Origin: Marivita geojedonensis | GTDB taxonomy: Bacteria; Pseudomonadota; Alphaproteobacteria; Rhodobacterales; Rhodobacteraceae | Length of the DNA: 64,000 nt | Direction of reading: 5' to 3' | Assembly (NCBI RefSeq): GCF_002115805.1 | Contig: NZ_JFKC01000004.1 | Coordinates: forward strand, 62,001-126,000 | Shown here: one piece after another, positions 1-64,000 of the stretch | Position numbering within the stretch: position 1 is the first letter of the stretch | Layout of the letters: each line of letters starts with the position of its first letter | The notes under the pieces: generated by a model | Database searches by the model: none | Seen by the model: the letters and a program-made list of their open reading frames with translations, nothing else | Told to the model about the DNA's origin: nothing | Position numbers and translations under genes: made by a program

Positions 1-638
1 TCTTCATTCATCACGGGGTCGTACCCAATACCCAGGCCGCGCGCTCACTTGGCGTGACGCATCGCTGGAGCGACATGCAGGCCTGTTTCGTGCCGGTCCT
101 TGACGCCTGGGGGCAAAGCAATCTGGACCGTGTCTTTGTCGCAGGCGATGGCGGCGGAATTGGAGGTGCCAAAGCCGCAGAACATGCCGGTCGTCTGTCT
201 GCGCTCCGGATTGCAGAGATCGCCGGGCGGCTGACCGAAGGAGAACGGGATCGAAAAGCTGCACCCTTCAGAGCCGCGCTTGCAAAGGAACGTGCTGCGC
301 GGCCGTTCCTCGATAGCGCCTATCCGCCCTATGCAGAGGCGCTGTCACCGTCAGACGCAACTATTGTCTGTCGGTGTGAGGAAGTCACCGCCGGCGATAT
401 CCGGGGTTACGCGAAACTGGGTTGCCTTGGTCCGAACCAGACCAAGGCGTTTGGTCGAGCCGGAATGGGCCCCTGTCAGGGCCGCTACTGCGGTCTGACG
501 GTGACTGCGCTGCTGGCAGAAGCCAACGCGCAGTCCCCTGATGCGACGGGCTATTATCGCATCAGGCCGCCGCTGAAGCCGGTCACGCTTGGAGAGCTTG
601 CCGCGATGGAGACATCAGAGGCGACTGCCGCCGAATAG
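1..638 (+). CDS. NAD(P)/FAD-dependent oxidoreductase with BFD-like [2Fe-2S] domain, C-terminal part
   Basis: The reading frame is open from base 3, so the start lies before the window; only about 211 C-terminal residues are visible. The visible part carries a flavoprotein segment with VAGDGGGIGGA, typical of the second FAD/NAD contact in HcnB/opine oxidase subunit A-like enzymes. It is followed by a bacterioferritin-associated-ferredoxin-like domain with the cysteine pattern CRC...CQGRYC, which should hold a [2Fe-2S] cluster. Proteins of this layout are the A subunits of amino-acid, opine or D-hydroxyproline dehydrogenases that pass electrons from a partner oxidase. The substrate cannot be told from this fragment. 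The family call is good; the specificity is unknown. Confidence 0.85.
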   Translation, partial: FIHHGVVPNTQAARSLGVTHRWSDMQACFVPVLDAWGQSNLDRVFVAGDGGGIGGAKAAEHAGRLSALRIAEIAGRLTEGERDRKAAPFRAALAKERAARPFLDSAYPPYAEALSPSDATIVCRCEEVTAGDIRGYAKLGCLGPNQTKAFGRAGMGPCQGRYCGLTVTALLAEANAQSPDATGYYRIRPPLKPVTLGELAAMETSEATAAE

Positions 639-776
639 GCCGGGGGCAGGCCGACCGTCTTCACGTTTGCGAGGATTTCAGACGCGGCTGTGTCACGCCG
701 CGGTCTTGACGTGCACACACGCCTTGCTGGTTGGTCCAGACTGCCGGACATGCACGTGTCATGTTAAAGAGGAATG

Positions 777-853
<77 letters not shown>

Positions 854-864
854 AGACCGCCGCG

Positions 865-893
865 TGAGTACGGGCGACGCCGCGTGGCGTCAA
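865..893 (-). promoter_or_regulatory. Promoter of tRNA-Met
   Basis: Reading the minus strand, a -35 element TTGACG (888-893) and a -10 element TACTCA (865-870) are separated by exactly 17 bp and end about 11 bp before the 5' end of the tRNA. This leaves a very short leader, as expected for a tRNA gene. Confidence 0.6.
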
Positions 894-1021
894 GGGCTAA
901 TCTTGCGTTTTTGGCGGTTCTCGGTCCGGTTTGCACGTGCAGTGTCACAACGCTTGCCCGAGGTCGCGGACGCATCGGCGCGTCCGCGAATTTCAGTCGG
1001 TTGAAAATCAGCCGATTGCGA

Positions 1022-2326
1022 TTATTTGACGATTTTTTCGTCCTTGACGAACATGTTTGCCCACGCCCGGTCGATCAGTTCCGGTGTCATCTTGTAGGGC
1101 CAGCCTTCGAAGTCACAGACCGCGATCATCTGGTCGATCAGGAAGACCGGCTGATAGTTCGCGTACACGTTCTTGATCGTCGGATACTTGGTTTTCAGAA
1201 GATGAATCAGCGACTTTTCACACAGCTGCATCTTCTTCTTTTTCGCCACCATCGAGAAGATCTTGAGGAAGTTCTGCTGATCCGGCCCGTCGATCTTGAT
1301 CTTGAAGAAGATCCGGCGCAGGGCGGCCTGGTCGAAGATTTCGTTCGGGTGGAAGTTGGTCGAGAAGATCACCAGAGTGTCGAACGGCACTTCGAATTTT
1401 TCGCCCGACTGAAGCGCAAGGATATCGCGCGATTCCTCGAGAGGGACAATCCAGCGGTTGACCAGTTTCTGCGGTGGTTCGGCCTGGCGGCCAAGGTCGT
1501 CCACGATGAAGATGCCGCCGGTGGACTTCAGCTGAAGCGGCGCCTGATAGGTGCGGGCGGTCGGGTTGTAGACCAGATCGAGCATGTCGAGTGACAGTTC
1601 ACCGCCCGTGATCACCGTTGGCCGTGCGCAGAGCACGTAACGCGTGTCGAACCGGTTGGTCAGACGCAGCCCGCTCGAGGCTGCCGCGCTTTCTGCCGCG
1701 CTGTGGACGATCGGGTCGTAAACCGTGATCACCTGACCAGCATATTCGATCGCATGCGGGATGTAGATCTTGTCTCCCATGGCGTCGCGGATACCGTTCG
1801 AGATCGATGATTTGCCGTTCCCCGGAGGCCCGTACATCAGGATCGACCGGCCCGCGCCGACGGCGGGGCCGAGGTTATCCAGAAGGTCAGGCGGAAGGAT
1901 CAGGTGGCCCATCGCATCTGTCAGCTGCTGGCGCGAGATGTGAATGTTGCGGATCGATTGGCGTTTGACCTGTTCGGCATAGATCAGAAGAGGTACGGGC
2001 ATCGCCCCGTAGTATTCGGACTGCGCCAACGCATCCAACGAACGGGCCTTGCCGGAATCCGTCAACTGGTACCCCATTTCCGAGCCGTTATTGGCGTTCA
2101 GTGTACCTGTCGCCTCAAGCAGAAGTTGTCCGCGCGCATAATCGATCAGTTCCTGCGCAATCGGTACGGGCAGGCAGATCGCCTTCGAGATCGCCGTTGC
2201 CGTCGAAACGTTCTTGCGGAACATGGTCTTGATCATGATGTCCCGCATCATGACCGGCTGAAGCGCCATATCTTCCATGCGCTTGGGCGGAGGAGGCGCC
2301 ATGACGGCGCTGCTTTGCATGTTCAT
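1022..2326 (-). CDS. AAA+ ATPase at the end of the Tad pilus locus
   Basis: This 434-residue protein has a Walker A GPPGNGKS (about 166-173) and a Walker B with IFIVDDLG (about 272-279), followed by STNF (sensor 1) and an ALRRIFFKI stretch like an arginine finger. About 150 N-terminal residues precede the ATPase core and contain no motif I recognise. It is not one of the standard Tad motor proteins (CpaE and CpaF are separate here), but it lies in the same direction 97 bp after cpaA and closes the locus, so a role in pilus assembly or its control is an inference from position. Upstream, GGGG lies about 8 bases before the start. There is no signal peptide, so it should be cytoplasmic. The ATPase call is firm; the function is unknown. 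Confidence 0.85.
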   Translation of the reverse strand: MNMQSSAVMAPPPPKRMEDMALQPVMMRDIMIKTMFRKNVSTATAISKAICLPVPIAQELIDYARGQLLLEATGTLNANNGSEMGYQLTDSGKARSLDALAQSEYYGAMPVPLLIYAEQVKRQSIRNIHISRQQLTDAMGHLILPPDLLDNLGPAVGAGRSILMYGPPGNGKSSISNGIRDAMGDKIYIPHAIEYAGQVITVYDPIVHSAAESAAASSGLRLTNRFDTRYVLCARPTVITGGELSLDMLDLVYNPTARTYQAPLQLKSTGGIFIVDDLGRQAEPPQKLVNRWIVPLEESRDILALQSGEKFEVPFDTLVIFSTNFHPNEIFDQAALRRIFFKIKIDGPDQQNFLKIFSMVAKKKKMQLCEKSLIHLLKTKYPTIKNVYANYQPVFLIDQMIAVCDFEGWPYKMTPELIDRAWANMFVKDEKIVK

Positions 2327-2423
2327 CGATAGCCCCGGATCGGTATTGCCTGACTCACTTTGGCGTACCGTCGCAGGCTAATGTGGCAACAGAAGGGCCA
2401 GCACTTGACCGCGTGTTGGCAGT

Positions 2424-2915
2424 TTACCGACCGAACCAAATCCCCAGCGCGAGGTATATCGCCAGGGTACCACCGAGGGCGAGACCCATCGGAAACTTGG
2501 CATTGGTCCAGCTTGCCCAATGCGGCGCGATTTTCCTGAGCCCGGTGTATTTGCCGATCCTGTGCGCGACAAAGGCCGCCAGCAGGTTTGCGGCGAAAAG
2601 GGCCACAAGGAAACGGACATCTCCGACATGGATGAAGGGAGCGGCGGCGGCGGCGAATTTGGCGTCGCCCGCCCCCATGACACCGCCGGCGTTCAGGGCA
2701 ATCCCTGCCACAAGAACCACGATCAGGTGGATGTAGCGCCACAGATAGACGTCAAACGGCAATGCCACCAAGCCAACAACCGCGAACACGAGAAACAAAA
2801 GAACAACCATCTGGTTCGGAATGCGCATGTCGCGCATGTCCGAAAAAGTCACATAGATGCAGATGGGAAGCACAAATGGCAGGAAAACCAGTGCCGAGAA
2901 CGCCGAGATATCCAT
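2424..2915 (-). CDS. cpaA: Prepilin peptidase CpaA/TadV (A24 family)
   Basis: This is a 163-residue inner-membrane aspartyl protease predicted to cleave the leader of the Flp pilin. It is strongly hydrophobic with several membrane segments. The two catalytic aspartates are in the SDMRDMRIPN loop (D26) and in the MGAGDAKF motif (GxGD, D84). The length is normal for the short Tad-type peptidases, which lack the N-terminal methylase domain of PilD. It starts 8 bp after the stop of the upstream TPR lipoprotein gene, so it is probably cotranscribed with the tad genes. Confidence 0.9.
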   Translation of the reverse strand: MDISAFSALVFLPFVLPICIYVTFSDMRDMRIPNQMVVLLFLVFAVVGLVALPFDVYLWRYIHLIVVLVAGIALNAGGVMGAGDAKFAAAAAPFIHVGDVRFLVALFAANLLAAFVAHRIGKYTGLRKIAPHWASWTNAKFPMGLALGGTLAIYLALGIWFGR

Positions 2916-2923
2916 GAGGACAC

Positions 2924-3784
2924 TCAGTTCACGACATTGGATTCAAGGGCCTTGAGGCTCCGTGCTGCGGCTTCGAAATGCTGCGGATGGGTGTCGATCG
3001 CTTCGCGCATCAGCCCCTGGCCGGTCACGACGTCTCCGCGTTTGACGGCGGCAAGGCCCATCGAATGAAGCAGTTCCGCGCGTTCGATCTGGGTCATCGG
3101 GACAACGGGAAGAACATAGTTTCCCTGTGCGCCACGGGCGAGAACGAGGTTGTTCTTGGCCGTGAACAGCGAGTTGTCGTTCTGGATGGCCTGTGTGAAC
3201 AGGCGCTCCGCACCGGCATAGTCGCCACGGGTCAACTTGGAGAACCCCCAGTTGTTCATGACCGAAGCCGGCGTTGTCGTCAGTCCGACCGCAGTTTCAT
3301 AGAAACTGTCCGCCTTGTCCCATTCCTTGTTGCTGTCAGCGATCATCGCTTCGAGCCGGTAGCGTTTGTAGGTTTCATGGGTCGGCGCAATGGCGTCGAG
3401 CACGGTTTCGGCGCGGTCCCATTCGTTGTTGCGGATCAGCGCATCGGCAAGTTCGACACGGTCGCTGTTGGTGGCTTCCTCGTGGTCGACCACGCGTGCC
3501 CAGGCAGCAACACCTTCGGTGTGCCGCTTGGCCCGGATCAGCGAAATCGCCAAGCCACGCAGCAGGTCAACCCGCTCTGGTTCGGCTTTGCTGGCGCGCT
3601 GGAAATAGGCGACGGCTTCATTGGGATCAGAGACCGTCAGCATCACTTCGTTCAGATTGGTCCCGTCGATGACGTTGACCCCCTGAAATTCGCGATCCAC
3701 AGCTTCGGTATCAATGCCTTTTTCGCACGCGGAAAGTGCGAAAGCCCCTGCAATACACAGGGTCACGATAAAGGGATGGCGCAT
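2924..3784 (-). CDS. TPR lipoprotein of the Tad locus (second of two)
   Basis: This 286-residue protein begins with a lipoprotein signal peptide whose lipobox LSAC ends at Cys20. The remainder is made of helical tetratricopeptide repeats, for example 'EAVAYFQRASKAEPERVDLLRGLA' in outline and later copies ending in NNWGFSKL and KNNLVLARG. TadD-type TPR lipoproteins in other bacteria help the secretin reach or assemble in the outer membrane. Here it lies directly after a second, shorter TPR lipoprotein gene and before cpaA, all in one direction. Which of the two is the true TadD orthologue is not clear. Confidence 0.8.
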   Translation of the reverse strand: MRHPFIVTLCIAGAFALSACEKGIDTEAVDREFQGVNVIDGTNLNEVMLTVSDPNEAVAYFQRASKAEPERVDLLRGLAISLIRAKRHTEGVAAWARVVDHEEATNSDRVELADALIRNNEWDRAETVLDAIAPTHETYKRYRLEAMIADSNKEWDKADSFYETAVGLTTTPASVMNNWGFSKLTRGDYAGAERLFTQAIQNDNSLFTAKNNLVLARGAQGNYVLPVVPMTQIERAELLHSMGLAAVKRGDVVTGQGLMREAIDTHPQHFEAAARSLKALESNVVN

Positions 3785-3812
3785 TTTTTGCGTCCTTTAC
3801 TGCTCTGCCTCT

Positions 3813-4373
3813 TTACTGCGCTGGGCGGATCAGAAAGTCACTGCTGCCGCGCCGCACAAGTTTGTATTCTTGTTCTATGTCGGCACCATACTGCGAATTT
3901 TCCAATTTTGCGAGTGCCAAGCGAAGATTATCGCGAATTGCAACACTTTCGCCATTGTCGAGCGCGAAGGCTCTGCGAAACACCTGTGCGGCCTCGGCGG
4001 TTTCGCCTCTCTCGATCAGGACGACACCCAGATTGTTCCACGCCTCGGGGCTGTCGGGATCGTCCTTCGTGGCGCGGCGCAACAGGTCTTCGGCCTGGTT
4101 GAGCCGGCCCAGGGCCAGATTGACCGACCCAAGGGCGCTGACGACTTCGGGCGTCAAACCCTGCTCTGCAGCCGCAAGACGGAAAGAGCTGAGCGCAAGT
4201 TCATACTCGCCCGCCGCCATAAGGCGGTGGCCCACGGTCAGTTGATCAACTGCGGCCCCCCTTGGATCGACACTTGGTGCAAAAACGGTGTCGCCAGATG
4301 CGGAAAAACCGCCCGGTCCACAGGCGGCCAATCCGAGTATCAGAATTCCGGGCCAGAACCGGCCTAGACTCAT
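3813..4373 (-). CDS. tadD: TPR lipoprotein TadD-like
   Basis: This 186-residue protein has a lipobox LAAC (Cys18) and about three TPR units, seen as ALSSFRLAAAEQG, AEDLLRRATKDDPDSPEAWNNLG and AQVFRRAFALDNG. It is the usual TadD pattern: an outer-membrane lipoprotein proposed to act as pilotin or assembly factor for the CpaC secretin. Its start overlaps the tadC stop by 4 bp (ATGA), which indicates translational coupling and the same operon. Confidence 0.8.
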   Translation of the reverse strand: MSLGRFWPGILILGLAACGPGGFSASGDTVFAPSVDPRGAAVDQLTVGHRLMAAGEYELALSSFRLAAAEQGLTPEVVSALGSVNLALGRLNQAEDLLRRATKDDPDSPEAWNNLGVVLIERGETAEAAQVFRRAFALDNGESVAIRDNLRLALAKLENSQYGADIEQEYKLVRRGSSDFLIRPAQ

Positions 4374-5353
4374 TGCCCCATCGTTCCTCCGATCTCACCG
4401 AGCTGCTGAATGCCGACGACCGAAGGACCCACAAGAATGATCAACAGCGGCGGCACCGTCAGCATCATTGTGGTCAATGTCATTTTGGTTGGCAACTTGT
4501 TTGCCTTTTCTTCGGCGCGCATCACGCGTTTGTCACGCATTTCAGCCGCATAGACGCGCAGCGCGTCCGAGATCGGGGTACCGAAACTCTGGCTCTGGTT
4601 GAGAACGGTCACAAAGGACATCACATCCTGAACACCGCAGCGTTCGCCCATGTCGTTGAGAACGGCGGACTTGTCCTTACCGGCTTTCATCTCGTAGCTG
4701 ACGAGTTCGAATTCATCGGCAAGGCTGGGGTAGGAGGCCCGCAGTTCCTTGCTGACGCGTACGATGGCCTGATCCATCGACTGACCTGCTTCGACACAGA
4801 CAAGCATCATGTCGAGGCTGTCAGGGAAACCGCTTTCGATTTCTTCCTGCCGCGTCTGCACGCGTTTGGTGATCCAGTATTTCGGGAACAGATAGCCCGC
4901 AGCGCCCGGTCCGAGCGTATAGAGCACGGTTTGCTGTGTTGTTGCCTGAGAGGGATCCATGATCAGCATGAAATACGCGACGCCAATGATGAGGCCGCCA
5001 ATCCCGAGCGCAAACTGGGCGAAATAGTAAAGCTGAACTGCGTCTTTCGTCCGATAGCCGGCCTGAAGAAGTTTCATCCGGACGTCGGACAATTCCTTCG
5101 CGTCCTGCGGCTCAAGGAACTGAGCGTATTTGTTCAGCTTCTCATTCTTCTTCTTGTCGCGAAGCACCGCGCGGGTTTCTTCGTCCAGCGATTTCCGACC
5201 GGAATTCGCATCAAGGCGATCCATCGGATTGGACCGGGACACGAAGAACATCGGGATCGCGAGGATCAGGAGAAGAACGCCGAGACCGGCGATGAGGATC
5301 ATCGGACCGGCAGGGCCAAGCAGATCGACGGCGAATTGGTTGAAAGCTTGCAT
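4370..5353 (-). CDS. tadC: Tad pilus inner-membrane platform protein TadC (T2SS F family)
   Basis: This 327-residue protein has N-terminal membrane segments, a cytoplasmic GspF/TadC domain (for example the ESGFPDSLDMMLVCVEAGQS region near the middle, then FGTPISDALRVYAAEMRDKR) and C-terminal membrane helices. TadB and TadC together form the membrane platform on which the CpaF ATPase acts. It lies 10 bp after tadB and overlaps the next gene by 4 bp. Confidence 0.92.
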   Translation of the reverse strand: MQAFNQFAVDLLGPAGPMILIAGLGVLLLILAIPMFFVSRSNPMDRLDANSGRKSLDEETRAVLRDKKKNEKLNKYAQFLEPQDAKELSDVRMKLLQAGYRTKDAVQLYYFAQFALGIGGLIIGVAYFMLIMDPSQATTQQTVLYTLGPGAAGYLFPKYWITKRVQTRQEEIESGFPDSLDMMLVCVEAGQSMDQAIVRVSKELRASYPSLADEFELVSYEMKAGKDKSAVLNDMGERCGVQDVMSFVTVLNQSQSFGTPISDALRVYAAEMRDKRVMRAEEKANKLPTKMTLTTMMLTVPPLLIILVGPSVVGIQQLGEIGGTMGQ

Positions 5354-5363
5354 GGTCCGGTCC

Positions 5364-6332
5364 TCAGACTTTGATGTTCACGAGCGCACGCATCACGAAG
5401 AGGTTCGCTGTCAGGAATGCAGCGACCACGAAGCACGCGGGGATGAACCACGGGTGGTCGAGAACTTCGTCGTAGTAATGCGGGTCGGTGATCTGAATGA
5501 CGATCAGAGCGCCGACAGGGAAACCCGACAGGAATTTGCCGGACCACTGGGCCTCGGCGGTGATCGCCTTGACCCTGCGGAACAGGCGGAAGCGGGCCCG
5601 GATAACCTTGGCCAGACCTTCGAGGATCTCGGCAAGGTTACCACCCGACTGCTGCTGGATGGACACGGCGACCGCGAGAAAGCGCAAGTCCTGCATATCG
5701 AGGCGTTCGGCCATGGCCTTGAGCGCTTCGCCGATGTCGCGGCCATAGCTGGCTTCATCTGCGATGATGCCGAACTCGGTCGCCAGCGGGTCCTTGATTT
5801 CCTTCGACACGATCGAGATCGCAGACGAAAACGGGTGACCCACCCGCAGCGAGCGCACCATCAGTTCAACGGCGTCAGGCAGTTGTTCCTCGATCATGCC
5901 AACACGCTTGTTGGCCTTACTGTTGACCCAGAAGAAAACGCCGCCGACACCCATGGCCAGACCCATGACGATCCGTACTGGAAGCTGCGCTTCGGTTCCG
6001 ATTGTCAGGCCGACAAACGCCACGAAACTGACAGCGATCATCACCATGATCAGCTGTTTCGGTGTAAAGGCGATGGCCGCTTTTTGTGCCCGGTCTGCGA
6101 GGATCGAGTAAAGCGGCAACCCGCGGGACGACATGTGCTGATCCATCTCCTTGCGGAGCTTGGCCAGCACTTCATCCCGCTTGGTGCCCTTGTCGAGCAT
6201 CTCGAGCCGGCGGTTTACCCGCTTGTTCAGGCTGATGGATTTGCCGAACGCGACAAGATACACGCCTTCAACAAGCACCAAGACAGCCACGAAGATGAGG
6301 CCGTAGACAATCGGTTCTGCGCTGAGTGTCAT
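5364..6332 (-). CDS. tadB: Tad pilus inner-membrane platform protein TadB (T2SS F family)
   Basis: This 322-residue protein has the T2SS F domain typical of TadB: EEQLPDAVELMVRSLRVGHP, then the SGGNLAEILEGLAKVIRARF segment, between N-terminal and C-terminal membrane helices. It is a partner of TadC in the inner-membrane assembly platform. It starts 2 bp after the stop of the CpaF ATPase gene. Confidence 0.92.
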   Translation of the reverse strand: MTLSAEPIVYGLIFVAVLVLVEGVYLVAFGKSISLNKRVNRRLEMLDKGTKRDEVLAKLRKEMDQHMSSRGLPLYSILADRAQKAAIAFTPKQLIMVMIAVSFVAFVGLTIGTEAQLPVRIVMGLAMGVGGVFFWVNSKANKRVGMIEEQLPDAVELMVRSLRVGHPFSSAISIVSKEIKDPLATEFGIIADEASYGRDIGEALKAMAERLDMQDLRFLAVAVSIQQQSGGNLAEILEGLAKVIRARFRLFRRVKAITAEAQWSGKFLSGFPVGALIVIQITDPHYYDEVLDHPWFIPACFVVAAFLTANLFVMRALVNIKV

Positions 6333-6334
6333 AA

Positions 6335-7774
6335 TCAGTAGTTTCCGTTGAAGGGTTCATAGATCGACGGCGGCAGGTCATAGCCCCACATCTTGAAGCG
6401 CTCGGAATAGTTCGAACGCACGCCGGTCGCGGTGAAGTGGCCGATAATCTTGTTCTCCGGAGTCAGACCGACGCGCTGGAAGCGGAAGATTTCCTGCATG
6501 GAAATCACTTCGCCCTCCATCCCGGTGATCTCGGTGATCGAGGTCATGCGGCGCGAGCCGTCCTGAAGACGCGAGGCCTGCACGATCAGGTTCACAGCCG
6601 AAGAGATCTGAGACCGCATCGCCTTGAGCGGCATTTCGATCCCGGCCATGGCGATCATGTTTTCCAGACGGCTTACGCCGTCTCGGGCGCTGTTGGCGTG
6701 GATTGTGGTCATCGAGCCGTCGTGGCCTGTGTTCATGGCCTGCAACATGTCGATCACTTCCTCGCCGCGCGTTTCGCCGACGATGATACGGTCGGGGCGC
6801 ATACGCAGCGCGTTCTTGAGACAGTCGCGCGGGGTCACGGCACCTTTGCCTTCGACGTTTGGTGGACGGCTTTCCATCCGGCCCACATGGGTCTGCTGGA
6901 GCTGAAGTTCCGCCGTATCCTCGATTGTCAGGATGCGTTCGCTGTCATCGATGAAGGACGATAGCGCGTTGAGCGTGGTCGTCTTACCGGAACCTGTACC
7001 GCCCGACACGATCACGTTCAGACGCGTCGCAACCGCCGCCTGCAAATAGACGGCCATTTCCTCGGTAAAGGCGCCGAAATTCACCAGATCGTCGATGCTC
7101 AGCTTGTCGGTCTTGAACTTACGGATGGAGACCAGCGATCCGTCAACCGCAATCGGCGGAACCATCGCGTTGAAACGCGACCCGTCCTGCAAGCGGGCGT
7201 CCACATAGGGGTTCGATTCATCGACACGGCGGCCCACGGCGGACACGATCTTGTCGATGATCCGCATCAGGTGCTTTTCGTCTTTGAAGGTCACGTCGCT
7301 GAGCTGCAGCTTACCGCCGCGTTCAACGAAGATCTGATGCGGGCCGTTGACCAGAATATCGCTGACGGTTTCGTCTTTCAGCAGCGTTTCAAGGGGACCA
7401 AGCCCCTTGACCTCATCGTAGAGTTCCTGGTTCAGAGACAACCGCTCTTCGCGGTTCAGAACCATGCCTTTTTCCTGAAGGCTCTCCGTGGTGATTGCGC
7501 TGATTTCTTCCTTCAGCTCGGATTCCGTCGCCTGATCCAGAGCCGCGAGGTTGAGGTTGTCCAGAAGTGCGCGGTGCAGCTCGAGCTTGATCTCGCTCAG
7601 GCGCTCTTTGCGCTTCTTGTCTCGATCGGCGGATTCAGCAACGGCCGCCTTCTTGGGCAGAACTTTCCGCATCACCTTTGACGGTGAGGGCGTATTCGCC
7701 GCCTCTGCCTTGGGGGCTGGGGCGGCGTTCGCGGCAACGGCGGCTGCAGACGGCTTTTTGTAGCGCGAAAACAT
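6335..7774 (-). CDS. cpaF: Tad pilus assembly ATPase CpaF/TadA
   Basis: This 479-residue secretion ATPase of the VirB11/GspE superfamily powers Flp pilus extension and, in some bacteria, retraction. Walker A is GGTGSGKT (258-265), followed by the Asp box around [12 protein letters not shown] and Walker B near the [11 protein letters not shown] segment; a His-containing [13 protein letters not shown] motif follows. The first 50 residues are rich in alanine, proline and lysine and look disordered, as is common in CpaF. The gene sits between cpaE and tadB with gaps of 11 and 2 bp. Confidence 0.95.
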
Positions 7775-7785
7775 ATCCTGACTCC

Positions 7786-9051
7786 TTAGGCAGCTTCTGC
7801 GTCGGAGCGACCGACTTCATAGAGCGACTGGGCGAGCTTCGCGATTTCCTTGCGCAGCGGGTTTTTGGGTTGCTGCAGGGCAAGCGGTTGACCGTGATCA
7901 CCCGATTCCGCAACTGCCCTGCCGCCGTCCGGCATGTGCAGATCGACCGAGATATCGAGGCTTTCCTGCATCCGCTTGAGGCGGCTCTTGCCCTGAAGGT
8001 CGGTGAATTTCGGGGCCCGGTTCAGAACAAAGCGGATCTTGTCGAACGGCAGATCTTCAGACTGCAGCGCGCGCTTGAGCCGGAAGGTGTTCTGCGCCGA
8101 GCGCATGTCGAGTTCGATGATCCCGAAATAGACCTGCGCTGCGTACAGCACAGTTTCCGACCATTGTACGAGGCTCGGCGGCATGTCGACCACGACAAAG
8201 TCGAAATGCTGTGCGGCGGTGTCCAAAAGGGTCTGAATTTCGGTTTGTCCGACAATGTCGAGCGGTGGAAGATCGGCGGGCGAGGTGAACACCTGCAGCC
8301 GGTCTTCGAAGGTCACAAGCGCCTGCCCGAAGCTGTCCTCGTCCATGGATTCAATATCCGTCAGCAGCTCGAGCACTGCTTCACGGCGTGGCACATCCAG
8401 ATAGGTCGAGACCGCCCCGAATTGCAGGCCGAGGTCGATGATGCAGACACGCGGCGGCTTGTCCTTGGTCACCGTGGCCAGTTCCCAGGCGAGATTGGTC
8501 GCAAATGTGCTGGCGCCGCAGCCGCCGGCCATTCCCTGAACGGCAATGATCACGCCGTCCCCGTCGTTTGACAGTTTGACACCGTTTTCGTCAGTACGGG
8601 TGCTGACCTGGGGTGCAGGCACGCTGCGCATGCGTTCGACTGCAGCCGCCAATTCGCCTTCGGGCAAGGGGTAGGGGACAAACTCATCCGCGCCCTGGCG
8701 CAGAAGATGATGCAACGCTGAGGGCGTCACATCATGTGCGATCAGAACGACCTTGATCTTGCGTGCCTTGGCCGCTGCGATGATCGAGGACAGGTGATCG
8801 ACATTGGCCTCGTCGTCTTCGTCAATGGCCAGTGCGACAAATTCCAAATGCTCTCCATCCTCCTGCGAGAAGAAATGCGTGGCTTCGTCAAAGCCAAGAT
8901 CGCCCCACGCCTCTCCAAGGATGGCTTCCATGTCTTCGATCAGAAGGTCGAATTCCTGAACATCCCGGCTGATTGTGCACGCGACAAGCGGTGCGGGTTC
9001 CGGGGTGCTTGGAAGGATACTCGTCATTTGCCTCGTTTCCTCTAACTTCAT
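7786..9051 (-). CDS. cpaE: Pilus localisation ATPase CpaE/TadZ
   Basis: This 421-residue protein has an N-terminal receiver-like domain without an obvious phosphorylation pocket and a C-terminal MinD/ParA-type ATPase domain. The P-loop reads GMAGGCGASTFATNL and so lacks the lysine of the deviant Walker A motif (KGGxGKT), a feature known in several TadZ proteins. CpaE/TadZ marks the cell pole and recruits the pilus machinery. An alternative start lies eight codons inside (9027), preceded by GAGG; the true start is unsure. It begins a run of closely spaced genes (cpaE-cpaF-tadB-tadC...) and is separated from the upstream ompA-like gene by 168 bp holding a hairpin. Confidence 0.9.
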   Translation of the reverse strand: MKLEETRQMTSILPSTPEPAPLVACTISRDVQEFDLLIEDMEAILGEAWGDLGFDEATHFFSQEDGEHLEFVALAIDEDDEANVDHLSSIIAAAKARKIKVVLIAHDVTPSALHHLLRQGADEFVPYPLPEGELAAAVERMRSVPAPQVSTRTDENGVKLSNDGDGVIIAVQGMAGGCGASTFATNLAWELATVTKDKPPRVCIIDLGLQFGAVSTYLDVPRREAVLELLTDIESMDEDSFGQALVTFEDRLQVFTSPADLPPLDIVGQTEIQTLLDTAAQHFDFVVVDMPPSLVQWSETVLYAAQVYFGIIELDMRSAQNTFRLKRALQSEDLPFDKIRFVLNRAPKFTDLQGKSRLKRMQESLDISVDLHMPDGGRAVAESGDHGQPLALQQPKNPLRKEIAKLAQSLYEVGRSDAEAA

Positions 9052-9195
9052 GACGCCTGTGCGCGACTGTCTGAGCGCACCCCAGGCGTCGATCCCGACT
9101 CGTCGGGAAAGACTGCTACAGTCCGAAGTTCGGTGGAAAACTTGGCAACATTGGGGCCGAATTACCGAAATTGTACGGTATTTCAGGCCGATGGC

Positions 9196-9215
9196 ATGGC
9201 CCCTTTCGGGGCCAT
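9196..9215 (-). terminator. Hairpin with GAAA tetraloop after the OmpA-like gene
   Basis: An 8-bp perfect stem ATGGCCCC/GGGGCCAT closes a GAAA loop on the minus strand, 5 bp past the stop of the OmpA-like gene. There is no T tract, so it may act as a processing or partial termination site between the cpaB-cpaC-ompA and cpaE-cpaF parts of the locus. Confidence 0.5.
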
Positions 9216-9219
9216 CGCC

Positions 9220-9894
9220 TTATTGTTCTGTCTGGAAATCAGAGCCTTGGATGCCCGCAAGGCCAGTCGCGGGAACCGCGCTGTTGATGTATTCGCGGTA
9301 GATGATCTCGGCGTATTTGCCTTCGAGCACCATCGGATGCGAACCGACAAAGCCCGACACCTCGGTCACCGTCCGGCGGTTGCGCCGTTCGCGGCCTTCG
9401 GTCACGATCAGCGGCTGGGTTTCGCCGAAGGACACAACGGCCTCAAGGCGCGACTTGCTGATCCCCTGCGAGGCCAGGAAGTTCACCACTGCGTGGGCAC
9501 GGCTCAGGCCAAGCCGTTTGTTGTAGGCTTCGCTGCCAACCTTGTCCGTGTGACCGTAGACGCGGAAGCGCACTTCGGGGAACTGACGGATCCAGTTCGC
9601 CTGTTCACGCAGTGTATCGCGAGCCCCCTGGTCAAGAACTGCGCTGTTGAAGGCGAAGTTGACCGTGGTCATCACGTCGCTGGCGAACCGCTGTGACAGA
9701 TCATAGGTGTAGCGCTTTTCGCCATTCATGATCTGCACGTTGTTCATGGTGGCGTTGCCGAAATTACCGGTGTCCACCAAGGAGCCTGCTTCGCGGTTGA
9801 ACGCGCTGTAGACCGGATCGCTGCTGGCGCAGGCGGCCAGAAGGGCGAGGCCGGTCAGGGCTGCGGGAATGCGGAGGTTTTTCTGAACTGCCAT
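9220..9894 (-). CDS. OmpA-family lipoprotein of the Tad locus
   Basis: This 224-residue protein starts with a lipoprotein signal peptide (lipobox LLAAC, Cys22) and has a C-terminal OmpA-like peptidoglycan-binding domain with FRVYGHTDKVGSEAYNKRLG and the SRAHAVVNFL helix. It lies 4 bp after cpaC, where many alphaproteobacterial Tad loci carry cpaD. It may anchor the secretin complex to the cell wall, which is inference from domain and position. It is not similar enough to CpaD to give that name. Confidence 0.85.
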   Translation of the reverse strand: MAVQKNLRIPAALTGLALLAACASSDPVYSAFNREAGSLVDTGNFGNATMNNVQIMNGEKRYTYDLSQRFASDVMTTVNFAFNSAVLDQGARDTLREQANWIRQFPEVRFRVYGHTDKVGSEAYNKRLGLSRAHAVVNFLASQGISKSRLEAVVSFGETQPLIVTEGRERRNRRTVTEVSGFVGSHPMVLEGKYAEIIYREYINSAVPATGLAGIQGSDFQTEQ

Positions 9895-9898
9895 CGCC

Positions 9899-11320
9899 TC
9901 AATCCATCACATAGCCATAGGAACCGCTGAAGTCCTGTTTGGCCACTTCGCCCGCCGCACCGCGCAGATTACGCGAATCGCTGGCGACGCGTCCGAAGAG
10001 GAACAGGTCTTTTTCGGTGGGAGGACGGACCCGGTCGGTCGGCAGGGCAAGCGCCTCGCCGCGAGTCGGGGTCACAAGATGCGGTGTGATGATGATCACG
10101 AGCTCGGATTGTTCGCGGCGGTATTCGGCGCTGCGGAACAGGGCGCCCAGAACCGGAATATCGCCCAGCCACGGGATCTGATCGTTCAGGTCGCGGAAGT
10201 CGTCCTGAAGGAGGCCCGCAATCGCAAAGCTTTCGCCATCACGCAGTTCGACAGTTGTCGATGTCTCGCGGCGACGGAAACCGTCGATCCGGATTGCGCC
10301 GATATCGACCCCGCTGTCCGGGTCAAGCGACGACACGGCTGCTTCAAGCTCGAGGTTGATCACGTCCTTGTCGAGAACGCGCGGAATGAAGTTGAGTTCG
10401 ACACCGAACGGTTTGAACTCCACCGCGATGGTGCCGTTGTCCTGAGAGACCGGAACCGGATACTCGCCGCCGGCCAGGAATTTTGCTTCCTGACCCGAGA
10501 GCGATGTCAGGTTCGGTTCGGCCAGAGTGCGAACAACACCTTTTGATTCAAGGGCTTCGAGGAGGATGCCAACTTCAAGCCCGCCAGCATTGAAGCCGAA
10601 GAGGATGGCGTTCTGCGCATCTGCCGAAGAGGCGAGCTTGTCGGCCACACTGTCCACCGCAGCGCGCGGGGCGGCGTTTCCGGTGCCCAGTTCGAGGCCC
10701 AGGTCGCCATCAAGCACGGTGCCACCTGTCGCCAGAGACGACCGCAGCGATTTTGCAACCGAGCGCTGCATCTCTGCAAACCGAACCTTGAGCATCACCT
10801 GCTGAACACCGCCAACCGTCATGAGGTTGGACACGCGCTCGGGCGCGTAGCGGGCGGCAAGGTCGAGGGCCCGCTGCATCCGAATGGTGCTCGACACGGT
10901 TCCTGACAGCACGATCCCGTCATTGGCGGACCGCACTTCGATTTTCTCGTCCGGAAGAATCTGACGCAGGCGTTCCTTGAACTCGGTCAGATCCGGAGCG
11001 ACCTTCACATCGACATTGGTGATCAGCTGCCCATTGGCATCCAGAATGGTCAATGTCGTCGTGCCGGGGGTTTTGCCCAGCACGTAAATGGTGCGATCCG
11101 ACAGCGACGAGATGTCGGCAATCGAAGGGTTCGCGATGCTCAACTCTGCGAATGGGACTTCGCTCTCAACCACCACCGCACGGTTCATGGGGACGTTGAG
11201 AGAGGATTCGGTGTTCGTTCGGATGACGCGCAGCGTTTCAGCGTAGACCGCGTGCGCCATCGGAGTAATAGCAAGAACCGCACCCAGCAGGGCGGCCTTG
11301 AGTGGACTGCTCATATACAT
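9899..11320 (-). CDS. cpaC: Outer-membrane secretin CpaC/RcpA
   Basis: This protein forms the outer-membrane channel of the Flp pilus. With the start at 11320 (473 residues) it begins with a classic signal peptide ending near AHAVYA; a longer frame from 11380 would bury that signal, so it is rejected. The N-terminal pilus/BON-like domains (VNLMTVGGVQQVMLKVRFAE region) are followed by the secretin domain, with VPVSQDNGTIAVEFKPFGV and the terminal SELVIIITPHLV motif that is typical of secretins. It lies 123 bp after the hairpin that follows cpaB. Confidence 0.92.
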   Translation of the reverse strand: MYMSSPLKAALLGAVLAITPMAHAVYAETLRVIRTNTESSLNVPMNRAVVVESEVPFAELSIANPSIADISSLSDRTIYVLGKTPGTTTLTILDANGQLITNVDVKVAPDLTEFKERLRQILPDEKIEVRSANDGIVLSGTVSSTIRMQRALDLAARYAPERVSNLMTVGGVQQVMLKVRFAEMQRSVAKSLRSSLATGGTVLDGDLGLELGTGNAAPRAAVDSVADKLASSADAQNAILFGFNAGGLEVGILLEALESKGVVRTLAEPNLTSLSGQEAKFLAGGEYPVPVSQDNGTIAVEFKPFGVELNFIPRVLDKDVINLELEAAVSSLDPDSGVDIGAIRIDGFRRRETSTTVELRDGESFAIAGLLQDDFRDLNDQIPWLGDIPVLGALFRSAEYRREQSELVIIITPHLVTPTRGEALALPTDRVRPPTEKDLFLFGRVASDSRNLRGAAGEVAKQDFSGSYGYVMD

Positions 11321-11442
11321 GTGACCTGCCTTTCCGATCACGCCTCTGAAGTGGGTCTTTTCGCCCGATATTGCGACCAACGTGCGCCAAGTCGCGTTTT
11401 AATTCAAGAATCAATGATTTCAGTGCTTCGCTTCATGTGGAT

Positions 11443-11467
11443 AAGGCGCAACATTCCGTTGCGCCTT
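11443..11467 (-). terminator. Hairpin between cpaB and cpaC
   Basis: A perfect 10-bp stem AAGGCGCAAC/GTTGCGCCTT with a 5-base loop follows the cpaB stop by about 48 bp. The minus-strand downstream arm ends in CCTTAT, a weak T tract. It may be an attenuator that lowers expression of cpaC relative to cpaB, or part of the cpaC leader. Confidence 0.5.
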
Positions 11468-11514
11468 TCCGAGAGTCAGTTCTGCAAGTCTCACCACATC
11501 GGGTGTAGGACACG

Positions 11515-12372
11515 TCAGTTGGTACAAGGGATGGGCGTTTCGATGATTTCGCCGGCCTTGCGGGTCCGGATGGTACAAACCTGAATGGATTGCGCTTTTG
11601 CCTCCGGTTCGCGCTCACGAAGCCCGAGAAGTGACCGCTGGTCGACCTCGATCACCTCAGCGACGGTATCGTCGTTGCGGCCCATCAGAGACAGGGACAG
11701 GCGGCCGGTGGACTGAGCCTGCGCCAGTGATGCGACCTGCTGCGGGGTCGCCGCAACGGTCACTGTCCGCGCGATGGTTGCGTCGGTGGTTTCGGTTTCC
11801 GATGTCTGGTCAATCGCGATCAGTTTGATGCCGGTTTCGATCAGCTTGGTCACATCACCGTTCGGAAGATCGGGACCATTGCCGCGGACGCGTCCGGTCC
11901 AGTAGACGTCCACACGGTCGCTTGGGCGCAGGAAGCCCGAAACACCGGTAGCCACATCGACCTTGATGGCAAAGGCGCGCTGACCGCGTTCGAGACGCGA
12001 GGTCAGTCCGGCATCCGCGCCGGGCTCACTCACCTTGATTTCCATGAACGCTTCGTTCTTTTCGATCTGGCGCAGGGCCACGCGGACCGGAGCACCTTCA
12101 GCGTTCAGCGGGTTTTCCGCATCGAAAAAGGTGTCAGGCAGGGTCTGCTTCGGCCACGGCATCAGGGCCATGTCCTCGGGCATGATCTGCTCACCATAGT
12201 CGATGGCACGCGTTGCGACGTAAATTTCTTGAACCGGAACGCTCTCGATTGCTTTGCTGCGTTCCTGTTCCAGCGCGCTCTGGTAAGCGCCGATATAGTT
12301 CTGGGCCATGTAGACTGCGAACCCGGCCAAAGCCAGACCAGCCAACAGGACAAGTCCAAAAACGATGCGCAT
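11515..12372 (-). CDS. cpaB: Flp pilus assembly protein CpaB/RcpC
   Basis: This 285-residue protein has an N-terminal membrane anchor (first 22 residues) and a SAF domain, seen as IYVATRAIDYGEQIMPEDM, followed by the CpaB/RcpC region (SDRVDVYWTG, then repeated VTVAATPQQVASLAQAQ). CpaB proteins sit in the periplasm next to the secretin and are needed for pilus formation. It is the first gene after the pilin flp, separated by the pilin terminator and about 215 bp that may hold its own promoter. Confidence 0.9.
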   Translation of the reverse strand: MRIVFGLVLLAGLALAGFAVYMAQNYIGAYQSALEQERSKAIESVPVQEIYVATRAIDYGEQIMPEDMALMPWPKQTLPDTFFDAENPLNAEGAPVRVALRQIEKNEAFMEIKVSEPGADAGLTSRLERGQRAFAIKVDVATGVSGFLRPSDRVDVYWTGRVRGNGPDLPNGDVTKLIETGIKLIAIDQTSETETTDATIARTVTVAATPQQVASLAQAQSTGRLSLSLMGRNDDTVAEVIEVDQRSLLGLREREPEAKAQSIQVCTIRTRKAGEIIETPIPCTN

Positions 12373-12587
12373 TTTGCCTCCTTACATGCTCGGATTCATG
12401 CGGCCGAACGGCGCTGAACATGATTCAAGCTTTGGGAGTATCGGAACAATATGTCTCCGCTTTGGGGACATTGTGGCGAAATTTGGAAGATGGTTTCGCA
12501 ACACTCACGCGTCTTCAGAGAGGCGTGATTGCGCAATGAGGCTGGCGGCAGCGCGGTGAAGGACTCGCGAGTCAGCACCGGAAATGC

Positions 12588-12613
12588 AAAAGGGGGCGCG
12601 TGATGCGCCCCCT
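12588..12613 (-). terminator. Rho-independent terminator of pilin gene flp
   Basis: On the minus strand a GGGGGCGC/GCGCCCCC stem (8 bp, 5-base loop) is followed directly by TTTT. It lies 27 bp after the pilin stop and should end most of the abundant pilin transcript before cpaB. Confidence 0.85.
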
Positions 12614-12639
12614 CAGGAATAAATCCTCGAGTGAGAGGA

Positions 12640-12840
12640 TTAGTCGCCTGCGCCGCCGCCCAGGTAGTCCTGTGCACCGAGAACCGAGTTGCCGGTTGCG
12701 GTCAGAACGGTCTGGGTGTTGCCCTGGATCGCGCCGTAGGCTGCGATTGCCAGACCCACAACAGCTGCGGTCAGAACGACCCAGTCAACTGTCACGGCAC
12801 CGTTTTCGTCTTTGCGGAAATTCTTGATGAACTTGATCAT
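12640..12840 (-). CDS. flp: Flp family type IVb pilin (first copy)
   Basis: This 66-residue prepilin is the major subunit of the Flp pilus. The leader MIKFIKNFRKDENG is positively charged and should be cut after Gly14 by the CpaA peptidase. The mature part starts AVTVDW, followed by a hydrophobic helix VVLTAAVVGLAIAAYGAI. The start is set by GGAG seven bases upstream. A longer frame with extra residues (from 12909) lacks pilin features. The C-terminus is glycine rich. A near-identical second copy lies at 36631-36831. In the place of the usual Glu+5/Tyr+6 of Flp pilins stand Asp and Trp. Confidence 0.95.
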   Translation of the reverse strand: MIKFIKNFRKDENGAVTVDWVVLTAAVVGLAIAAYGAIQGNTQTVLTATGNSVLGAQDYLGGGAGD

Positions 12841-12963
12841 GTTAGTCTCCATAGTCCTAGTTTGCTCACGTTGGCCAAGCTCAGGACCATAATGCGAGCG
12901 CTCTCTCATTCGCTCTATCCCGTCTTGGATGATCTCTTATACTCCCCGCATTGGGGCAGCATT
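12841..12963 (-). promoter_or_regulatory. Conserved upstream block of flp, shared with the second pilin
   Basis: About 120 bp upstream of flp match the same distance upstream of the second pilin gene, including TGCTGCCCCA (distal), GAGAGAGCGCTC with the palindrome GAGCGCTC (middle) and CGTGAGCAAACTAGGACT before the ribosome site GGAG. The rest of the 351-bp gap up to 13191 is AT-rich near 13040-13070, contains two TTAA boxes 11 bp apart, and should also hold the promoter of the divergent transglycosylase gene. No clear sigma70 or sigma54 promoter was seen. Confidence 0.6.
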
Positions 12964-13191
12964 TGGGCGGCATTGGTCCGATTTTGGAGAATGCGAAAAA
13001 ATCGATGTGTTTTGCGTTAAGATCTTGATTCTTAATGAGATAAAAATGAGTATCCCGTTAATTTTTTTCTTTGGACGTTGAATCTCTGGTGATTTGGCAA
13101 CGCTGAAGACGCGGATTCAGAAACGAAATGGTTTTGGACGGTGAATTGTGCAAAGCTGGGAAAAAATCGGGCATCGAGCAGGAGCCTGGAC

Positions 13192-14001
13192 ATGATCAGA
13201 CTGGCACTCGTGGCGGCTTCCGCCATGTTTTTCTGTGCAACCGCCGTTCCGGCGGACCCACCGCCGTTTCCGGAATTCTCGGCAAAACGGGTGAAGCCCC
13301 CAAGCACAGGCACCAAGAAACGGATCACGGTTCAGATCGCACCCCAGGCCCCGTCCGTCGTGGCGGCACCTCAGGCCCCTACGGCCCAATCCCGGGCGTC
13401 TGGTGGCGACACATTCGCCTGGTTCTGGAACGATGTATCCCCGTCGCTCGAGGCCAAGGGACCGGGGCGGCTTGAACCGGCGCTGGTGCGCCTTTCGAAT
13501 CCGCCCTCAGGGCAAGGTGTCCCGTCACCGCGCCTTCAGGACATGCAGAATATCGCGGAACGCTTTGGGCGGGATATTCTTCTACACACGGTCGGCACCC
13601 GCGTTTCACCGGCGCTTGCCCTGGCCGTCATCGCTGTGGAATCATCTGGCCGGTCCGATGCGCTCAGTTCGGCTGGTGCGCAGGGGTTGATGCAGTTGAT
13701 GCCCGCAACCGCAGAACGCTTTGGCGTAGAGGACAGGCTGTCTCCTGCACAGAACATCAAGGGCGGTGTCGCTTTCCTCGACTTCCTGATGAAGACCTTC
13801 GACAACGACGTGATTCTCGTACTTGCGGGATACAACGCTGGCGAAAACGCGGTTCTCAACAACAAGGGCGTTCCGGACTACGCTGAGACCCGCGCGTATG
13901 TGCCCAAGGTGCTCCAGGCTTTCCAGACTGCAAAAGGCCTGTGCCTGACACCGCCGCAACTGGTCACGGATGGCTGCGTGTTCCGCGTGGCGTCACGGTA
14001 G
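13192..14001 (+). CDS. Lytic transglycosylase, SLT family
   Basis: This 269-residue secreted murein-cleaving enzyme has a signal peptide at residues 1-21 and a proline-rich linker. The SLT domain has the catalytic glutamate E150 in VIAVESSGRSDALS, then AQGLMQLMPATAERFGV and AGYNAGENAV. The ATG at 13192 is preceded by AGGAG at good spacing; a GTG further upstream (13141) lacks one. It is divergent from the pilin gene, which makes a role in opening the wall for the pilus possible but unproven. Its 3' end overlaps the convergent flavoprotein gene by 9 bp. Confidence 0.9.
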   Translation: MIRLALVAASAMFFCATAVPADPPPFPEFSAKRVKPPSTGTKKRITVQIAPQAPSVVAAPQAPTAQSRASGGDTFAWFWNDVSPSLEAKGPGRLEPALVRLSNPPSGQGVPSPRLQDMQNIAERFGRDILLHTVGTRVSPALALAVIAVESSGRSDALSSAGAQGLMQLMPATAERFGVEDRLSPAQNIKGGVAFLDFLMKTFDNDVILVLAGYNAGENAVLNNKGVPDYAETRAYVPKVLQAFQTAKGLCLTPPQLVTDGCVFRVASR

Positions 14002-15414
14002 AACCGCGCCGGGATTCATGATTCCCTTAGGGTCCAACGCATCCTTGATGGCGCGCATCGCAGCAAGCTTCACCGGATCGCCATAGCGTTCGAGATCGGC
14101 CTTCTTGGCCCGACCGACGCCATGTTCCGCGCTGAAGGTTCCTCCCAGTTCGGCGGAGATGTCATGGACCAGCCGCTTGATCGCTTTGGTTTCGTCGAGG
14201 AATTCATCGCGTGACCGCCCCTCGGGCGGGAAGACGTTGAAATGCAGATTGCCGTCTCCCACATGGCCGAAGCAATTTATACGGAAATCCCCAACCTGCG
14301 CGATTGCCTGCCGGACGCGGGCGATGAAGCTGGGCAGTTCACCAAGAGGTACAGACACATCGTGGCTCGACACCGCGCCGATACGCCTGTTCGCCTCGGG
14401 GATCTGCTCGCGGACGGCCCAGAATTCATCACGCTGCGCCTCTGACTGGGCGATCACGGCATCCGTCACGATGCCCTCGGCCTCGGCATCCACAAACAGA
14501 GTCTCAAGCGCCTCCTGCGGGTCCAGTCCCCGGGGCAGGCCGATATCCATCAGGATCATCCATTCAGGATGGTGGGACCCAAACGGTCTGCGCACATCGG
14601 GAAGCTTTTCGGCAAGAAAGTCGAGCCCGGTTCGGTGCATCAATTCGAACGCGCTGATGCTTTCACCCAGTCGCGACTTGGCCAGGGAAAGAAGCTCAAG
14701 CGCGGCTTCGGCATCGCGGATCACAAAGACGGCCGTACCAAGGCTCGCCGGACGGGGGAACAGTTTGAGCGAGGCACCGGTGATCACACCAAGCGTGCCC
14801 TCGGATCCGATCAGCAGATTGCGCAGGTCGTAACCGGTGTTGTCCTTGCGCAGACGTTTCAGCCCGTTCCAGACGCGTCCATCGGGCAGCACGGCTTCAA
14901 GCCCCAGGCAGAGATCACGCGTATTGCCATATCGCAGCACGTTCACACCGCCTGCATTGGTGCCCAGAAGCCCGCCAATCCGCGCGGAGCCTTCTGACGC
15001 CAGCGACAGGGGAAACAGCCGATCCACCTCTGCGGCGGCGGCCTGAATGTTGGCAAGGATCACACCCGCATCGGCGATCAGAACGTTTTCCTGCGGATAG
15101 ACCGCGCGGATTCGGGTCATGCGCTCCAGTGACAGGATCAGCGGTGTCTCGGGTTCACCCTCGGGCGCGATCTGGCCGCCAACCAGCCCGGTCCCGCCGC
15201 CATAGGGCACAATGCCAACACCAGCCTCGTTGCAGGCTTTGACCAGGTCCGACACTTCTTCGGTGCTGCGGGGTCTGGCGACAAAACCACGGGCACCCTG
15301 CCAACGCCCCCGGGGTTCTTCGAGATAGGATTGTTCGGCACGGGCGAACATGTCGGCAGGAAAGCCTGAGGACAGACGTTCAACAAAACTGCTGTCCGCT
15401 GAATCGCGTGGCAT
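13993..15414 (-). CDS. FAD-binding oxidoreductase, GlcD / D-2-hydroxyacid dehydrogenase type
   Basis: This 473-residue flavoprotein of the vanillyl-alcohol oxidase/p-cresol methylhydroxylase superfamily has the FAD-binding N-terminal half (YGGGTGLVGGQ at about 80-90, NAGGVNVLRYGNTRDLCLG, GSEGTLGVIT) and a C-terminal FAD-oxidase C domain with SCFGHVGDGNLHFN-like zinc and substrate residues (CFGHVGDGNLH) and the AEHGVGRAKK motif. Close family members oxidise D-lactate, D-2-hydroxyglutarate or glycolate. The substrate is not decided by sequence alone. It lies 21 bp after the stop of the metallo-hydrolase gene upstream. Confidence 0.88.
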   Translation of the reverse strand: MPRDSADSSFVERLSSGFPADMFARAEQSYLEEPRGRWQGARGFVARPRSTEEVSDLVKACNEAGVGIVPYGGGTGLVGGQIAPEGEPETPLILSLERMTRIRAVYPQENVLIADAGVILANIQAAAAEVDRLFPLSLASEGSARIGGLLGTNAGGVNVLRYGNTRDLCLGLEAVLPDGRVWNGLKRLRKDNTGYDLRNLLIGSEGTLGVITGASLKLFPRPASLGTAVFVIRDAEAALELLSLAKSRLGESISAFELMHRTGLDFLAEKLPDVRRPFGSHHPEWMILMDIGLPRGLDPQEALETLFVDAEAEGIVTDAVIAQSEAQRDEFWAVREQIPEANRRIGAVSSHDVSVPLGELPSFIARVRQAIAQVGDFRINCFGHVGDGNLHFNVFPPEGRSRDEFLDETKAIKRLVHDISAELGGTFSAEHGVGRAKKADLERYGDPVKLAAMRAIKDALDPKGIMNPGAVLP

Positions 15415-15435
15415 GAAGGTGTGTCTCCGAATGCG

Positions 15436-16272
15436 TTAATCCGTTGCGTCGCGAAGCCATTCCGGACGCAGGACAACCACCGTAGGACGGGACGGCAGAT
15501 CGCGCAATGACAGTTCGAGATATGACGCATCCCGGCGGTCGATCACGAAGCTGTCCTGAACCTCTTCGATGAATGCCTCCAGCGCGAAACCCGAAAACCA
15601 GTGCATCGGGATCACCACGCTTGACCGAAGCCTGTCGACGATCCGCACCATCATTTCGCGCGGAAGCGTATAGCCGCCATCGACCGGCACCATGACGACG
15701 TCCAGTCTTCCGATGGCTGCGTATTGCTGCTCGTTCGGCTCGTGGTGGAGGTGGCCCAGATGGCCGATGCACAGCCCTTCGACTTCAAAGATGAAAATCG
15801 AATTGCCGTTCTCCTCGACGCCACTGAATTGCGAGCGGATGTCGGTCGACACATTTCGGACGAGCATTTCGCCCAGATCAAGATGGTGGTCGATTCCCTC
15901 GCCAAACGGTCCCCAGCCGGGAAGGACATGCGGGATCGCCGGGTCGGGATTCGCGGTCCAATGGGTCTCATGCGCGTGGTTCATGGTCACGACATCGGGG
16001 ATCAGAGCGGTATTGCCGAGAAACCCGGTGAAATCCGTGGCCACGTTCAGACCACCAGGGGTCTGCAGCAGGAAAGTGGCGTGCGCCAGATAGTTTATGC
16101 GGACGCTGAATTCTGGAACCGGGTTCGTCCAGGACGCTTTCTGGATGTACGCTGCGCCGGGCGTGGCATCCGCAATGGCAAGGCAATGGCTTGGGCGGCG
16201 GCTTTCCTGTGCAACCGCGGCGTTGCCCATGATCGCGATGGCCAGTGCCATCCAGAGTGATTTGAAACGCAT
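15436..16272 (-). CDS. Secreted MBL-fold metallo-hydrolase-like protein, UlaG type
   Basis: This 278-residue protein has a signal peptide (1-21) and a metallo-beta-lactamase fold related to UlaG-like hydrolases: LAHATFLLQTPGGLNVATD, then the metal motif as NHAHETHW, a later GHLGHLHH and VMVPVDGGYTL, and the last ligand in VIPMHWFSG. In the standard HxHxDH motif the aspartate is replaced by threonine (T103), so the second metal site may be altered. The start has a strong AGGAGG. It is probably exported to the periplasm. The substrate is unknown. Confidence 0.8.
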   Translation of the reverse strand: MRFKSLWMALAIAIMGNAAVAQESRRPSHCLAIADATPGAAYIQKASWTNPVPEFSVRINYLAHATFLLQTPGGLNVATDFTGFLGNTALIPDVVTMNHAHETHWTANPDPAIPHVLPGWGPFGEGIDHHLDLGEMLVRNVSTDIRSQFSGVEENGNSIFIFEVEGLCIGHLGHLHHEPNEQQYAAIGRLDVVMVPVDGGYTLPREMMVRIVDRLRSSVVIPMHWFSGFALEAFIEEVQDSFVIDRRDASYLELSLRDLPSRPTVVVLRPEWLRDATD

Positions 16273-16388
16273 TCAGCACCTCCTGCTCCGAAGATAGCGC
16301 AGGCACTGGTTCGGTCTAGGAAAACTGCAATGAACGACGACAGCCGCTTTTACGCTAAGTTGCCACGTCCTTTCGGAAGGTTTTGGCC

Positions 16389-16973
16389 CTAGCCGACATC
16401 GGTGCGCCCGCGCCGGTCCAGACGCAATGCTGCATAGAGAACATGCGTGCGCCAGCGCCCGTCGATCTGAAGGTAGCTTTGCGCCACACCTTCATATTTG
16501 AAGCCTGCTTTTTCCAGCAGGCCTCGGGACGCTTTGTTTTCAGGCAGGCACGCCGCTTCGATCCGGCTCAGGTCCAATCGGTCGAATGCGTAATGCACGA
16601 CGGCATCAATCGCTTCGCGCATATATCCCTGCCGCGCAAACGGTTCGCCGATCCAATAACCCAGCGTCCCCGCCTGTGCCGGCCCGCGACGGATGTTGTC
16701 GAGCGTGATAGCTCCCAGAAGCATGTCATCGCTTCGCCGCAACAGAAACAGCGGCACGGCCGACCCGTTGCCGATGGCACGATTTGCCCAATACACGCGG
16801 TTTGTAAAAGCACGGCGGGTCAGGTGGTCGTCTGCCCAGCTGGGTTCCCATTTGGCAAGAAACGCTTCGCTGTCGCGGCGAAGCGCGCTCCATGGATTGA
16901 AATCGCTGTGCATAGGAGGGCGCAAGACCATGCGTTCGGTATCGAGCCGAAGCTTGCGCCGCAGACTGAGCAT
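16389..16973 (-). CDS. GNAT acetyltransferase, RimJ/RimL type
   Basis: This 194-residue protein of the ribosomal-protein N-acetyltransferase group has the opening LRPPMHSDFNPWSALR, acetyl-CoA binding loop WIGEPFARQGYMREAI and C-terminal ENKASRGLLEKAGFKYEGV. Members acetylate N-termini of ribosomal or other proteins, or small amines. The start overlaps the stop of the M16 peptidase gene by one base, so it is part of the thrC-M16 transcription unit. Confidence 0.88.
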   Translation of the reverse strand: MLSLRRKLRLDTERMVLRPPMHSDFNPWSALRRDSEAFLAKWEPSWADDHLTRRAFTNRVYWANRAIGNGSAVPLFLLRRSDDMLLGAITLDNIRRGPAQAGTLGYWIGEPFARQGYMREAIDAVVHYAFDRLDLSRIEAACLPENKASRGLLEKAGFKYEGVAQSYLQIDGRWRTHVLYAALRLDRRGRTDVG

Positions 16974-18235
16974 CAGGCCACGCGTCGCAGCTGCAGAGCA
17001 GGGAGGTCGGGCGCCGCAGCCACCGGGCCATAGAGCGCCATGGCGGCCGGAGCCTGTCCGACAAGCTGCTCGGCGAACGCGCGCACATCCCCCGTCGTGA
17101 CGCTGTCGATCCGCGACACCGTTTCCTCAAGCGGGGGAACGTGTCCCCAGATTTGGGTCATGCGGGCAAGGCGCTCTGTCCGCGAGGATGGGCTTTCCAA
17201 TCCCATAAGCAGCCCGGCTTTCATCTGCGCCCGCGCACGGGCCACCTCTTCGGGTGTCATGTCTTCTGCGGCGCGCTTCATCTCGTCGATCGTGAGGTTC
17301 GTGAGATCAAAGATTTCTTCACCGCTGGTGCCGGCATAAATCGTGGTCATGCCGGTGTCGGAATATGCGCCTGTCTGGGCAAAGATCGTGTAGCACAGTC
17401 CGCGCTTTTCCCGGATTTGCTGAAACAGGCGGCTCGACATTCCGCCGCCAAGGGCAACGGAATACACCTGCGCGGCATAGAAACTCGGATCGCGGTAGCC
17501 GGGAGATTCAAACGCTAACGCAATATGCGCCTGCTCGAGGTCTTTGACATGGCGGCTCTCCCCGCCATGGAACGTCGCGGCATCTGCCATCCGCGCAGGC
17601 CGCGAAGCCATGTCTCCGAACAACTGCTCAGCCTGTGAAACAATCGCGTCGTGATCAACTGCTCCGGCTGCCGACAGAATCATTTGATCCGGTCCATAAT
17701 GCTCCGAAACAAATGTGACGAGATCGTCTTTTGAAAAGGCCGACACGCGGCCCGACTCGCCCAGGATGGTGCGTCCCAGTGCCTGATCGGGATAGGCGCG
17801 TTCCTGCAACCAGTCGAAGATGATGTCGTCCGGTGTATCGGCGGCCTGTCCGATCTCCTGCAGGATCACATGGCGCTCGACCTCGATCTCTTTCGGGTCG
17901 AAGACGGGATTGCGCAGAATATCCGCCACCACGTCAAGCGCGAGGCTCACATCGTTGCGCAGAACGCGGGCGTAATAGGCGGTCACCTCGCGCGAGGTAT
18001 AGGCATTGATATAGCCGCCCACGTCCTCGATGGCCTCCGCGATCTGCAGCGCGCTGCGGGTCTCCGTCCCCTTGAACGCCATGTGCTCAAGGAAATGCGC
18101 GATGCCGTTCTGCTCGGGGCGCTCGTGGCGGCCACCGGCCGTGACCCATATCCCGATGGCGGCACTTTCCAGACCGGGCATGTGCTCGGTCACGATGCGG
18201 AAGCCGTTGGGGAGTGTTGCAGTCTGGACGGTCAA
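16973..18235 (-). CDS. M16 zinc peptidase, mitochondrial-processing-peptidase-like
   Basis: This 420-residue metalloprotease has the inverted zinc motif HFLEH (residues 47-51) and a distal glutamate near EVERHVILQEI (about 120-127). The C-terminal half has the GGGMSSRLFQQIREKRGLCY substrate-binding segment typical of the family. The start is a TTG overlapping the thrC stop (TTGA), so translation is probably coupled. The order surf1-thrC-M16-GNAT is common in the family Rhodobacteraceae. The protein lacks a signal peptide. Confidence 0.92.
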   Translation of the reverse strand: MTVQTATLPNGFRIVTEHMPGLESAAIGIWVTAGGRHERPEQNGIAHFLEHMAFKGTETRSALQIAEAIEDVGGYINAYTSREVTAYYARVLRNDVSLALDVVADILRNPVFDPKEIEVERHVILQEIGQAADTPDDIIFDWLQERAYPDQALGRTILGESGRVSAFSKDDLVTFVSEHYGPDQMILSAAGAVDHDAIVSQAEQLFGDMASRPARMADAATFHGGESRHVKDLEQAHIALAFESPGYRDPSFYAAQVYSVALGGGMSSRLFQQIREKRGLCYTIFAQTGAYSDTGMTTIYAGTSGEEIFDLTNLTIDEMKRAAEDMTPEEVARARAQMKAGLLMGLESPSSRTERLARMTQIWGHVPPLEETVSRIDSVTTGDVRAFAEQLVGQAPAAMALYGPVAAAPDLPALQLRRVA

Positions 18236-19620
18236 GAGGCGATCCGATCTTTGATGAGGGCTTCAAGCTGGTCGAGGTCGTTTGCCACGCGGGTGACGCG
18301 TTCGGCGCGGTCGAAGAGGTCTGCCATGCGTTCGGGCAGGGGCGGGCGCACACCGCTGGCCTGTTCTACGGCGTCGGGGAACTTGGCGGGATGTGCGGTG
18401 GCCAGTGTGATCATCGGCGTAGCCGGGTCGCGCTGGTCTTCGGCCACCTTCACGCCAATGGCCGAGTGCGGGCAAAGCAACTCGCCCATGTGCCGATGGG
18501 CATGGGTGATCATGCTTAGCGTTTCATCCTCGGACACGCGGCCACTGTCATAGTGATCGCGCAGCACCTCCATCGCGCCCTGGCTGACGTGGAAACCGCC
18601 TGCCTTGAGCTCGTCCATCAACTGCGACACCGCGTTGCCGTCGCGGTTGTAGGCGTCAAACAGCGCGCGTTCGAAATTCGAGGACACCTGAATGTCCATC
18701 GACGGGCTGATCGACGGGGTCACGCTGTCGGTGACATAGCCTCCTGTCGTCAGGCAGCGGTGCAGGATGTCGTTCTGGTTCGTCGCCACCACCAGACGGT
18801 CAATCGGCAGGCCCATCCGTTTGGCGATGTAGCCCGCGAAGATGTCGCCGAAATTGCCGGTCGGGACGGTAAAGCTGACGGTACGGTCCGGTGCGCCCAA
18901 GGACACGGCGGACGAGAAGTAATAGACCACCTGCGCCAGCACGCGGCCCCAGTTGATCGAGTTCACGCCGGCAAGTTTCACCGCGTCGCGGAATTCGAAA
19001 TGGTTGAACATGTCCTTCAGACGCGCCTGACAGTCGTCGAACGTCCCATCCAGCGCCAGGGCGTGGACGTTCGATTCCACAGGCGTTGTCATCTGGCGGC
19101 GCTGCACCTCGGAAACCCGGCCATGCGGGTAGAGAATGAACACGTCCACCGCATCCAACCCCCGGAACGCCTCGATCGCGGCAGAGCCGGTGTCGCCCGA
19201 AGTCGCGCCCACGATGGTCACACGCTTGCCGCTGCGGCTCAGCGCCTCCTGGAACATCTGGCCGATCAGCTGCATCGCAAAATCCTTGAACGCGAGCGTC
19301 GGGCCATGGAACAGCTCCAGCAGGAAATGGCCATTGCCCAACTGCACCAGAGGCGCGCGGGCATCGTGGCCGAACCCGGCATAGGCCTTGGCGATCAGGT
19401 CGGCGAACACTTCGTCGGTGAAGGCATCGCCAACGAAGGGCCGCATCACGCGGAACGCGATCTCTTCATAGGACAGGCCGTGCATGGCGCGGATGTCACC
19501 GGCGCTGAGCGTCGGGATGGTTTCGGGAACATAAAGACCGCCGTCGCGGGCAAGGCCCGACAGCATCGTGTCTTCAAATCCAAGCGCCGGGGCTTTTCCG
19601 CGGGTCGAGATATACTGCAT
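18232..19620 (-). CDS. thrC: Threonine synthase
   Basis: This 462-residue PLP enzyme converts O-phospho-L-homoserine to threonine. The PLP lysine is K112 in LAFKDFAMQLIG; the phosphate-binding loop is SGDTGSAAIEAFRG, and the N-terminus MQYISTRGKAPALGFEDTML is characteristic. The length fits the longer fungal/proteobacterial type. It sits between surf1 (6 bp upstream) and the M16 peptidase. Confidence 0.96.
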   Translation of the reverse strand: MQYISTRGKAPALGFEDTMLSGLARDGGLYVPETIPTLSAGDIRAMHGLSYEEIAFRVMRPFVGDAFTDEVFADLIAKAYAGFGHDARAPLVQLGNGHFLLELFHGPTLAFKDFAMQLIGQMFQEALSRSGKRVTIVGATSGDTGSAAIEAFRGLDAVDVFILYPHGRVSEVQRRQMTTPVESNVHALALDGTFDDCQARLKDMFNHFEFRDAVKLAGVNSINWGRVLAQVVYYFSSAVSLGAPDRTVSFTVPTGNFGDIFAGYIAKRMGLPIDRLVVATNQNDILHRCLTTGGYVTDSVTPSISPSMDIQVSSNFERALFDAYNRDGNAVSQLMDELKAGGFHVSQGAMEVLRDHYDSGRVSEDETLSMITHAHRHMGELLCPHSAIGVKVAEDQRDPATPMITLATAHPAKFPDAVEQASGVRPPLPERMADLFDRAERVTRVANDLDQLEALIKDRIAS

Positions 19621-19626
19621 CGGGCC

Positions 19627-20304
19627 TCAGCCTTCCTTCGTCTGTCGCATGCGCCATACCAGCGCGATTGTTCCGATCAGCCAGACAACGGCCAGCGCAT
19701 ACCAGGTGATCGCGTATTGCAGGTGATCGTTCGGAATGCCGCTGGTGTCCACCGGCAGGGCCGTCACTTGCGCGTCCGGCGGCGACATGTTGCGGGCAAT
19801 CACCAAAAGCGGTTCGGTGCCCAGCACCTCGGCCATCGGCGCAACGTCCCGTGCGAACCATGTATTGCCGTCAATGTCATTCTCCGGGGTGGCAGAGGTG
19901 CGATCATCCGGCCAGTGCAGATTGCCGGTGATCGTCTTTTCGCCACCCTCGCGCGTGGTGTCGCGCGCATCGACCGGGATGAACCCACGATCGACAAGAA
20001 TACGGCGGCCATCCTCGGTCACAAAGGGTGAAATCACCCGATACCCGGCGCCGATCCGTTTCTGCGAGACCAGAACGAACAGTTCCCCCGGTTCGACCAT
20101 ACCTGTCAACTCGACAGGCTGGTACCTGTCGGTCTCCGGGTCTGCGATCGCAGGAAGGGGGGCCGGGTCGCCACCGATCCGCGTTTCGATCTCTGTCAGG
20201 ACGCCCCGCTTCCACTCCAGCCGCTGCATCTGCCATGTGCCCAGCCACACAAGGATGGCGGTGCCGATCAAACCGAACAGCAAGGGCAGGGCGATACGTT
20301 GCAA
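19627..20304 (-). CDS. SURF1 family cytochrome oxidase assembly protein
   Basis: This 225-residue inner-membrane protein has two membrane helices, one at each end, and the SURF1 signatures LGTWQMQRLEWK, GYRVISPFVTEDGRRILVDRGF and the C-terminal HLQYAITWYALAVVW. SURF1 assists heme a insertion into subunit I of aa3 oxidases. The start is a TTG with GGGAG upstream. A strong hairpin (20326-20350) separates it from ctaE. Confidence 0.92.
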   Translation of the reverse strand: MQRIALPLLFGLIGTAILVWLGTWQMQRLEWKRGVLTEIETRIGGDPAPLPAIADPETDRYQPVELTGMVEPGELFVLVSQKRIGAGYRVISPFVTEDGRRILVDRGFIPVDARDTTREGGEKTITGNLHWPDDRTSATPENDIDGNTWFARDVAPMAEVLGTEPLLVIARNMSPPDAQVTALPVDTSGIPNDHLQYAITWYALAVVWLIGTIALVWRMRQTKEG

Positions 20305-20325
20305 AGGTGGCTCCCGAGAGTGACA

Positions 20326-20350
20326 AAGGCGCGCCGATCCGGCGCGCCTT
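20326..20350 (-). terminator. Perfect 10-bp hairpin between ctaE and surf1
   Basis: AAGGCGCGCC/GGCGCGCCTT with a 5-base loop lies about 54 bp past the ctaE stop; on the minus strand the downstream arm runs into TTTGT. It probably terminates or attenuates the cta transcript before the surf1-thrC genes. Confidence 0.65.
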
Positions 20351-20404
20351 GCTTTATCCCTGAGTGTCGATCCGGTTCAAGCCGGAAAGCCCGTTCAGCC
20401 TGGC

Positions 20405-21205
20405 TCAGCCGCCCCAGACGTAGACGGCTGCAAAGAGGAAGAGCCACACCACGTCCACGAAGTGCCAGTACCACGCTGCCGCCTCGAAGCCGATGTGCTT
20501 CTCCGGAGTGAAGTGACCGCGCATCAGACGCAGCAGGCAGACGAACAGGAAGATCGTGCCGATGATCACGTGTGCCCCGTGGAAACCGGTCGCCATAAAG
20601 AAGTTGGCGCCGTAGATGTTGCCCGAGAAGCCGAAAGCCGCGTGGCTGTATTCGTAGGCCTGAAGCAGCGTGAAGATGAAGCCGAGCGCGATGGCGATGA
20701 TCAGGCCCCACTTCATGTCTTCGCGGTTATCCTCGTGGACCAGCGCGTGGTGCGCCCATGTTGCCGCCGCACCCGAACACAGCAGGATCAGCGTGTTGAT
20801 CAGCGGCAGGTGCCACGGGTCGAACGTTTCGATCCCTGCCGGCGGCCAGACACCGTCGATCGCCGGGCTGTCCGGACCCATCGGGTACATGGCGTGCTTG
20901 AAGAAGCTCCAGAACCACGCCGCGAAGAACATCACTTCGGACATGATGAACAGGATGAAGCCGTATTTCAGGCCGATCCGCACGACGGGCGTGTGATCGC
21001 CAACCTGACTCTCAGCCACGACGTCCGACCACCACGCGAACATCACGTAGAGAACGCCAACCAGTCCGATAAGGAACAGCCACGGGCCGCTGTCGTGCAT
21101 CCAGAGCACCGCCCCGAAGAGCATCGCGAACCCGGAGACCGCGCCGATGAACGGCCAGACGGAGGGGTTCAGGATGTGATAGTCATGATCTTTTGCGTGC
21201 GCCAT
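20405..21205 (-). CDS. ctaE: Cytochrome c oxidase subunit III
   Basis: This 266-residue protein has seven membrane helices and the subunit III signatures [31 protein letters not shown] and [16 protein letters not shown]; it ends with the [19 protein letters not shown] motif. It is part of the aa3-type oxidase whose subunit II and assembly factors are encoded just upstream. Subunit I (ctaD) is not in the window, as is usual in this group. Confidence 0.97.
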
Positions 21206-21229
21206 TTTGGTCCCTCGTGGCTATAGGCG

Positions 21230-21817
21230 TTAGTTCAGTGAACCGCTGTCGTTCGTGTTGACGTCGAGCATGGCCTGCATCTCTTCGGTCAACTCGATCT
21301 CGTGGAACGTGTACGACAGGGTAATGTGTTTCGCGAATTTCGCGTCAGCGTCATTCATGATGTCGGGATCGACGAAGAAGCTCACGGGCATCTCGACACG
21401 TTCTCCCGGCATCAGAATCTGCTCTTCAAAGCAGAAACATGCGATCTTCGAGAAATAGAGCCCCGCACCGTATGGTGCGACGTTGTAGCTTGCCGTGCCT
21501 GCAATCGGCCGGTCGGTCGGGTTGTAGGCTTCGTAGAAGGCCAGACCTTCTTCGCCAAGCCGCAGTTCGACCTCAAGCTGCCTCGGCTTGAACTCCCACG
21601 GCATCCCGCGTTCAAGCGATGCGTCAAAGCGCACCTTGATCGTGCGGTCAACGATATCCGTGCTTCCGGCTTCGGCGACGTTTGTCGCCCCGCCATACCC
21701 GGTAACGCGGCAGAACCAGTCATAAAGCGGGACCGACGCCCATGCGAGCGCGCCCATCACGATAACAACGCCGACGCCCTGGAGAGCCGTCTTTTTCTTC
21801 GGATCAAGCGGTTTCAT
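21230..21817 (-). CDS. ctaG: Cytochrome c oxidase assembly protein CtaG (Cox11)
   Basis: This 195-residue protein has one N-terminal membrane helix and a periplasmic copper-binding domain with the CFCF motif (C127 and C129) and the VDPDI motif. Cox11 delivers copper to the CuB site of subunit I. The start overlaps the stop of the small upstream gene as ATGA. Confidence 0.96.
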   Translation of the reverse strand: MKPLDPKKKTALQGVGVVIVMGALAWASVPLYDWFCRVTGYGGATNVAEAGSTDIVDRTIKVRFDASLERGMPWEFKPRQLEVELRLGEEGLAFYEAYNPTDRPIAGTASYNVAPYGAGLYFSKIACFCFEEQILMPGERVEMPVSFFVDPDIMNDADAKFAKHITLSYTFHEIELTEEMQAMLDVNTNDSGSLN

Positions 21818-21978
21818 TCACTCACCGATGTTGTTGCCGGGGTTTCGTAATCCCCGCGTGTGACTTTGACGACCGTGAGACCAAATACGATGGCAATCAG
21901 TCCTGCAAGAACGAGACCGACACCCACGTTCCGGCCATAACGGCGCTGATGAAGTTCGTGTTGTTTCGACAGGCTCAT
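21814..21978 (-). CDS. Small single-helix membrane protein between ctaB and ctaG
   Basis: This gene of 54 codons encodes MSLSKQHELHQRRYGRNVGV followed by a hydrophobic helix (VLAGLIAIVFGLTVV) and a short polar tail ending TSVSE. Its ATG overlaps the ctaB stop and its TGA overlaps the ctaG start, both as ATGA, so it is translated in tight coupling with both. Small membrane proteins at this place are seen in oxidase operons of related bacteria. A role in oxidase assembly is likely but is inference from position. Confidence 0.8.
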   Translation of the reverse strand: MSLSKQHELHQRRYGRNVGVGLVLAGLIAIVFGLTVVKVTRGDYETPATTSVSE

Positions 21979-22916
21979 GCCCACACCCCGATCTTGTCCA
22001 GACCTGCTTCGATCAGGATCGCACCGAAATGGGCGAAAAGGTAGAGCAGCGAGAGCTTGAAGAACTTGCGCTCGACAAGGAAGTTGTCCTCTTCAGACAT
22101 ATCCTCGTCCCGGCGCCAGATCTGGATTGCGCCGCGCAGGAACATCGCGTTCAGCACAACGGATGTGGCGATGTAGATCGGCCCGCCAATGGAGGTGAAG
22201 CCCGCCGCGACGGCAAGAACCGCCAGAAGCACGGTGTAAACAAGGATATGAACGCGTGTCGCGCGGCGACCGTGGGTGACGGTCAGCATCGGCACGTCCG
22301 CATTGTCGTAATCCTTGCGCATGAACAGCGCCAACGCCCAGAAATGCGGGGGAGTCCACATGAAGGTCAGGCAGAACATCAGGACGGATTCAACACTCAC
22401 GCCGCCGGTTGCCGCCGCCCATCCGATCATCGGAGGGAAGGCGCCTGCCGCACCACCGATAACGATGTTCTGCGGGGTCCAGCGCTTGAGCCACATCGTG
22501 TAGATCACGACGTAAAAGAAGATGGTGAAGGCCAGCAGACCAGCGGCGACCCAGTTGGTCGCAAGACCCAGGAACACGACCGAAAAGGCCGACAGCGCGA
22601 TGCCGATGGCAAACGCCTCATCACCGGTGACTTTGCCCGCAGGGATCGGGCGGCGCTGGGTGCGCTTCATAACGGCGTCGATATCGGCATCCCACCACAT
22701 GTTCAGCGCACCGGACGCGCCGCCGCCGATGGCGATGAACAGGATCGCGCAAAATGCAATGAACGGATGCACAGCGTTGGGGGCGGCCAGCAGCCCGACA
22801 AAGGCGGTAAACACGACAAGCGTCATCACGCGCGGCTTCAGAAGCGCGAAATAATCGCTGAACTGCGCCTCGTTCTGGGCGCTGTGCGACTGTGTGTTGA
22901 TGCTTGTATCGGTCAC
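21975..22916 (-). CDS. ctaB: Heme O synthase (protoheme IX farnesyltransferase)
   Basis: This 313-residue polytopic prenyltransferase of the UbiA superfamily adds a farnesyl group to heme b for aa3 oxidase. The aspartate-rich motif is NMWWDADIDAVMKRTQRRP, and the second conserved loop is YTMWLKRWTPQNIVIGGAAGA. It has about nine membrane helices. The start follows a perfect hairpin that separates it from ctaC. Confidence 0.96.
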   Translation of the reverse strand: MTDTSINTQSHSAQNEAQFSDYFALLKPRVMTLVVFTAFVGLLAAPNAVHPFIAFCAILFIAIGGGASGALNMWWDADIDAVMKRTQRRPIPAGKVTGDEAFAIGIALSAFSVVFLGLATNWVAAGLLAFTIFFYVVIYTMWLKRWTPQNIVIGGAAGAFPPMIGWAAATGGVSVESVLMFCLTFMWTPPHFWALALFMRKDYDNADVPMLTVTHGRRATRVHILVYTVLLAVLAVAAGFTSIGGPIYIATSVVLNAMFLRGAIQIWRRDEDMSEEDNFLVERKFFKLSLLYLFAHFGAILIEAGLDKIGVWA

Positions 22917-22958
22917 GTGTGTCTCAACTGCGTTGGGTCAGTAGGGGCCGGTCAGGGT

Positions 22959-22982
22959 GGCGCACGCGTGGCCGCGTGCGCC
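22959..22982 (-). terminator. Hairpin between ctaC and ctaB
   Basis: A perfect 10-bp stem GGCGCACGCG/CGCGTGCGCC with a 4-base loop lies 8 bp past the ctaC stop. It has no T tract, so it is more likely an attenuator or an RNA-stability element that lets the structural subunit mRNA exceed that of the assembly factors. Confidence 0.55.
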
Positions 22983-22990
22983 GGATGCTC

Positions 22991-23869
22991 TTAGTTGGTC
23001 AGAAGCGTGCGGACATCAACATAGCCGCCTTCGTTCTTCGACGCTTCAAGCCATGCGTCGTAGGTCGCTTCGCTGACCACTTTGACGGTGATCGGCATGT
23101 ATGCGTGGGCAAGGCCGCACAGTTCGGAACACTGACCGAAATACACGCCTTCCTTTTCTGCGGTGAACCACAGTTCAGCCAGCCGGCCCGGAACAGCGTC
23201 CTGCTTCACGCCGAAGGCCGGAATGGTCCACGAATGGATCACGTCCGCACCGGTCACCTGCATCACGACGGTCTTGCCAACGGGCACGACCACGGCGGTG
23301 TCTGTGGCCAGCAGGAAATCTTCTTTCTGGTAGCCTGCTTCGGTCAGCTGCGCTTCGACTTCCGGCGTCAGGCGATTGTCACCGCCGGTGAAGGGCGAGC
23401 CAATCATGTAGCCGTCATACGCGAGGTCTTCGCCGATGTACTCGTAGCCCCAGTACCACTGGTAGCCCGTCACCTTGATGGTCAGGTCGCCTTCCGGAAT
23501 TTCCTGCTGCTTGAACAGCACCGGGAGCGAGAACGCACCGATGAATACCAGAATCAGGATCGGGCCGACGGTCCACGCAATCTCAAGCGGGGTGTTGTGG
23601 GTAAAGCTGGACGGATTCGGGTTTGCACGGCGGTTGTAACGCACAATGCAGTAGGCCAGCAGCGCCGTGACGAACAGCACGATGGCGGTGATGATGATGA
23701 GGATCATCCCATCCAGCCACTGAAGATCGCGCGCCAGTTCGGTTGCCGCGGGTTGGAAGCCTGTCCCGCCATCCACCGGCACGCCGATTGTCTCCAGCGT
23801 TTGCTGGGCAAAAGCGGAGGATGCGGCGAATGTGGTGGCCAGACCCAAGAGCAAAAATTTGAGTTGCAT
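22991..23869 (-). CDS. ctaC: Cytochrome c oxidase subunit II
   Basis: This 292-residue protein has a signal peptide (1-21), two membrane helices (about 54-76 and 97-119) and a periplasmic cupredoxin domain with the CuA ligands H212, C247, E249, C251, H255 and M258 ([14 protein letters not shown]). The aromatic [10 protein letters not shown] stretch for electron entry is present. It receives electrons from cytochrome c. It heads the minus-strand cta cluster. An FNR-type palindrome lies about 155 bp upstream of its start. Confidence 0.97.
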
Positions 23870-24023
23870 GTCTTACCCTGATCGGTTGCGTGTAGTGTCG
23901 ATTGTCACGAGATACCCGAACACAGCCGAAGCCGCGCCAAACCTCCCGTTGTCTTGGGAGCGGTTAAAACCATATTCTGTGCAGCAGTTAAAGAAGCTTG
24001 CTTGCGGCAAAAAAGCGCTTTCT

Positions 24024-24037
24024 TTGATCTGGATCAA
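24024..24037. promoter_or_regulatory. FNR/FnrL-type binding site
   Basis: TTGATCTGGATCAA is a perfect match to the FNR consensus TTGAT-N4-ATCAA and is extended by one symmetric T/A pair on each side. It lies 21 bp before the tldD start and about 155 bp before ctaC on the other strand. FnrL in this group responds to low oxygen. Repression of tldD or activation of a leftward ctaC promoter are both possible by position. The rest of the gap shows no clear -35/-10 pair. Confidence 0.7.
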
Positions 24038-24057
24038 ATTTCACCTCTGGGGGCACC

Positions 24058-25482
24058 ATGACCGACACCTCTTTTCAGCCATTCGACACGCATCTCGATC
24101 AGGACAGGGCGCTTGCTCAGTTGCGCGAGGCTGTAGCGGGGGCGGATGATGGCGAATTGTTCCTCGAACGGCGCCGGTCCGAAGTGCTCGTTTTCGACGA
24201 TGGGCGGGTGAAAACCGCCAGCTACGACGCGTCCGAAGGCTTCGGCCTGCGCGCGGTGCGCGGCGAGGTCGCCGGGTATGCTCATTCCACCGACATCTCC
24301 GAATCGGCGATCAGGCGTGCTGTCGAAACCGCGCGCCTTGCCGTAGGTGAGGGGGGCGGAACTCTGGCTGACAAACCGTCAGGAACAAACACCCGGCTCT
24401 ACACCGATGCCGATCCCATCGCAGGACACAGCTTTCCGGTCAAAGTCGACACCCTGCGCGAGATTGACGCTTTCGCCCGCGCCCTCGATCCGCGTGTCGT
24501 TCAGGTCAGCGCCACGATCGCAGCCTCCCTTCAGGAAGTGGCAATCCTGCGTCCCGAAGGCATTCTGGTCTCCGACACCCGGCCCATGACCCGTGTGAAT
24601 GTAAGCGTGATCGTCGAGGAAAACGGCCGCCGCGAATCGGGAACTGCGGGCGGCGGCGGTCGTGTGCTTCTGAACGGGCTGCTCGATCCGGCTGACTGGC
24701 AGGCCAAGGCACGCGAGGCACTGCGCATCGCTTTGGTGAACCTTGATGCAGTTCCGGCACCCGCAGGTGTGATGGACATCGTACTGGGCCCGGGATGGCC
24801 CGGCATCCTGCTGCATGAGGCCGTCGGGCATGGGCTTGAGGGTGATTTCAACCGCAAGGGCAGTTCCGCCTTTGCGGGGCTGATGGGCCAGCAGGTCGCG
24901 GCCAAGGGTGTGACCGTTCTGGACGACGGTACCATCCCCGACCGTCGTGGCTCGATCACAATCGACGACGAAGGCACTCCGTCAGGCAAGAACGTGCTGA
25001 TCGAGGACGGGAAACTCGTGGGCTACATGCAGGACCGCCAGAACGCGCGACTCATGGGCGTGGCGCCCACCGGCAACGGGCGGCGCGAAAGCTATGCGCA
25101 TATCCCGATGCCGCGTATGACCAACACCTATATGCTGGGCGGCGAGTCCGACCCGGCGGATATCGTGGCTGACCTCAAGGATGGCATCTGGGCGGTCGGC
25201 TTTGGTGGTGGGCAGGTCGATATCACGAACGGCAAATTCGTCTTTTCCTGCACCGAGGCCTACCGCGTGAAGGACGGCAAGGTCGGCGCTCCGGTCAAAG
25301 GTGCCACGCTGATCGGAGACGGGGCCACGGCGCTCCAGCAGATTCGCGCGCTGGGCAACGACATGGCGCTGGATCCGGGCATGGGCAATTGCGGCAAACA
25401 GGGTCAGTGGGTGCCGGTCGGGGTCGGCCAACCCACCGTGATGATCGGCGGCCTGACGGTTGGCGGCGCGCAGGCCGCCTAA
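24058..25482 (+). CDS. tldD: Metalloprotease TldD
   Basis: This 474-residue subunit of the TldD/TldE protease trims unfolded or modified peptides. The zinc motif is HEAVGHGLEGD with H253, E254 and H258. The conserved N-terminal DYADLFLE-type strand (DDGELFLERRRSE) and C-terminal GxCGKxGQ segment (GNCGKQGQWVPVGVGQP) are present. The ATG is preceded by GGGGG. The partner TldE/PmbA is not in the window. Confidence 0.95.
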   Translation: MTDTSFQPFDTHLDQDRALAQLREAVAGADDGELFLERRRSEVLVFDDGRVKTASYDASEGFGLRAVRGEVAGYAHSTDISESAIRRAVETARLAVGEGGGTLADKPSGTNTRLYTDADPIAGHSFPVKVDTLREIDAFARALDPRVVQVSATIAASLQEVAILRPEGILVSDTRPMTRVNVSVIVEENGRRESGTAGGGGRVLLNGLLDPADWQAKAREALRIALVNLDAVPAPAGVMDIVLGPGWPGILLHEAVGHGLEGDFNRKGSSAFAGLMGQQVAAKGVTVLDDGTIPDRRGSITIDDEGTPSGKNVLIEDGKLVGYMQDRQNARLMGVAPTGNGRRESYAHIPMPRMTNTYMLGGESDPADIVADLKDGIWAVGFGGGQVDITNGKFVFSCTEAYRVKDGKVGAPVKGATLIGDGATALQQIRALGNDMALDPGMGNCGKQGQWVPVGVGQPTVMIGGLTVGGAQAA

Positions 25483-25607
25483 AAGACTCGCGGATTATCA
25501 GTGGCTTGTCGGGCGCGCCGGGAAATTCTCCTGCCGCGCCCGATCTGATTCACCTGTGATTAACCAGTCGCCGACTATTCCTGTTCAGGCAAGCAGACGG
25601 GGACAGG

Positions 25608-26753
25608 ATGCCATTGGAACACATATCTTCCACTCACCCCCTACTCCCACCCACCACGGAAGACCAAAAGGTCGACTGGCTCCGTCTCTTGCGCTCGCGC
25701 CGGGTGGGGATCAGCACGTTTTATCGGCTCATGGGCGATCACGGATCGGCCGCTGCCGCGCTCGAGCACCTGCCAGAAGTCGCCCGCGCCGCCGGTGTCG
25801 AAAACTACGAGGTCTGTCCCGAAGCCGTCATCCAGAATGAACTCAACCGGGTGCAGGCGGTTGGGGCGGTCCTGATCTGCCGGGGGGACAAGGACTATCC
25901 TCAGGCGTTGTTGGATCTTGACGACGCGCCACCGCTTCTTTGGGCCATCGGCACCACCGACATTCTCAACCAGCCGCAGATCGCGCTGGTTGGCGCACGC
26001 AATGCGTCCTCGCTCGGTGGGCGCATGGCCCGCGCGCTGGCCACCGGTCTGGGGGAGGCGGGCTTTGTCATCACGTCCGGTCTGGCCCGCGGTGTCGATA
26101 CCGCCGCGCATATGGCCGCGCTCGATACGGGAACGGTGGCTGTGCTCGGTGGCGGGGTCGACGTGCTGTATCCGGCCGAAAACGCCAGACTTGCGGAAGA
26201 CATCGCGTCCCGCGGGGGCGTCAGACTCAGCGAACAACCGATGGGTCTGCAGCCGCAGGCGCGGCATTTTCCCGCGCGCAACCGGATCATCTCCGGTCTG
26301 GCAAAGGCCGTTGTCGTGGTCGAGGCTGCCGCGAAATCCGGTTCTCTGATCACCGCACGCACCGCGCTCGATCAGGGAAGGGAGGTCATGGCGGTCCCGG
26401 GCCACCCGTTCGATGCTCGGGCCAGCGGGTGCAACATGTTGCTGCGGGATGGCGCGCGCCTGGTGCGCAGCGCCGAAGATGTGATCGAAGCCCTAACACC
26501 TCTTGTCCAGCCGGTGCCGAACCCGCAGCACGGGCAACAGGCTCCAACCGAAAATACTGCCCGTTCGTTGGCTGAGGTCGCACAGCTGCATCAGCAGATC
26601 CTCGATCGGCTGGGCCCGTCGCCGGTCGGAGAAGACCAGTTGATCCGGGATCTTGGCGCACCGTCGCGCGCCGTCTCTCCGGCCCTGACCGATCTTGAGC
26701 TCGAAGGTCGCATCAGCCGCCAGCCTGGCGGTCTGATTTCCCGTGTGGGTTGA
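25608..26753 (+). CDS. dprA: DNA-processing protein DprA
   Basis: This 381-residue protein loads RecA on single-stranded DNA during natural transformation. It has an N-terminal helical region, the Rossmann domain with ALVGARNASSLGGRMAR (about 126-142), SGLARGVDTAAH, VLGGGVDVLYPAEN and PARNRIISGL, and a C-terminal winged helix (LHQQILDRLGPSPVGEDQLI). The length is typical of alphaproteobacteria. It lies 125 bp after tldD and is followed by tandem hairpins. Confidence 0.95.
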   Translation: MPLEHISSTHPLLPPTTEDQKVDWLRLLRSRRVGISTFYRLMGDHGSAAAALEHLPEVARAAGVENYEVCPEAVIQNELNRVQAVGAVLICRGDKDYPQALLDLDDAPPLLWAIGTTDILNQPQIALVGARNASSLGGRMARALATGLGEAGFVITSGLARGVDTAAHMAALDTGTVAVLGGGVDVLYPAENARLAEDIASRGGVRLSEQPMGLQPQARHFPARNRIISGLAKAVVVVEAAAKSGSLITARTALDQGREVMAVPGHPFDARASGCNMLLRDGARLVRSAEDVIEALTPLVQPVPNPQHGQQAPTENTARSLAEVAQLHQQILDRLGPSPVGEDQLIRDLGAPSRAVSPALTDLELEGRISRQPGGLISRVG

Positions 26754-26763
26754 GCCTTCGGCA

Positions 26764-26805
26764 GCAAAAAGCCCGCGCTTTTTGCCCGTTTCCCTAAAGG
26801 GAAAC
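26764..26805. terminator. Two tandem perfect hairpins between dprA and topA
   Basis: Hairpin one is GCAAAAAGC-CCGC-GCTTTTTGC (26764-26785), 9 bp with a tetraloop; hairpin two follows 2 bp later as GTTTCCCT-AA-AGGGAAAC (26788-26805), 8 bp. They start 11 bp after the dprA stop. The first has a T run in its second arm and may terminate dprA transcription. Further on, TTGACA at 26864 is a consensus -35 for topA, but no good -10 was found at the right spacing. Confidence 0.6.
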
Positions 26806-26953
26806 GCCAGCCTCCGAACCATCGTATTCAGTTGGTCCCAACCGGGTCAGAGCGAGGCGCCAATTGACAATTCCCGCTTGCGTACCACCTCTAGCGCCGC
26901 CATATGCGGTACACCCAAGGCGGTCTTGGAACGGTAGGAGAGGTGGTCTTTTT

Positions 26954-29527
26954 ATGCCAGTTGTCGTTGTCGAATCCCCGGCAAAAGCCAAAACGATCAA
27001 TAAGTATCTGGGGTCTGACTACACAGTTCTGGCGTCCTACGGGCACGTGCGCGACCTGCCGCCGAAGGACGGCTCCGTGGACACCGAGAACGGCTTCGAC
27101 ATGAAGTGGGAGGTCGCGTCGGAGTCGCGCAAGCACGTCGCCGCCATCGCCGATGCGCTCAAATCCGATGATGCGATCATTCTCGCGACCGACCCTGATC
27201 GTGAGGGCGAGGCAATTTCCTGGCATCTGAAAGAAGCCCTGACCAAGCGCCGTGCGATCAAGAAGACCACCGATGTAAAACGTGTCACGTTCAACGCCAT
27301 CACCAAGGCCGCCGTCACGGAAGCCATGGCAAACCCGCGTGACATCGACGCGCCGCTGGTCGAGGCCTATCTGGCCCGCCGGGCGCTCGACTATCTCGTG
27401 GGGTTCAATCTGTCGCCTGTGCTCTGGCGCAAACTGCCCGGAGCGCGCAGCGCAGGACGGGTGCAGTCCGTGTGCCTGAGACTCATCGTCGAACGCGAAA
27501 TGGAGATCGAGGCGTTCAAACCCCGTGAATACTGGTCGGTCAAGGCGCTGCTGTCCACGCCGCGCGGTCAGGAATACGAGGCGCGCCTGACGGTTCTCGC
27601 AGGCAGGAAACTCGACCGCTACGACATCGAGAATGAAACGCAGGCCGAACTGGCGGTGCAGGCGATCACCAGCCGCGACCTGACCGTGCAGTCCGTTGAG
27701 GCAAAACCCGGCTCCCGCAACCCGTCGGCACCGTTCATGACCTCGACGCTTCAGCAGGAGGCCAGCCGCAAGTTCGGCATGGGCGCGCGTCAGACGATGA
27801 ATGCGGCGCAGCGGCTCTACGAGGCGGGGCACATCACCTATATGCGGACCGACGGGATCGACATGGCCCCGGAAGCCGTGGAACAGGCCCGCGCGGCGAT
27901 CAAGGATCGCTACGGGGCCGACTATGTTCCAAGCCAGCCGCGCCTGTACAAGAACAAGGCAAAGAACGCTCAGGAAGCGCACGAATGTATCCGCCCTACC
28001 GACATGTCGCGGGATGCGCAGTCGCTGAAACTGTCGGAGCCGGACCAGCGCAAGCTGTATGATCTGATCTGGAAGCGCACGCTGGCCTGTCAGATGGAAT
28101 CGGCCCGGCTGGAACGCACCACCGTGGATGTCGGAAGCGCCGATGGACAGGTCGTGCTGCGCGCCACCGGTCAGGTGGTGCTGTTCGACGGCTTCCTCCG
28201 TGTCTACGAAGAAGGCCGCGATGATGCCGTGGTCGATGACGACGACAAGCGCCTGCCGCAGATCATGCAGGGCGAAAAGGCCGAAAAGCGCTCGATCACG
28301 CCGGATCAGCACTTCACCCAACCGCCGCCGCGCTACACCGAGGCGACGCTGGTCAAGAAGATGGAAGAACTGGGTATCGGGCGTCCGTCGACCTATGCCA
28401 GCATCATCACCACGATCCAGGATCGCGAATATGTCCGCAAGGAACAGAACCGCCTGATTCCCGAAGACAAGGGCCGGATCGTCACGATCTTCCTGCTCAA
28501 CTTCTTCAAGCGCTACGTGGAATACGATTTCACTGCCGCGCTCGAGGACGAGCTTGACCACGTCAGTGCCGGGGAGGCCGATTACAAAGACCTGCTGAGC
28601 CGCTTCTGGCGCGATTTCTCGGCCGCGATTGCCGAAACCTCGGACCTGCGGATCACCGAAGTGCTCGACGTTCTGGACGAAGCGCTGGCCCCGCAGCTTT
28701 ATCCGCCACGAGACGATGGCAGCGACCCGCGTGTCTGTCCGAAATGCGGGCAGGGACGTCTGCATCTGAAGACCTCGCGCACTGGTGGGTTCGTGGGATG
28801 TGGCAACTACCCCGAATGTACCTACACGCGCCCCATCGCCGGCGAGGGGGCCGAAGGCGACGAACGTGTGCTGGGCGAACACGAGGGCGAGGAAGTCTGG
28901 CTCAAGTCCGGCCGCTTCGGGCCATATGTCCAGAAAGGTGAACCGACGCCGGAAAATAAGAAACCGCCGCGCGCCAGCCTGCCCAAGGCCAAGGGCGATT
29001 TCCTGCCGGGTTGGTCGCCGGACGACATGACGCTGGAAAAGGCGGTCACGCTTCTGACCCTGCCGCGCGTTGTCGGGATGCACCCCGACGGCGGCGAGGT
29101 GAAATCCAACCTTGGCCGCTTCGGCCCCTATATCATGCACCAGCTGCCTGATGAGGCGAAGCCCGTCTACGTGAACCTCAAGGAATTCCAGGACGTCTTC
29201 GAAATCGGCATGAACCGCGCGGTCGAGTTGCTGGCCGAGAAGCGGGCAAATCCGGGCCGTGGTCGCGGGGCTGCGGCCAAGCCGCTACGGGAACTCGGTG
29301 AGCACCCACAGGATGGCGGTATGATCGCCGTGATGGAAGGGCGCTACGGTCCGTACGTCAAATGGGAAAAGGTCAACGCCACCCTGCCCAAAGACGTCGA
29401 ACCCGACGCGGTGACCATGGACATGGCAGTTGCTCTGATCGCGGAAAAAGCCGCCAAGAAAGGCAGCAAGAAAAAGGCGCCCGCGAAAAAGACCGCCGCA
29501 AAGAAGAAGACGACAAAGAAATCCTGA
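26954..29527 (+). CDS. topA: DNA topoisomerase I
   Basis: This 857-residue type IA topoisomerase relaxes negative supercoils. The TOPRIM domain starts with VVVESPAKAKTINKYLG and has DPDREGE (80-86). The active-site tyrosine is Y296 in HITYMRTDG, where the common serine after TD is glycine. One four-cysteine zinc finger (CPKCGQGR...CGNYPEC) and topoisomerase C-terminal repeats follow, and the last 25 residues are a lysine/alanine tail that should bind DNA. The ATG at 26954 begins the family N-terminus; 30 extra upstream codons do not fit the family. Confidence 0.96.
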   Translation: MPVVVVESPAKAKTINKYLGSDYTVLASYGHVRDLPPKDGSVDTENGFDMKWEVASESRKHVAAIADALKSDDAIILATDPDREGEAISWHLKEALTKRRAIKKTTDVKRVTFNAITKAAVTEAMANPRDIDAPLVEAYLARRALDYLVGFNLSPVLWRKLPGARSAGRVQSVCLRLIVEREMEIEAFKPREYWSVKALLSTPRGQEYEARLTVLAGRKLDRYDIENETQAELAVQAITSRDLTVQSVEAKPGSRNPSAPFMTSTLQQEASRKFGMGARQTMNAAQRLYEAGHITYMRTDGIDMAPEAVEQARAAIKDRYGADYVPSQPRLYKNKAKNAQEAHECIRPTDMSRDAQSLKLSEPDQRKLYDLIWKRTLACQMESARLERTTVDVGSADGQVVLRATGQVVLFDGFLRVYEEGRDDAVVDDDDKRLPQIMQGEKAEKRSITPDQHFTQPPPRYTEATLVKKMEELGIGRPSTYASIITTIQDREYVRKEQNRLIPEDKGRIVTIFLLNFFKRYVEYDFTAALEDELDHVSAGEADYKDLLSRFWRDFSAAIAETSDLRITEVLDVLDEALAPQLYPPRDDGSDPRVCPKCGQGRLHLKTSRTGGFVGCGNYPECTYTRPIAGEGAEGDERVLGEHEGEEVWLKSGRFGPYVQKGEPTPENKKPPRASLPKAKGDFLPGWSPDDMTLEKAVTLLTLPRVVGMHPDGGEVKSNLGRFGPYIMHQLPDEAKPVYVNLKEFQDVFEIGMNRAVELLAEKRANPGRGRGAAAKPLRELGEHPQDGGMIAVMEGRYGPYVKWEKVNATLPKDVEPDAVTMDMAVALIAEKAAKKGSKKKAPAKKTAAKKKTTKKS

Positions 29528-29554
29528 TCCGTCAGGCAATTACAGGCGAAAAAA

Positions 29555-29589
29555 GTGTCAACAAAACGCGACATGCGCGAAGTTGACAC
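29555..29589. terminator. Nested palindrome downstream of topA
   Basis: An outer 8-bp stem GTGTCAAC/GTTGACAC (29555-29562 with 29582-29589) encloses an inner CGCG-ACATG-CGCG hairpin (29567-29579). AAAAAA precedes it and TCCTTTTGC follows, so it can serve as a topA terminator. The second outer arm also contains a consensus TTGACA. Confidence 0.5.
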
Positions 29590-29673
29590 ATCCTTTTGCT
29601 TACCTGCCTGCCGTTGACTTACCCCCTCTGACACGCCAAAACGGCGGTGCGTTGAACAGCGGGGGATTACCGA

Positions 29674-30378
29674 ATGAAAAAGGTCTATGGATCTGCAACC
29701 GAAGCGCTCGAAGGCGTCCTGTCCGATGGTATGCTGATCGCGGCCGGGGGCTTTGGCCTGAGCGGCATTCCCGAACTGCTGCTGGCGGCGATCCGGGACA
29801 GCGGTGTGAAGGACCTGACCTTTGCCTCGAACAATGCAGGCGTCGATGATTTCGGCATCGGCATCCTGCTTCAGACCCGCCAGGTCAAAAAGATGATCAG
29901 CTCCTATGTGGGCGAAAACGCAGAATTCATGCGTCAGTACCTCTCGGGTGAACTCGAACTCGAGTTCAATCCGCAGGGCACGCTGGCCGAGCGGATGCGC
30001 GCAGGTGGCGCCGGCATCCCTGGGTTCTACACAAAGACCGGCGTCGGCACCGTGATCGCGGAAGGCAAGGATCACCGCGACTTCAACGGCCAGACCTACA
30101 TCATGGAAGAGGGCATCTTCGCCGATCTGTCCATCGTCAAGGCATGGAAGGCCGATACGACCGGCAACGCCATTTTCCGCAAGACAGCCCGCAACTTCAA
30201 TCCGCCGGCGGCGATGTGCGGCAAGATCTGCATCATGGAAGTCGAGGAAATCGTCGAACCGGGTGAACTGGATCCCGATCACATTCACCTGCCGGGCATC
30301 TACGTGCACCGGATCATTCAGGGTGAGCACGAAAAGCGCATCGAACAGCGCACCACCCGCCCGCGCCCAGCGGCCTGA
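29674..30378 (+). CDS. scoA: Succinyl-CoA:3-ketoacid CoA-transferase subunit A
   Basis: This 234-residue alpha subunit moves CoA from succinyl-CoA to acetoacetate or similar 3-oxo acids, feeding ketone bodies and polyhydroxybutyrate breakdown into the TCA cycle. Signatures are IAAGGFGLSGIPE (CoA-binding loop), LTFASNNAGVDDFGIG and FNPQGTLAERMRAGGAGIPGF. GGGGGATTAC precedes the ATG. The B subunit gene follows, but only after a LOV sensor gene of 1071 bp that splits the usual A-B pair. Confidence 0.93.
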   Translation: MKKVYGSATEALEGVLSDGMLIAAGGFGLSGIPELLLAAIRDSGVKDLTFASNNAGVDDFGIGILLQTRQVKKMISSYVGENAEFMRQYLSGELELEFNPQGTLAERMRAGGAGIPGFYTKTGVGTVIAEGKDHRDFNGQTYIMEEGIFADLSIVKAWKADTTGNAIFRKTARNFNPPAAMCGKICIMEVEEIVEPGELDPDHIHLPGIYVHRIIQGEHEKRIEQRTTRPRPAA

Positions 30379-30402
30379 GTCAGGACAGCAACCGAAAACG
30401 CC

Positions 30403-31473
30403 GTGGAACGATTTGTTGAGAAACCAAAACTGACATCCGTTCTGGACGACAGCCAGGCGCTTGCCGGGTTTTCCCGTCTGAGCGTTGCCATGGTGATCAC
30501 CAATCCGAATTCCGACGACAATCCGATCGTCTACATCAACGACGCATTCGAACGGATCACCGGTTACCAGCGCTCAACTGTGATCGGGCGCAACTGCCGG
30601 TTCCTTCAGGGGCCAGAGACCGATCAGGAGTCGGTGCGCCAGATCCGGTCCGCCATCGAGGCCGGAGAGGATGTCACCGTCGATATCGTCAACTATCGCT
30701 CCACCGGTGAATCCTTCATGAACCGTCTGCTGATCGCACCGATCAATGGCGTCAATGGCAAACCGGTTTACTTCCTCGGAATTCAGAAAGAACTGCGCGA
30801 CGAGGAACTGGATCGGTCTCACGATGAAACACGCCTGCATCTCGACACGGTCTGTTCGCGCGTCAGCAAGGATCTCGGACTGATCGTCAGTTCGTTGGTG
30901 GATCGCGGCGAGGATGCAACGCCTGTCAACGAGGAAGACCGCCGCAAGCAGCTGCGGATGCTCGACGTGCTCCCGCGCCGTCTGGAATGTCTGCAATTCG
31001 TGTATGAAGAGATGAAACTCGCGGACGAACAGTGGAACCGCGATGGCGTCGACCTTGGCTCGCTCCTGTCACGCATCTCGCACACGATTGCGCATAACGA
31101 AGGGCGTCCCGGCGTGCGTTTCGTGTCGCTGGTTGAACCGCTCGAAGTGAATCTTGAAACCGCGATCCGCGTGGCGCTGATCACGTTCGAGCTTGTGTCC
31201 AACGCGTTTCAGCATGCGTTCGATGGGCTGGATCAGGGCTATCTGGAGCTGCGGGTGAACAGGCTGGCTGCGGGCGGATTGCGCATGACAATCGCCGATG
31301 ACGGCGTCGGGATCCCGGCAAAGAAAGCCTTTCCACCGCCGGATTCGGTTGGCGGCCGGTTGGTCTCCGCCCTGCTCGAAGGGCTCGACGCAACCATAAA
31401 TGTGGCGCGGGGCGCCGCCGGGACGGTCGTCATGATTGATGTGCCGGTCGGATTTACCGATTACAGGGAATAA
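30403..31473 (+). CDS. LOV-domain blue-light sensor with HATPase domain, histidine-kinase-like without clear phosphoacceptor
   Basis: This 356-residue protein starts with GTG, 24 bp after scoA. Residues about 25-130 form a LOV domain with all the key FMN residues: GRNCRFLQG with photoactive Cys65, the [13 protein letters not shown] asparagines and the IQKEL glutamine (Q128). Residues about 140-225 resemble the HisKA_2 dimerisation region ([18 protein letters not shown]). Where HisKA_2 kinases have H-R-V-K-N-N-L, this protein reads CSRVSKDLG, so the phosphoacceptor histidine is replaced. Residues 250-350 are an HATPase_c domain with N-box [11 protein letters not shown] (N267), G1 box ADDGVGIP and a [12 protein letters not shown] lid. 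No response regulator is adjacent. The protein could be a light-controlled ATP-binding switch or a kinase using another residue. Confidence 0.85.
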
Positions 31474-31517
31474 CGCCGCACATTGCGGATCAGAGGATAA
31501 ACGAGGGGAACACGAAC

Positions 31518-32144
31518 ATGGGTTGGGATCGCAATCAGATGGCCGAACGGGCGGCAAAAGAGCTTGAGGACGGCATGTATGTGAACCTCGGCATCGGTAT
31601 CCCGACGCTGGTGTCGAACTACATCCCCGAAGGCATGACCGTGACCCTGCAATCCGAGAACGGGATGCTCGGCATGGGGCCGTTTCCCTATGAGGGCGAT
31701 GAAGACCCTGACCTGATCAACGCCGGCAAGCAGACGATCACCGAACTGCCACACACCTCATACTTCGACAGCGCCACGAGCTTTGGCATGATCCGCGGCG
31801 GGAAGATTGCGATGGCGATCCTCGGTGCCATGGAAGTCGATGAAAAAGGCGATCTGGCAAACTGGATGATCCCCGGCAAGCTGGTCAAGGGCATGGGCGG
31901 CGCGATGGATCTCGTTGCGGGCGTCGGTCGTGTGGTTGTGGTCATGGACCACACCAACAAGCACGGCGAATCCAAGGTTCTCAAGGAATGTACGCTGCCG
32001 CTCACCGGTGCCGGTGTTGTGGACCGGATCATCACCAACCTCGGTGTGCTCGACGTGACCCACAAGGGACTGCACATCCAGGAACTCGCCCCCGGCGTCA
32101 CCCGCGAAGAGATGATCGCGGCGACCGAGGCGACGATTGTCTGA
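31518..32144 (+). CDS. scoB: Succinyl-CoA:3-ketoacid CoA-transferase subunit B
   Basis: This 208-residue beta subunit carries the catalytic glutamate in [12 protein letters not shown], which forms the covalent CoA thioester. Other signatures are [31 protein letters not shown] and [22 protein letters not shown] lies upstream of the ATG. It pairs with subunit A encoded 1.1 kb upstream. Confidence 0.94.
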
Positions 32145-32427
32145 CCCCGAGATCGTTCGCGAACAGCAGGGTGCGAAAGGCCGCTATGTGCTCCGCCTGG
32201 GCGATGCCGAGGCGGAGCTGACCTATTCAGTGGCGTCCCCGACGCTCGTGATCGCGGATCACACCGGTGTGCCGGATGCTCTGCGGGGTACCGGCGCTGG
32301 CCTGAGACTGGTCCAGAGGCTGATTGCGGATGCCCGGGCCGAAGGCTTCAGGATCGTTCCGCTGTGCCCGTTCGTAAACGCGCAGCGCCGCAAACACCCC
32401 GAATGGTCGGACGCATTCAACGTCTAG
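32137..32427 (+). CDS. Small GNAT-type N-acetyltransferase
   Basis: This 96-residue protein of the short YjdJ/GCN5-related group has [22 protein letters not shown] (acetyl-CoA loop) and [18 protein letters not shown] at the end, both typical of this minimal family. It starts with TTG and overlaps scoB by 8 bp, so it is cotranslated. The substrate is unknown. Confidence 0.82.
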
Positions 32428-32486
32428 GGCGTGCGCGGAGCGTCAACGCATCACGCCGCGTCCTTCCGACGGTAACGGCCCTGTCC

Positions 32487-33029
32487 CTAAAGCCCTTCGA
32501 ACGCGCACAGCGCGTGCACGTCCATACCCATAGCTTCGAGTTTCTTGCGGCCACCCAGATCGGGAAGGTCGATGATGAACGCACAGCCGATCACCTCACC
32601 GCCAAGCCGCTCGATCAGTTTCAGCCCGGCTTCTGCCGTGCCGCCCGTGGCAAGAAGGTCATCGACCAGAAGGATCTTTTCACCCGGCTGGATCGCATCA
32701 TCGTGGATCTCCACGATCGCCTCGCCATATTCCAGCGTATATTCCTCGGAAATCACGGCACCCGGCAGTTTGCCTTTCTTGCGCACCGGAACAAACCCGA
32801 CTGACAGCTGATGCGCAATTGCGCCGCCAAGGATGAACCCGCGCGCTTCAAGCCCAACCACCTTGTCGAACCGCTCACCGGCATACGGGTGGAGCAACTG
32901 GTCGATGGCCATGCGGAACCCTCGCGCGTCGGCGAAGAGCGTTGTCACATCGCGGAACATGATCCCTTCGTGCGGGAAGTCTACGATGGTGCGGATGTAG
33001 TCTTTGACGGTCTTGGTGGTTTTGCTCAT
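32487..33029 (-). CDS. apt: Adenine phosphoribosyltransferase
   Basis: This 180-residue purine-salvage enzyme makes AMP from adenine and PRPP. The PRPP motif is [16 protein letters not shown], and the [25 protein letters not shown] segment is characteristic. It is convergent with the GNAT gene and begins a minus-strand run with the LysE-type exporter and mtnP upstream, so salvage of the adenine released by MtnP is a natural link. Confidence 0.96.
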
Positions 33030-33036
33030 GTCAATC

Positions 33037-33660
33037 TCAGCTTGTACGACGGGCCATGGCAGTCAGCGCGCCCATGGCAATAAGGGTAACGCCCCCGGCG
33101 CGGGTCAGTCCCCCGATCACGGAGGGCTTGCCGACCCAACTCCGCAGCCGGTCAGCGGCCAGCGCATAAGCGAAGGCGTTGAGGGCGGCAAGCGTCACGA
33201 AGGTGGCGATCAGGATCGCAAACTGCGGCAGGAGCGGGGCCTCGGCGGTGATGAACTGCGGAACGAAGGCGATGAAAAACGCGATGGATTTCGGGTTCAG
33301 CGCGGTCACCAGCGCTGCATGGGCAAAGACCGATTGCGCATTGATGTCGGGGTCTGTCTCGGGCAAGGCGGCACTCGGCGCGGCGCGCAACAGCTTGATC
33401 CCCAGCCACACGAGATAGATCGCGCCCACCCATTTCAGCACGGTGAACAGTGTGGCCGAGGCCAATACGAGCGCACCAAGACCCGCCAGCGACAGGCTCA
33501 TGGCAATGAAATCTCCCAGCGCGACACCACTGGCCGAGGCGATGGCGACACGCTGGCCCTGACTGAGCGCATAGGAGAGCACCAGCAGAACCGTCGGGCC
33601 GGGGATCATCAGCAAGGCGGTAGAGGCGGCAACAAAGGCCAGCCAGATATCGAAGCTCAT
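33037..33660 (-). CDS. LysE/RhtB family amino-acid exporter
   Basis: This 207-residue protein has about six membrane helices and the LysE signature [20 protein letters not shown] at the N-terminus and [17 protein letters not shown] in the middle. It probably exports an amino acid or derivative. The start MSFDIWLAF at 33660 is chosen because a longer frame would run into mtnP and has no family match. It sits between mtnP and apt, 13 and 7 bp apart. Confidence 0.9.
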
Positions 33661-33673
33661 GCAGGACGTCCTT

Positions 33674-34561
33674 TCAGGTCTTCGGCCCAGAAAGCACGCG
33701 GCCCGCAACCGCGTCCAGCTTTTTGATCATCCCGGGGTCGCGCGCCTCGGGTGCCGTGATCAGTGCGTGCTCCAGCGCGGTGTCGCAGCCTTGCGAACAG
33801 GGCGCACGGTCGGTGCCGAGCAGCGCAGGCAGGTTGCGGATCATCGCCCGCGCGGCGTCCGCGTTCCCGGTCAGAACACGAATTATGTCTGTCACCTCGA
33901 CCGCGTCATGGCCCGGATGCCAGCAGTCGTAATCGGTGACCATCGCCACACTGGCGTAACACAACTCTGCCTCACGGGCGAGTTTCGCTTCGGGCATATT
34001 GGTCATCCCAATGACTGAACAGCCCCATTGGTCCCGATAGAGATTGGATTCCGCCAAGGTCGAGAACTGCGGCCCCTCCATCGCCAGATAGGTACCGCCC
34101 TCATGCACCGTCACACCTGCCTTGCGCGCCGCTTCGGCACAGGTCGCCCCCAATCCGCCGCACACCGGATGGGCCATCGACACATGTGCCACGCAACCGG
34201 AGCCAAAGAAGGACTTGGTGCGGGCAAAGGTGCGGTCGATGAATTGGTCCACGATGACAAAGTCGCCCGGAGCCATCTCCTCGCGGAACGACCCGCAGGC
34301 GCTTACGCTGATCACATCCGTGACGCCGAGCCGCTTCAGCGCGTCGATATTGGCCCGGTAGGGAACATCCGAAGGGCTGTGAACATGGCCGCGCCCGTGC
34401 CGGGGCAGGAACACGATCTCCAGCCCGTCCAGCACCCCACAGAACAGCGCATCCGAAGGCGCGCCCCACGGGGTCTCTACGCGCGTCCAGTCCGCGTCCG
34501 TCAACCCGTCTACGGCATAAAGCCCTGATCCGCCGATCACGCCAAGCTTACGCGGTGCCAT
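33674..34561 (-). CDS. mtnP: S-methyl-5'-thioadenosine phosphorylase
   Basis: This 295-residue enzyme splits methylthioadenosine with phosphate into adenine and methylthioribose-1-phosphate. Signatures are [56 protein letters not shown] and [15 protein letters not shown]. The start at 34561 is set by GGAGG six bases upstream; frame further upstream is not part of the family. The adenine product is substrate for the Apt enzyme encoded 0.6 kb downstream. Confidence 0.95.
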
Positions 34562-34736
34562 ACCTGTCCTCCGTCCTGTCGTCCGGCACAGTCTTGCAGC
34601 CTGCGGGCGCTGCTTCAAGGCGCAGTCCACCCTGTTGCCTGCACGCAACGCATGGCGGCCTCCCGTGTCCTGCAATGGTCATTCCGGGCGGAACCGTCTA
34701 TCCGGCCCCTTTCACGCGAACAGGTTGGAACTCTCC

Positions 34737-36371
34737 ATGCCCAAAGGTCTCTTGGCGTCTTTCGCCAATCGTCTTGCCATACCCGATCTGAGCCTGATGC
34801 CGAAAGAGCGCCTGACCCCGGGCCGCATCCGGATCGAACTGCTCTCCGGCCTCACCGTCGCACTGGCTCTGGTGCCCGAGGCGGTGGCCTTCGCCTTTGT
34901 CGCCGGGGTGCATCCGTTGGTCGGTCTTTACGCGGCCTTTCTCGTCGGCCTGATCACTGCGCTGATCGGCGGGCGTCCCGGCATGATTTCGGGGGCGACC
35001 GGTGCTTTGGCGGTGGTCATGGTGGCGCTGGTGGCCGAACATGGCGTGGAATACCTGTTTGCGACCGTGGTCCTGATGGGGCTTCTCCAGATCACTGCGG
35101 GGGCACTGAAATGGGGGAAGTTCATCCGACTTGTTCCGCATCCTGTGATGCTGGGCTTCGTGAACGGCCTCGCCATCGTGATCTTCCTTGCCCAACTTGG
35201 GCAGTTCAAGGTGCCCGGTACGCTTGAAAACACCGGTCACGGCATGGGCGGCGGGGAATGGCTGTCTGGAATGCAACTCTACCTGATGCTGGGTCTGACG
35301 GCGCTGACCATGGCGATCATCTGGGTCATGCCGCGCATCAGCCGCGTAGTGCCTGCGCCGCTGGTCGGCATTGCCGTGGTGGCCGCACTGGTGATCGGCT
35401 TCAATCTTGATGTGCCGCGCGTCGGCGATCTCGCATCGATTCAGGGCGGATTGCCCAGCTTCCACATTCCGATGGTGCCGCTGACCTGGGAAACGTTCGA
35501 AATCATCCTGCCTTACGCGGTGATCCTCGCCGCCATCGGCCTGATCGAAAGCCTGCTGACCCTGAACCTTGTTGGCGAGATCACCGGAGAGCGCGGTGGT
35601 GCCTCGCAGGAATGTATTGCGCAGGGCGTGGCCAATACGGTGACCGGCTTCTTCGGCGGGATGGGGGGCTGTGCGATGATCGGCCAGTCGATGATCAATG
35701 TGAAATCGGGAGGACGCACCCGGATCGCGGGCATCGCCGCTGCGCTGTTCCTGCTGATCTTCATTCTGTTCGCAGCGCCGTTGATCGAACTGATCCCGCT
35801 GGCCGCTCTTGTGGGGGTGATGTTCATGGTGGTGATCGGAACCTTTGCTTGGAACTCGCTGACGATCCTGCGCAAGGTGCCGCTCACCGATGCTTTCGTG
35901 ATCCTGCTGGTCACCGTTGTGACCGTTCTCGAAGACCTTGCGGTGGCCGTCGTCGTAGGGGTGATCGTGTCCGCGCTTGCCTATGCATGGAACAATGCGC
36001 GCCGCATCCATGCCATCACCCGTGACAGCGCGACCGAGAAGGGCGCCAAAGTCTATGAAATTCAGGGCCCGCTGTTCTTTGGGTCCTCCGATGGGTTCAA
36101 CGAACTGTTCACGGTCGAAACCGACCCGGACACCGTGATCATCGACTTTGCCGCAAGCCGTGTGGTGGACCAGTCGGCTCTACAGGCCATCGAAGCGGTG
36201 GCCGCCAAATACGAGGCCGCCGGAAAGCGCGTGCTGCTCCGCCATCTGAGCCGCGATTGCCACCGACTCCTTGCCAAGGCGGGACACCTCATGGTCGACA
36301 GTGATGACGACCCTGACTACGCGCTGGCGGTCGATTATGGCGTTCGGACGGGCATTCTTGGCGACCACTGA
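34737..36371 (+). CDS. SulP family anion transporter with STAS domain
   Basis: This 544-residue protein has about 10-14 membrane helices with the SulP signatures [28 protein letters not shown] and [17 protein letters not shown], and a cytoplasmic C-terminal STAS domain (residues about 430-530, with [19 protein letters not shown]). Family members move sulfate, bicarbonate or dicarboxylates, often with sodium. The exact substrate is not readable. It is divergent from mtnP. The ATG at 34737 begins the family homology. Confidence 0.9.
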
Positions 36372-36505
36372 GGTCGCCAAGTCCCTGATATTAAGGCTTT
36401 CCGTGTCTTTGTGATGGTTTTGACCGCATAGGTTGATCGATGGTAAGGGTCGTAAAAATATAGAAAAATTCCCGCAAAATGGCTCGAAAAGGGAACCAAA
36501 CTCGT

Positions 36506-36630
36506 CAAAGTGCTGCCCCATTCAGAGGGCAAAACATCATCATTCAAGTCGGGATGGAGCGAAAGAGAGAGCGCTCAACACACAGTCCTGTGCTTGGGAA
36601 CGTGAGCAAACTAGGACTTTGGAGAGTATC
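36506..36630 (+). promoter_or_regulatory. Conserved upstream block of the second pilin gene
   Basis: This block matches the region before the first flp: TGCTGCCCCA distal, GAGAGAGCGCTC in the middle, CGTGAGCAAACTAGGACT proximal and GGAG at the ribosome site. The match stops near 36500; 36372-36500 between sulP and this block is moderately AT-rich without a recognised element. Confidence 0.6.
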
Positions 36631-36831
36631 ATGATCAAGTTCATCAAAAACTTCCGCAAGGACGAAAACGGTGCCGTGACAGTTGACTGGGTCGTTCTGA
36701 CCGCAGCTGTTGTGGGTCTGGCCATCGCAGCCTACGGCGCGATCCAGGGCAACACCGACACAGTTCTGACCGCAACCGGCAACTCGGTTCTTGGTGCACA
36801 GGACTACCTTGGCGGTGGCGCAGGCGACTAA
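36631..36831 (+). CDS. flp: Flp family type IVb pilin (second copy)
   Basis: This 66-residue prepilin differs from the copy at 12640-12840 only at residue 43 (Asp here, Gln there). At DNA level about 10 of 201 bases differ, mostly silent. Leader, cleavage site (after Gly14) and hydrophobic helix are the same. It stands alone, about 24 kb from the pilus assembly genes, in the opposite orientation, with its own leader block and a strong terminator. It likely depends on the assembly machine encoded at 1-12 kb. Confidence 0.95.
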   Translation: MIKFIKNFRKDENGAVTVDWVVLTAAVVGLAIAAYGAIQGNTDTVLTATGNSVLGAQDYLGGGAGD

Positions 36832-36864
36832 TTCGCCGGTCATTCGACACAGAATTCAGGAAAA

Positions 36865-36886
36865 GGGCGCCTCGGGCGCCCTTTTT
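36865..36886 (+). terminator. Rho-independent terminator of the second pilin gene
   Basis: GGGCGCC-TCG-GGCGCCC (7 bp, 3-base loop) followed by TTTTT, 33 bp after the pilin stop. A good intrinsic terminator. Confidence 0.9.
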
Positions 36887-36923
36887 CTATGCCCGTCGCA
36901 TTCGCGTCAGCCTGCTCTGCGGC

Positions 36924-37268
36924 TCAGCCCTGCTTCGGAAGAAACGCCTCGACCGCAGCGGTGGCGATCACAAGCGTCATGCCGCTGTCCGGGTTGGTCA
37001 CGTTCAGCCCGCCTTCCACCGCTGTCACACTTGCGCGACCGCGTGGCAATCCCTTGACCAGTTCGGCACAATCCACCTTCTCAGGTTCGGCCACGCCCAC
37101 CGTCACCTGGACCCGCATCTGCTCATGCGGCAGACCGGTGGCGTCAAAGAGCGGGATCGAGGAATGGCGGATCGCGTCTTCGATCGCGCGGGCGGCGGCC
37201 TTGGTGTAGTCCATGCCGTATTGGTCGTTGCCCATGCCCATTTCGATGATGAAACGCTGATCGGTCAT
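36924..37268 (-). CDS. Lin0512 family protein (second of a pair)
   Basis: This 114-residue protein belongs to the Lin0512 family of small conserved proteins of unknown function: RFIIEMGMGNDQYGMDYTKAAARAIEDAI at the start and a VTVGVAEPEKVD strand in the middle. It overlaps the upstream paralog by 4 bp (ATGA). The pair may form hetero-oligomers. No catalytic motif is recognised. Confidence 0.8.
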   Translation of the reverse strand: MTDQRFIIEMGMGNDQYGMDYTKAAARAIEDAIRHSSIPLFDATGLPHEQMRVQVTVGVAEPEKVDCAELVKGLPRGRASVTAVEGGLNVTNPDSGMTLVIATAAVEAFLPKQG

Positions 37269-37615
37269 GCCACGTCCTCCAGATCAAGCGCCACCGAGAT
37301 TGCGACATTGGCGATCACCGTCGGTTTGCCGCCATCGGTGCGCGGCACATCAAGCCCACCTTTGCGGGCAATCACAGTGACCTGGCCATAAGGGAAGATC
37401 GCCGCGATGGTGCCCGTGTCGAGCGCGTCGGGGTTCTGCACGCCCACCTCGACGGTGATCTGCATGTCGGATTTGTCCTTGCCGTAAAGCTCGGCGAGGT
37501 TGATCGAATTGTGCCAGAGCGCATCGCGCACGGCGCGCGCGGCGGCTTCGGTGTAATCCTGTCGGCGCAGGGACGAGCCCATGCCGAATTCGGTCAGCAG
37601 ACGTTTGACGGCCAT
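37265..37615 (-). CDS. Lin0512 family protein (first of a pair)
   Basis: This 116-residue paralog of the following gene has RLLTEFGMGSSLRRQDYTEAAARAVRDAL, and VEVGVQNPDALDTG in the middle. The shared pattern is E(M/F)GMG, DYT(K/E)AAARA(I/V)(E/R)DA(I/L) and VGV. The family is widespread but uncharacterised. Confidence 0.8.
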   Translation of the reverse strand: MAVKRLLTEFGMGSSLRRQDYTEAAARAVRDALWHNSINLAELYGKDKSDMQITVEVGVQNPDALDTGTIAAIFPYGQVTVIARKGGLDVPRTDGGKPTVIANVAISVALDLEDVA

Positions 37616-37626
37616 ATCGTGTTAAC

Positions 37627-37725
37627 CTTTTGTTAAAGGACCGGATCGGACCCAATGTTTCGCGCGCGAAACAATTCGAACCGGTTGTGCCTTTGGCACT
37701 CAAACCATCCGGGGGATGGTTTGAG
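37627..37725. repeat. Three inverted repeats between the Lin0512 pair and the flavin reductase
   Basis: CCTTT-TGTT-AAAGG (37627-37640), the 16-bp perfect palindrome GTTTCGCGCGCGAAAC (37657-37672), and a 12-bp perfect hairpin CTCAAACCATCC/GGATGGTTTGAG with a GGG loop (37699-37725). The last is a candidate processing or terminator element for the minus-strand flavin reductase transcript; the others may be operator sites of the Lin0512 genes. No T tract was seen. Confidence 0.6.
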
Positions 37726-37761
37726 GTGAGAATGGGCGGAGCCCCGGGTACAAGACATGAC

Positions 37762-38367
37762 CTATTCTCCGGGGCGCTTCAGGCTGAACTTTTCGCGGAT
37801 CACCGAATAATCGCGGTAGCCCATGCGGGTCAGCGGGTTGAAGCTGAGAACGTCGAACTCGCCATCCTTGATGCAATCGTCGCGCATGTGAACGCCGGTG
37901 ACTTCTCCGAAGACGGCGAAATTGGCCTCTCCGGGCAGCTTGACGATCTGCGTCAGTTTGCATTCCAGCGTAGCGGGGGCGTTCGCCACGCGCGGGCAGT
38001 TGATCGTGTCGCACTCGGCCTTGTCGATGCCCGCATGGGCGAACTCGTCCACATTGCGGTCCCACGGGCCAGAGGTGAGGTTCATCGCGTCGCGCATGGC
38101 GTATTCGACGATGTTCACCGCAAAGACTCCGGTATCGCGGATCTGCGCCACGCTGTCCTTGGTGTCGCCGCGATCCTCTTTGGCGGAGGTGGACGCGAAC
38201 ATCACCTGCGGCGGGACGTAAGCCACGGCGTTGAAGAAGGAGTAGGGCGCAAGATTGTCCTGACGGTCGCTGCCGCGTGTCGAGATCCAGCCGATGGGGC
38301 GGGGGGTGACGATGGCGTTGAACGGGTTGTGCGGCAGGCCGTGGCCGTCTTCGGGGCGGTAGAACAT
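37762..38367 (-). CDS. Flavin reductase family protein (FMN-binding split barrel)
   Basis: This 201-residue protein begins MFYRPEDGHGLPHNPFNAIVTPRPIGWIST, the usual start of this flavin-reductase-like group, and has NLAPYSFFNAVAYVPPQVMF, which lines the FMN site, and a VNIVEYAMRDAMN segment. Members reduce flavins with NAD(P)H or bind FMN as oxidoreductases. The precise role is unknown. It is divergent from the next acetyltransferase gene. Confidence 0.88.
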   Translation of the reverse strand: MFYRPEDGHGLPHNPFNAIVTPRPIGWISTRGSDRQDNLAPYSFFNAVAYVPPQVMFASTSAKEDRGDTKDSVAQIRDTGVFAVNIVEYAMRDAMNLTSGPWDRNVDEFAHAGIDKAECDTINCPRVANAPATLECKLTQIVKLPGEANFAVFGEVTGVHMRDDCIKDGEFDVLSFNPLTRMGYRDYSVIREKFSLKRPGE

Positions 38368-38466
38368 AAGGGCAAGCTCCCTGTTTGCCGATTGTTTTCC
38401 TGCGTGATAGGCCGTTTCGCAGCGGAATGCACGGGGGTGTGCCGCACGTCAACGAAGAGCGGTGTC

Positions 38467-38952
38467 ATGTTCACCCTTAGCCCGGAAACCAAAGACGACT
38501 GGTGGGAGGTCGAAGCCCTCTATGACCTGTGTTTCGCACCGGGGCGCGAGGCGCTGTCCTCTTACCGGTTGCGGGATGGCATCCCGCCGGTGGCAAGCCT
38601 GAGCCGCGTGGCGCGGGACGAGCAGGGGATCCTCGGCGGTGCGATCCGGTATTGGCCGGTCAGGGTGTCAGGTCACCGGGTGCTGTTGCTGGGGCCGGTG
38701 GCGGTTCACCCTACGGCGCAGGGCGAAGGGCTGGGCGGTGCGCTCATTCGCGACAGTCTGGATCAGGCGCGCAGCGAAGGCTGGGCGCGGGTGCTGCTGG
38801 TGGGGGATGCGCCCTATTACCAGCGGTTCGGATTCTGGAAGATCGACGGGGTCGAGATGCCGCCGCCGACCAACCCGGACCGGGTTCTGGCACTGGAGTT
38901 GGAGCCGGGCGCCTGGGACGGGGTGCAGGGCTCTGTCCAGCGCGACGCTTGA
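38467..38952 (+). CDS. GNAT family N-acetyltransferase, YhbS-like
   Basis: This 161-residue protein has the acetyl-CoA loop VHPTAQGEGLGGALIRDSLDQA, the preceding VLLLGPVAV strand and the late YYQRFGFWK turn, as in the YhbS group. The ATG at 38467 is chosen over a frame that extends 280 codons upstream antisense to the flavin reductase. The substrate is unknown. Confidence 0.87.
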   Translation: MFTLSPETKDDWWEVEALYDLCFAPGREALSSYRLRDGIPPVASLSRVARDEQGILGGAIRYWPVRVSGHRVLLLGPVAVHPTAQGEGLGGALIRDSLDQARSEGWARVLLVGDAPYYQRFGFWKIDGVEMPPPTNPDRVLALELEPGAWDGVQGSVQRDA

Positions 38953-38983
38953 ACCGTACGGTAAACAACCCCAAGTTTACGGT

Positions 38984-39733
38984 ATGACAGGAACCGACCT
39001 CGTGCCGCTTGATACACAGACCGCGATCACCCAGTTGGCCCGCCGGCACAAGGCGGCCGGTGGGGTGGGCTTGCAGGTGCTTAACATGATCGGTGGCCGG
39101 GCCGAGAACCTTCTGGAAAGGTTGCCGGACCCGGTGAAGGTTGGTCTTGAAGGTGCAACCGAGCGCGCGCTCAGGGTCGCGCTGCACGCTGCGAAACAGT
39201 CGCGCGGTGTGGTGCCTGACCAGAAAGGATGGCTCAACACCGCTGTCACCACGGCGATGGGGGCTGTTGGTGGGGCTGGCGGATTGCCGACGGCGCTGGC
39301 GGAACTGCCCGTCACAACAACAGTGCTGTTACGCGCCATTCAGGGTGTGGCGGCGGAGTATGAATTTGATCCGAACGATCCCGATGTGCTTGCCGATTGC
39401 CTGACCGTGTTTGCCAGCGCGGGGCCGCTGGCGGATGACGACGGGGCCAATATGGCGTTTCTGACGACACGGGTGACGCTGACCGGGACGGCGGTGCATG
39501 GAATCATGAAATCCGTTGCGCCGAAGCTGGCGACGGTTCTGGGGCAGAAGCTTGCTGCACAGACGGTTCCGATCCTTGGAGCGGCTGCAGGGGCGGCTAC
39601 GAACTATGCCTACACCAGCTATTATCAGGAAATGGCCCATGTGCATTTTGGGCTGCGGCGGCTGGCGCGCGACTCGGGAATGTCTGAAACTGCGCTGGTC
39701 GAAGAACTGCGCCGTGCAGTGAAAACACTCTGA
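38984..39733 (+). CDS. EcsC family protein
   Basis: This 249-residue protein resembles the EcsC family, in which a helical region with glycine-rich turns (MGAVGGAGGLPTALAELPVTTTVLLRAI) is followed by a YEFDPNDPDVLADCLTVF segment and a VPILGAAAGAATNYAYT helix. EcsC of Bacillus is linked to an ABC transporter, but no transporter is near here. The function is unknown. The start at 38984 follows the GNAT gene by 31 bp. Confidence 0.8.
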   Translation: MTGTDLVPLDTQTAITQLARRHKAAGGVGLQVLNMIGGRAENLLERLPDPVKVGLEGATERALRVALHAAKQSRGVVPDQKGWLNTAVTTAMGAVGGAGGLPTALAELPVTTTVLLRAIQGVAAEYEFDPNDPDVLADCLTVFASAGPLADDDGANMAFLTTRVTLTGTAVHGIMKSVAPKLATVLGQKLAAQTVPILGAAAGAATNYAYTSYYQEMAHVHFGLRRLARDSGMSETALVEELRRAVKTL

Positions 39734-39888
39734 ATTTGACGTAAATCGCGCGTTCGGTTCACCCTATCTTAACGTTAATGGCGGAAATTGGTCCTGTCCC
39801 CGGATGAATTCGGGGGCATGAGCGGGCGGGGCGTTGTGATCCAATCATGATCCGGCACCGGAGCAGGGCGCACCCGTTCGCCGCACAG

Positions 39889-39958
39889 GCTCTGACAGCA
39901 CGCGGTCCGGAAAACCCGGCTTTGGTCAGCCAGAAAGGCTGTGGCGTGCTGTCGGGGT
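39889..39958 (+). ncRNA. Candidate structured RNA, three-way junction
   Basis: The arms GACAGCACGC (39894-39903) and GCGTGCTGTC (39944-39953) pair perfectly and can be extended outward by five pairs, three of them G-U wobbles that only work in a plus-strand RNA. Inside lie CCGG-AAAAC-CCGG (39907-39919) and CAGCC-AGAAA-GGCTG (39927-39941). I could not match it to SRP, 6S, tmRNA, RNase P or a riboswitch I know. A chance fold is possible. Confidence 0.35.
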
Positions 39959-40047
39959 GTCTGACTGGATTGGGGAACTTGCGTGGGGTGTGGTGCGTGA
40001 GATCAAACAGGTTGCGGATGTGACGCCACCGCTAATGCGCACCAACA

Positions 40048-40166
40048 TGCCCGTGCAAAGCACGGGCAGCGCCCGAACCGCCCCCACGGGGCGGGCGCTT
40101 TCCGCCCACCCCTCGGTTCGGGCGCGACGCAGGGGGACAATTGGAACAGCGGAGCCACGCTGTTCC
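40048..40166. repeat. Three tandem perfect hairpins
   Basis: Hairpin A: TGCCCGTGC-AAA-GCACGGGCA (40048-40068). Hairpin B: a 12-bp stem GCGCCCGAACCG/CGGTTCGGGCGC (40069-40080 with 40114-40125) that starts on the next base and encloses an inner rod GGGGcGGGCG/CGCCCaCCCC (40088-40097 with 40103-40112). Hairpin C: GGAACAGCG/CGCTGTTCC (40143-40151 with 40158-40166). All are far stronger than chance. Could be a REP-like element, a bidirectional terminator, or an RNA. Confidence 0.75.
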
Positions 40167-40316
40167 GCCGTTTATGAATTCGTTGAGTTCCAGGCATCGA
40201 GCATGGGCAAGGATGATGCGTGAGGCTACGCACACCCAATGAGGGATGTGGATGATGCATTAGGCGATGCGGCCTTAGTGTAACTAGGGCGCCGTCTCTG
40301 GCATCTTCTGAACGCT

Positions 40317-42557
40317 CTAACTCAACCCGCGCAGATACTCCATCACGGCGGGGCGCACGGATTGTTCTCCCGCATCCCGCGCGTCGTGGATGACCTTGCG
40401 CACGTCATCAAGGTTGCAGCGCCGGAGCAGGTGTTTGACCGGGCCGACGGAGGCCGGGCGCATGGAGAGTGAATGCAGGCCGATGGCCGCCAGACACAGC
40501 GCTTCGACCGGGCGGCCTGCGTCTTCGCCGCAGAAGGACAGGCGGGTGTTGGTGGCCGCGCAGCGGGCAACGATGTCTTCGATGAAGGTCAGGAAGCTGA
40601 CATTCAGCGTGTCATAGCGGCGGCGGACGCGTTCGTTCTCGCGGTCGGCGGCGAAGAAGAACTGTTTGAGGTCATTGCCGCCGATTGACAGGAATTCGAC
40701 CTCTTCGTAGAACCGCTTGCTGGCAAAGGCGAGTGACGGGGTTTCCAGCATCGCGCCGATTTCCAGCTTCTCGGGCAGGGTGTGTCCGAGTTTCTTCTCG
40801 CGTGCGACGGCTTTGTCCACCTCGGCTCGGGCAAGGCGGTATTCGTCGTACTGCGCGATGAAGGGGAACATGATCGACAACGGGCGGCCATTGGCGGCGC
40901 GGAGCAGGGCCTGAAGCTGCATGCGCATGACGCCCGGTTTGTCCAGGCCGACCCGGATTGCGCGCCAGCCGAGGGCGGGATTCGGCTCTTCCTCGGCGGC
41001 CATATAGGGCAGAACCTTGTCCGAGCCGATATCGAGCGTGCGGAACACCACGCGCTTGCCCTGCGCCGCGTCAAGGACACGGGCATAGAGGGCGGCGAGT
41101 TCTGTCCGTTTGGGCATCTGGCTGCGGACAAGGAACTGCAGTTCGGTGCGGAAGAGTCCGACGCCTTCGGCGCCCGAGCTTTCGAGCGAGGGCAGGTCCG
41201 CCATCAGGCCTGCGTTCATGTCGAGGCGGATGGTCTTGCCACAGAGCGTCACGGCCGGCTTGTCTCGGATCGAGGCGTAGCGTTCCTGCGCCTTCGCCTG
41301 CATCGCCATCTTGTCGCGGAAGGCGTTCACCACAGTGTCGTCCGGGCGCAGGTGCACGACGCCCTGATCGCCGTCGACCATGACGTGATCGCCGTTCAGC
41401 GCTTCGATCTGGATGCGCTTGGCGTTGATGACGAGTGGGATCGCCAGCGCCCGCGCGACGATGGCGGCGTGGCTGCCGACGGATCCTTCCTCGAGGATGA
41501 TGCCGCGCAACTGACGGCCGTATTCGAGCAGTTCGCCGGGACCGATATTGCGCGCGACGAGGATCGGGTCTTCGGGCAGGGCCGCGCCGGTCTTGTTGCC
41601 CTGTCCGGTGAGGATGCGCAGCAATCGGTTCGACAGGTCGTCGAGGTCGTGCAGCCGTTCGCGCAGATAGGCGTCGGTGGCCTGCAGCATGCGGGCGCGC
41701 ACGTCGGACTGTTCTTTTTCGACGGCGGCTTCGGCGCTCAGACCGCGGTCGATGTTTTCTTCCATCCGGCGCATCCAGCCTTTGGAGTTGGCGAACATGC
41801 GATAGGCTTCGAGCACCTGCACCTGTTCGCTGTCGCCCGAGGCCACCGCCAGCAGTTGATCGACGCTGATCCGAAGGTTTTCGACCGCTTCGGTGAGACG
41901 GGCGCGCTCTTTGGCCGGGTCGTCGGCAACAAGGTTGGTCACGACGACGCGCGGTTCATGCAGCCAGACATGGCCTTCGGCGGTGCCTTCCTGCGCGGTG
42001 ACGCCCCGGATCAGCACCGGTTGGGTGTGGCGGGCGCGCAAGGCGGCGCCTTCGCCGACAAATGCACCAAGCTCGGTCATTTCCGCCAGAACCATGGCGA
42101 CGACTTCGAGCGCGTAGATTTCGTCGGCGCTGAATTCGCGGGCTTCCTTGGACTGGACAACCAGAACGCCCAGCTTTTCACCCAGGCGCTGGATCGGGAC
42201 GCCGAGGAAGCTGGAGTAAATCTCTTCCCCGGTTTCCGGCATGTAGCGGAAGCCCTTGGCAGACGGGGCGTCGGCGGCGTTGATCACCTTTCCGGTGCGG
42301 GCGACGCGGCCGACAAGGCCTTCGCCCAGCTTCATCCGGGTCTGGTGCACCGATTCGGGATTGAGACCCTGCGTCGCGCAGAGTTCCAGCGTTTCGTCGT
42401 CGCGGAAGAGGTAGATGGAGCACACTTCGGTGCCCATGGAATCGGCGGTCAGATGGGTGATCTGGTCCAGCCGTTCCTGACCAGCCGCCTGGCTGGCCAT
42501 TGTATCGCGCAGCCGTCCCAGCAGCTTGCGGCTTTCGCTTTCCGCGCGCTCAACCAT
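40317..42557 (-). CDS. ptsP: PEP-protein phosphotransferase of the nitrogen PTS (EI-Ntr)
   Basis: This 746-residue protein has an N-terminal GAF domain (about 25-165) and an enzyme I body. The phosphohistidine is H363 in GSVGSHAAIVARA, the PEP-binding domain has GVGLFRTELQFL and DIGSDKVLPY, and the C-terminal catalytic cysteine is in RLSFCGEDAGRP. EI-Ntr takes phosphate from PEP and passes it to NPr and EIIA-Ntr for control of nitrogen, potassium and carbon use, not for sugar uptake. lysC lies just upstream, an arrangement common in alphaproteobacteria. Confidence 0.96.
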   Translation of the reverse strand: MVERAESESRKLLGRLRDTMASQAAGQERLDQITHLTADSMGTEVCSIYLFRDDETLELCATQGLNPESVHQTRMKLGEGLVGRVARTGKVINAADAPSAKGFRYMPETGEEIYSSFLGVPIQRLGEKLGVLVVQSKEAREFSADEIYALEVVAMVLAEMTELGAFVGEGAALRARHTQPVLIRGVTAQEGTAEGHVWLHEPRVVVTNLVADDPAKERARLTEAVENLRISVDQLLAVASGDSEQVQVLEAYRMFANSKGWMRRMEENIDRGLSAEAAVEKEQSDVRARMLQATDAYLRERLHDLDDLSNRLLRILTGQGNKTGAALPEDPILVARNIGPGELLEYGRQLRGIILEEGSVGSHAAIVARALAIPLVINAKRIQIEALNGDHVMVDGDQGVVHLRPDDTVVNAFRDKMAMQAKAQERYASIRDKPAVTLCGKTIRLDMNAGLMADLPSLESSGAEGVGLFRTELQFLVRSQMPKRTELAALYARVLDAAQGKRVVFRTLDIGSDKVLPYMAAEEEPNPALGWRAIRVGLDKPGVMRMQLQALLRAANGRPLSIMFPFIAQYDEYRLARAEVDKAVAREKKLGHTLPEKLEIGAMLETPSLAFASKRFYEEVEFLSIGGNDLKQFFFAADRENERVRRRYDTLNVSFLTFIEDIVARCAATNTRLSFCGEDAGRPVEALCLAAIGLHSLSMRPASVGPVKHLLRRCNLDDVRKVIHDARDAGEQSVRPAVMEYLRGLS

Positions 42558-42604
42558 TCTCTGCCCCTCGCGCCCCGTCTGACGTGACGGTGATGGTCAC
42601 GCGG

Positions 42605-43843
42605 TCAGGCGGCTTTCTCCAATTCAAAGGCATCATGCAGTGCCTGAACCGCAAGTTCCATGTATTTCCGGTCGATCAACACGGAAATCTTGATCTCGGA
42701 AGTTGTAATGACCTTGATGTTGATCCCCTCTTTGGAAAGGACCTGAAACATCTTGGCTGCCACGCCCGTGTGACTGCGCATTCCGATGCCCACGACCGAA
42801 ACTTTGGCAACGGCTGTGTCTGCAACGATGTCGTGGAAGTTGATTTTGCCGGCGGCCTTGGCCTCCATCATCGCCTTTTCGGCGCGCTGGACCTGATTGG
42901 TCGGGCAGGAGAAGGTCATGTCGGTGCGGCCTTCCTCCGAGATGTTCTGCACGATCATGTCGACGTTCACGCCCGCCTCGGAAAGCGGGGTGAAGATCGC
43001 CGCGGCGATGCCGGGGCGGTCGGCGACGGAGACGAGGGTCATCTTGGCCTCGTCGCGGGAATAGGCCACTCCGGCCACAACATTGCTTTCCATGATGTCC
43101 TCCTCGTCGCAGACCAGTGTTCCTGCGTCGTCAGATTGTTCCTCGAAACTGCTGAGCACGCGCAGTTTCACCTTATACCGCATCGCCAGTTCGACCGAGC
43201 GGGTCTGCAGCACTTTTGCGCCCAGTGACGCGAGTTCCAGCATTTCCTCGAATGCGATGCGGTCCAGCTTGCGGGCCTTGTCGCAGATGCGCGGGTCAGT
43301 GGTGTAGACGCCGTCCACATCGGTGTAGATGTCGCAACGTTCGGCACCGAAGGCGGCGGCGAAGGCAACGGCGGTGGTGTCGGACCCACCGCGACCCAGT
43401 GTAGTGATGCGGCCTTCTGGGCTAATGCCCTGGAACCCCGCGACTACCGCGACTTTCATGCCTTCTCCGAACTTGCGCATGATGTTTTCGGGCGGGATGT
43501 CTTCGATCCGCGCGGCGGAGTGGGCCGAGGTTGTCTTGACCGGCACCTGCCAGCCTTGCCAGCTGCGCGCGGGTACGTCCATTTCCTGAAGCGTCAGAGC
43601 CATCAGACCGGCGGTGACGTTTTCGCCCGAGGACACGACGGCGTCGTATTCGCGCGCGTCGAAGAGCGGCGAGGTTTCCTCGACGAAGCCCACGAGTTTG
43701 TTGGTTTCCCCGGACATGGCCGAGACGATAACGATCACGTCATAGCCTTTGGCCACTTCGACGCCGACACGCTTTGCAGCGCGCTTGATGCGGTCAAGCG
43801 TGGCGACGGAGGTTCCGCCGAATTTCATCACGAGAACGGGCAT
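42605..43843 (-). CDS. lysC: Aspartate kinase
   Basis: This 412-residue enzyme makes aspartyl phosphate, the first step to lysine, threonine, methionine and diaminopimelate. The N-terminal kinase motif is VMKFGGTSVA; the GRGGSDTTAVAFAAA and DVDGVYTTDPRI loops follow, and two ACT domains (ADRPGIAAAIFTPLSEAGVNV and a second near VVGIGMRSHTGVAAKMF) give feedback control. The start at 43843 has GGAGG six bases upstream; 19 extra upstream codons are not supported. Confidence 0.96.
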   Translation of the reverse strand: MPVLVMKFGGTSVATLDRIKRAAKRVGVEVAKGYDVIVIVSAMSGETNKLVGFVEETSPLFDAREYDAVVSSGENVTAGLMALTLQEMDVPARSWQGWQVPVKTTSAHSAARIEDIPPENIMRKFGEGMKVAVVAGFQGISPEGRITTLGRGGSDTTAVAFAAAFGAERCDIYTDVDGVYTTDPRICDKARKLDRIAFEEMLELASLGAKVLQTRSVELAMRYKVKLRVLSSFEEQSDDAGTLVCDEEDIMESNVVAGVAYSRDEAKMTLVSVADRPGIAAAIFTPLSEAGVNVDMIVQNISEEGRTDMTFSCPTNQVQRAEKAMMEAKAAGKINFHDIVADTAVAKVSVVGIGMRSHTGVAAKMFQVLSKEGINIKVITTSEIKISVLIDRKYMELAVQALHDAFELEKAA

Positions 43844-43923
43844 AAGGGCCTCCCGGGTCAGACTCAGCGGTCCTTTACGTTGGGTGGGGCAGGCGCGCAA
43901 GAGCGGCAGGTGTCGCGGGCTGC

Positions 43924-44373
43924 TTACGTGTCCCTATAGTCAACAGCCGAGAAGGTGTCGGCGTTGAGATGGGTTTCCTTGCCGGGGACGACATCGGTAT
44001 TCTGGGCGGCCACGGCCTGCCAGCCGCCGGGGCCCTTTTGAAGCACGAAGATCAGGATGGTGCTTCGATCGCCTGCAATGCTGCCGTCGGGCGCACTTTG
44101 GCCGGACAGATGGAACCGACAATGGACCACGGCATGATCCGGCCCGAGTGTTCGGGTCGTCACGACGCCCGGTTTCAGTGTGCTGTCTGCGAAGAAGGAT
44201 TTCAGTGCGTAATCATGCGCTTTCGAAATTGCCGTGCGGTTGCGCCACCAGAGGCCGGTGACATTCACGAAATCCGCATCGTCTGAGAAAAGCGCACCGA
44301 TCCTGTGTCCGTCCCGGCTGTGCCATGCATCGGCAAAGGCTTTTGGAAAGTCTTCTGGTGTGGCGACTGTCAA
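43924..44373 (-). CDS. NTF2-like protein of the SgcJ/EcaC family
   Basis: This 149-residue small alpha+beta barrel protein has the family features FADAWHSRDGHRIGALFSDDADFVNVTGLWWRN near the start in outline, and GWQAVAAQNTDVVPGKE near the end. The proposed start is TTG overlapping the SDR stop as TTGA; no in-frame ATG exists in the family region, so coupling to the SDR gene is likely. Function unknown. Confidence 0.78.
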   Translation of the reverse strand: MTVATPEDFPKAFADAWHSRDGHRIGALFSDDADFVNVTGLWWRNRTAISKAHDYALKSFFADSTLKPGVVTTRTLGPDHAVVHCRFHLSGQSAPDGSIAGDRSTILIFVLQKGPGGWQAVAAQNTDVVPGKETHLNADTFSAVDYRDT

Positions 44374-45020
44374 AACGGAATCGCGTCGCCGTTCCACATC
44401 TCGAAACAGCCTGTTGTGTCGAGTGACAGCGCATCGAACCGGTTCAGAAGCCCGGTGGCGGATTCTTCGGTGCCGATATCTGCGGCACTTGTACCCATAT
44501 CGGTCCGGACCCATCCCGGGTGGTAGATTCCCACAGGAATGCCCTGGGGTTTCAAATCGGCGGCGAGGTTGCGACCCAGGTTGAGGGCGGCGGCCTTGGA
44601 GGCGCGGTAGATATAGCTTTGGCCACCGGCACGGGTGCTCGACCCCATCTGCGAGGAAATGATGGCGATCTTCGGAGCGTTCGAGCGTTGAAGGTGGGGC
44701 AGGAAGGCCATTACCGTCAGGTAAACGCCGGTGACATTGGTTGCGAATGTGTCGGCCCAAAGCGCCGTGTCGGTCAGGCTGTCAACGGGTTTGCCTTTTT
44801 CGAGGTAGACCCCGGCGTTGCAGACGAGGAGATCGATATCGGTGTCCTTCAGCCGGTTGGCCAGCGCGGCGCAGCTTTCCGGGTCGCGGACGTCAAGAGG
44901 AAGAAGCGCATTGTCATCCGACGTGCGGGCGGTGCCGAAAGCTGTCTGTCCACGGGCGTGTGCGGCCGACAGCAGCGCAGCGCCGATGCCGCGATTTGCG
45001 CCGGTGATCAGTACCGACAT
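44370..45020 (-). CDS. SDR family oxidoreductase
   Basis: This 216-residue short-chain dehydrogenase has the NAD(P) motif TGANRGIG (6-13), the LDVRDPESC adenine loop, NAGVY, a catalytic serine region ISSQMGS and the YRASK (YxxxK) motif. The substrate is unknown. It overlaps DUF1178 by one base upstream and the NTF2-like gene by 4 bp downstream. Confidence 0.9.
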   Translation of the reverse strand: MSVLITGANRGIGAALLSAAHARGQTAFGTARTSDDNALLPLDVRDPESCAALANRLKDTDIDLLVCNAGVYLEKGKPVDSLTDTALWADTFATNVTGVYLTVMAFLPHLQRSNAPKIAIISSQMGSSTRAGGQSYIYRASKAAALNLGRNLAADLKPQGIPVGIYHPGWVRTDMGTSAADIGTEESATGLLNRFDALSLDTTGCFEMWNGDAIPF

Positions 45021-45454
45021 CAGTTGGATTTCCGTGTGGGTGTAAAGGGCAGGGGGGCCACGGGCACACCTTCTTCGATCAGCTTCTTCGCCTCGTCGCC
45101 CCGGGTTTCGCCCCAGATCGGCCGTTCGGGCGCTTCGCCGGAGTGGATGGCGCGGGCTTCTTTGGCGAAGTTCCGTCCGACGTAGTCAGAGTTCTTTTCG
45201 ACGTATTTCTTGAGCTCTGCCAATGCCTGCTCTGCCGGGCTTGCCGGTTCCGACAGTTTGGGCCGGGTCGGAGGCTTGGTGTCTTTCTCTGCCGTGCTGA
45301 CCCGTGGGGCCATCATGGCCTTGGACACGTCCGAAGTGCCGCAGACCGAACAGTTGACCAGCCCGGAGGCGTGCAGTTTGTCGAAGGCGGTTCCGGACTG
45401 GAACCAGCTGTCGAACTGGTGATCATTGGCGCATTTCAGTGTAAACTGGATCAT
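45020..45454 (-). CDS. DUF1178 family protein
   Basis: This 144-residue protein opens with MIQFTLKCANDHQFDSWFQS and CSVCGTSDV, i.e. a zinc-ribbon-like C..H..CxxC set, followed by a charged linker and a helical domain AEQALAELKKYVEKNSDYVGRNF in outline. DUF1178 is common in alpha- and betaproteobacteria; its function is not known to me. Confidence 0.9.
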   Translation of the reverse strand: MIQFTLKCANDHQFDSWFQSGTAFDKLHASGLVNCSVCGTSDVSKAMMAPRVSTAEKDTKPPTRPKLSEPASPAEQALAELKKYVEKNSDYVGRNFAKEARAIHSGEAPERPIWGETRGDEAKKLIEEGVPVAPLPFTPTRKSN

Positions 45455-45527
45455 TGCGGTGCCTGTGGCGTCTGCTCTGCCTTGTCAATTCGGTGATACC
45501 GTAAAAATAAGCGACTTGCCAAAGACA

Positions 45528-46742
45528 TCAAGCGTTCAGCGTCTTGGTGATGTCGTGCATCAGTTGTTCGAAATCGGCTTCCTGGCGCAGCGCCTGTTTC
45601 GCCGCCTGTCCCATTGCGACCTGATCCTGTGCTGTTTTCAACTGCATCAGGGCCGCAGAAATGCTGTCGGCATCCGGACACATCCGCGCGGCGTTGGCGT
45701 GTTCCAGCCGTTGATATGCAGCGCGGAAATTGGCGGTGTCTGGTCCGTGCAGGATCGCAGAACCGAAGGCCGCCGGTTCGTAGGGCGTGTGTCCGCCGCG
45801 ATCGGTCAGTGACCCGGCGACAAAAGTCACACCGGCCAGCGCATACCACAGGTGCATCTCTCCGAAGGTGTCGGCCAGATAGACCTGCGTTCCGTTCGGA
45901 TCGTCACCCGTGCTGCGTCGGGCCAGAGACAGCCCGTGCTCGACGATCATCGCAGCCACCGCGTCGGCCCGTTTGGGGTGGCGCGGTGCGAGGATCAACC
46001 GGAGATCCGGGCGCTGCTTCAGGGTTTGCAGATGGGCCTGCAGAACGATGGCGTCCTCGCCTTCATGTGTGGAGGCCGCAAGCCATGTGTCCGCGCGGGC
46101 GAACGCCGCTTGCAGATCGTCGGATGGGCTGTCCGTTGGCGGGGTGTAGAGGGCCTTGAGGTCAAAAATCGGACCCTGCGCACCCGTCGGCAGACCGAAC
46201 TGGGCAAAGCGCCGGGCCGAGTCCGGGTCTTGTGCGGACAGGAAGCCGAGTTTGCCCATGACACGGGCCACCATTGGTTTGAAACGTTGCCACCCCTTGG
46301 CAGAGCGTTCGGTCAGCCGGCCGCCAAGCACCAGAACAGGACCGGGCGTGTCGAGGATGCGCTGCGGCCACAGATCGGATTCCAGTGTGATATGCGCGGT
46401 GACGCCCCAGTTCCGTATGACCCGGCGCGTCGGGCCGGGCAGGTCGACCGGCGCCAGCAGAACATGGGTGTTCGGCAGCGCCCATCCCTTTGCGAGTGCC
46501 AGCGCACTGTCGGTGTTGACGGTGATCAGCAGGCTGCGCCCCTGCGTGGTCAGCCGGTCGATCACAGGCCGTGCCGATGCAAGTTCACCGTTCGACGCCG
46601 CGTGCAGCCAGATGCGGTCCTGCTTTTCCGGGGCAGGGACAAGGCCCAGTCGGGCGCGCAGAGCATCCCTGTCGCCTGCGATGGCCCGGGTCATCAGTTC
46701 CCTGCTGGCCAGCAGCGTCATCAGGAGGCGGTAAAGCAGCAC
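45528..46742 (-). CDS. waaA: 3-deoxy-D-manno-octulosonic acid (Kdo) transferase
   Basis: This 404-residue inner-membrane-bound glycosyltransferase adds Kdo to lipid IVA in LPS core synthesis. Signatures are IWLHAASNGELASARPVI, TLESDLWPQRI, AASTHEGEDAIVLQAH, LILAPRHPKRADAV and GGHTPYEPAAFG. The N-terminal MLLYRLLMTLLAS helix anchors it. The start is GTG. A short region of 73 bp separates it from DUF1178. Confidence 0.93.
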   Translation of the reverse strand: MLLYRLLMTLLASRELMTRAIAGDRDALRARLGLVPAPEKQDRIWLHAASNGELASARPVIDRLTTQGRSLLITVNTDSALALAKGWALPNTHVLLAPVDLPGPTRRVIRNWGVTAHITLESDLWPQRILDTPGPVLVLGGRLTERSAKGWQRFKPMVARVMGKLGFLSAQDPDSARRFAQFGLPTGAQGPIFDLKALYTPPTDSPSDDLQAAFARADTWLAASTHEGEDAIVLQAHLQTLKQRPDLRLILAPRHPKRADAVAAMIVEHGLSLARRSTGDDPNGTQVYLADTFGEMHLWYALAGVTFVAGSLTDRGGHTPYEPAAFGSAILHGPDTANFRAAYQRLEHANAARMCPDADSISAALMQLKTAQDQVAMGQAAKQALRQEADFEQLMHDITKTLNA

Positions 46743-46769
46743 TGTCAGATCCGTCGTCGCGCCGCCGGG

Positions 46770-47948
46770 TCAGGCCGGCGCACGTTTGAGGCGCTGATCC
46801 GCACCCGAGGGGGTCAGCAGGAGCGCGTCCTGGATGTGCCGCTCCAGTACCTTCAGCAAAACGTGGTTGTCGAACCGTTCTTCGGCCACATGACGTGCGC
46901 GTGCGGACATGGCGGGCAGGTCAGGCACGGCGATCGCGGAGGCGATGGCCTCGGCAAAGCCGTCTTCGTCATTCTCTTCCACCAGGAAACCCGTTTCGCC
47001 TTCGTCGATGGCTTCGGGAATGCCCGCGTGTCGTGTGGAGACCGTGATGCAGCCGCAGGCCATGGCTTCCTGGATCGCCGTAGGCAGCCCCTCGGTGTTG
47101 CCATCGCGGGCAGTGATCGAGTGCTGCATGAAAAACTGCGTGCTCATCAGCCGGTCGCGCACGGTGTTGTGCGGCTGGGCACCGTGAAAGCGCAGCTTGT
47201 CGCTGACACCCAGTTCCTCGGCAAGGGCGCGGGTGGGCTCGAGAAGGGGGCCGTCACCTATGAAGTCGAGCCGTGCATCGGGCAGATCGCGGGTCGCTGT
47301 CGCGAAAGCGCGCAGGGTGGTCATCGGGGCTTTCTTTTCGACAAATCGGCCAACGGCCAGAAAGCTGAGTGGTACCTTGGCCTGCGGTGCAAAGCGACGG
47401 ATGTCGACCCCAGAGGGGATGACCGTGCTGTTGGGATGGGTGATCCCGTGCTTGGCAAGGTTGTCGAGCAGGAAGCGCGAGACCGAGAACACGCCCGCAA
47501 GCCGTGGCATCATCTTGCGATAGGCAGAGCGCATCCGTTCGGTGCGGATTGCCTTGGACGCATCGGTGCCCCGGAAGTAGGTGAAGATCGGAATGTCCAG
47601 CGCGTTGGCCAGCGGTGCCAGGGCGAGCGCCTGCGTTCCGAACTCGGCCAGAACCACATCGACACGTTCATCGCGCAGGAACTTCACAAGTGCATCCTTT
47701 GCCTCGCCGAAGGGCAGGCGGGAGGTCCCGTGCTCCAGCCGATTGCGCAGAAGCCACCAGGGCGCAACCATGATGTCGCGTCCGGACAGCCCGTCGCGGC
47801 GCACGAAGTACGGCTTGCCATAGGGATTGTCGCCCCGGAACCGACCGCAGACCACAACCGTGTTGCCACCGAACAGGTGTTCGATGTGGCGGTTGATGAA
47901 TGTTTCGCCGCCGAGGTGGTATTCGCCAGTCGCAATCGCTGCGCGCAT
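46770..47948 (-). CDS. Glycosyltransferase family 4 protein
   Basis: This 392-residue GT-B fold enzyme has the C-terminal donor site VGRFVEKKAPMTTLRAF, FIGDGPLLEPTRALAEELG and the E(x7)E motif region EGLPTAIQEAMACG. The next upstream neighbour encodes a TPR-methyltransferase and the next downstream one the Kdo transferase, so a role in LPS or polysaccharide is likely. The ATG at 47948 is used; a TTG two codons earlier is also possible. Confidence 0.88.
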   Translation of the reverse strand: MRAAIATGEYHLGGETFINRHIEHLFGGNTVVVCGRFRGDNPYGKPYFVRRDGLSGRDIMVAPWWLLRNRLEHGTSRLPFGEAKDALVKFLRDERVDVVLAEFGTQALALAPLANALDIPIFTYFRGTDASKAIRTERMRSAYRKMMPRLAGVFSVSRFLLDNLAKHGITHPNSTVIPSGVDIRRFAPQAKVPLSFLAVGRFVEKKAPMTTLRAFATATRDLPDARLDFIGDGPLLEPTRALAEELGVSDKLRFHGAQPHNTVRDRLMSTQFFMQHSITARDGNTEGLPTAIQEAMACGCITVSTRHAGIPEAIDEGETGFLVEENDEDGFAEAIASAIAVPDLPAMSARARHVAEERFDNHVLLKVLERHIQDALLLTPSGADQRLKRAPA

Positions 47949-48057
47949 GAGCAAGGGTCCGAAAGATAACGACCCTTTAGGTATCAGCGCAGTGTGCCGC
48001 CAGCAAGGTCGGACGTGTCGTCGGATTTCTCATATTCTTGCGGCGCGTATTGGCCGG

Positions 48058-49371
48058 TCAGCCGAACATCAGTGCCGGTTTCTGTACCGCGATCAACGTA
48101 CCGAGGATCGGTGCGCCCAGTTCATTGCGCAGGCGCGCGTGCTTGATCATCTTCGGTTTCGGAAATCCGGCCTCGGCCAGAGTCTTTTGCATGTAAGCGT
48201 CGGTATGCTTGTGACGTCCAGACGGATAGAGCTTGAACCCGGTGGCGACATCGGGGTCGTTCTCGTGCTCGACGGTCAGCAGCAGCCAGCCTCCGGGGGT
48301 AAGGATGCTGGATAGATTGCGTAACACTGTGTTCAGAGCCCCGAAATAGACAAGGACGTCTGCGCAGACGATCATGTCGAACTTGCCTTCGGGATAGGTG
48401 ACGATTTCGGACAGGTCGGTGCGGGCCAGATAATCATAGCCGCCCTTCTGGCGGGAAATCTCGAGCATCTTCACCGACAGGTCGATCCCGTGCAGTTCTT
48501 TCGCATAGGGCCGAAGAAAGCCCGCACACAGGCCAGTGCCGCAGCCGGCATCCAGAATACGGCGGGTTCCGGTCTTGGGCAGGTTCAGTTCCTCCAGCGC
48601 AGTAAACACCATGCTGGGGCCATTATTGTCGAGCTTGGTAAGCTGCTTGTCGTAGTCGTCGGCAAATTCGTCGAACAATTCCACAGCCATACCATGCTGG
48701 TCCTCGGCTGTTTTCTTCATGCCTTTGGACGCGAGGAAGAAATCCAGTTTGGCGCGCTGGGTCTTGGTCTTGCAGTGCTTTTTCGCCCGTTCTAGGCAGG
48801 CGCGGGAGGCGTCGTCGCAATTGAGGTGATCGAAGATCATCGCAAAGTGAATCGCGCCGTTGAACTTGTTGTCGGTCAGATCGCAATAGCGTTGCGTGAT
48901 TGCCATTGCGTCGTCCAGTCGGTCGCGATGCACAAGAAAGGCGGCATAACCAACAGCCACTGTGAGGTTGTCCGGCGCGGTGTCGATGGCCTTGCGGCAG
49001 AGCACTTCGGCCTCGTCATAGCGCTCGAGATCCGCAAGCGCCTCGGCGGCGGGAAGCAAAGCGCGCTCGGGGTCTTCGAGGCGGTCCATGACCAACTGAA
49101 GTTTGGCATAGGAGTTTTCGAACACGGAATTGGCAATGTCCGTGTGGCCGAGATCCCGAACCAGCAACCCGACCTTGATTCCGGCGTTCACAGGAAGGCC
49201 GGGCGTTTTCAGGATGCTTTCACACAACTCCATGGCCTCATCGACATCTCCCGCGTCGATCAGCGCACGCGCCTCTTCGATCCTTCCGACAATCCTTGCA
49301 ACTTCGGCTTCGTCAATCTCCAGGACGACAGGCGCCGCTTCGGTGGTCCGATCCGACTGCATCTCTGCCAC
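48058..49371 (-). CDS. TPR-repeat SAM-dependent methyltransferase
   Basis: This 437-residue protein joins about 200 N-terminal residues of TPR-like helices (LADLERYDEAEVLCRKAIDTAPDNLTVAVGYAAFL in outline) to a class I methyltransferase domain with motif I ILDAGCGTGLCAG and the post-motif IDLSVKMLEIS, CADVLVYFG. The start is GTG with GAGGGA upstream; an ATG three codons inside is an alternative. The substrate is unknown; the domain order is that of TPR-type methyltransferases near glycosyltransferases. Confidence 0.85.
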   Translation of the reverse strand: MAEMQSDRTTEAAPVVLEIDEAEVARIVGRIEEARALIDAGDVDEAMELCESILKTPGLPVNAGIKVGLLVRDLGHTDIANSVFENSYAKLQLVMDRLEDPERALLPAAEALADLERYDEAEVLCRKAIDTAPDNLTVAVGYAAFLVHRDRLDDAMAITQRYCDLTDNKFNGAIHFAMIFDHLNCDDASRACLERAKKHCKTKTQRAKLDFFLASKGMKKTAEDQHGMAVELFDEFADDYDKQLTKLDNNGPSMVFTALEELNLPKTGTRRILDAGCGTGLCAGFLRPYAKELHGIDLSVKMLEISRQKGGYDYLARTDLSEIVTYPEGKFDMIVCADVLVYFGALNTVLRNLSSILTPGGWLLLTVEHENDPDVATGFKLYPSGRHKHTDAYMQKTLAEAGFPKPKMIKHARLRNELGAPILGTLIAVQKPALMFG

Positions 49372-49517
49372 GGCTTAATCCCTCAACAAATTCACCCGAA
49401 GAGTGTGCGGCGGTCCGAGACACAAATCCAGAGTTCTCTTGACAAAAAAACTCGCGGTGCGAGGCGGCAGCACGCAATCTCGGCTGTTTGCGCGGTCTGC
49501 ACTGCTTTGGGTGAGGA

Positions 49518-49592
<75 letters not shown>

Positions 49593-49620
49593 GCCGGGGC
49601 GCCTTGGTTGGCGTGGCGGG

Positions 49621-49649
49621 TGATTAGACGCAAACGGAAATCGGTGCAA
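49621..49649 (-). promoter_or_regulatory. Promoter of tRNA-Thr
   Basis: Minus-strand TTGCAC (49644-49649) and TAATCA (49621-49626) are 17 bp apart, ending 28 bp before the tRNA. Confidence 0.5.
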
Positions 49650-49692
49650 GCGCAATCTGGACCCTTTTTTGCCTCTGGGATAGGAAGTGTCC

Positions 49693-49860
49693 ATGACGCA
49701 GAAAACCTCATCGGGAAAATCGACGGCGCAGGCGCGGGAAGACAGGCTCAAGGCCGCGCTCAAGGCCAACATGGCCAAGCGCAAGGCGCAGGCGCGCGCG
49801 CGTTCTGCCGGAACGGCGGATGAGGCAAAAGACAACAAGAGTACGAGCGAGGGCAGTTAA
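49693..49860 (+). CDS. Small basic protein before murA
   Basis: This gene of 55 codons encodes a lysine/arginine/alanine-rich, probably helical protein ([18 protein letters not shown], then [16 protein letters not shown]) with an acidic tail. GGAAG lies upstream of the ATG and murA begins 5 bp after its stop. Small basic proteins at this position are known in relatives, but their function is unknown to me. Confidence 0.7.
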
Positions 49861-49865
49861 GTTCG

Positions 49866-51137
49866 ATGGACCAGATTATCGTGACGGGGAACGGCCCGCT
49901 GAACGGGCAGATTCCCATTGCGGGCGCAAAGAATGCCTGCCTGACATTGATGCCGGCGACGCTATTGAGCGATGAACCGCTGACACTCACCAATGCGCCG
50001 CGTCTGAGCGACATCCGCACCATGACGACGCTGTTGCAGTCGCTTGGGGCCGAAGTGCAGGCGTTGCAGGACGGACAGGTGTTGGCCATGTCGAGCCACG
50101 ACCTGACCTCGACGCGTGCCGAATACGACATCGTGCGCAAGATGCGGGCATCGATTCTCGTGTTGGGGCCCTTGCTGGCGCGGTTCGGACATGCCGAGGT
50201 TTCGCTGCCCGGCGGCTGTGCGATTGGCGCGCGCCCGGTGGATCTGCACCTCAAGGCGTTCGAGGCGATGGGGGCCGAACTGGACCTGCGCGACGGGTAT
50301 GTGCATGCAAAGGCGCCTGCGGGCGGATTGCAGGGTGGGATCGTCGAGTTTCCGTTTGTGTCGGTCGGGGCGACCGAAAACGCGCTGATGGCAGCGACCC
50401 TGGCGAAGGGGACGACGGTTCTCAGGAATGCGGCACGTGAGCCGGAGATTGTCGATCTGGCGCACTGTCTGCAGAAAATGGGTGCGCAGATTGAAGGCGA
50501 AGGCACGTCCGAGATCACCATTCAGGGGGTCGATACTCTTGGCGGCGCGACGCACCGGGTCGTGACGGACCGGATCGAACTGGGTACGTACATGCTGGCT
50601 CCGGCGATCTGCGGCGGCGAGGTCGAGTGTCTCGGCGGCACGATCGACCTGCTGGCGGCGTTCTGCGAAAAGCTGGATGCGGCAGGGGTTTCGGTCGAGG
50701 AAACACCGAACGGGTTGAAGGTTTCGCGCAAGAACGGGCGGGTGTCGGCGGTGGATGTGACGACCGAACCGTTCCCCGGTTTCCCGACCGATTTGCAGGC
50801 ACAGATGATGGCGCTGCTCTGCACCGCCGAAGGCACCAGTGTTCTGGAAGAAAAGATCTTCGAGAATCGTTTCATGCACGCGCCGGAACTGGTGCGGATG
50901 GGTGCGAAGATCGACGTGCATGGCGGGACCGCCAGGGTGACCGGTGTCAACCGGCTGCGCGGCGCGCCGGTGATGGCGACCGATCTGCGCGCCTCGGTGT
51001 CGCTGATTCTTGCCGGGCTTGCCGCCGAGGGCGAAACCATCGTGAGCCGGGTGTACCACCTTGACCGTGGGTATGAGCACGTTGTGCGCAAACTCTCCGG
51101 TGTTGGGGCCAAGATAGAGCGGGTGACGGGACAGTGA
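49866..51137 (+). CDS. murA: UDP-N-acetylglucosamine 1-carboxyvinyltransferase
   Basis: This 423-residue enzyme starts peptidoglycan precursor synthesis by adding enolpyruvate to UDP-GlcNAc. The catalytic cysteine, also the fosfomycin target, is C118 in [18 protein letters not shown]22-N23 in GAKNACL is conserved. It overlaps the DUF2948 gene by 4 bp. Confidence 0.97.
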
Positions 51138-51613
51138 CTCAGGACGCCACATTCGAAGACGGGGCTGCCCGCCCGCTGCGGCTGGTGGCGATGGATGACG
51201 ACGATCTGCAGGTGCTGTCGGCGCTCTGTCAGGATGCCGTGTTTCCGTCGACGGAAATGCAGTGGCAGCGCAGCAGGGCGCGGTTCGGCATCCTGCTCAA
51301 CCGGTTTCGCTGGGAGGACGTGCCGTCTGCCCAGCGCGGCGGCCGCAAGCCCGAGCGCGTGCAGTCTGTGCTCGCGGTGGAAAACGTCGAGCGGGTCGCC
51401 AGCCAGGGTGTGCCGCGCGGCGATGCGGATACGATTCTCTCGTTTCTCTCGGTCACGTTCGAGCCGGACGAGGCAGGCGGCGGTGCGGTGCTGCTGACGC
51501 TGGCGGGCGATGGGGCGCTGCGGCTTCAAGTGAGTGCGCTCGAGGTTGCGCTGCGCGATGTGACCAAGCCCTATGCGGCGGTGTCGGGCAAGGTGCCGGG
51601 CCATCCGGAATGA
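51134..51613 (+). CDS. DUF2948 family protein
   Basis: This 159-residue protein starts with GTG overlapping the murA stop. The sequence [24 protein letters not shown], then [21 protein letters not shown] is typical for DUF2948, an alphaproteobacterial family usually found between murA and hisD. Function unknown. Confidence 0.9.
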
Positions 51614-52128
51614 CCATACGGCGGCTGACGTCGAAAGATCTGTCGGCCTATCGGGCGATTTGGGCGGATGGTCTGATGAAGGTGCCCACTGCCTTTCTGT
51701 TCGGTGCCGAAGAGGTTCGCGCCATTCCCAACAAGGATGTCGAGAAGATGCTCGAGGTCAATCTGACTTTGGGCGCTTTTGACGATGCCAGGCGGCTGGT
51801 CGGGTTTGTTTCGGCCCGGCGCGGCGGGCCGCAGCGGATGCAGCACATGGCCGATATCGGCCCGCTTTACGTGCGATCCGAGGCGCAGGGGCAGGGTTTT
51901 GGCCGGGCGTTGATGGACGCGCTTTTGCAGCAATTGGCGACGGCGGGCATCCAGCAGGTGGAACTGTGCGTCGATGTGGAGAATACCGGAGCACAGAAGC
52001 TCTATCACGCGCTGGGCTTTCATGTGTTCGGACGAAGACCCCGATCGGTGTTGATCGACGGCGATGGGCGGGATGATTTCCTGATGATCAAGGCATTGGA
52101 TGGCACGGACCTGACGCGCGGCGCTTGA
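51610..52128 (+). CDS. GNAT N-acetyltransferase inserted before hisD
   Basis: This 172-residue protein has IGPLYVRSEAQGQGFGRALMDALL as acetyl-CoA loop and ENTGAQKLYHALGFHVFGR as the closing motif. Its ATG overlaps the DUF2948 stop (ATGA). The usual order is murA-DUF2948-hisD, so this is an extra gene in the operon. The substrate is unknown. Confidence 0.88.
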   Translation: MTIRRLTSKDLSAYRAIWADGLMKVPTAFLFGAEEVRAIPNKDVEKMLEVNLTLGAFDDARRLVGFVSARRGGPQRMQHMADIGPLYVRSEAQGQGFGRALMDALLQQLATAGIQQVELCVDVENTGAQKLYHALGFHVFGRRPRSVLIDGDGRDDFLMIKALDGTDLTRGA

Positions 52129-52180
52129 GGGTTCGGGCGGCGCGGTCTAAGTACCCGGCAAAGCTGATCCGGAGGGCGTC

Positions 52181-53482
52181 ATGCCGCAATTCCTGTCCAC
52201 GAAAGATGCCGATTTCGAAAGCCGCTTTGCCGCGCTGCTGAGCGCCAAGCGCGAGGACAGCCCGGATGTGGACGACGTGGTTGCGGGGATCATTGCGGAT
52301 GTGCGGGCGCGCGGCGATGACGCGGTGCTTGAACTGACGGCGAAATTCGATCGGCTGGACCTGACCGCAGCCCAGATGCGCGTGTCAGAGGCAGAGATCG
52401 ACGCCGAGATCGCCAAGGTGCCCGAGGCCGAGCGTGTGGCGCTGGAAACGGCGGCAGAGCGCATCCGCGCTTACCATACCCGGCAGATGCCAAAGGACGA
52501 AATGTGGACCGATCCGGACGGAGCCACATTGGGCTGGCGCTGGACGGCCGTTTCGGCAGCAGGGCTTTACGTGCCCGGCGGGCTGGCCAGCTATCCGTCC
52601 TCGGTCCTGATGAACGCGGTCCCTGCCAAGGTGGCGGGGGTCAAGCGGCTGGCGGTGACTGTGCCCACGCCGGATGGGGTGATCAACCCGCTGGTGATGA
52701 TGGCCTGCCGCATTGCCGGTGTAAATGAGGTCTACCGCATCGGTGGCGCGCAGGCGGTTGCGGCGCTGGCCTACGGGACTGAGACCATCGCGCCGGTGGA
52801 CAAGATCACCGGGCCGGGCAACGCCTTTGTTGCGGCGGCAAAGCGCCGGGTCTTCGGCAAGGTGGGGATCGACATGATCGCCGGGCCGTCGGAGATCCTC
52901 GTGATTGCGGATGGCGAGAATGACCCGGACTGGATTGCTTTGGACCTGATGTCTCAGGCGGAACACGACGAGAGCGCGCAGTCTTTGCTGATCACCACCG
53001 ATGCTGCCTTTGGTCAGGCGGTGGCGGACGCGGTCGAGAAGCGGCTGGAAACGCTGGAACGCCGCGCGATTGCCGGGGCAAGCTGGCGCGATTTCGGCGC
53101 GGTGATCACCGTGCGGGATCTGGATGAGGCGGCGGCGCTCTGTGACCGGATCGCGCCGGAACATCTGGAACTTTGTGTCGACGATCCCGACGCGCTGTCC
53201 GCGAAGATCACCCATGCCGGCGCGATCTTCCTTGGTCAGTGGACGCCCGAGGCCATCGGCGATTATGTCGGCGGTCCGAACCACGTACTGCCCACGGCGC
53301 GGTCGGCGCGGTTCTCGTCCGGTCTGTCGGTGCTGGATTTTCTCAAACGGACAACGCTGGCGAAAATGTCGCCCGACGCGTTGCGGGCGATCGGTCCGGC
53401 GGCGGAAACGCTGGCCCGGTCGGAATCGCTCGAGGCGCACGGGCTGTCGGTGACGGCACGTCTGCGCAAGCTCAACGGCTGA
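52181..53482 (+). CDS. hisD: Histidinol dehydrogenase
   Basis: This 433-residue zinc enzyme makes the last two oxidations of histidine synthesis. Signatures are GWRWTAVSAAGLYVPGGLASYPSSVLMN, IGGAQAVAALAYGTETI, KITGPGNAFVAAAKRRVFG, GIDMIAGPSEILVIAD and QAEHDESAQ; the C-terminal HAGAIFLG and GPNHVLPT zinc and active residues are present. GGAGG lies upstream of the ATG. Confidence 0.97.
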   Translation: MPQFLSTKDADFESRFAALLSAKREDSPDVDDVVAGIIADVRARGDDAVLELTAKFDRLDLTAAQMRVSEAEIDAEIAKVPEAERVALETAAERIRAYHTRQMPKDEMWTDPDGATLGWRWTAVSAAGLYVPGGLASYPSSVLMNAVPAKVAGVKRLAVTVPTPDGVINPLVMMACRIAGVNEVYRIGGAQAVAALAYGTETIAPVDKITGPGNAFVAAAKRRVFGKVGIDMIAGPSEILVIADGENDPDWIALDLMSQAEHDESAQSLLITTDAAFGQAVADAVEKRLETLERRAIAGASWRDFGAVITVRDLDEAAALCDRIAPEHLELCVDDPDALSAKITHAGAIFLGQWTPEAIGDYVGGPNHVLPTARSARFSSGLSVLDFLKRTTLAKMSPDALRAIGPAAETLARSESLEAHGLSVTARLRKLNG

Positions 53483-53539
53483 TCTTTCCCACAGTCCTCA
53501 GATGCGGTAGCGATTGGCGGACCAAGCAAGAGGTGCGCG

Positions 53540-54946
53540 ATGATCCCGGTTCAGGGTTTTGCAGGCCATCAGGTGGCCGTGTTGGGTTTGGGCCGATCCG
53601 GCCTGTCTGCAGCGCGGGCCCTGCGCGAAGGCGGGGCGACGGCGGTGTGCTGGGATGACAACCCCAAAGCCCGCGAGGCTGCTGAGGCCGAAGGATTCGA
53701 AACCCGCGAGTTGACCCGCGATGGCGCCTTCGACGAGATTGCCTGCCTGATCGTCAGTCCCGGCATCCCGCATCTCTACCCGACACCGAATCCGGTGATC
53801 GCCAAAGCCTGGGCGGCGGGTGTGCCGGTGGATAATGACATCGGCCTGTTTTTCCGGTCCCTTGCCACCAGAGAGTGGGACGAGTTCGACACAGCGCCGC
53901 GCGTGATCGCGGTGACCGGGTCCAACGGCAAGTCCACCACCTCGGCGCTGATCCATCACATCCTTTCGACCACCGACCGGCACAGCCAGTTGGCGGGTAA
54001 TATCGGGCGCGGTGTTCTGGACATCGATCCTCCGGGCGATGGCGATGTGGTGGTGCTGGAGCTGTCCAGTTACCAAACCGATCTGGCCCGTGCGTTGACC
54101 CCCGATGTGGCGGTGTTCACCAACCTGTCGCCGGACCACCTTGACCGGCACGCCGGGCTGGGCGGGTATTTCGCGGCCAAGCGCCGGCTCTTTGCCGAAG
54201 GCGGACCGGACCGTGCGGTGATCGGTGTGGACGAGAACGAAGGGCTGTATATTGCCAACCAGCTCTCCGAAGGGCCGGGCGATGATCGGGTGATCCGCGT
54301 GTCCTCGGGTCAGAAGTTGACTGGGCCGGGCTGGCATGTCTATGCGCGAAAGGGGTTCCTGACCGAGTGGCGCAAGGGCAAACAGGTCGGCTCAATCGAC
54401 CTGCGCGAAATCAAGGGCTTGCCCGGTGCCCACAACCATCAGAATGCCTGCGCCGCCTATGCGGCCACGCGCGCGCTGGGCGTTGCCCCGCGCCAGATCG
54501 AAGCCGCGATGACGTCGTTTGCCGGTCTGCCGCATCGCAGCCAAATCATCGCTGAGAAAAACGGCGTGACCTTTGTGAACGACAGCAAGGCCACCAACGT
54601 GGATTCCGCGCTGAAGGCGTTGCAGGCGTTCAAGAACATCCGCTGGATCTGTGGTGGGTTGCAAAAGGAAGGGGGGCTTGATGCGCTGGCCCCCGGTTTT
54701 GACCATGTGCGCAAGGCCTACGTCATCGGACGCGAGGCGGACGGGTTTGCGGTGCAACTGACCGGCGTCGAGGCTGAAGCCTGTGGAACGATGGAGGTTG
54801 CTGTGGCCCGCGCCGCTGCCGAGGCGGAACCGGGCGACGTGGTGCTGCTGGCACCTGCGGCGGCGAGCTTTGACCAGTACGACAGCTTTGAAAAACGCGG
54901 CGAGGATTTCGCCGCGCGGGTGCAAGCGGCTCTGGCCCAGCTCTAG
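53540..54946 (+). CDS. murD: UDP-N-acetylmuramoylalanine-D-glutamate ligase
   Basis: This 468-residue ATP-dependent ligase adds D-glutamate to UDP-MurNAc-Ala. The P-loop is [14 protein letters not shown], the ELSSYQ motif and [11 protein letters not shown] are present, and the C-terminal domain has NDSKATN and [25 protein letters not shown] precedes the ATG. Its TAG stop shares the palindrome CTAG with the stop of the convergent gene. Confidence 0.97.
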
Positions 54947-55611
54947 CTGGCGGATCGGGCGGGTGGCGTGCGCAGCTCGTGCATCAGACCTGCCTTGACC
55001 GCATCGGCATGGATCACACCCAGCTGCGCGGGAACCTTCTTCAGATCGAGGATATAGGCGATGGCAAAGCGGTGCATGCCGCCGCCGTCGCGCAGCGGGG
55101 TGCCGTCCCGCGCGATGTGCACAAGGATGCCGCCCTGTTCACCGCGTGTCTGATTGACGCTGCCATGCGGACGCAGCGTGCCGGTGCGCTGGGCTTCCTC
55201 GTAAATTCGGTCGAGCCGTTCATAACGCGCGATCAGGTCCTCGCGGGTGTGGCAGCCGTCGATGCGACCCTTCTCGTCGATCTGCCTGAGCATCCAGTCG
55301 AACAGGTCGGTTTGCTGCCAGGGCACACCGCGTTCGAAATGGTCACGGATGCTGTCGAGCTTGATCTGGCTGCCGAAGGGTTTGCGGGACTGATCCCAGT
55401 CGCCACCCGCGACCAACCCGGAATGACGCCGCCGGTACCGGGGCGCGCCGTTCTCGGGATCGGGCTTGTACCAATGCGTCACGTCACGGGCGCGGACCCA
55501 GATCAGCTCGTCGCTCTGAGGGGCGTCCGCCCCATAGCGCAGCCGGTTGGTAAGGTCGCGCAGAACCTTGACCGGCACGCCCGCGCGGATTGATTTGCGC
55601 AGATCACTCAT
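54943..55611 (-). CDS. Uncharacterised GxHR-motif protein, downstream member of a tandem pair
   Basis: This 222-residue protein is a paralog of its upstream neighbour. Shared patterns are RRHSGxV and GDWD (61-73 here), a tryptophan/threonine region near residue 98, a Y-x2-(I/L)D(R/A) helix, and the C-terminal VHI.R.G.P...G..HR..IA..L.L..(V/I)PAQLGV.H (H180, R181). The GxHR core is reminiscent of ParB/sulfiredoxin-like folds, where the His-Arg lies in a phosphate-binding helix; this is a guess by motif only. No signal peptide or membrane helix. Its start overlaps the upstream gene as ATGA. Confidence 0.75.
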
Positions 55612-56270
55612 GCCGGTGCATCCCGATATTGGGCGAGCGCATTGCTTGCCAGCGCGTCCGGATGCACCACTCCAAGCTGTGCCGGGATGCGGGTCAGCCC
55701 CAACGCGCGGGCGATGCCCACGCGATGATTGCCGATAGCGCCGAAGATCGGGTCTCCGTTGCGGTCGATATGAACAAACACGCCTTCCGGCAGTCGCGGC
55801 CCGGTGCGGGAGGGAACGGTGTCGTCGCGATAGTCATTATCCCGAATGTCCGAATAAAGAGCGTCGATCTTTTGGTATCTTGCAATAATGTCGGCAAGGG
55901 AGCGACAGCTGTCGAATGGTCCCCGTTCCGCAATCATTGCCTGCATCCGGTCGTAGATGCCGGTCTCTTCCCAGGACTTCCCATCGCGGAAATGCGCCAG
56001 ACAGGCGGCAACCTTCCAGGAGAGGTCGGTGGGTTCGGTGTTCCGATCCCAGTCCCCTTCGATCACCATGCCGGAATGGCGGCGTTTGAAATCCGGAGTC
56101 TGCGCGGCGTTCCGCGTGTAGATTCGGGTCAGGTTTCGTGGATCGATCCAGATCCGTTCCTGCGCAATGGGGGCGTCGCTGCCTTTGAGGGCGCGGTTTG
56201 CCAGATCGCGCAGCGGCCCGCGCAAGAGGGCGAGCGGAGCTTTGGGAACGGAGGAGGGTGCGCGGGACAT
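55608..56270 (-). CDS. Uncharacterised GxHR-motif protein, upstream member of a tandem pair
   Basis: This 221-residue protein carries the same pattern as the following gene: RRHSG (63-67), GDWD (72-75), ETGIYDRM near 102-109, and G180-N-H182-R183 followed by VGIARALGLTRIPAQLGVVHPDAL. Overall the two proteins differ at most positions, so the duplication is old. The start at 56270 is chosen because upstream codons run into the next gene's control region. Located on the minus strand between murD and ftsW. Function unknown. Confidence 0.75.
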   Translation of the reverse strand: MSRAPSSVPKAPLALLRGPLRDLANRALKGSDAPIAQERIWIDPRNLTRIYTRNAAQTPDFKRRHSGMVIEGDWDRNTEPTDLSWKVAACLAHFRDGKSWEETGIYDRMQAMIAERGPFDSCRSLADIIARYQKIDALYSDIRDNDYRDDTVPSRTGPRLPEGVFVHIDRNGDPIFGAIGNHRVGIARALGLTRIPAQLGVVHPDALASNALAQYRDAPA

Positions 56271-56302
56271 GCGCGCAGATGTGTAACAGGACGATGATGG
56301 AT

Positions 56303-57484
56303 TCAAGACAAAGCCGTGATGGCACGGCCTGCGGCGACACCCGAACTCCACGCCCACTGGAAGTTGTAGCCGCCCAGCCAGCCGGTCACATCCACCGCTT
56401 CTCCGATCATGTAGAGCCCCGGCACATCGCGCGACATCATTGTTTTGCTGTCGATCCGGTCGGTGCTGATCCCGCCAAGCGTGACCTCGGCGGTGCGGTA
56501 GCCTTCGCTTCCTGTGGGTGTCAGCGTCCAGTGGCGGAGGCGGTCGGAGAGTTCGTCGATGCGCTTGTCCGACAGATCGCCGACATTGCCGCCCAGAGGC
56601 AGGTCGGAAGAGAGGTGAGTGACCAGCCGTTCAGGCAGCACCTCGGCCAGAGCGGTGGTGACGTTGCGTTTGCCGTGTGCCTGACGCGCCGACTTCAGGC
56701 TCACTGTCAGATCGTGCCCGGGCAGAAGGTTGATGCTGATGCTGTCACCCTCTTTCCAGTAGCTAGAGATCTGCAGCACCGCAGGCCCGCTGAGGCCGCG
56801 ATGGGTAAAGAGCACCGCCTCTTCGAAAGCAGTCCCGTTGGTTTCCGCAATGACCGGGGTCGACACACCGGAGATTGCGGCGAAGCGCTGGTACGAAAAG
56901 GTCAGCGGCACAAGGGCAGGGCGGGTGTCGGTGATGGCATGTCCGAACTGCCGCGCGATTTCATAGGCGAGACCTGTGGCGCCCATCTTGGGGATCGACT
57001 TGCCCCCGGTCGCAAGCACGAGGTTGCGGGCAGAAAGAGTTGTGCGTTTTCCCTCGCGCTCGAGCTGCGCGGTGAAACGCGTGCCGTCATGGCTCAGATC
57101 AGCCAGCGCGGTCTGCAACCATAACTCAGCTCCCGCCTGCGCCATCTCGGCGCGCAGCATCTCGACGATCTGGGTTGCCTTGTCATCGCAGAAGAGCTGC
57201 CCAAGCGTCTTTTCGTGCCATGCGATCCTGTGGCGGTCCACGAGGTCGAGGAAATCCCACTGGGTGTACCGGCTGAGTGCCGATTTGTGGAAATGCGGGT
57301 TCTGGCCCAGAAACCGTGACGGATCGGTGTGCATGTTGGTGAAGTTGCAGCGCCCGCCGCCCGAAATGCGGATCTTCTCGCCCGGGGCCTTGGCATGATC
57401 GATGACAAGCGTCGATGGGCCGGCATGTGCCGCGCACATCATGCCAGCCGCTCCGGCCCCCAGAATTAACGTGTTCACCTGCAT
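56303..57484 (-). CDS. BaiN/HI0933-type FAD-dependent oxidoreductase
   Basis: This 393-residue flavoprotein has the dinucleotide motif LILGAGAAGMMCA, ISGGGRCNFTN, LVLATGGKSIPKMGATG, and the C-terminal EAVDVTGWLGGYNFQWAWSSG, all typical of the HI0933/BaiN family. Members reduce flavins or other substrates with NAD(P)H; the natural substrate is unclear. It is in the minus-strand insert within the mur/fts cluster and is divergent from ftsW. Confidence 0.92.
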   Translation of the reverse strand: MQVNTLILGAGAAGMMCAAHAGPSTLVIDHAKAPGEKIRISGGGRCNFTNMHTDPSRFLGQNPHFHKSALSRYTQWDFLDLVDRHRIAWHEKTLGQLFCDDKATQIVEMLRAEMAQAGAELWLQTALADLSHDGTRFTAQLEREGKRTTLSARNLVLATGGKSIPKMGATGLAYEIARQFGHAITDTRPALVPLTFSYQRFAAISGVSTPVIAETNGTAFEEAVLFTHRGLSGPAVLQISSYWKEGDSISINLLPGHDLTVSLKSARQAHGKRNVTTALAEVLPERLVTHLSSDLPLGGNVGDLSDKRIDELSDRLRHWTLTPTGSEGYRTAEVTLGGISTDRIDSKTMMSRDVPGLYMIGEAVDVTGWLGGYNFQWAWSSGVAAGRAITALS

Positions 57485-57627
57485 GATCCGTACCCATCAC
57501 GGAATGGAGGCGCGTTCAAGGGGACTTGAGCGAATCATTCCTCTGGATCGAGCGAATCATATCGGGTAGGGTGTGCGCAGAGACCCGGGAAAACACGGGC
57601 GACAGAGGCAGAAATAGCGGTGAAACC

Positions 57628-58794
57628 ATGACAGAGATGGTCTATGGCGCGGTGCCGACCCGTGCGGGCGAACCTGTGTTGCCGAAGTGGTGGCGCACGG
57701 TCGACAAATGGTCCTTGTCCTGCATCCTGATCCTCTTCGGTATCGGCATCCTGCTTGGTCTGGCGGCCTCGCCACCACTGGCCGAGCGTAACGGGTTTGC
57801 CGCGTTTCACTACGTTCAGCGGCAGGCCGTGTTTGGCGGTTTGGCGCTGTGTGTGATGATTTTTGTCTCGATGCTGGGCCCGATTGTGGTGCGCCGGCTG
57901 GCTGTGCTGGGGTTTATCGCGGCCTTTATCGCATTGAGCATGCTGCCTTTCTTCGGCACTGACTTCGGCAAAGGCGCGGTGCGCTGGTATTCGCTGGGAT
58001 TTGCGTCGGTTCAGCCGTCCGAGTTCCTGAAACCCACCTTCGTCATCGTTGCGGCCTGGCTTTTGGCGGCCAGCCAGGAGTTGGGTGGCCCGCCCGGAAA
58101 GACGCTGTCATTTGCATTGACGGTCAGCATCGTTCTGATGCTGGCGCTTCAGCCTGACTTCGGACAGGCGTGCCTTGTGCTGTTTGGCTGGGGCGTGATG
58201 TATTTCGTCGCCGGCGCGCCGATGCTGCTGTTGATGATCATGGCTGGCCTCGTGGTGTTTGCGGGAACGATTGCCTATCAGAACTCCGAGCACTTTGCGC
58301 GACGCATCGACGGGTTCCTCAGCCCGGAGGTCGATCCGACAACCCAGCTGGGCTACGCGACAAACGCCATACGTGAAGGTGGATTTCTCGGCGTCGGTGT
58401 CGGCGAGGGACAGGTGAAATGGTCACTCCCCGATGCACATACAGACTTCATCATCGCCGTGGCCGCCGAGGAATATGGCCTTGTCCTCGTTCTCATCATC
58501 ATCGCGCTGTACGCCACGATCGTGGTGCGGTCGCTGCTGCGCCTGATGCGTGAACGCGATCCTTTCATCCGGCTTGCGGGCACCGGTCTGGCCTGCATGT
58601 TCGGGGTGCAGGCGATGATCAACATGGGCGTTGCCGTGCGCCTCCTGCCGGCCAAGGGCATGACGCTTCCCTTCGTCAGCTATGGCGGGTCGTCGCTGAT
58701 TGCGGGTGGCATCGCCGTGGGGATGCTTCTGGCCTTTACCCGGACCCGACCACAGGGCGAAATCGGCGATATCTTGCGGGGACGGTTGCGCTAA
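57628..58794 (+). CDS. ftsW: Peptidoglycan glycosyltransferase FtsW
   Basis: This 388-residue SEDS-family membrane protein polymerises septal peptidoglycan with its partner FtsI. About ten helices; the signatures are GKGAVRWYSLGFASVQPSEFLKP, QPDFGQA and the C-terminal GLPFVSYGGSS variant (TLPFVSYGGSSLIAGG). The start at 57628 begins the family region. murG follows 89 bp later. Confidence 0.96.
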   Translation: MTEMVYGAVPTRAGEPVLPKWWRTVDKWSLSCILILFGIGILLGLAASPPLAERNGFAAFHYVQRQAVFGGLALCVMIFVSMLGPIVVRRLAVLGFIAAFIALSMLPFFGTDFGKGAVRWYSLGFASVQPSEFLKPTFVIVAAWLLAASQELGGPPGKTLSFALTVSIVLMLALQPDFGQACLVLFGWGVMYFVAGAPMLLLMIMAGLVVFAGTIAYQNSEHFARRIDGFLSPEVDPTTQLGYATNAIREGGFLGVGVGEGQVKWSLPDAHTDFIIAVAAEEYGLVLVLIIIALYATIVVRSLLRLMRERDPFIRLAGTGLACMFGVQAMINMGVAVRLLPAKGMTLPFVSYGGSSLIAGGIAVGMLLAFTRTRPQGEIGDILRGRLR

Positions 58795-58883
58795 GGCCCG
58801 TATGTGGGGGCAATCGCGCCCGGCTTTGTTGACAAACGCGGCCTGGACAGGTCTCTGTGCCTCAATCCTTGGGCGGGGAAACC

Positions 58884-60002
58884 ATGAGCAAACCCTATCT
58901 TGTCATCGCAGCCGGAGGGACCGGCGGTCACATGTTTCCGGCGCAGGCGCTGGCCGAGGTCATGCTGCGCCGGGGCTGGCGTGTGAAACTGTCCACTGAC
59001 GCGCGTGGCGCCCGCTATACGGGTGGCTTTCCCCATTCGACCGAGATCGAACAGGTGAGCAGCGCCACCTTTGCGCGGGGCGGGCTGCTGGCCAAGGCGC
59101 TGGTGCCGCTGCGCGTGCTTGGCGGCGTGTTGTCCATGTCGGGCCGGATGTTGCGAGACAAGCCCGATGTGGTCGTGGGTTTCGGGGGCTACCCGTCGAT
59201 TCCCGCGCTGGGCGCGGCTTGGCTGCTGCGGCGCCCGCGGATGATCCACGAACAGAACGGTGTTCTGGGTCGGGTCAATGCGCTTTTTGCCAAGCGGGTG
59301 GACCGTGTCGCCTGTGGAACCTGGCCGACGACCCTGCCGGACGGTGTGGACGGCGTACATGTCGGCAACCCGGTGCGACTGGCGGTAAAGGACCGCGCCG
59401 GTGCCGCCTATATCCCGCCGGGTGACTATCCGATGTCGATCCTGGTGATCGGTGGCAGCCAGGGCGCACGGATCCTTTCGGACGTGGTGCCTCCCGCGAT
59501 TGCATCGCTGCCGCTCGAGACCCTTCAACACCTGCGTGTCAGCCATCAGGCGCGTGATGAAGACGGGGAACGTGTCGCCACGTTCTACGCGGAGCACGGG
59601 ATCAATGCCGATGTACAGCCGTTCTTCAATGACGTGCCCAACCGGATGACCGAAGCACAGCTGGTCATATCCCGCTCAGGCGCATCGAGTGTGGCGGATA
59701 TCTCGGTCATTGGACGCCCGTCGATCCTTATTCCGTATGCCGCCGCCACGGCAGATCATCAGACCGCCAACGCGCGCGGACTGGTCGAGGCCGGGGCCGC
59801 GATCCGCATCCCCGAAAGCAAACTCACCGTCGACAGCCTGGCCGAACAGATCGCGGCGGTTCTGCAAAACCCCGACGCGGCATTGCAGATGTCGCAGGCC
59901 GCTCTCTCTCAGGCCCGCCCCGACGCGGCGCAGGACCTTGCTGCGCTGGTCGAACGGCTGGCCGGACACAACCAGGACCACCCGGAAGGACCACAGGAAT
60001 GA
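58884..60002 (+). CDS. murG: UDP-GlcNAc:undecaprenyl-PP-MurNAc-pentapeptide GlcNAc transferase
   Basis: This 372-residue membrane-associated GT28 enzyme makes lipid II. Signatures are [59 protein letters not shown] and [12 protein letters not shown]. The start is at 58884; nine earlier in-frame codons do not belong to the family. It overlaps murC by 4 bp (ATGA). Confidence 0.97.
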
Positions 60003-61396
60003 ACGCCGCCACGAAACTGCCCGTCGATATCGGTGCCATCCATTTTGTCGGGATCGGCGGCATTGGCATGTCGGGCATCGCCGAAGTGCTGCTGAACCTC
60101 GGCTACACCGTGCAGGGGTCGGATCTGAAGGCCTCCAAGATCACCAACCGTCTGTCAGAACTGGGCGCGCGGGTGTTCGAAGGGCAGAGGGCCGAGAACC
60201 TTGAGGGGGCGGAGGTGGTTGTAGTGTCGACCGCGATCAAACCGGGCAACCCTGAACTCGATGAGGCGCGCAAGCGTGGCCTGCCGGTGGTGCGCCGCGC
60301 CGACATGCTGGCCGAACTGATGCGGCTCAAGTCGAATATCGCGATTGCCGGCACACACGGCAAGACAACGACCACAACGATGATGGCCGAGCTTATGGTG
60401 GCCGGTGGCTTTGATCCCACCGTGATCAACGGTGGCATCATCCACGCCTACGGCTCCAACGCGCGGATGGGGCAGGGCGAGTGGATGGTGGTCGAGGCGG
60501 ACGAGAGTGACGGGTCATTCAACCGCCTTCCGGCGACCATCGCGGTCGTCACCAATATCGACCCCGAACACATGGAGCATTGGGGTGATTTCGACCGTTT
60601 ACGCCAGGGCTTTCAGGATTTCGTGTCCAATATCCCGTTCTACGGGCTGGCCGTGTGCTGCACGGATCACGACGAGGTGCAGCGGTTGGTGGGCAAGGTC
60701 ACGGACCGCAGGGTTGTGACCTATGGCTTCAACGCGCAGGCTGACGTGCGGGCGATCAACCTGCGGTATGAAAAGGGCGTCGCGCATTTTGACGTGGCGC
60801 TTCAGGCCGAGGGTGACGTGATCGAAGGCTGTACCCTGCCGATGCCGGGGGATCATAACGTGTCCAATGCCCTGTCCGCAGTGGCCGTTGCGCGGCATCT
60901 TGGGATGAAGAAATCCGAGATCCGCGAAGCGCTGGCGGCGTTCGGCGGAGTGAACCGGCGCTTCACCAAGGTGGGTGAATGGAACGGGGTCACCATCATT
61001 GATGATTACGGACATCACCCGGTCGAGATTGCCGCCGTGCTCAAGGCCGCGCGACAGGCGTCGGACGGGCGGGTGATCGCGGTTCACCAGCCGCACCGGT
61101 ATTCGCGTCTGTCGCATCTCTTCGACGATTTCTGCGCCTGTTTCAACGAGGCTGACGTGGTTGCCATCGCGGAAGTGTTCGCTGCGGGCGAGGATCCGAT
61201 CCCCGGAGCCAGCCGGGACGATCTCGTGGCGGGACTGATCCGGCATGGGCACCGACACGCCCGCGCGATCCTCTCTGAGGACGATCTGGAACGTCTGGTC
61301 CGCGAGCAGGCGCGCGACGGGGATATCGTTGTGTGCCTCGGCGCAGGTACGATTTCGGCCTGGGCGAATGGTCTGCCGGAGCGGTTGGCGGGGTAG
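59999..61396 (+). CDS. murC: UDP-N-acetylmuramate-L-alanine ligase
   Basis: This 465-residue ligase adds L-alanine to UDP-MurNAc. The N-terminal domain has [18 protein letters not shown], the P-loop is [17 protein letters not shown], followed by [10 protein letters not shown] and [17 protein letters not shown] lies in the C-terminal domain. Its stop lies at the start of a hairpin. Confidence 0.97.
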
Positions 61397-61516
61397 TTCC
61401 TCGCTAGCGGGGAACGTTTCGCATGAGCACAGCGTCCACCGGATCAGCGGTGTTCCTCAGGGTCTGACCGAACGTAAGGATGCGTCGACGCGTTCTCGAT
61501 TTTCGGTTGACCGAAA
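61396..61516 (+). other. Gap after murC: hairpin and a palindrome
   Basis: A 9-bp stem GTTCCTCGC/GCGGGGAAC with one G-T pair (61396-61415) begins on the last base of the murC stop; followed by GTTT only, so at best a weak terminator. A perfect 7-bp inverted repeat TTTCGGT-TG-ACCGAAA is at 61501-61516 and could be a regulator site. The rest of the gap to 61652 shows no gene or clear promoter. Confidence 0.45.
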
Positions 61517-61652
61517 CCGTCGCCCGTGGTGCCACAAGGCTTGCGCGGACATCGCGGCACAGGGGGGCCTCCAATACGTCAATCCGCCCGCGACTTTTAT
61601 TCGTCGCATCGCAGCGCTAGGTCTTGGCAAGACACGACGGGGAGGAGACAGG

Positions 61653-62321
61653 GTGGAACTGAACGCGGATTTTTCGAAGCGGGTGGTGGTGCATTCGGCG
61701 GACATGCCTTGGGTCGCCTCGCCGATGCCCGGCGTGGAGCGGCGTATGCTTGACCGGATCGGCGAGGAAGTCGCTCGGGCCACGTCGATCGTGCGGTACG
61801 CACCGGGCAGCCATTTTTCTGCGCATACTCATACCGGGGGCGAAGAATTTCTGGTGCTGGACGGTGTGTTTCAGGACGAGCATGGCGACTATCCGGCAGG
61901 CACCTATGTGCGCAATCCACCGACCTCGCAGCACACACCCGGAGCCGAAAACGGCTGCACGATTTTCGTGAAGCTCTGGCAGTTCGACCTTGACGACCGC
62001 ACGCAGTTCCGGCGCGACATGGCCGCAGAACTGGGCCCTGTCGAAAACGGGGTTGCGCGGGCGGAGTTGCATCGGGATGCGCGCGAAGTTGTGTCCTATG
62101 TCGTGCTGGAGGCGGGGGCGCAGATTGTTGAGGACGTGGCAGGCGGTGTGGAGCTTTTGCTGCTGGAGGGGGATCTGAGCGAAGGCGATACGCGGCTGAA
62201 GGCCGGATCCTGGCTGCGACTTCCGGACGGGATGGCCCTGCGGGCGGTGGCCGGAGCGGATGGTGCCAGGCTTTGGATGAAGACCGGCCATTTGCCTTAT
62301 GCGCAAGCCCCGGCAGTCTGA
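61653..62321 (+). CDS. Cupin-domain protein, ChrR-like
   Basis: This 222-residue protein starts with GTG, with AGGAG upstream. The first cupin (about 40-110) has [20 protein letters not shown], with likely metal ligands H58, H60, E65 and H94; a second, more divergent cupin-like half follows. The cupin resembles that of ChrR anti-sigma factors, but the zinc-binding N-terminal anti-sigma domain and a sigma gene are absent. Function unknown; 4 bp before the amine-oxidase-like gene. Confidence 0.82.
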
Positions 62322-62325
62322 CCGG

Positions 62326-63369
62326 ATGCGCGATACGGTGGCGATTGTCGGGGGCGGGCTGACGGGGCTTGCTCTGGCTTGGCACCTCAACAGGGCCGGT
62401 GTTCCATTTCACCTTTATGAGGCGCGGTCGCGTCTTGGCGGGCGCATACAGACTGCGATGCGCGACGGTGCCGGGTTTGACCTTGGGCCGTCATGGTTCT
62501 GGCCCGGTCAGCCGAGGATGGCCCAACTGGTCAATGCGCTGGGGTTGGAGCGGTTCGATCAATGGGCCGAGGGCGCGCTGCTTTATGAGACCGAACAGGG
62601 CGAGGTGATCCGGGATCGGGGGTTTTCCTCGATGCAGGGATCCTACCGGGTGCGCGGTGGCATGGGAGCGCTTGTTTCACGTCTTGCTGCGCAATTGCCC
62701 GAGAGCGCGATAACTCTGTCTGCACCGGTGCGTGAAGTTTCTGCTGCAGGTGGGCTGACTTTTGAGGATGGTCAGACGGTCGAGGCAGCCCGGACCGTTC
62801 TCGCGCTGCCGCCCCGACTCGCCGCAGAGTTGGTGCGCGGGTCGGAGTTCAGCCCCGTCCAGATCGCTGCCCTGCAGGGAGTGCCGACGTGGATGGCAGG
62901 TCATGCAAAGCTGGTTGCGGTCTACCAAAAGCCTTTCTGGCGGGAAGACGGCCTGTCCGGCGATGTGATGAGCCGCCGGGGGCCGATGGTCGAGATTCAC
63001 GATGCCGGTTCCGGGGACAACGGCGCGCTGTTCGGATTTCTGGGCGTGCCTCCGGCGGTACGTGCCGGGCAGCGCGCAGCGGTTATCGAGGCCTGTGTCG
63101 CGCAGTTGGGGCGGGTATTCGGCTCGCGCGCGTCCGCGCCATTGGCGGTGTTTTATACCGATTGGGCCGAAGAGGAGTTTACATCTGTCGAGACGGACCG
63201 CCAGCCTTTGACGCATCATCCGGCATACGGGAGACCCGAGACCCTGAAGGCGGCGCCGGGCGACCGGGTCTGTTTTGCCGGAACGGAGCTGGCCCCGGAG
63301 ATGGGCGGCTACCTGGAAGGCGCGCTGGCGTCGGCTGAAGAGGCGGCCGACTGGGTGCTTGCGGGGTGA
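62326..63369 (+). CDS. FAD-dependent amine-oxidase-like protein
   Basis: This protein of about 347 residues has the dinucleotide motif VAIVGGGLTGLALAWHL, the YEARSRLGGRIQT motif of flavin amine oxidases, DLGPSWFWPGQ, and the C-terminal VCFAGTELAPEMGGYLEGAL. It is shorter than typical monoamine oxidases. Start 62326 follows the cupin stop; an ATG at 62299 overlapping the cupin gene is also possible. Probably cotranscribed with the cupin gene. Substrate unknown. Confidence 0.87.
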   Translation: MRDTVAIVGGGLTGLALAWHLNRAGVPFHLYEARSRLGGRIQTAMRDGAGFDLGPSWFWPGQPRMAQLVNALGLERFDQWAEGALLYETEQGEVIRDRGFSSMQGSYRVRGGMGALVSRLAAQLPESAITLSAPVREVSAAGGLTFEDGQTVEAARTVLALPPRLAAELVRGSEFSPVQIAALQGVPTWMAGHAKLVAVYQKPFWREDGLSGDVMSRRGPMVEIHDAGSGDNGALFGFLGVPPAVRAGQRAAVIEACVAQLGRVFGSRASAPLAVFYTDWAEEEFTSVETDRQPLTHHPAYGRPETLKAAPGDRVCFAGTELAPEMGGYLEGALASAEEAADWVLAG

Positions 63370-63604
63370 TTGCGATACCTACGGGCGTGTGACGCGAGGT
63401 GCAGGGCAGGGCGTTGTTGCAGAAGCGCCAACTCTGTCCGCGCCCGGAAATGTGGCATCTTGCGGGCGTGGAAGCGATTGGTCACAGTAGGCGCGCGGTT
63501 CGGATCGGGGCTCAGCTGCCAGGTGCCCGATCCCGTTATTCCCTGAGCGGGGCCGCGGATATGAGATGGACGAGCCTGTCTGGCCGAGTGGTGGAGAAAC
63601 CGCG
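63370..63604. other. Gap between the amine-oxidase-like gene and the DUF2484 gene
   Basis: 235 bp with no recognisable element. A 69-codon arginine-rich frame (63399-63608) ends in an ATGA overlap with the next start, but has no family features and no clear ribosome site, so it is not called. Confidence 0.5.
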
Positions 63605-63862
63605 ATGAGCTATTCCCTGAGTGCAGCGTGCTGCTGGATCATCCTGGCAGCGATCCTTGCGGCAATCCCGTCAAACGACAATCACTGGCGGCGGGCCTAT
63701 TTCCTTATGGCGCTTGGTCTGCCGATCGTTGTCTGGGTTTACGTGAATGATGGCCTGATGTGGGGACTTGCGGTGACGGCGGCGGCAGCCAGCATCTTCC
63801 GGTGGCCGTTGCGCTATCTCTGGTCGTGGTTTCTCCGGCACGTTAAAACCCGCGCGGAATGA
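63605..63862 (+). CDS. DUF2484 family membrane protein
   Basis: This 85-residue protein has two to three hydrophobic helices (SAACCWIILAAILAAIPS, YFLMALGLPIVVWVYV) separated by an NDNHWRR loop, matching the DUF2484 family that sits between murC and murB in Rhodobacteraceae. Function unknown. The start at 63605 fits the family. Confidence 0.85.
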   Translation: MSYSLSAACCWIILAAILAAIPSNDNHWRRAYFLMALGLPIVVWVYVNDGLMWGLAVTAAAASIFRWPLRYLWSWFLRHVKTRAE

Positions 63863-63901
63863 GGCTTTACGCCTGCGCCGTGGCGTTGCACAAGGCGGAC
63901 C

Positions 63902-64000
63902 ATGACGCGACTTCCCGAGGTGCGGGGCAGGCTGACCCCCGACAGACCCCTTTCCGATCTGACATGGCTGCGCGTGGGCGGGCCTGCGGACTGGCTGTTT
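63902..64000 (+). CDS. murB: UDP-N-acetylenolpyruvoylglucosamine reductase, N-terminal part
   Basis: The first 33 codons are present, reading [20 protein letters not shown], followed by [13 protein letters not shown], the beginning of the MurB FAD-binding domain. The gene continues beyond the window. MurB reduces the product of MurA; it ends the murG-murC-...-murB run. Confidence 0.92.

Follow-up and report, generated by a model that had tools for sequence, protein, structure and literature searches.

An LdaP ortholog encoded between scoA and scoB of Marivita geojedonensis is a probable blue-light antirepressor of PpsR

We analyzed a gene for a LOV-domain protein that lies between scoA and scoB, the genes for the two subunits of a 3-oxoacid CoA-transferase, in a 64,000-nucleotide stretch of Marivita geojedonensis DNA (the window). 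The gene is an ortholog of ldaP of Dinoroseobacter shibae, and it is very probable that its product, like LdaP, acts as a blue-light-dependent antirepressor of PpsR by direct contact, with scoA and scoB serving as the host operon and not as the target. The original prediction had put the LOV switch forward as an undescribed system; it is instead a new member of the LdaP kind, which was published in 2024 (PMC10890935). What is new here is the conserved sco location, the single origin, the co-loss with the photosynthesis cluster, and the strong constraint on the ATP pocket. On this reading, the blue-light switch first described in a single strain would be old and widespread in Rhodobacteraceae as a regulator of aerobic anoxygenic photosynthesis; it would have arisen once from a light-driven kinase, and its location between scoA and scoB would serve to identify it.

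The features of the locus are listed below; residue numbers refer to the LOV protein, and H+4 and H+5 denote positions counted from the phosphoacceptor-histidine column (H).

29674–30378, plus strand: scoA, 3-oxoacid CoA-transferase subunit A; neighbour of the LOV gene and host of the slot
30403–31473, plus strand: ldaP ortholog, LOV sensor with a degenerate HisKA_2/HATPase part, 356 aa, GTG start
30475–30801, plus strand: LOV domain, about residues 25–133 (PAS match 28–131, predicted fold)
30595–30597, plus strand: codon TGC of Cys65, the flavin-adduct cysteine, counterpart of Cys61 in Dshi_1135
30823–31029, plus strand: DHp-like helices, residues 141–209 (predicted helices 141–166 and 177–209)
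30856–30858, plus strand: codon TCG of Ser152, phosphoacceptor-histidine column (Arg148 in Dshi_1135)
30871–30873, plus strand: Asp157 (H+5)
31054–31443, plus strand: HATPase (CA) domain, with N-box Asn267 and G-boxes Asp299–Gly303 and Gly317–Gly318
31518–32144, plus strand: scoB, 3-oxoacid CoA-transferase subunit B; neighbour of the LOV gene
32137–32427, plus strand: small GNAT-family acetyltransferase gene, with an 8 bp overlap with the end of scoB

The four genes run in one direction, with gaps of 24 bp between scoA and the LOV gene and 44 bp between the LOV gene and scoB, and the coordinates, strand, and gaps of the scoA-LOV-scoB arrangement were the same as in the original prediction. ScoA matched TIGR02429 with 234.6 bits and ScoB matched TIGR02428 with 333.8 bits, both above the curated cut-offs. 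A simple scan of 29500–32500 gave one sigma-70-like promoter site, located within scoB (31765–31792), where 0.7 were expected; the terminator-like sites found by a simple scan of the same interval were on the minus strand only and equal in number to chance.

The LOV gene product matched PAS and HATPase families. Its closest known structure by sequence was EL346 of Erythrobacter litoralis, a LOV histidine kinase (4r3a; residues 22–350, E = 1.2e-65), and a Foldseek search with the predicted fold returned 4r3a_A first (E = 7.7e-32, TM 0.69/0.76). According to the AlphaFold2 model (mean pLDDT 81.1, with weaker values of 63–80 in the H-box helix block), the predicted fold is LOV-DHp-CA. In the alignment, the box HRVKNHL of EL346 was placed against SRVSKDL of the window protein, so the phosphoacceptor column corresponds to Ser152; Lys156 occupies the H+4 Asn column and Asp157 the H+5 column. 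EL346 and the other HisKA_2 LOV histidine kinases have the same domains and fold as the window protein and the same N- and G-boxes of the ATP site, which are retained in the window protein; unlike EL346, an active kinase with HRVKNHL, the window protein has replaced the histidine, the H+4 Asn, and the H+5 His. The alignment thus agrees with the earlier claim that the phosphoacceptor histidine is gone while the N- and G-boxes are kept. The full LOV photoactive set that had been claimed (Cys65, Asn97, Asn107, and Gln128) is also present.

LdaP (Dshi_1135 of D. shibae, 338 aa) has been described as a blue-light antirepressor of PpsR (PMC10890935). According to that report, it carries GRNCRFLQ at residues 58–65, its photocycle requires Cys61, Arg148 replaces the histidine, and autophosphorylation was absent by both 32P and Phos-tag. 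LdaP was found to contact PpsR; in E. coli, it lifted the repression of bchF-lacZ by PpsR, but only in darkness (PMC10890935). Two points of that work count against the favoured explanation of the window gene: the two-hybrid assay was positive for just one fusion pair, and the raw counts of PpsR peptides in the LdaP pull-down were no higher in the dark (seven in white light, seven in blue light, and one in the dark), the authors' argument relying on the amounts of bait and on a blot (PMC10890935). The protein had earlier been listed as a LOV protein carrying a kinase domain (PMC4335406), and LdaP has later been cited for D. shibae (PMC12654162, PMC11406998).

Among the loci that we compared, L070 (genome G035) encodes a protein of 338 aa with GRNCRFLQ at 58–65 and Arg148, and it was the only match among the loci searched with the primers of PMC10890935. 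We therefore identify L070 with Dshi_1135 from its length, residue numbers, and the published primers. The window protein is 51% identical to Dshi_1135 over 345 aa, L070 has the same scoA-LOV-scoB order as the window, and the two proteins fall on the same side of the branch with support 86 in the tree described below. They are alike in the LOV/DHp/CA architecture, the lost histidine, the scoA-LOV-scoB locus, and the presence of ppaA-ppsR and a photosynthesis cluster in the genome. They differ in the H column, where the window protein has Ser and Dshi_1135 has Arg, and in that a function has been assigned directly to Dshi_1135 and would apply to the window protein by analogy. Partner binding, one of the modes of action suggested at the outset, has been demonstrated for the D. 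shibae ortholog (PMC10890935). Our searches of the open-licence PMC literature turned up no report of the sco location or of LdaP relatives in other genera; since the main text of PMC10890935 contains no word beginning with ‘transferase’ or ‘neighbor’, the sco location is seemingly not discussed there.

Relatives were taken from 60 loci of a genome contig collection and from a sample of the same family with one genome for each genus (the genus sample, 295 genomes), in which 39 had a match at 1e-20. The alignment contained 75 rows including EL346; 16 loci below 160 bits and L063 were left out. The histidine was absent in 56 rows (H-less rows) and present in 19. There are 54 distinct proteins among the H-less rows; two genomes entered twice, one as L030 and L071 and the other as L033 and L072. 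In these rows the H column contained N (22), S (20), D (5), A (4), and E (2), as well as T, G, and R, the H+4 Asn was lost without exception, and H+5 was Asp in 55, L075 having His. In all 19 His-bearing rows, both the H+4 Asn and the H+5 His were kept. The LOV photoactive residues were identical in all 56 H-less rows, and both the N-box Asn and the complete set of N- and G-boxes were intact in 55 of them, the exception for the N-box Asn being L081. In L081 (genome G230), the H-less LOV gene is in the sco slot and the LOV residues, PufLM, and PpsR are kept. The loss of the histidine in the window is thus not a lone mutation, as none of the 56 rows of the clade has the histidine.

In a tree built by a quick method with the H-box columns masked (61 of the 75 rows after 14 near-copies were dropped; 22 of the 58 inner branches open, several deep ones among them), all H-less rows (42 of the 61) were on one side of one branch with support 86, beside and among sco-flanked rows that still carry the histidine. 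The outgroup did not form one side of a branch in this tree, and L075, L081, L088, and L091 had long branches. The position of the H-less rows on one side of one branch, near the sco-flanked His-bearing rows, is most simply explained by a single loss of the histidine, at a time when the gene was already in the sco slot; the H-less proteins would then be a clade of many genera with a LOV kinase at that site as its ancestor. The LOV gene was flanked by scoA and scoB on either side in 51 of the 56 H-less rows and in eight of the 18 His-bearing loci. This flanking is beyond chance, and the synteny is conserved as had been suspected.

The distribution of the H-less clade follows photosynthesis and not ketone bodies. 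In the genus sample, PufLM (PF00124) was found in 122 of the 295 genomes, in all 13 genomes with an H-less protein, and in seven of the 17 with a His-bearing full-length LOV kinase. The Fisher test gave 6e-4 for H-less versus His-bearing genomes and 7e-6 for H-less genomes versus the rest, values that overstate independence since the H-less genomes are one clade. Among the genomes of the named loci, PF00124 was found in 41 of the 43 searched, including 40 of the 41 H-less ones; L018 and L019 are outside these 43 genomes, and a few genomes belong to both sets (for example, G251 is G322). The sole H-less genome of the 41 without a PF00124 match was G302 (L011). An 8-kb stretch of cluster flank, which matches in the three other genomes tried, had no match in this assembly, and since the cluster flank is lacking as well, G302 was counted as silent, not as support, and dropped as a candidate for an H-less gene without photosynthesis genes. 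PpsR exceeded the cut-off in 37 of the 48 genomes tried, including 27 of the 29 H-less ones, the two without a match being G302 and the 77%-complete G264. Two genomes, G258 (listed as 99% complete) and G159 (fragmented, 89% complete), had PpsR above the cut-off and no PF00124 match. Counting against the favoured explanation, most puf-positive genomes (at least 102 of 122) had no full-length LOV histidine kinase match. The M. geojedonensis genome itself contains PufLM on contig C4 and PpsR on C17, with a gene for a B12-binding PpaA-like protein 3 bp before PpsR; the photosynthesis cluster is split over these two contigs (L139 on C17 and L140 on C4).

A natural deletion was found in G337, a Marivita-like MAG with a ScoA 97% identical to that of the window. 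At its locus L063, scoA and scoB are intact and the LOV gene is a 43-codon in-frame remnant. Profile searches of G337 gave no PF00124 match, no PpsR match, and no BchL above the cut-off. Contig C66 of G337 is collinear with C1 of G301 through both flanks of the photosynthesis cluster (L142–L143 compared with L144–L148), and about 44 kb are absent from it, corresponding to 42.8–64.2 and 66.5–89.3 kb of G301, with a 2.3-kb piece containing idi retained in between. PpaA, PpsR, PufL, PufM, five further cluster genes, and dxs matched in this part of G301 but had no match in the corresponding stretch of G337. The collinear flanks, the missing cluster, and the remnant of the LOV gene indicate that the cluster and the LOV gene were both lost while scoA and scoB stayed. 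This informative co-loss of ldaP and the photosynthesis cluster is a single event.

The converse separation was also observed. Five of the 56 H-less rows, in two groups on the tree, keep the LOV gene without scoA/scoB flanks: in L043, L044, L046, and L074, the LOV gene follows topA and neither scoA nor scoB adjoins it, and in L040 the LOV gene is followed by the GNAT gene and scoB is absent. PF00124 was present in all five genomes. Elsewhere in the genome, scoA was found in three of the four genomes checked among those without sco flanks, G329 being the one without it. The LOV gene and scoA/scoB are thus separable in both directions.

We also examined the scoA-scoB gap in other genomes by pairing 100 listed scoA matches with listed scoB matches, which gave pairs in 96 genomes. 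Among the matches listed, the gap was below 60 nt in 64 genomes, 60–240 nt in three, 247–516 nt in ten, 931–1145 nt in 11, and 1861–3311 nt in eight; ten of the 11 gaps of 931–1145 nt contained LOV genes, the exception being G253. The other inserts examined (14 loci, L125–L138) included DUF1801, YCII-like (just under the cut-off), glycosyltransferase-like, and glycosyl hydrolase family 9 genes; two genes, for products of about 360 and 260 aa, that recur as a pair; and small ORFs, about 77 aa long, that had no Pfam match. By eye, the recurrent pair appeared GSCFA-like. Insertions between scoA and scoB recur in the family, and the slot takes genes easily. Since the slot hosts unrelated genes in other genomes, the sco neighbours of the LOV gene say little about its function, and scoA and scoB are probably just its neighbours. 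An insertion between two enzyme subunits need not imply a functional tie.

These findings bear on the proposal that the LOV protein binds or tunes ScoAB and so ties ketone-body or PHB metabolism to light; a tie of this metabolism to light had been tentatively suggested by the original prediction. The flanking frequencies given above speak for it, as does the fact that the gene order is kept at 37–45% LOV identity (80–86% for ScoA and ScoB). However, scoA and scoB persist in L063 with most of the LOV gene gone, the LOV gene persists in five rows without scoA and scoB, unrelated genes fill the slot in other genomes, and scoB occurs in 265 of the 295 genus-sample genomes whereas the LOV gene occurs in few. 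A further scoA-scoB pair in the M. geojedonensis genome (C12, 79048–80372; 81% and 83% identical), whose two genes are 8 bp apart, lacks a LOV gene, and ScoA and ScoB are missing from the proteins enriched in the co-purification table of the ortholog (PMC10890935). Thus, since the gene follows the photosynthesis genes and is separable from scoA and scoB both ways, a light-controlled CoA-transferase is very improbable.

It is even less probable that the protein is an active kinase that uses a different phosphoacceptor (Ser152, Cys151, H140, or H146), although 55 of the 56 rows retain intact N- and G-boxes, the ATP domain is under strong constraint in Marivita, and H146 is found in 13 of 13 Marivita proteins. 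The H column varies among eight residues across the clade, the catalytic H+4 Asn is gone from every H-less row, H140 occurs in one of the 13 Marivita proteins and H146 in 16 of the 56 rows, and no response regulator was found among the four genes scanned. The ortholog, moreover, did not autophosphorylate in either of the two published assays (PMC10890935), and the unusual phosphoacceptor suggested at first finds no counterpart in these data. The possibility that the gene is decaying and on its way out would fit the lost catalytic histidine, the additional loss of the ATP-site Asn in L081, and the deleted gene of L063. Decay is contradicted by whole-gene dN/dS values of 0.08–0.12 in nine Marivita comparisons (with dS of about 1.2, near saturation), and the photoactive residues and the H+5 Asp are preserved throughout the clade except for the single His of L075; we regard it as extremely unlikely. 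In summary, the original reading held for the histidine loss, the synteny, and, through the D. shibae ortholog, partner binding, and was not supported for the ketone-body link, the unusual phosphoacceptor, and the undescribed status.

The preferred reading is thus that of an LdaP-type antirepressor. In the dark, the LdaP-type protein would bind the repressor PpsR, freeing the promoters of the photosynthesis genes; in blue light, a Cys65-flavin adduct would alter the protein so that PpsR is released, and the freed PpsR would shut down the photosynthesis cluster. The protein would be a former LOV histidine kinase that, without its phosphoacceptor, signals by contact and not by phosphotransfer, and scoA and scoB would be a host operon that gives the LOV gene its transcription and is not its target. 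PpsR binding by the window protein itself is inferred from D. shibae. AppA and PpaA/AerR are likewise described as light- or B12-dependent antirepressors of PpsR/CrtJ (PMC10890935); unlike LdaP, they are BLUF or cobalamin sensors, and they are unrelated proteins.

The conservation of the ATP pocket in a protein of this kind raises the question, now directly testable, of why a kinase-dead protein keeps it. In the nine Marivita comparisons (dS near saturation), dN/dS was 0.03–0.07 for the ATP domain, 0.05–0.17 for the LOV domain, and 0.16–0.31 for the DHp part, for which one comparison was undefined. NifL has a flavin-PAS sensor and a kinase-like ATP domain, controls NifA by contact, and responds to ADP. 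By analogy with NifL, we tentatively consider it possible, if rather doubtful, that LdaP proteins are two-input switches that sense blue light together with nucleotide state through an ATP pocket dead for phosphotransfer; the photosynthesis genes would then answer to light and energy charge together. This idea is favoured by the ATP pocket being the most constrained part in Marivita, by the N-box Asn being retained in all but one H-less row, and by a conversion from kinase to contact switch that occurred once, with H+5 fixed as Asp. An absolute need for the pocket is opposed by L081, which is without the ATP-site Asn, yet retains sco, PufLM, and PpsR. The likeness to NifL is one of outline, a PAS sensor and a kinase-like ATP domain controlling a transcription regulator by contact; the input of NifL is redox/ADP and not blue light, and its partner is another protein. 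TIGR02938 (NifL) matched the PAS part with 54.6 bits against a cut-off of 242, so the window protein is not a member of that family, and the NifL-NifA structure 9qq6 was far down the Foldseek list.

Some minor observations were made at the locus. The possibility that PpsR itself controls the sco operon was rejected because its motif, TGT-N12-ACA, was found in only four of 66 regions upstream of scoA, where 1.4 were expected, a lack of conservation that also speaks against the favoured reading; the window has one such motif 5' of scoA. A TTGACA hexamer lies at about 29583, approximately 90 bp 5' of scoA; most Marivita loci share it, and the copy in the window additionally forms one half of the inverted repeat GTGTCAAC/GTTGACAC. 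A GNAT homolog was present in 24 of the 51 H-less sco-flanked loci and was also located 3' of the LOV gene in L040, L043, and L046, where scoB is missing. The M. geojedonensis genome has a second LOV gene (L121, 4992–5366, on C42), whose 125-aa product is a short LOV protein lacking an output domain.
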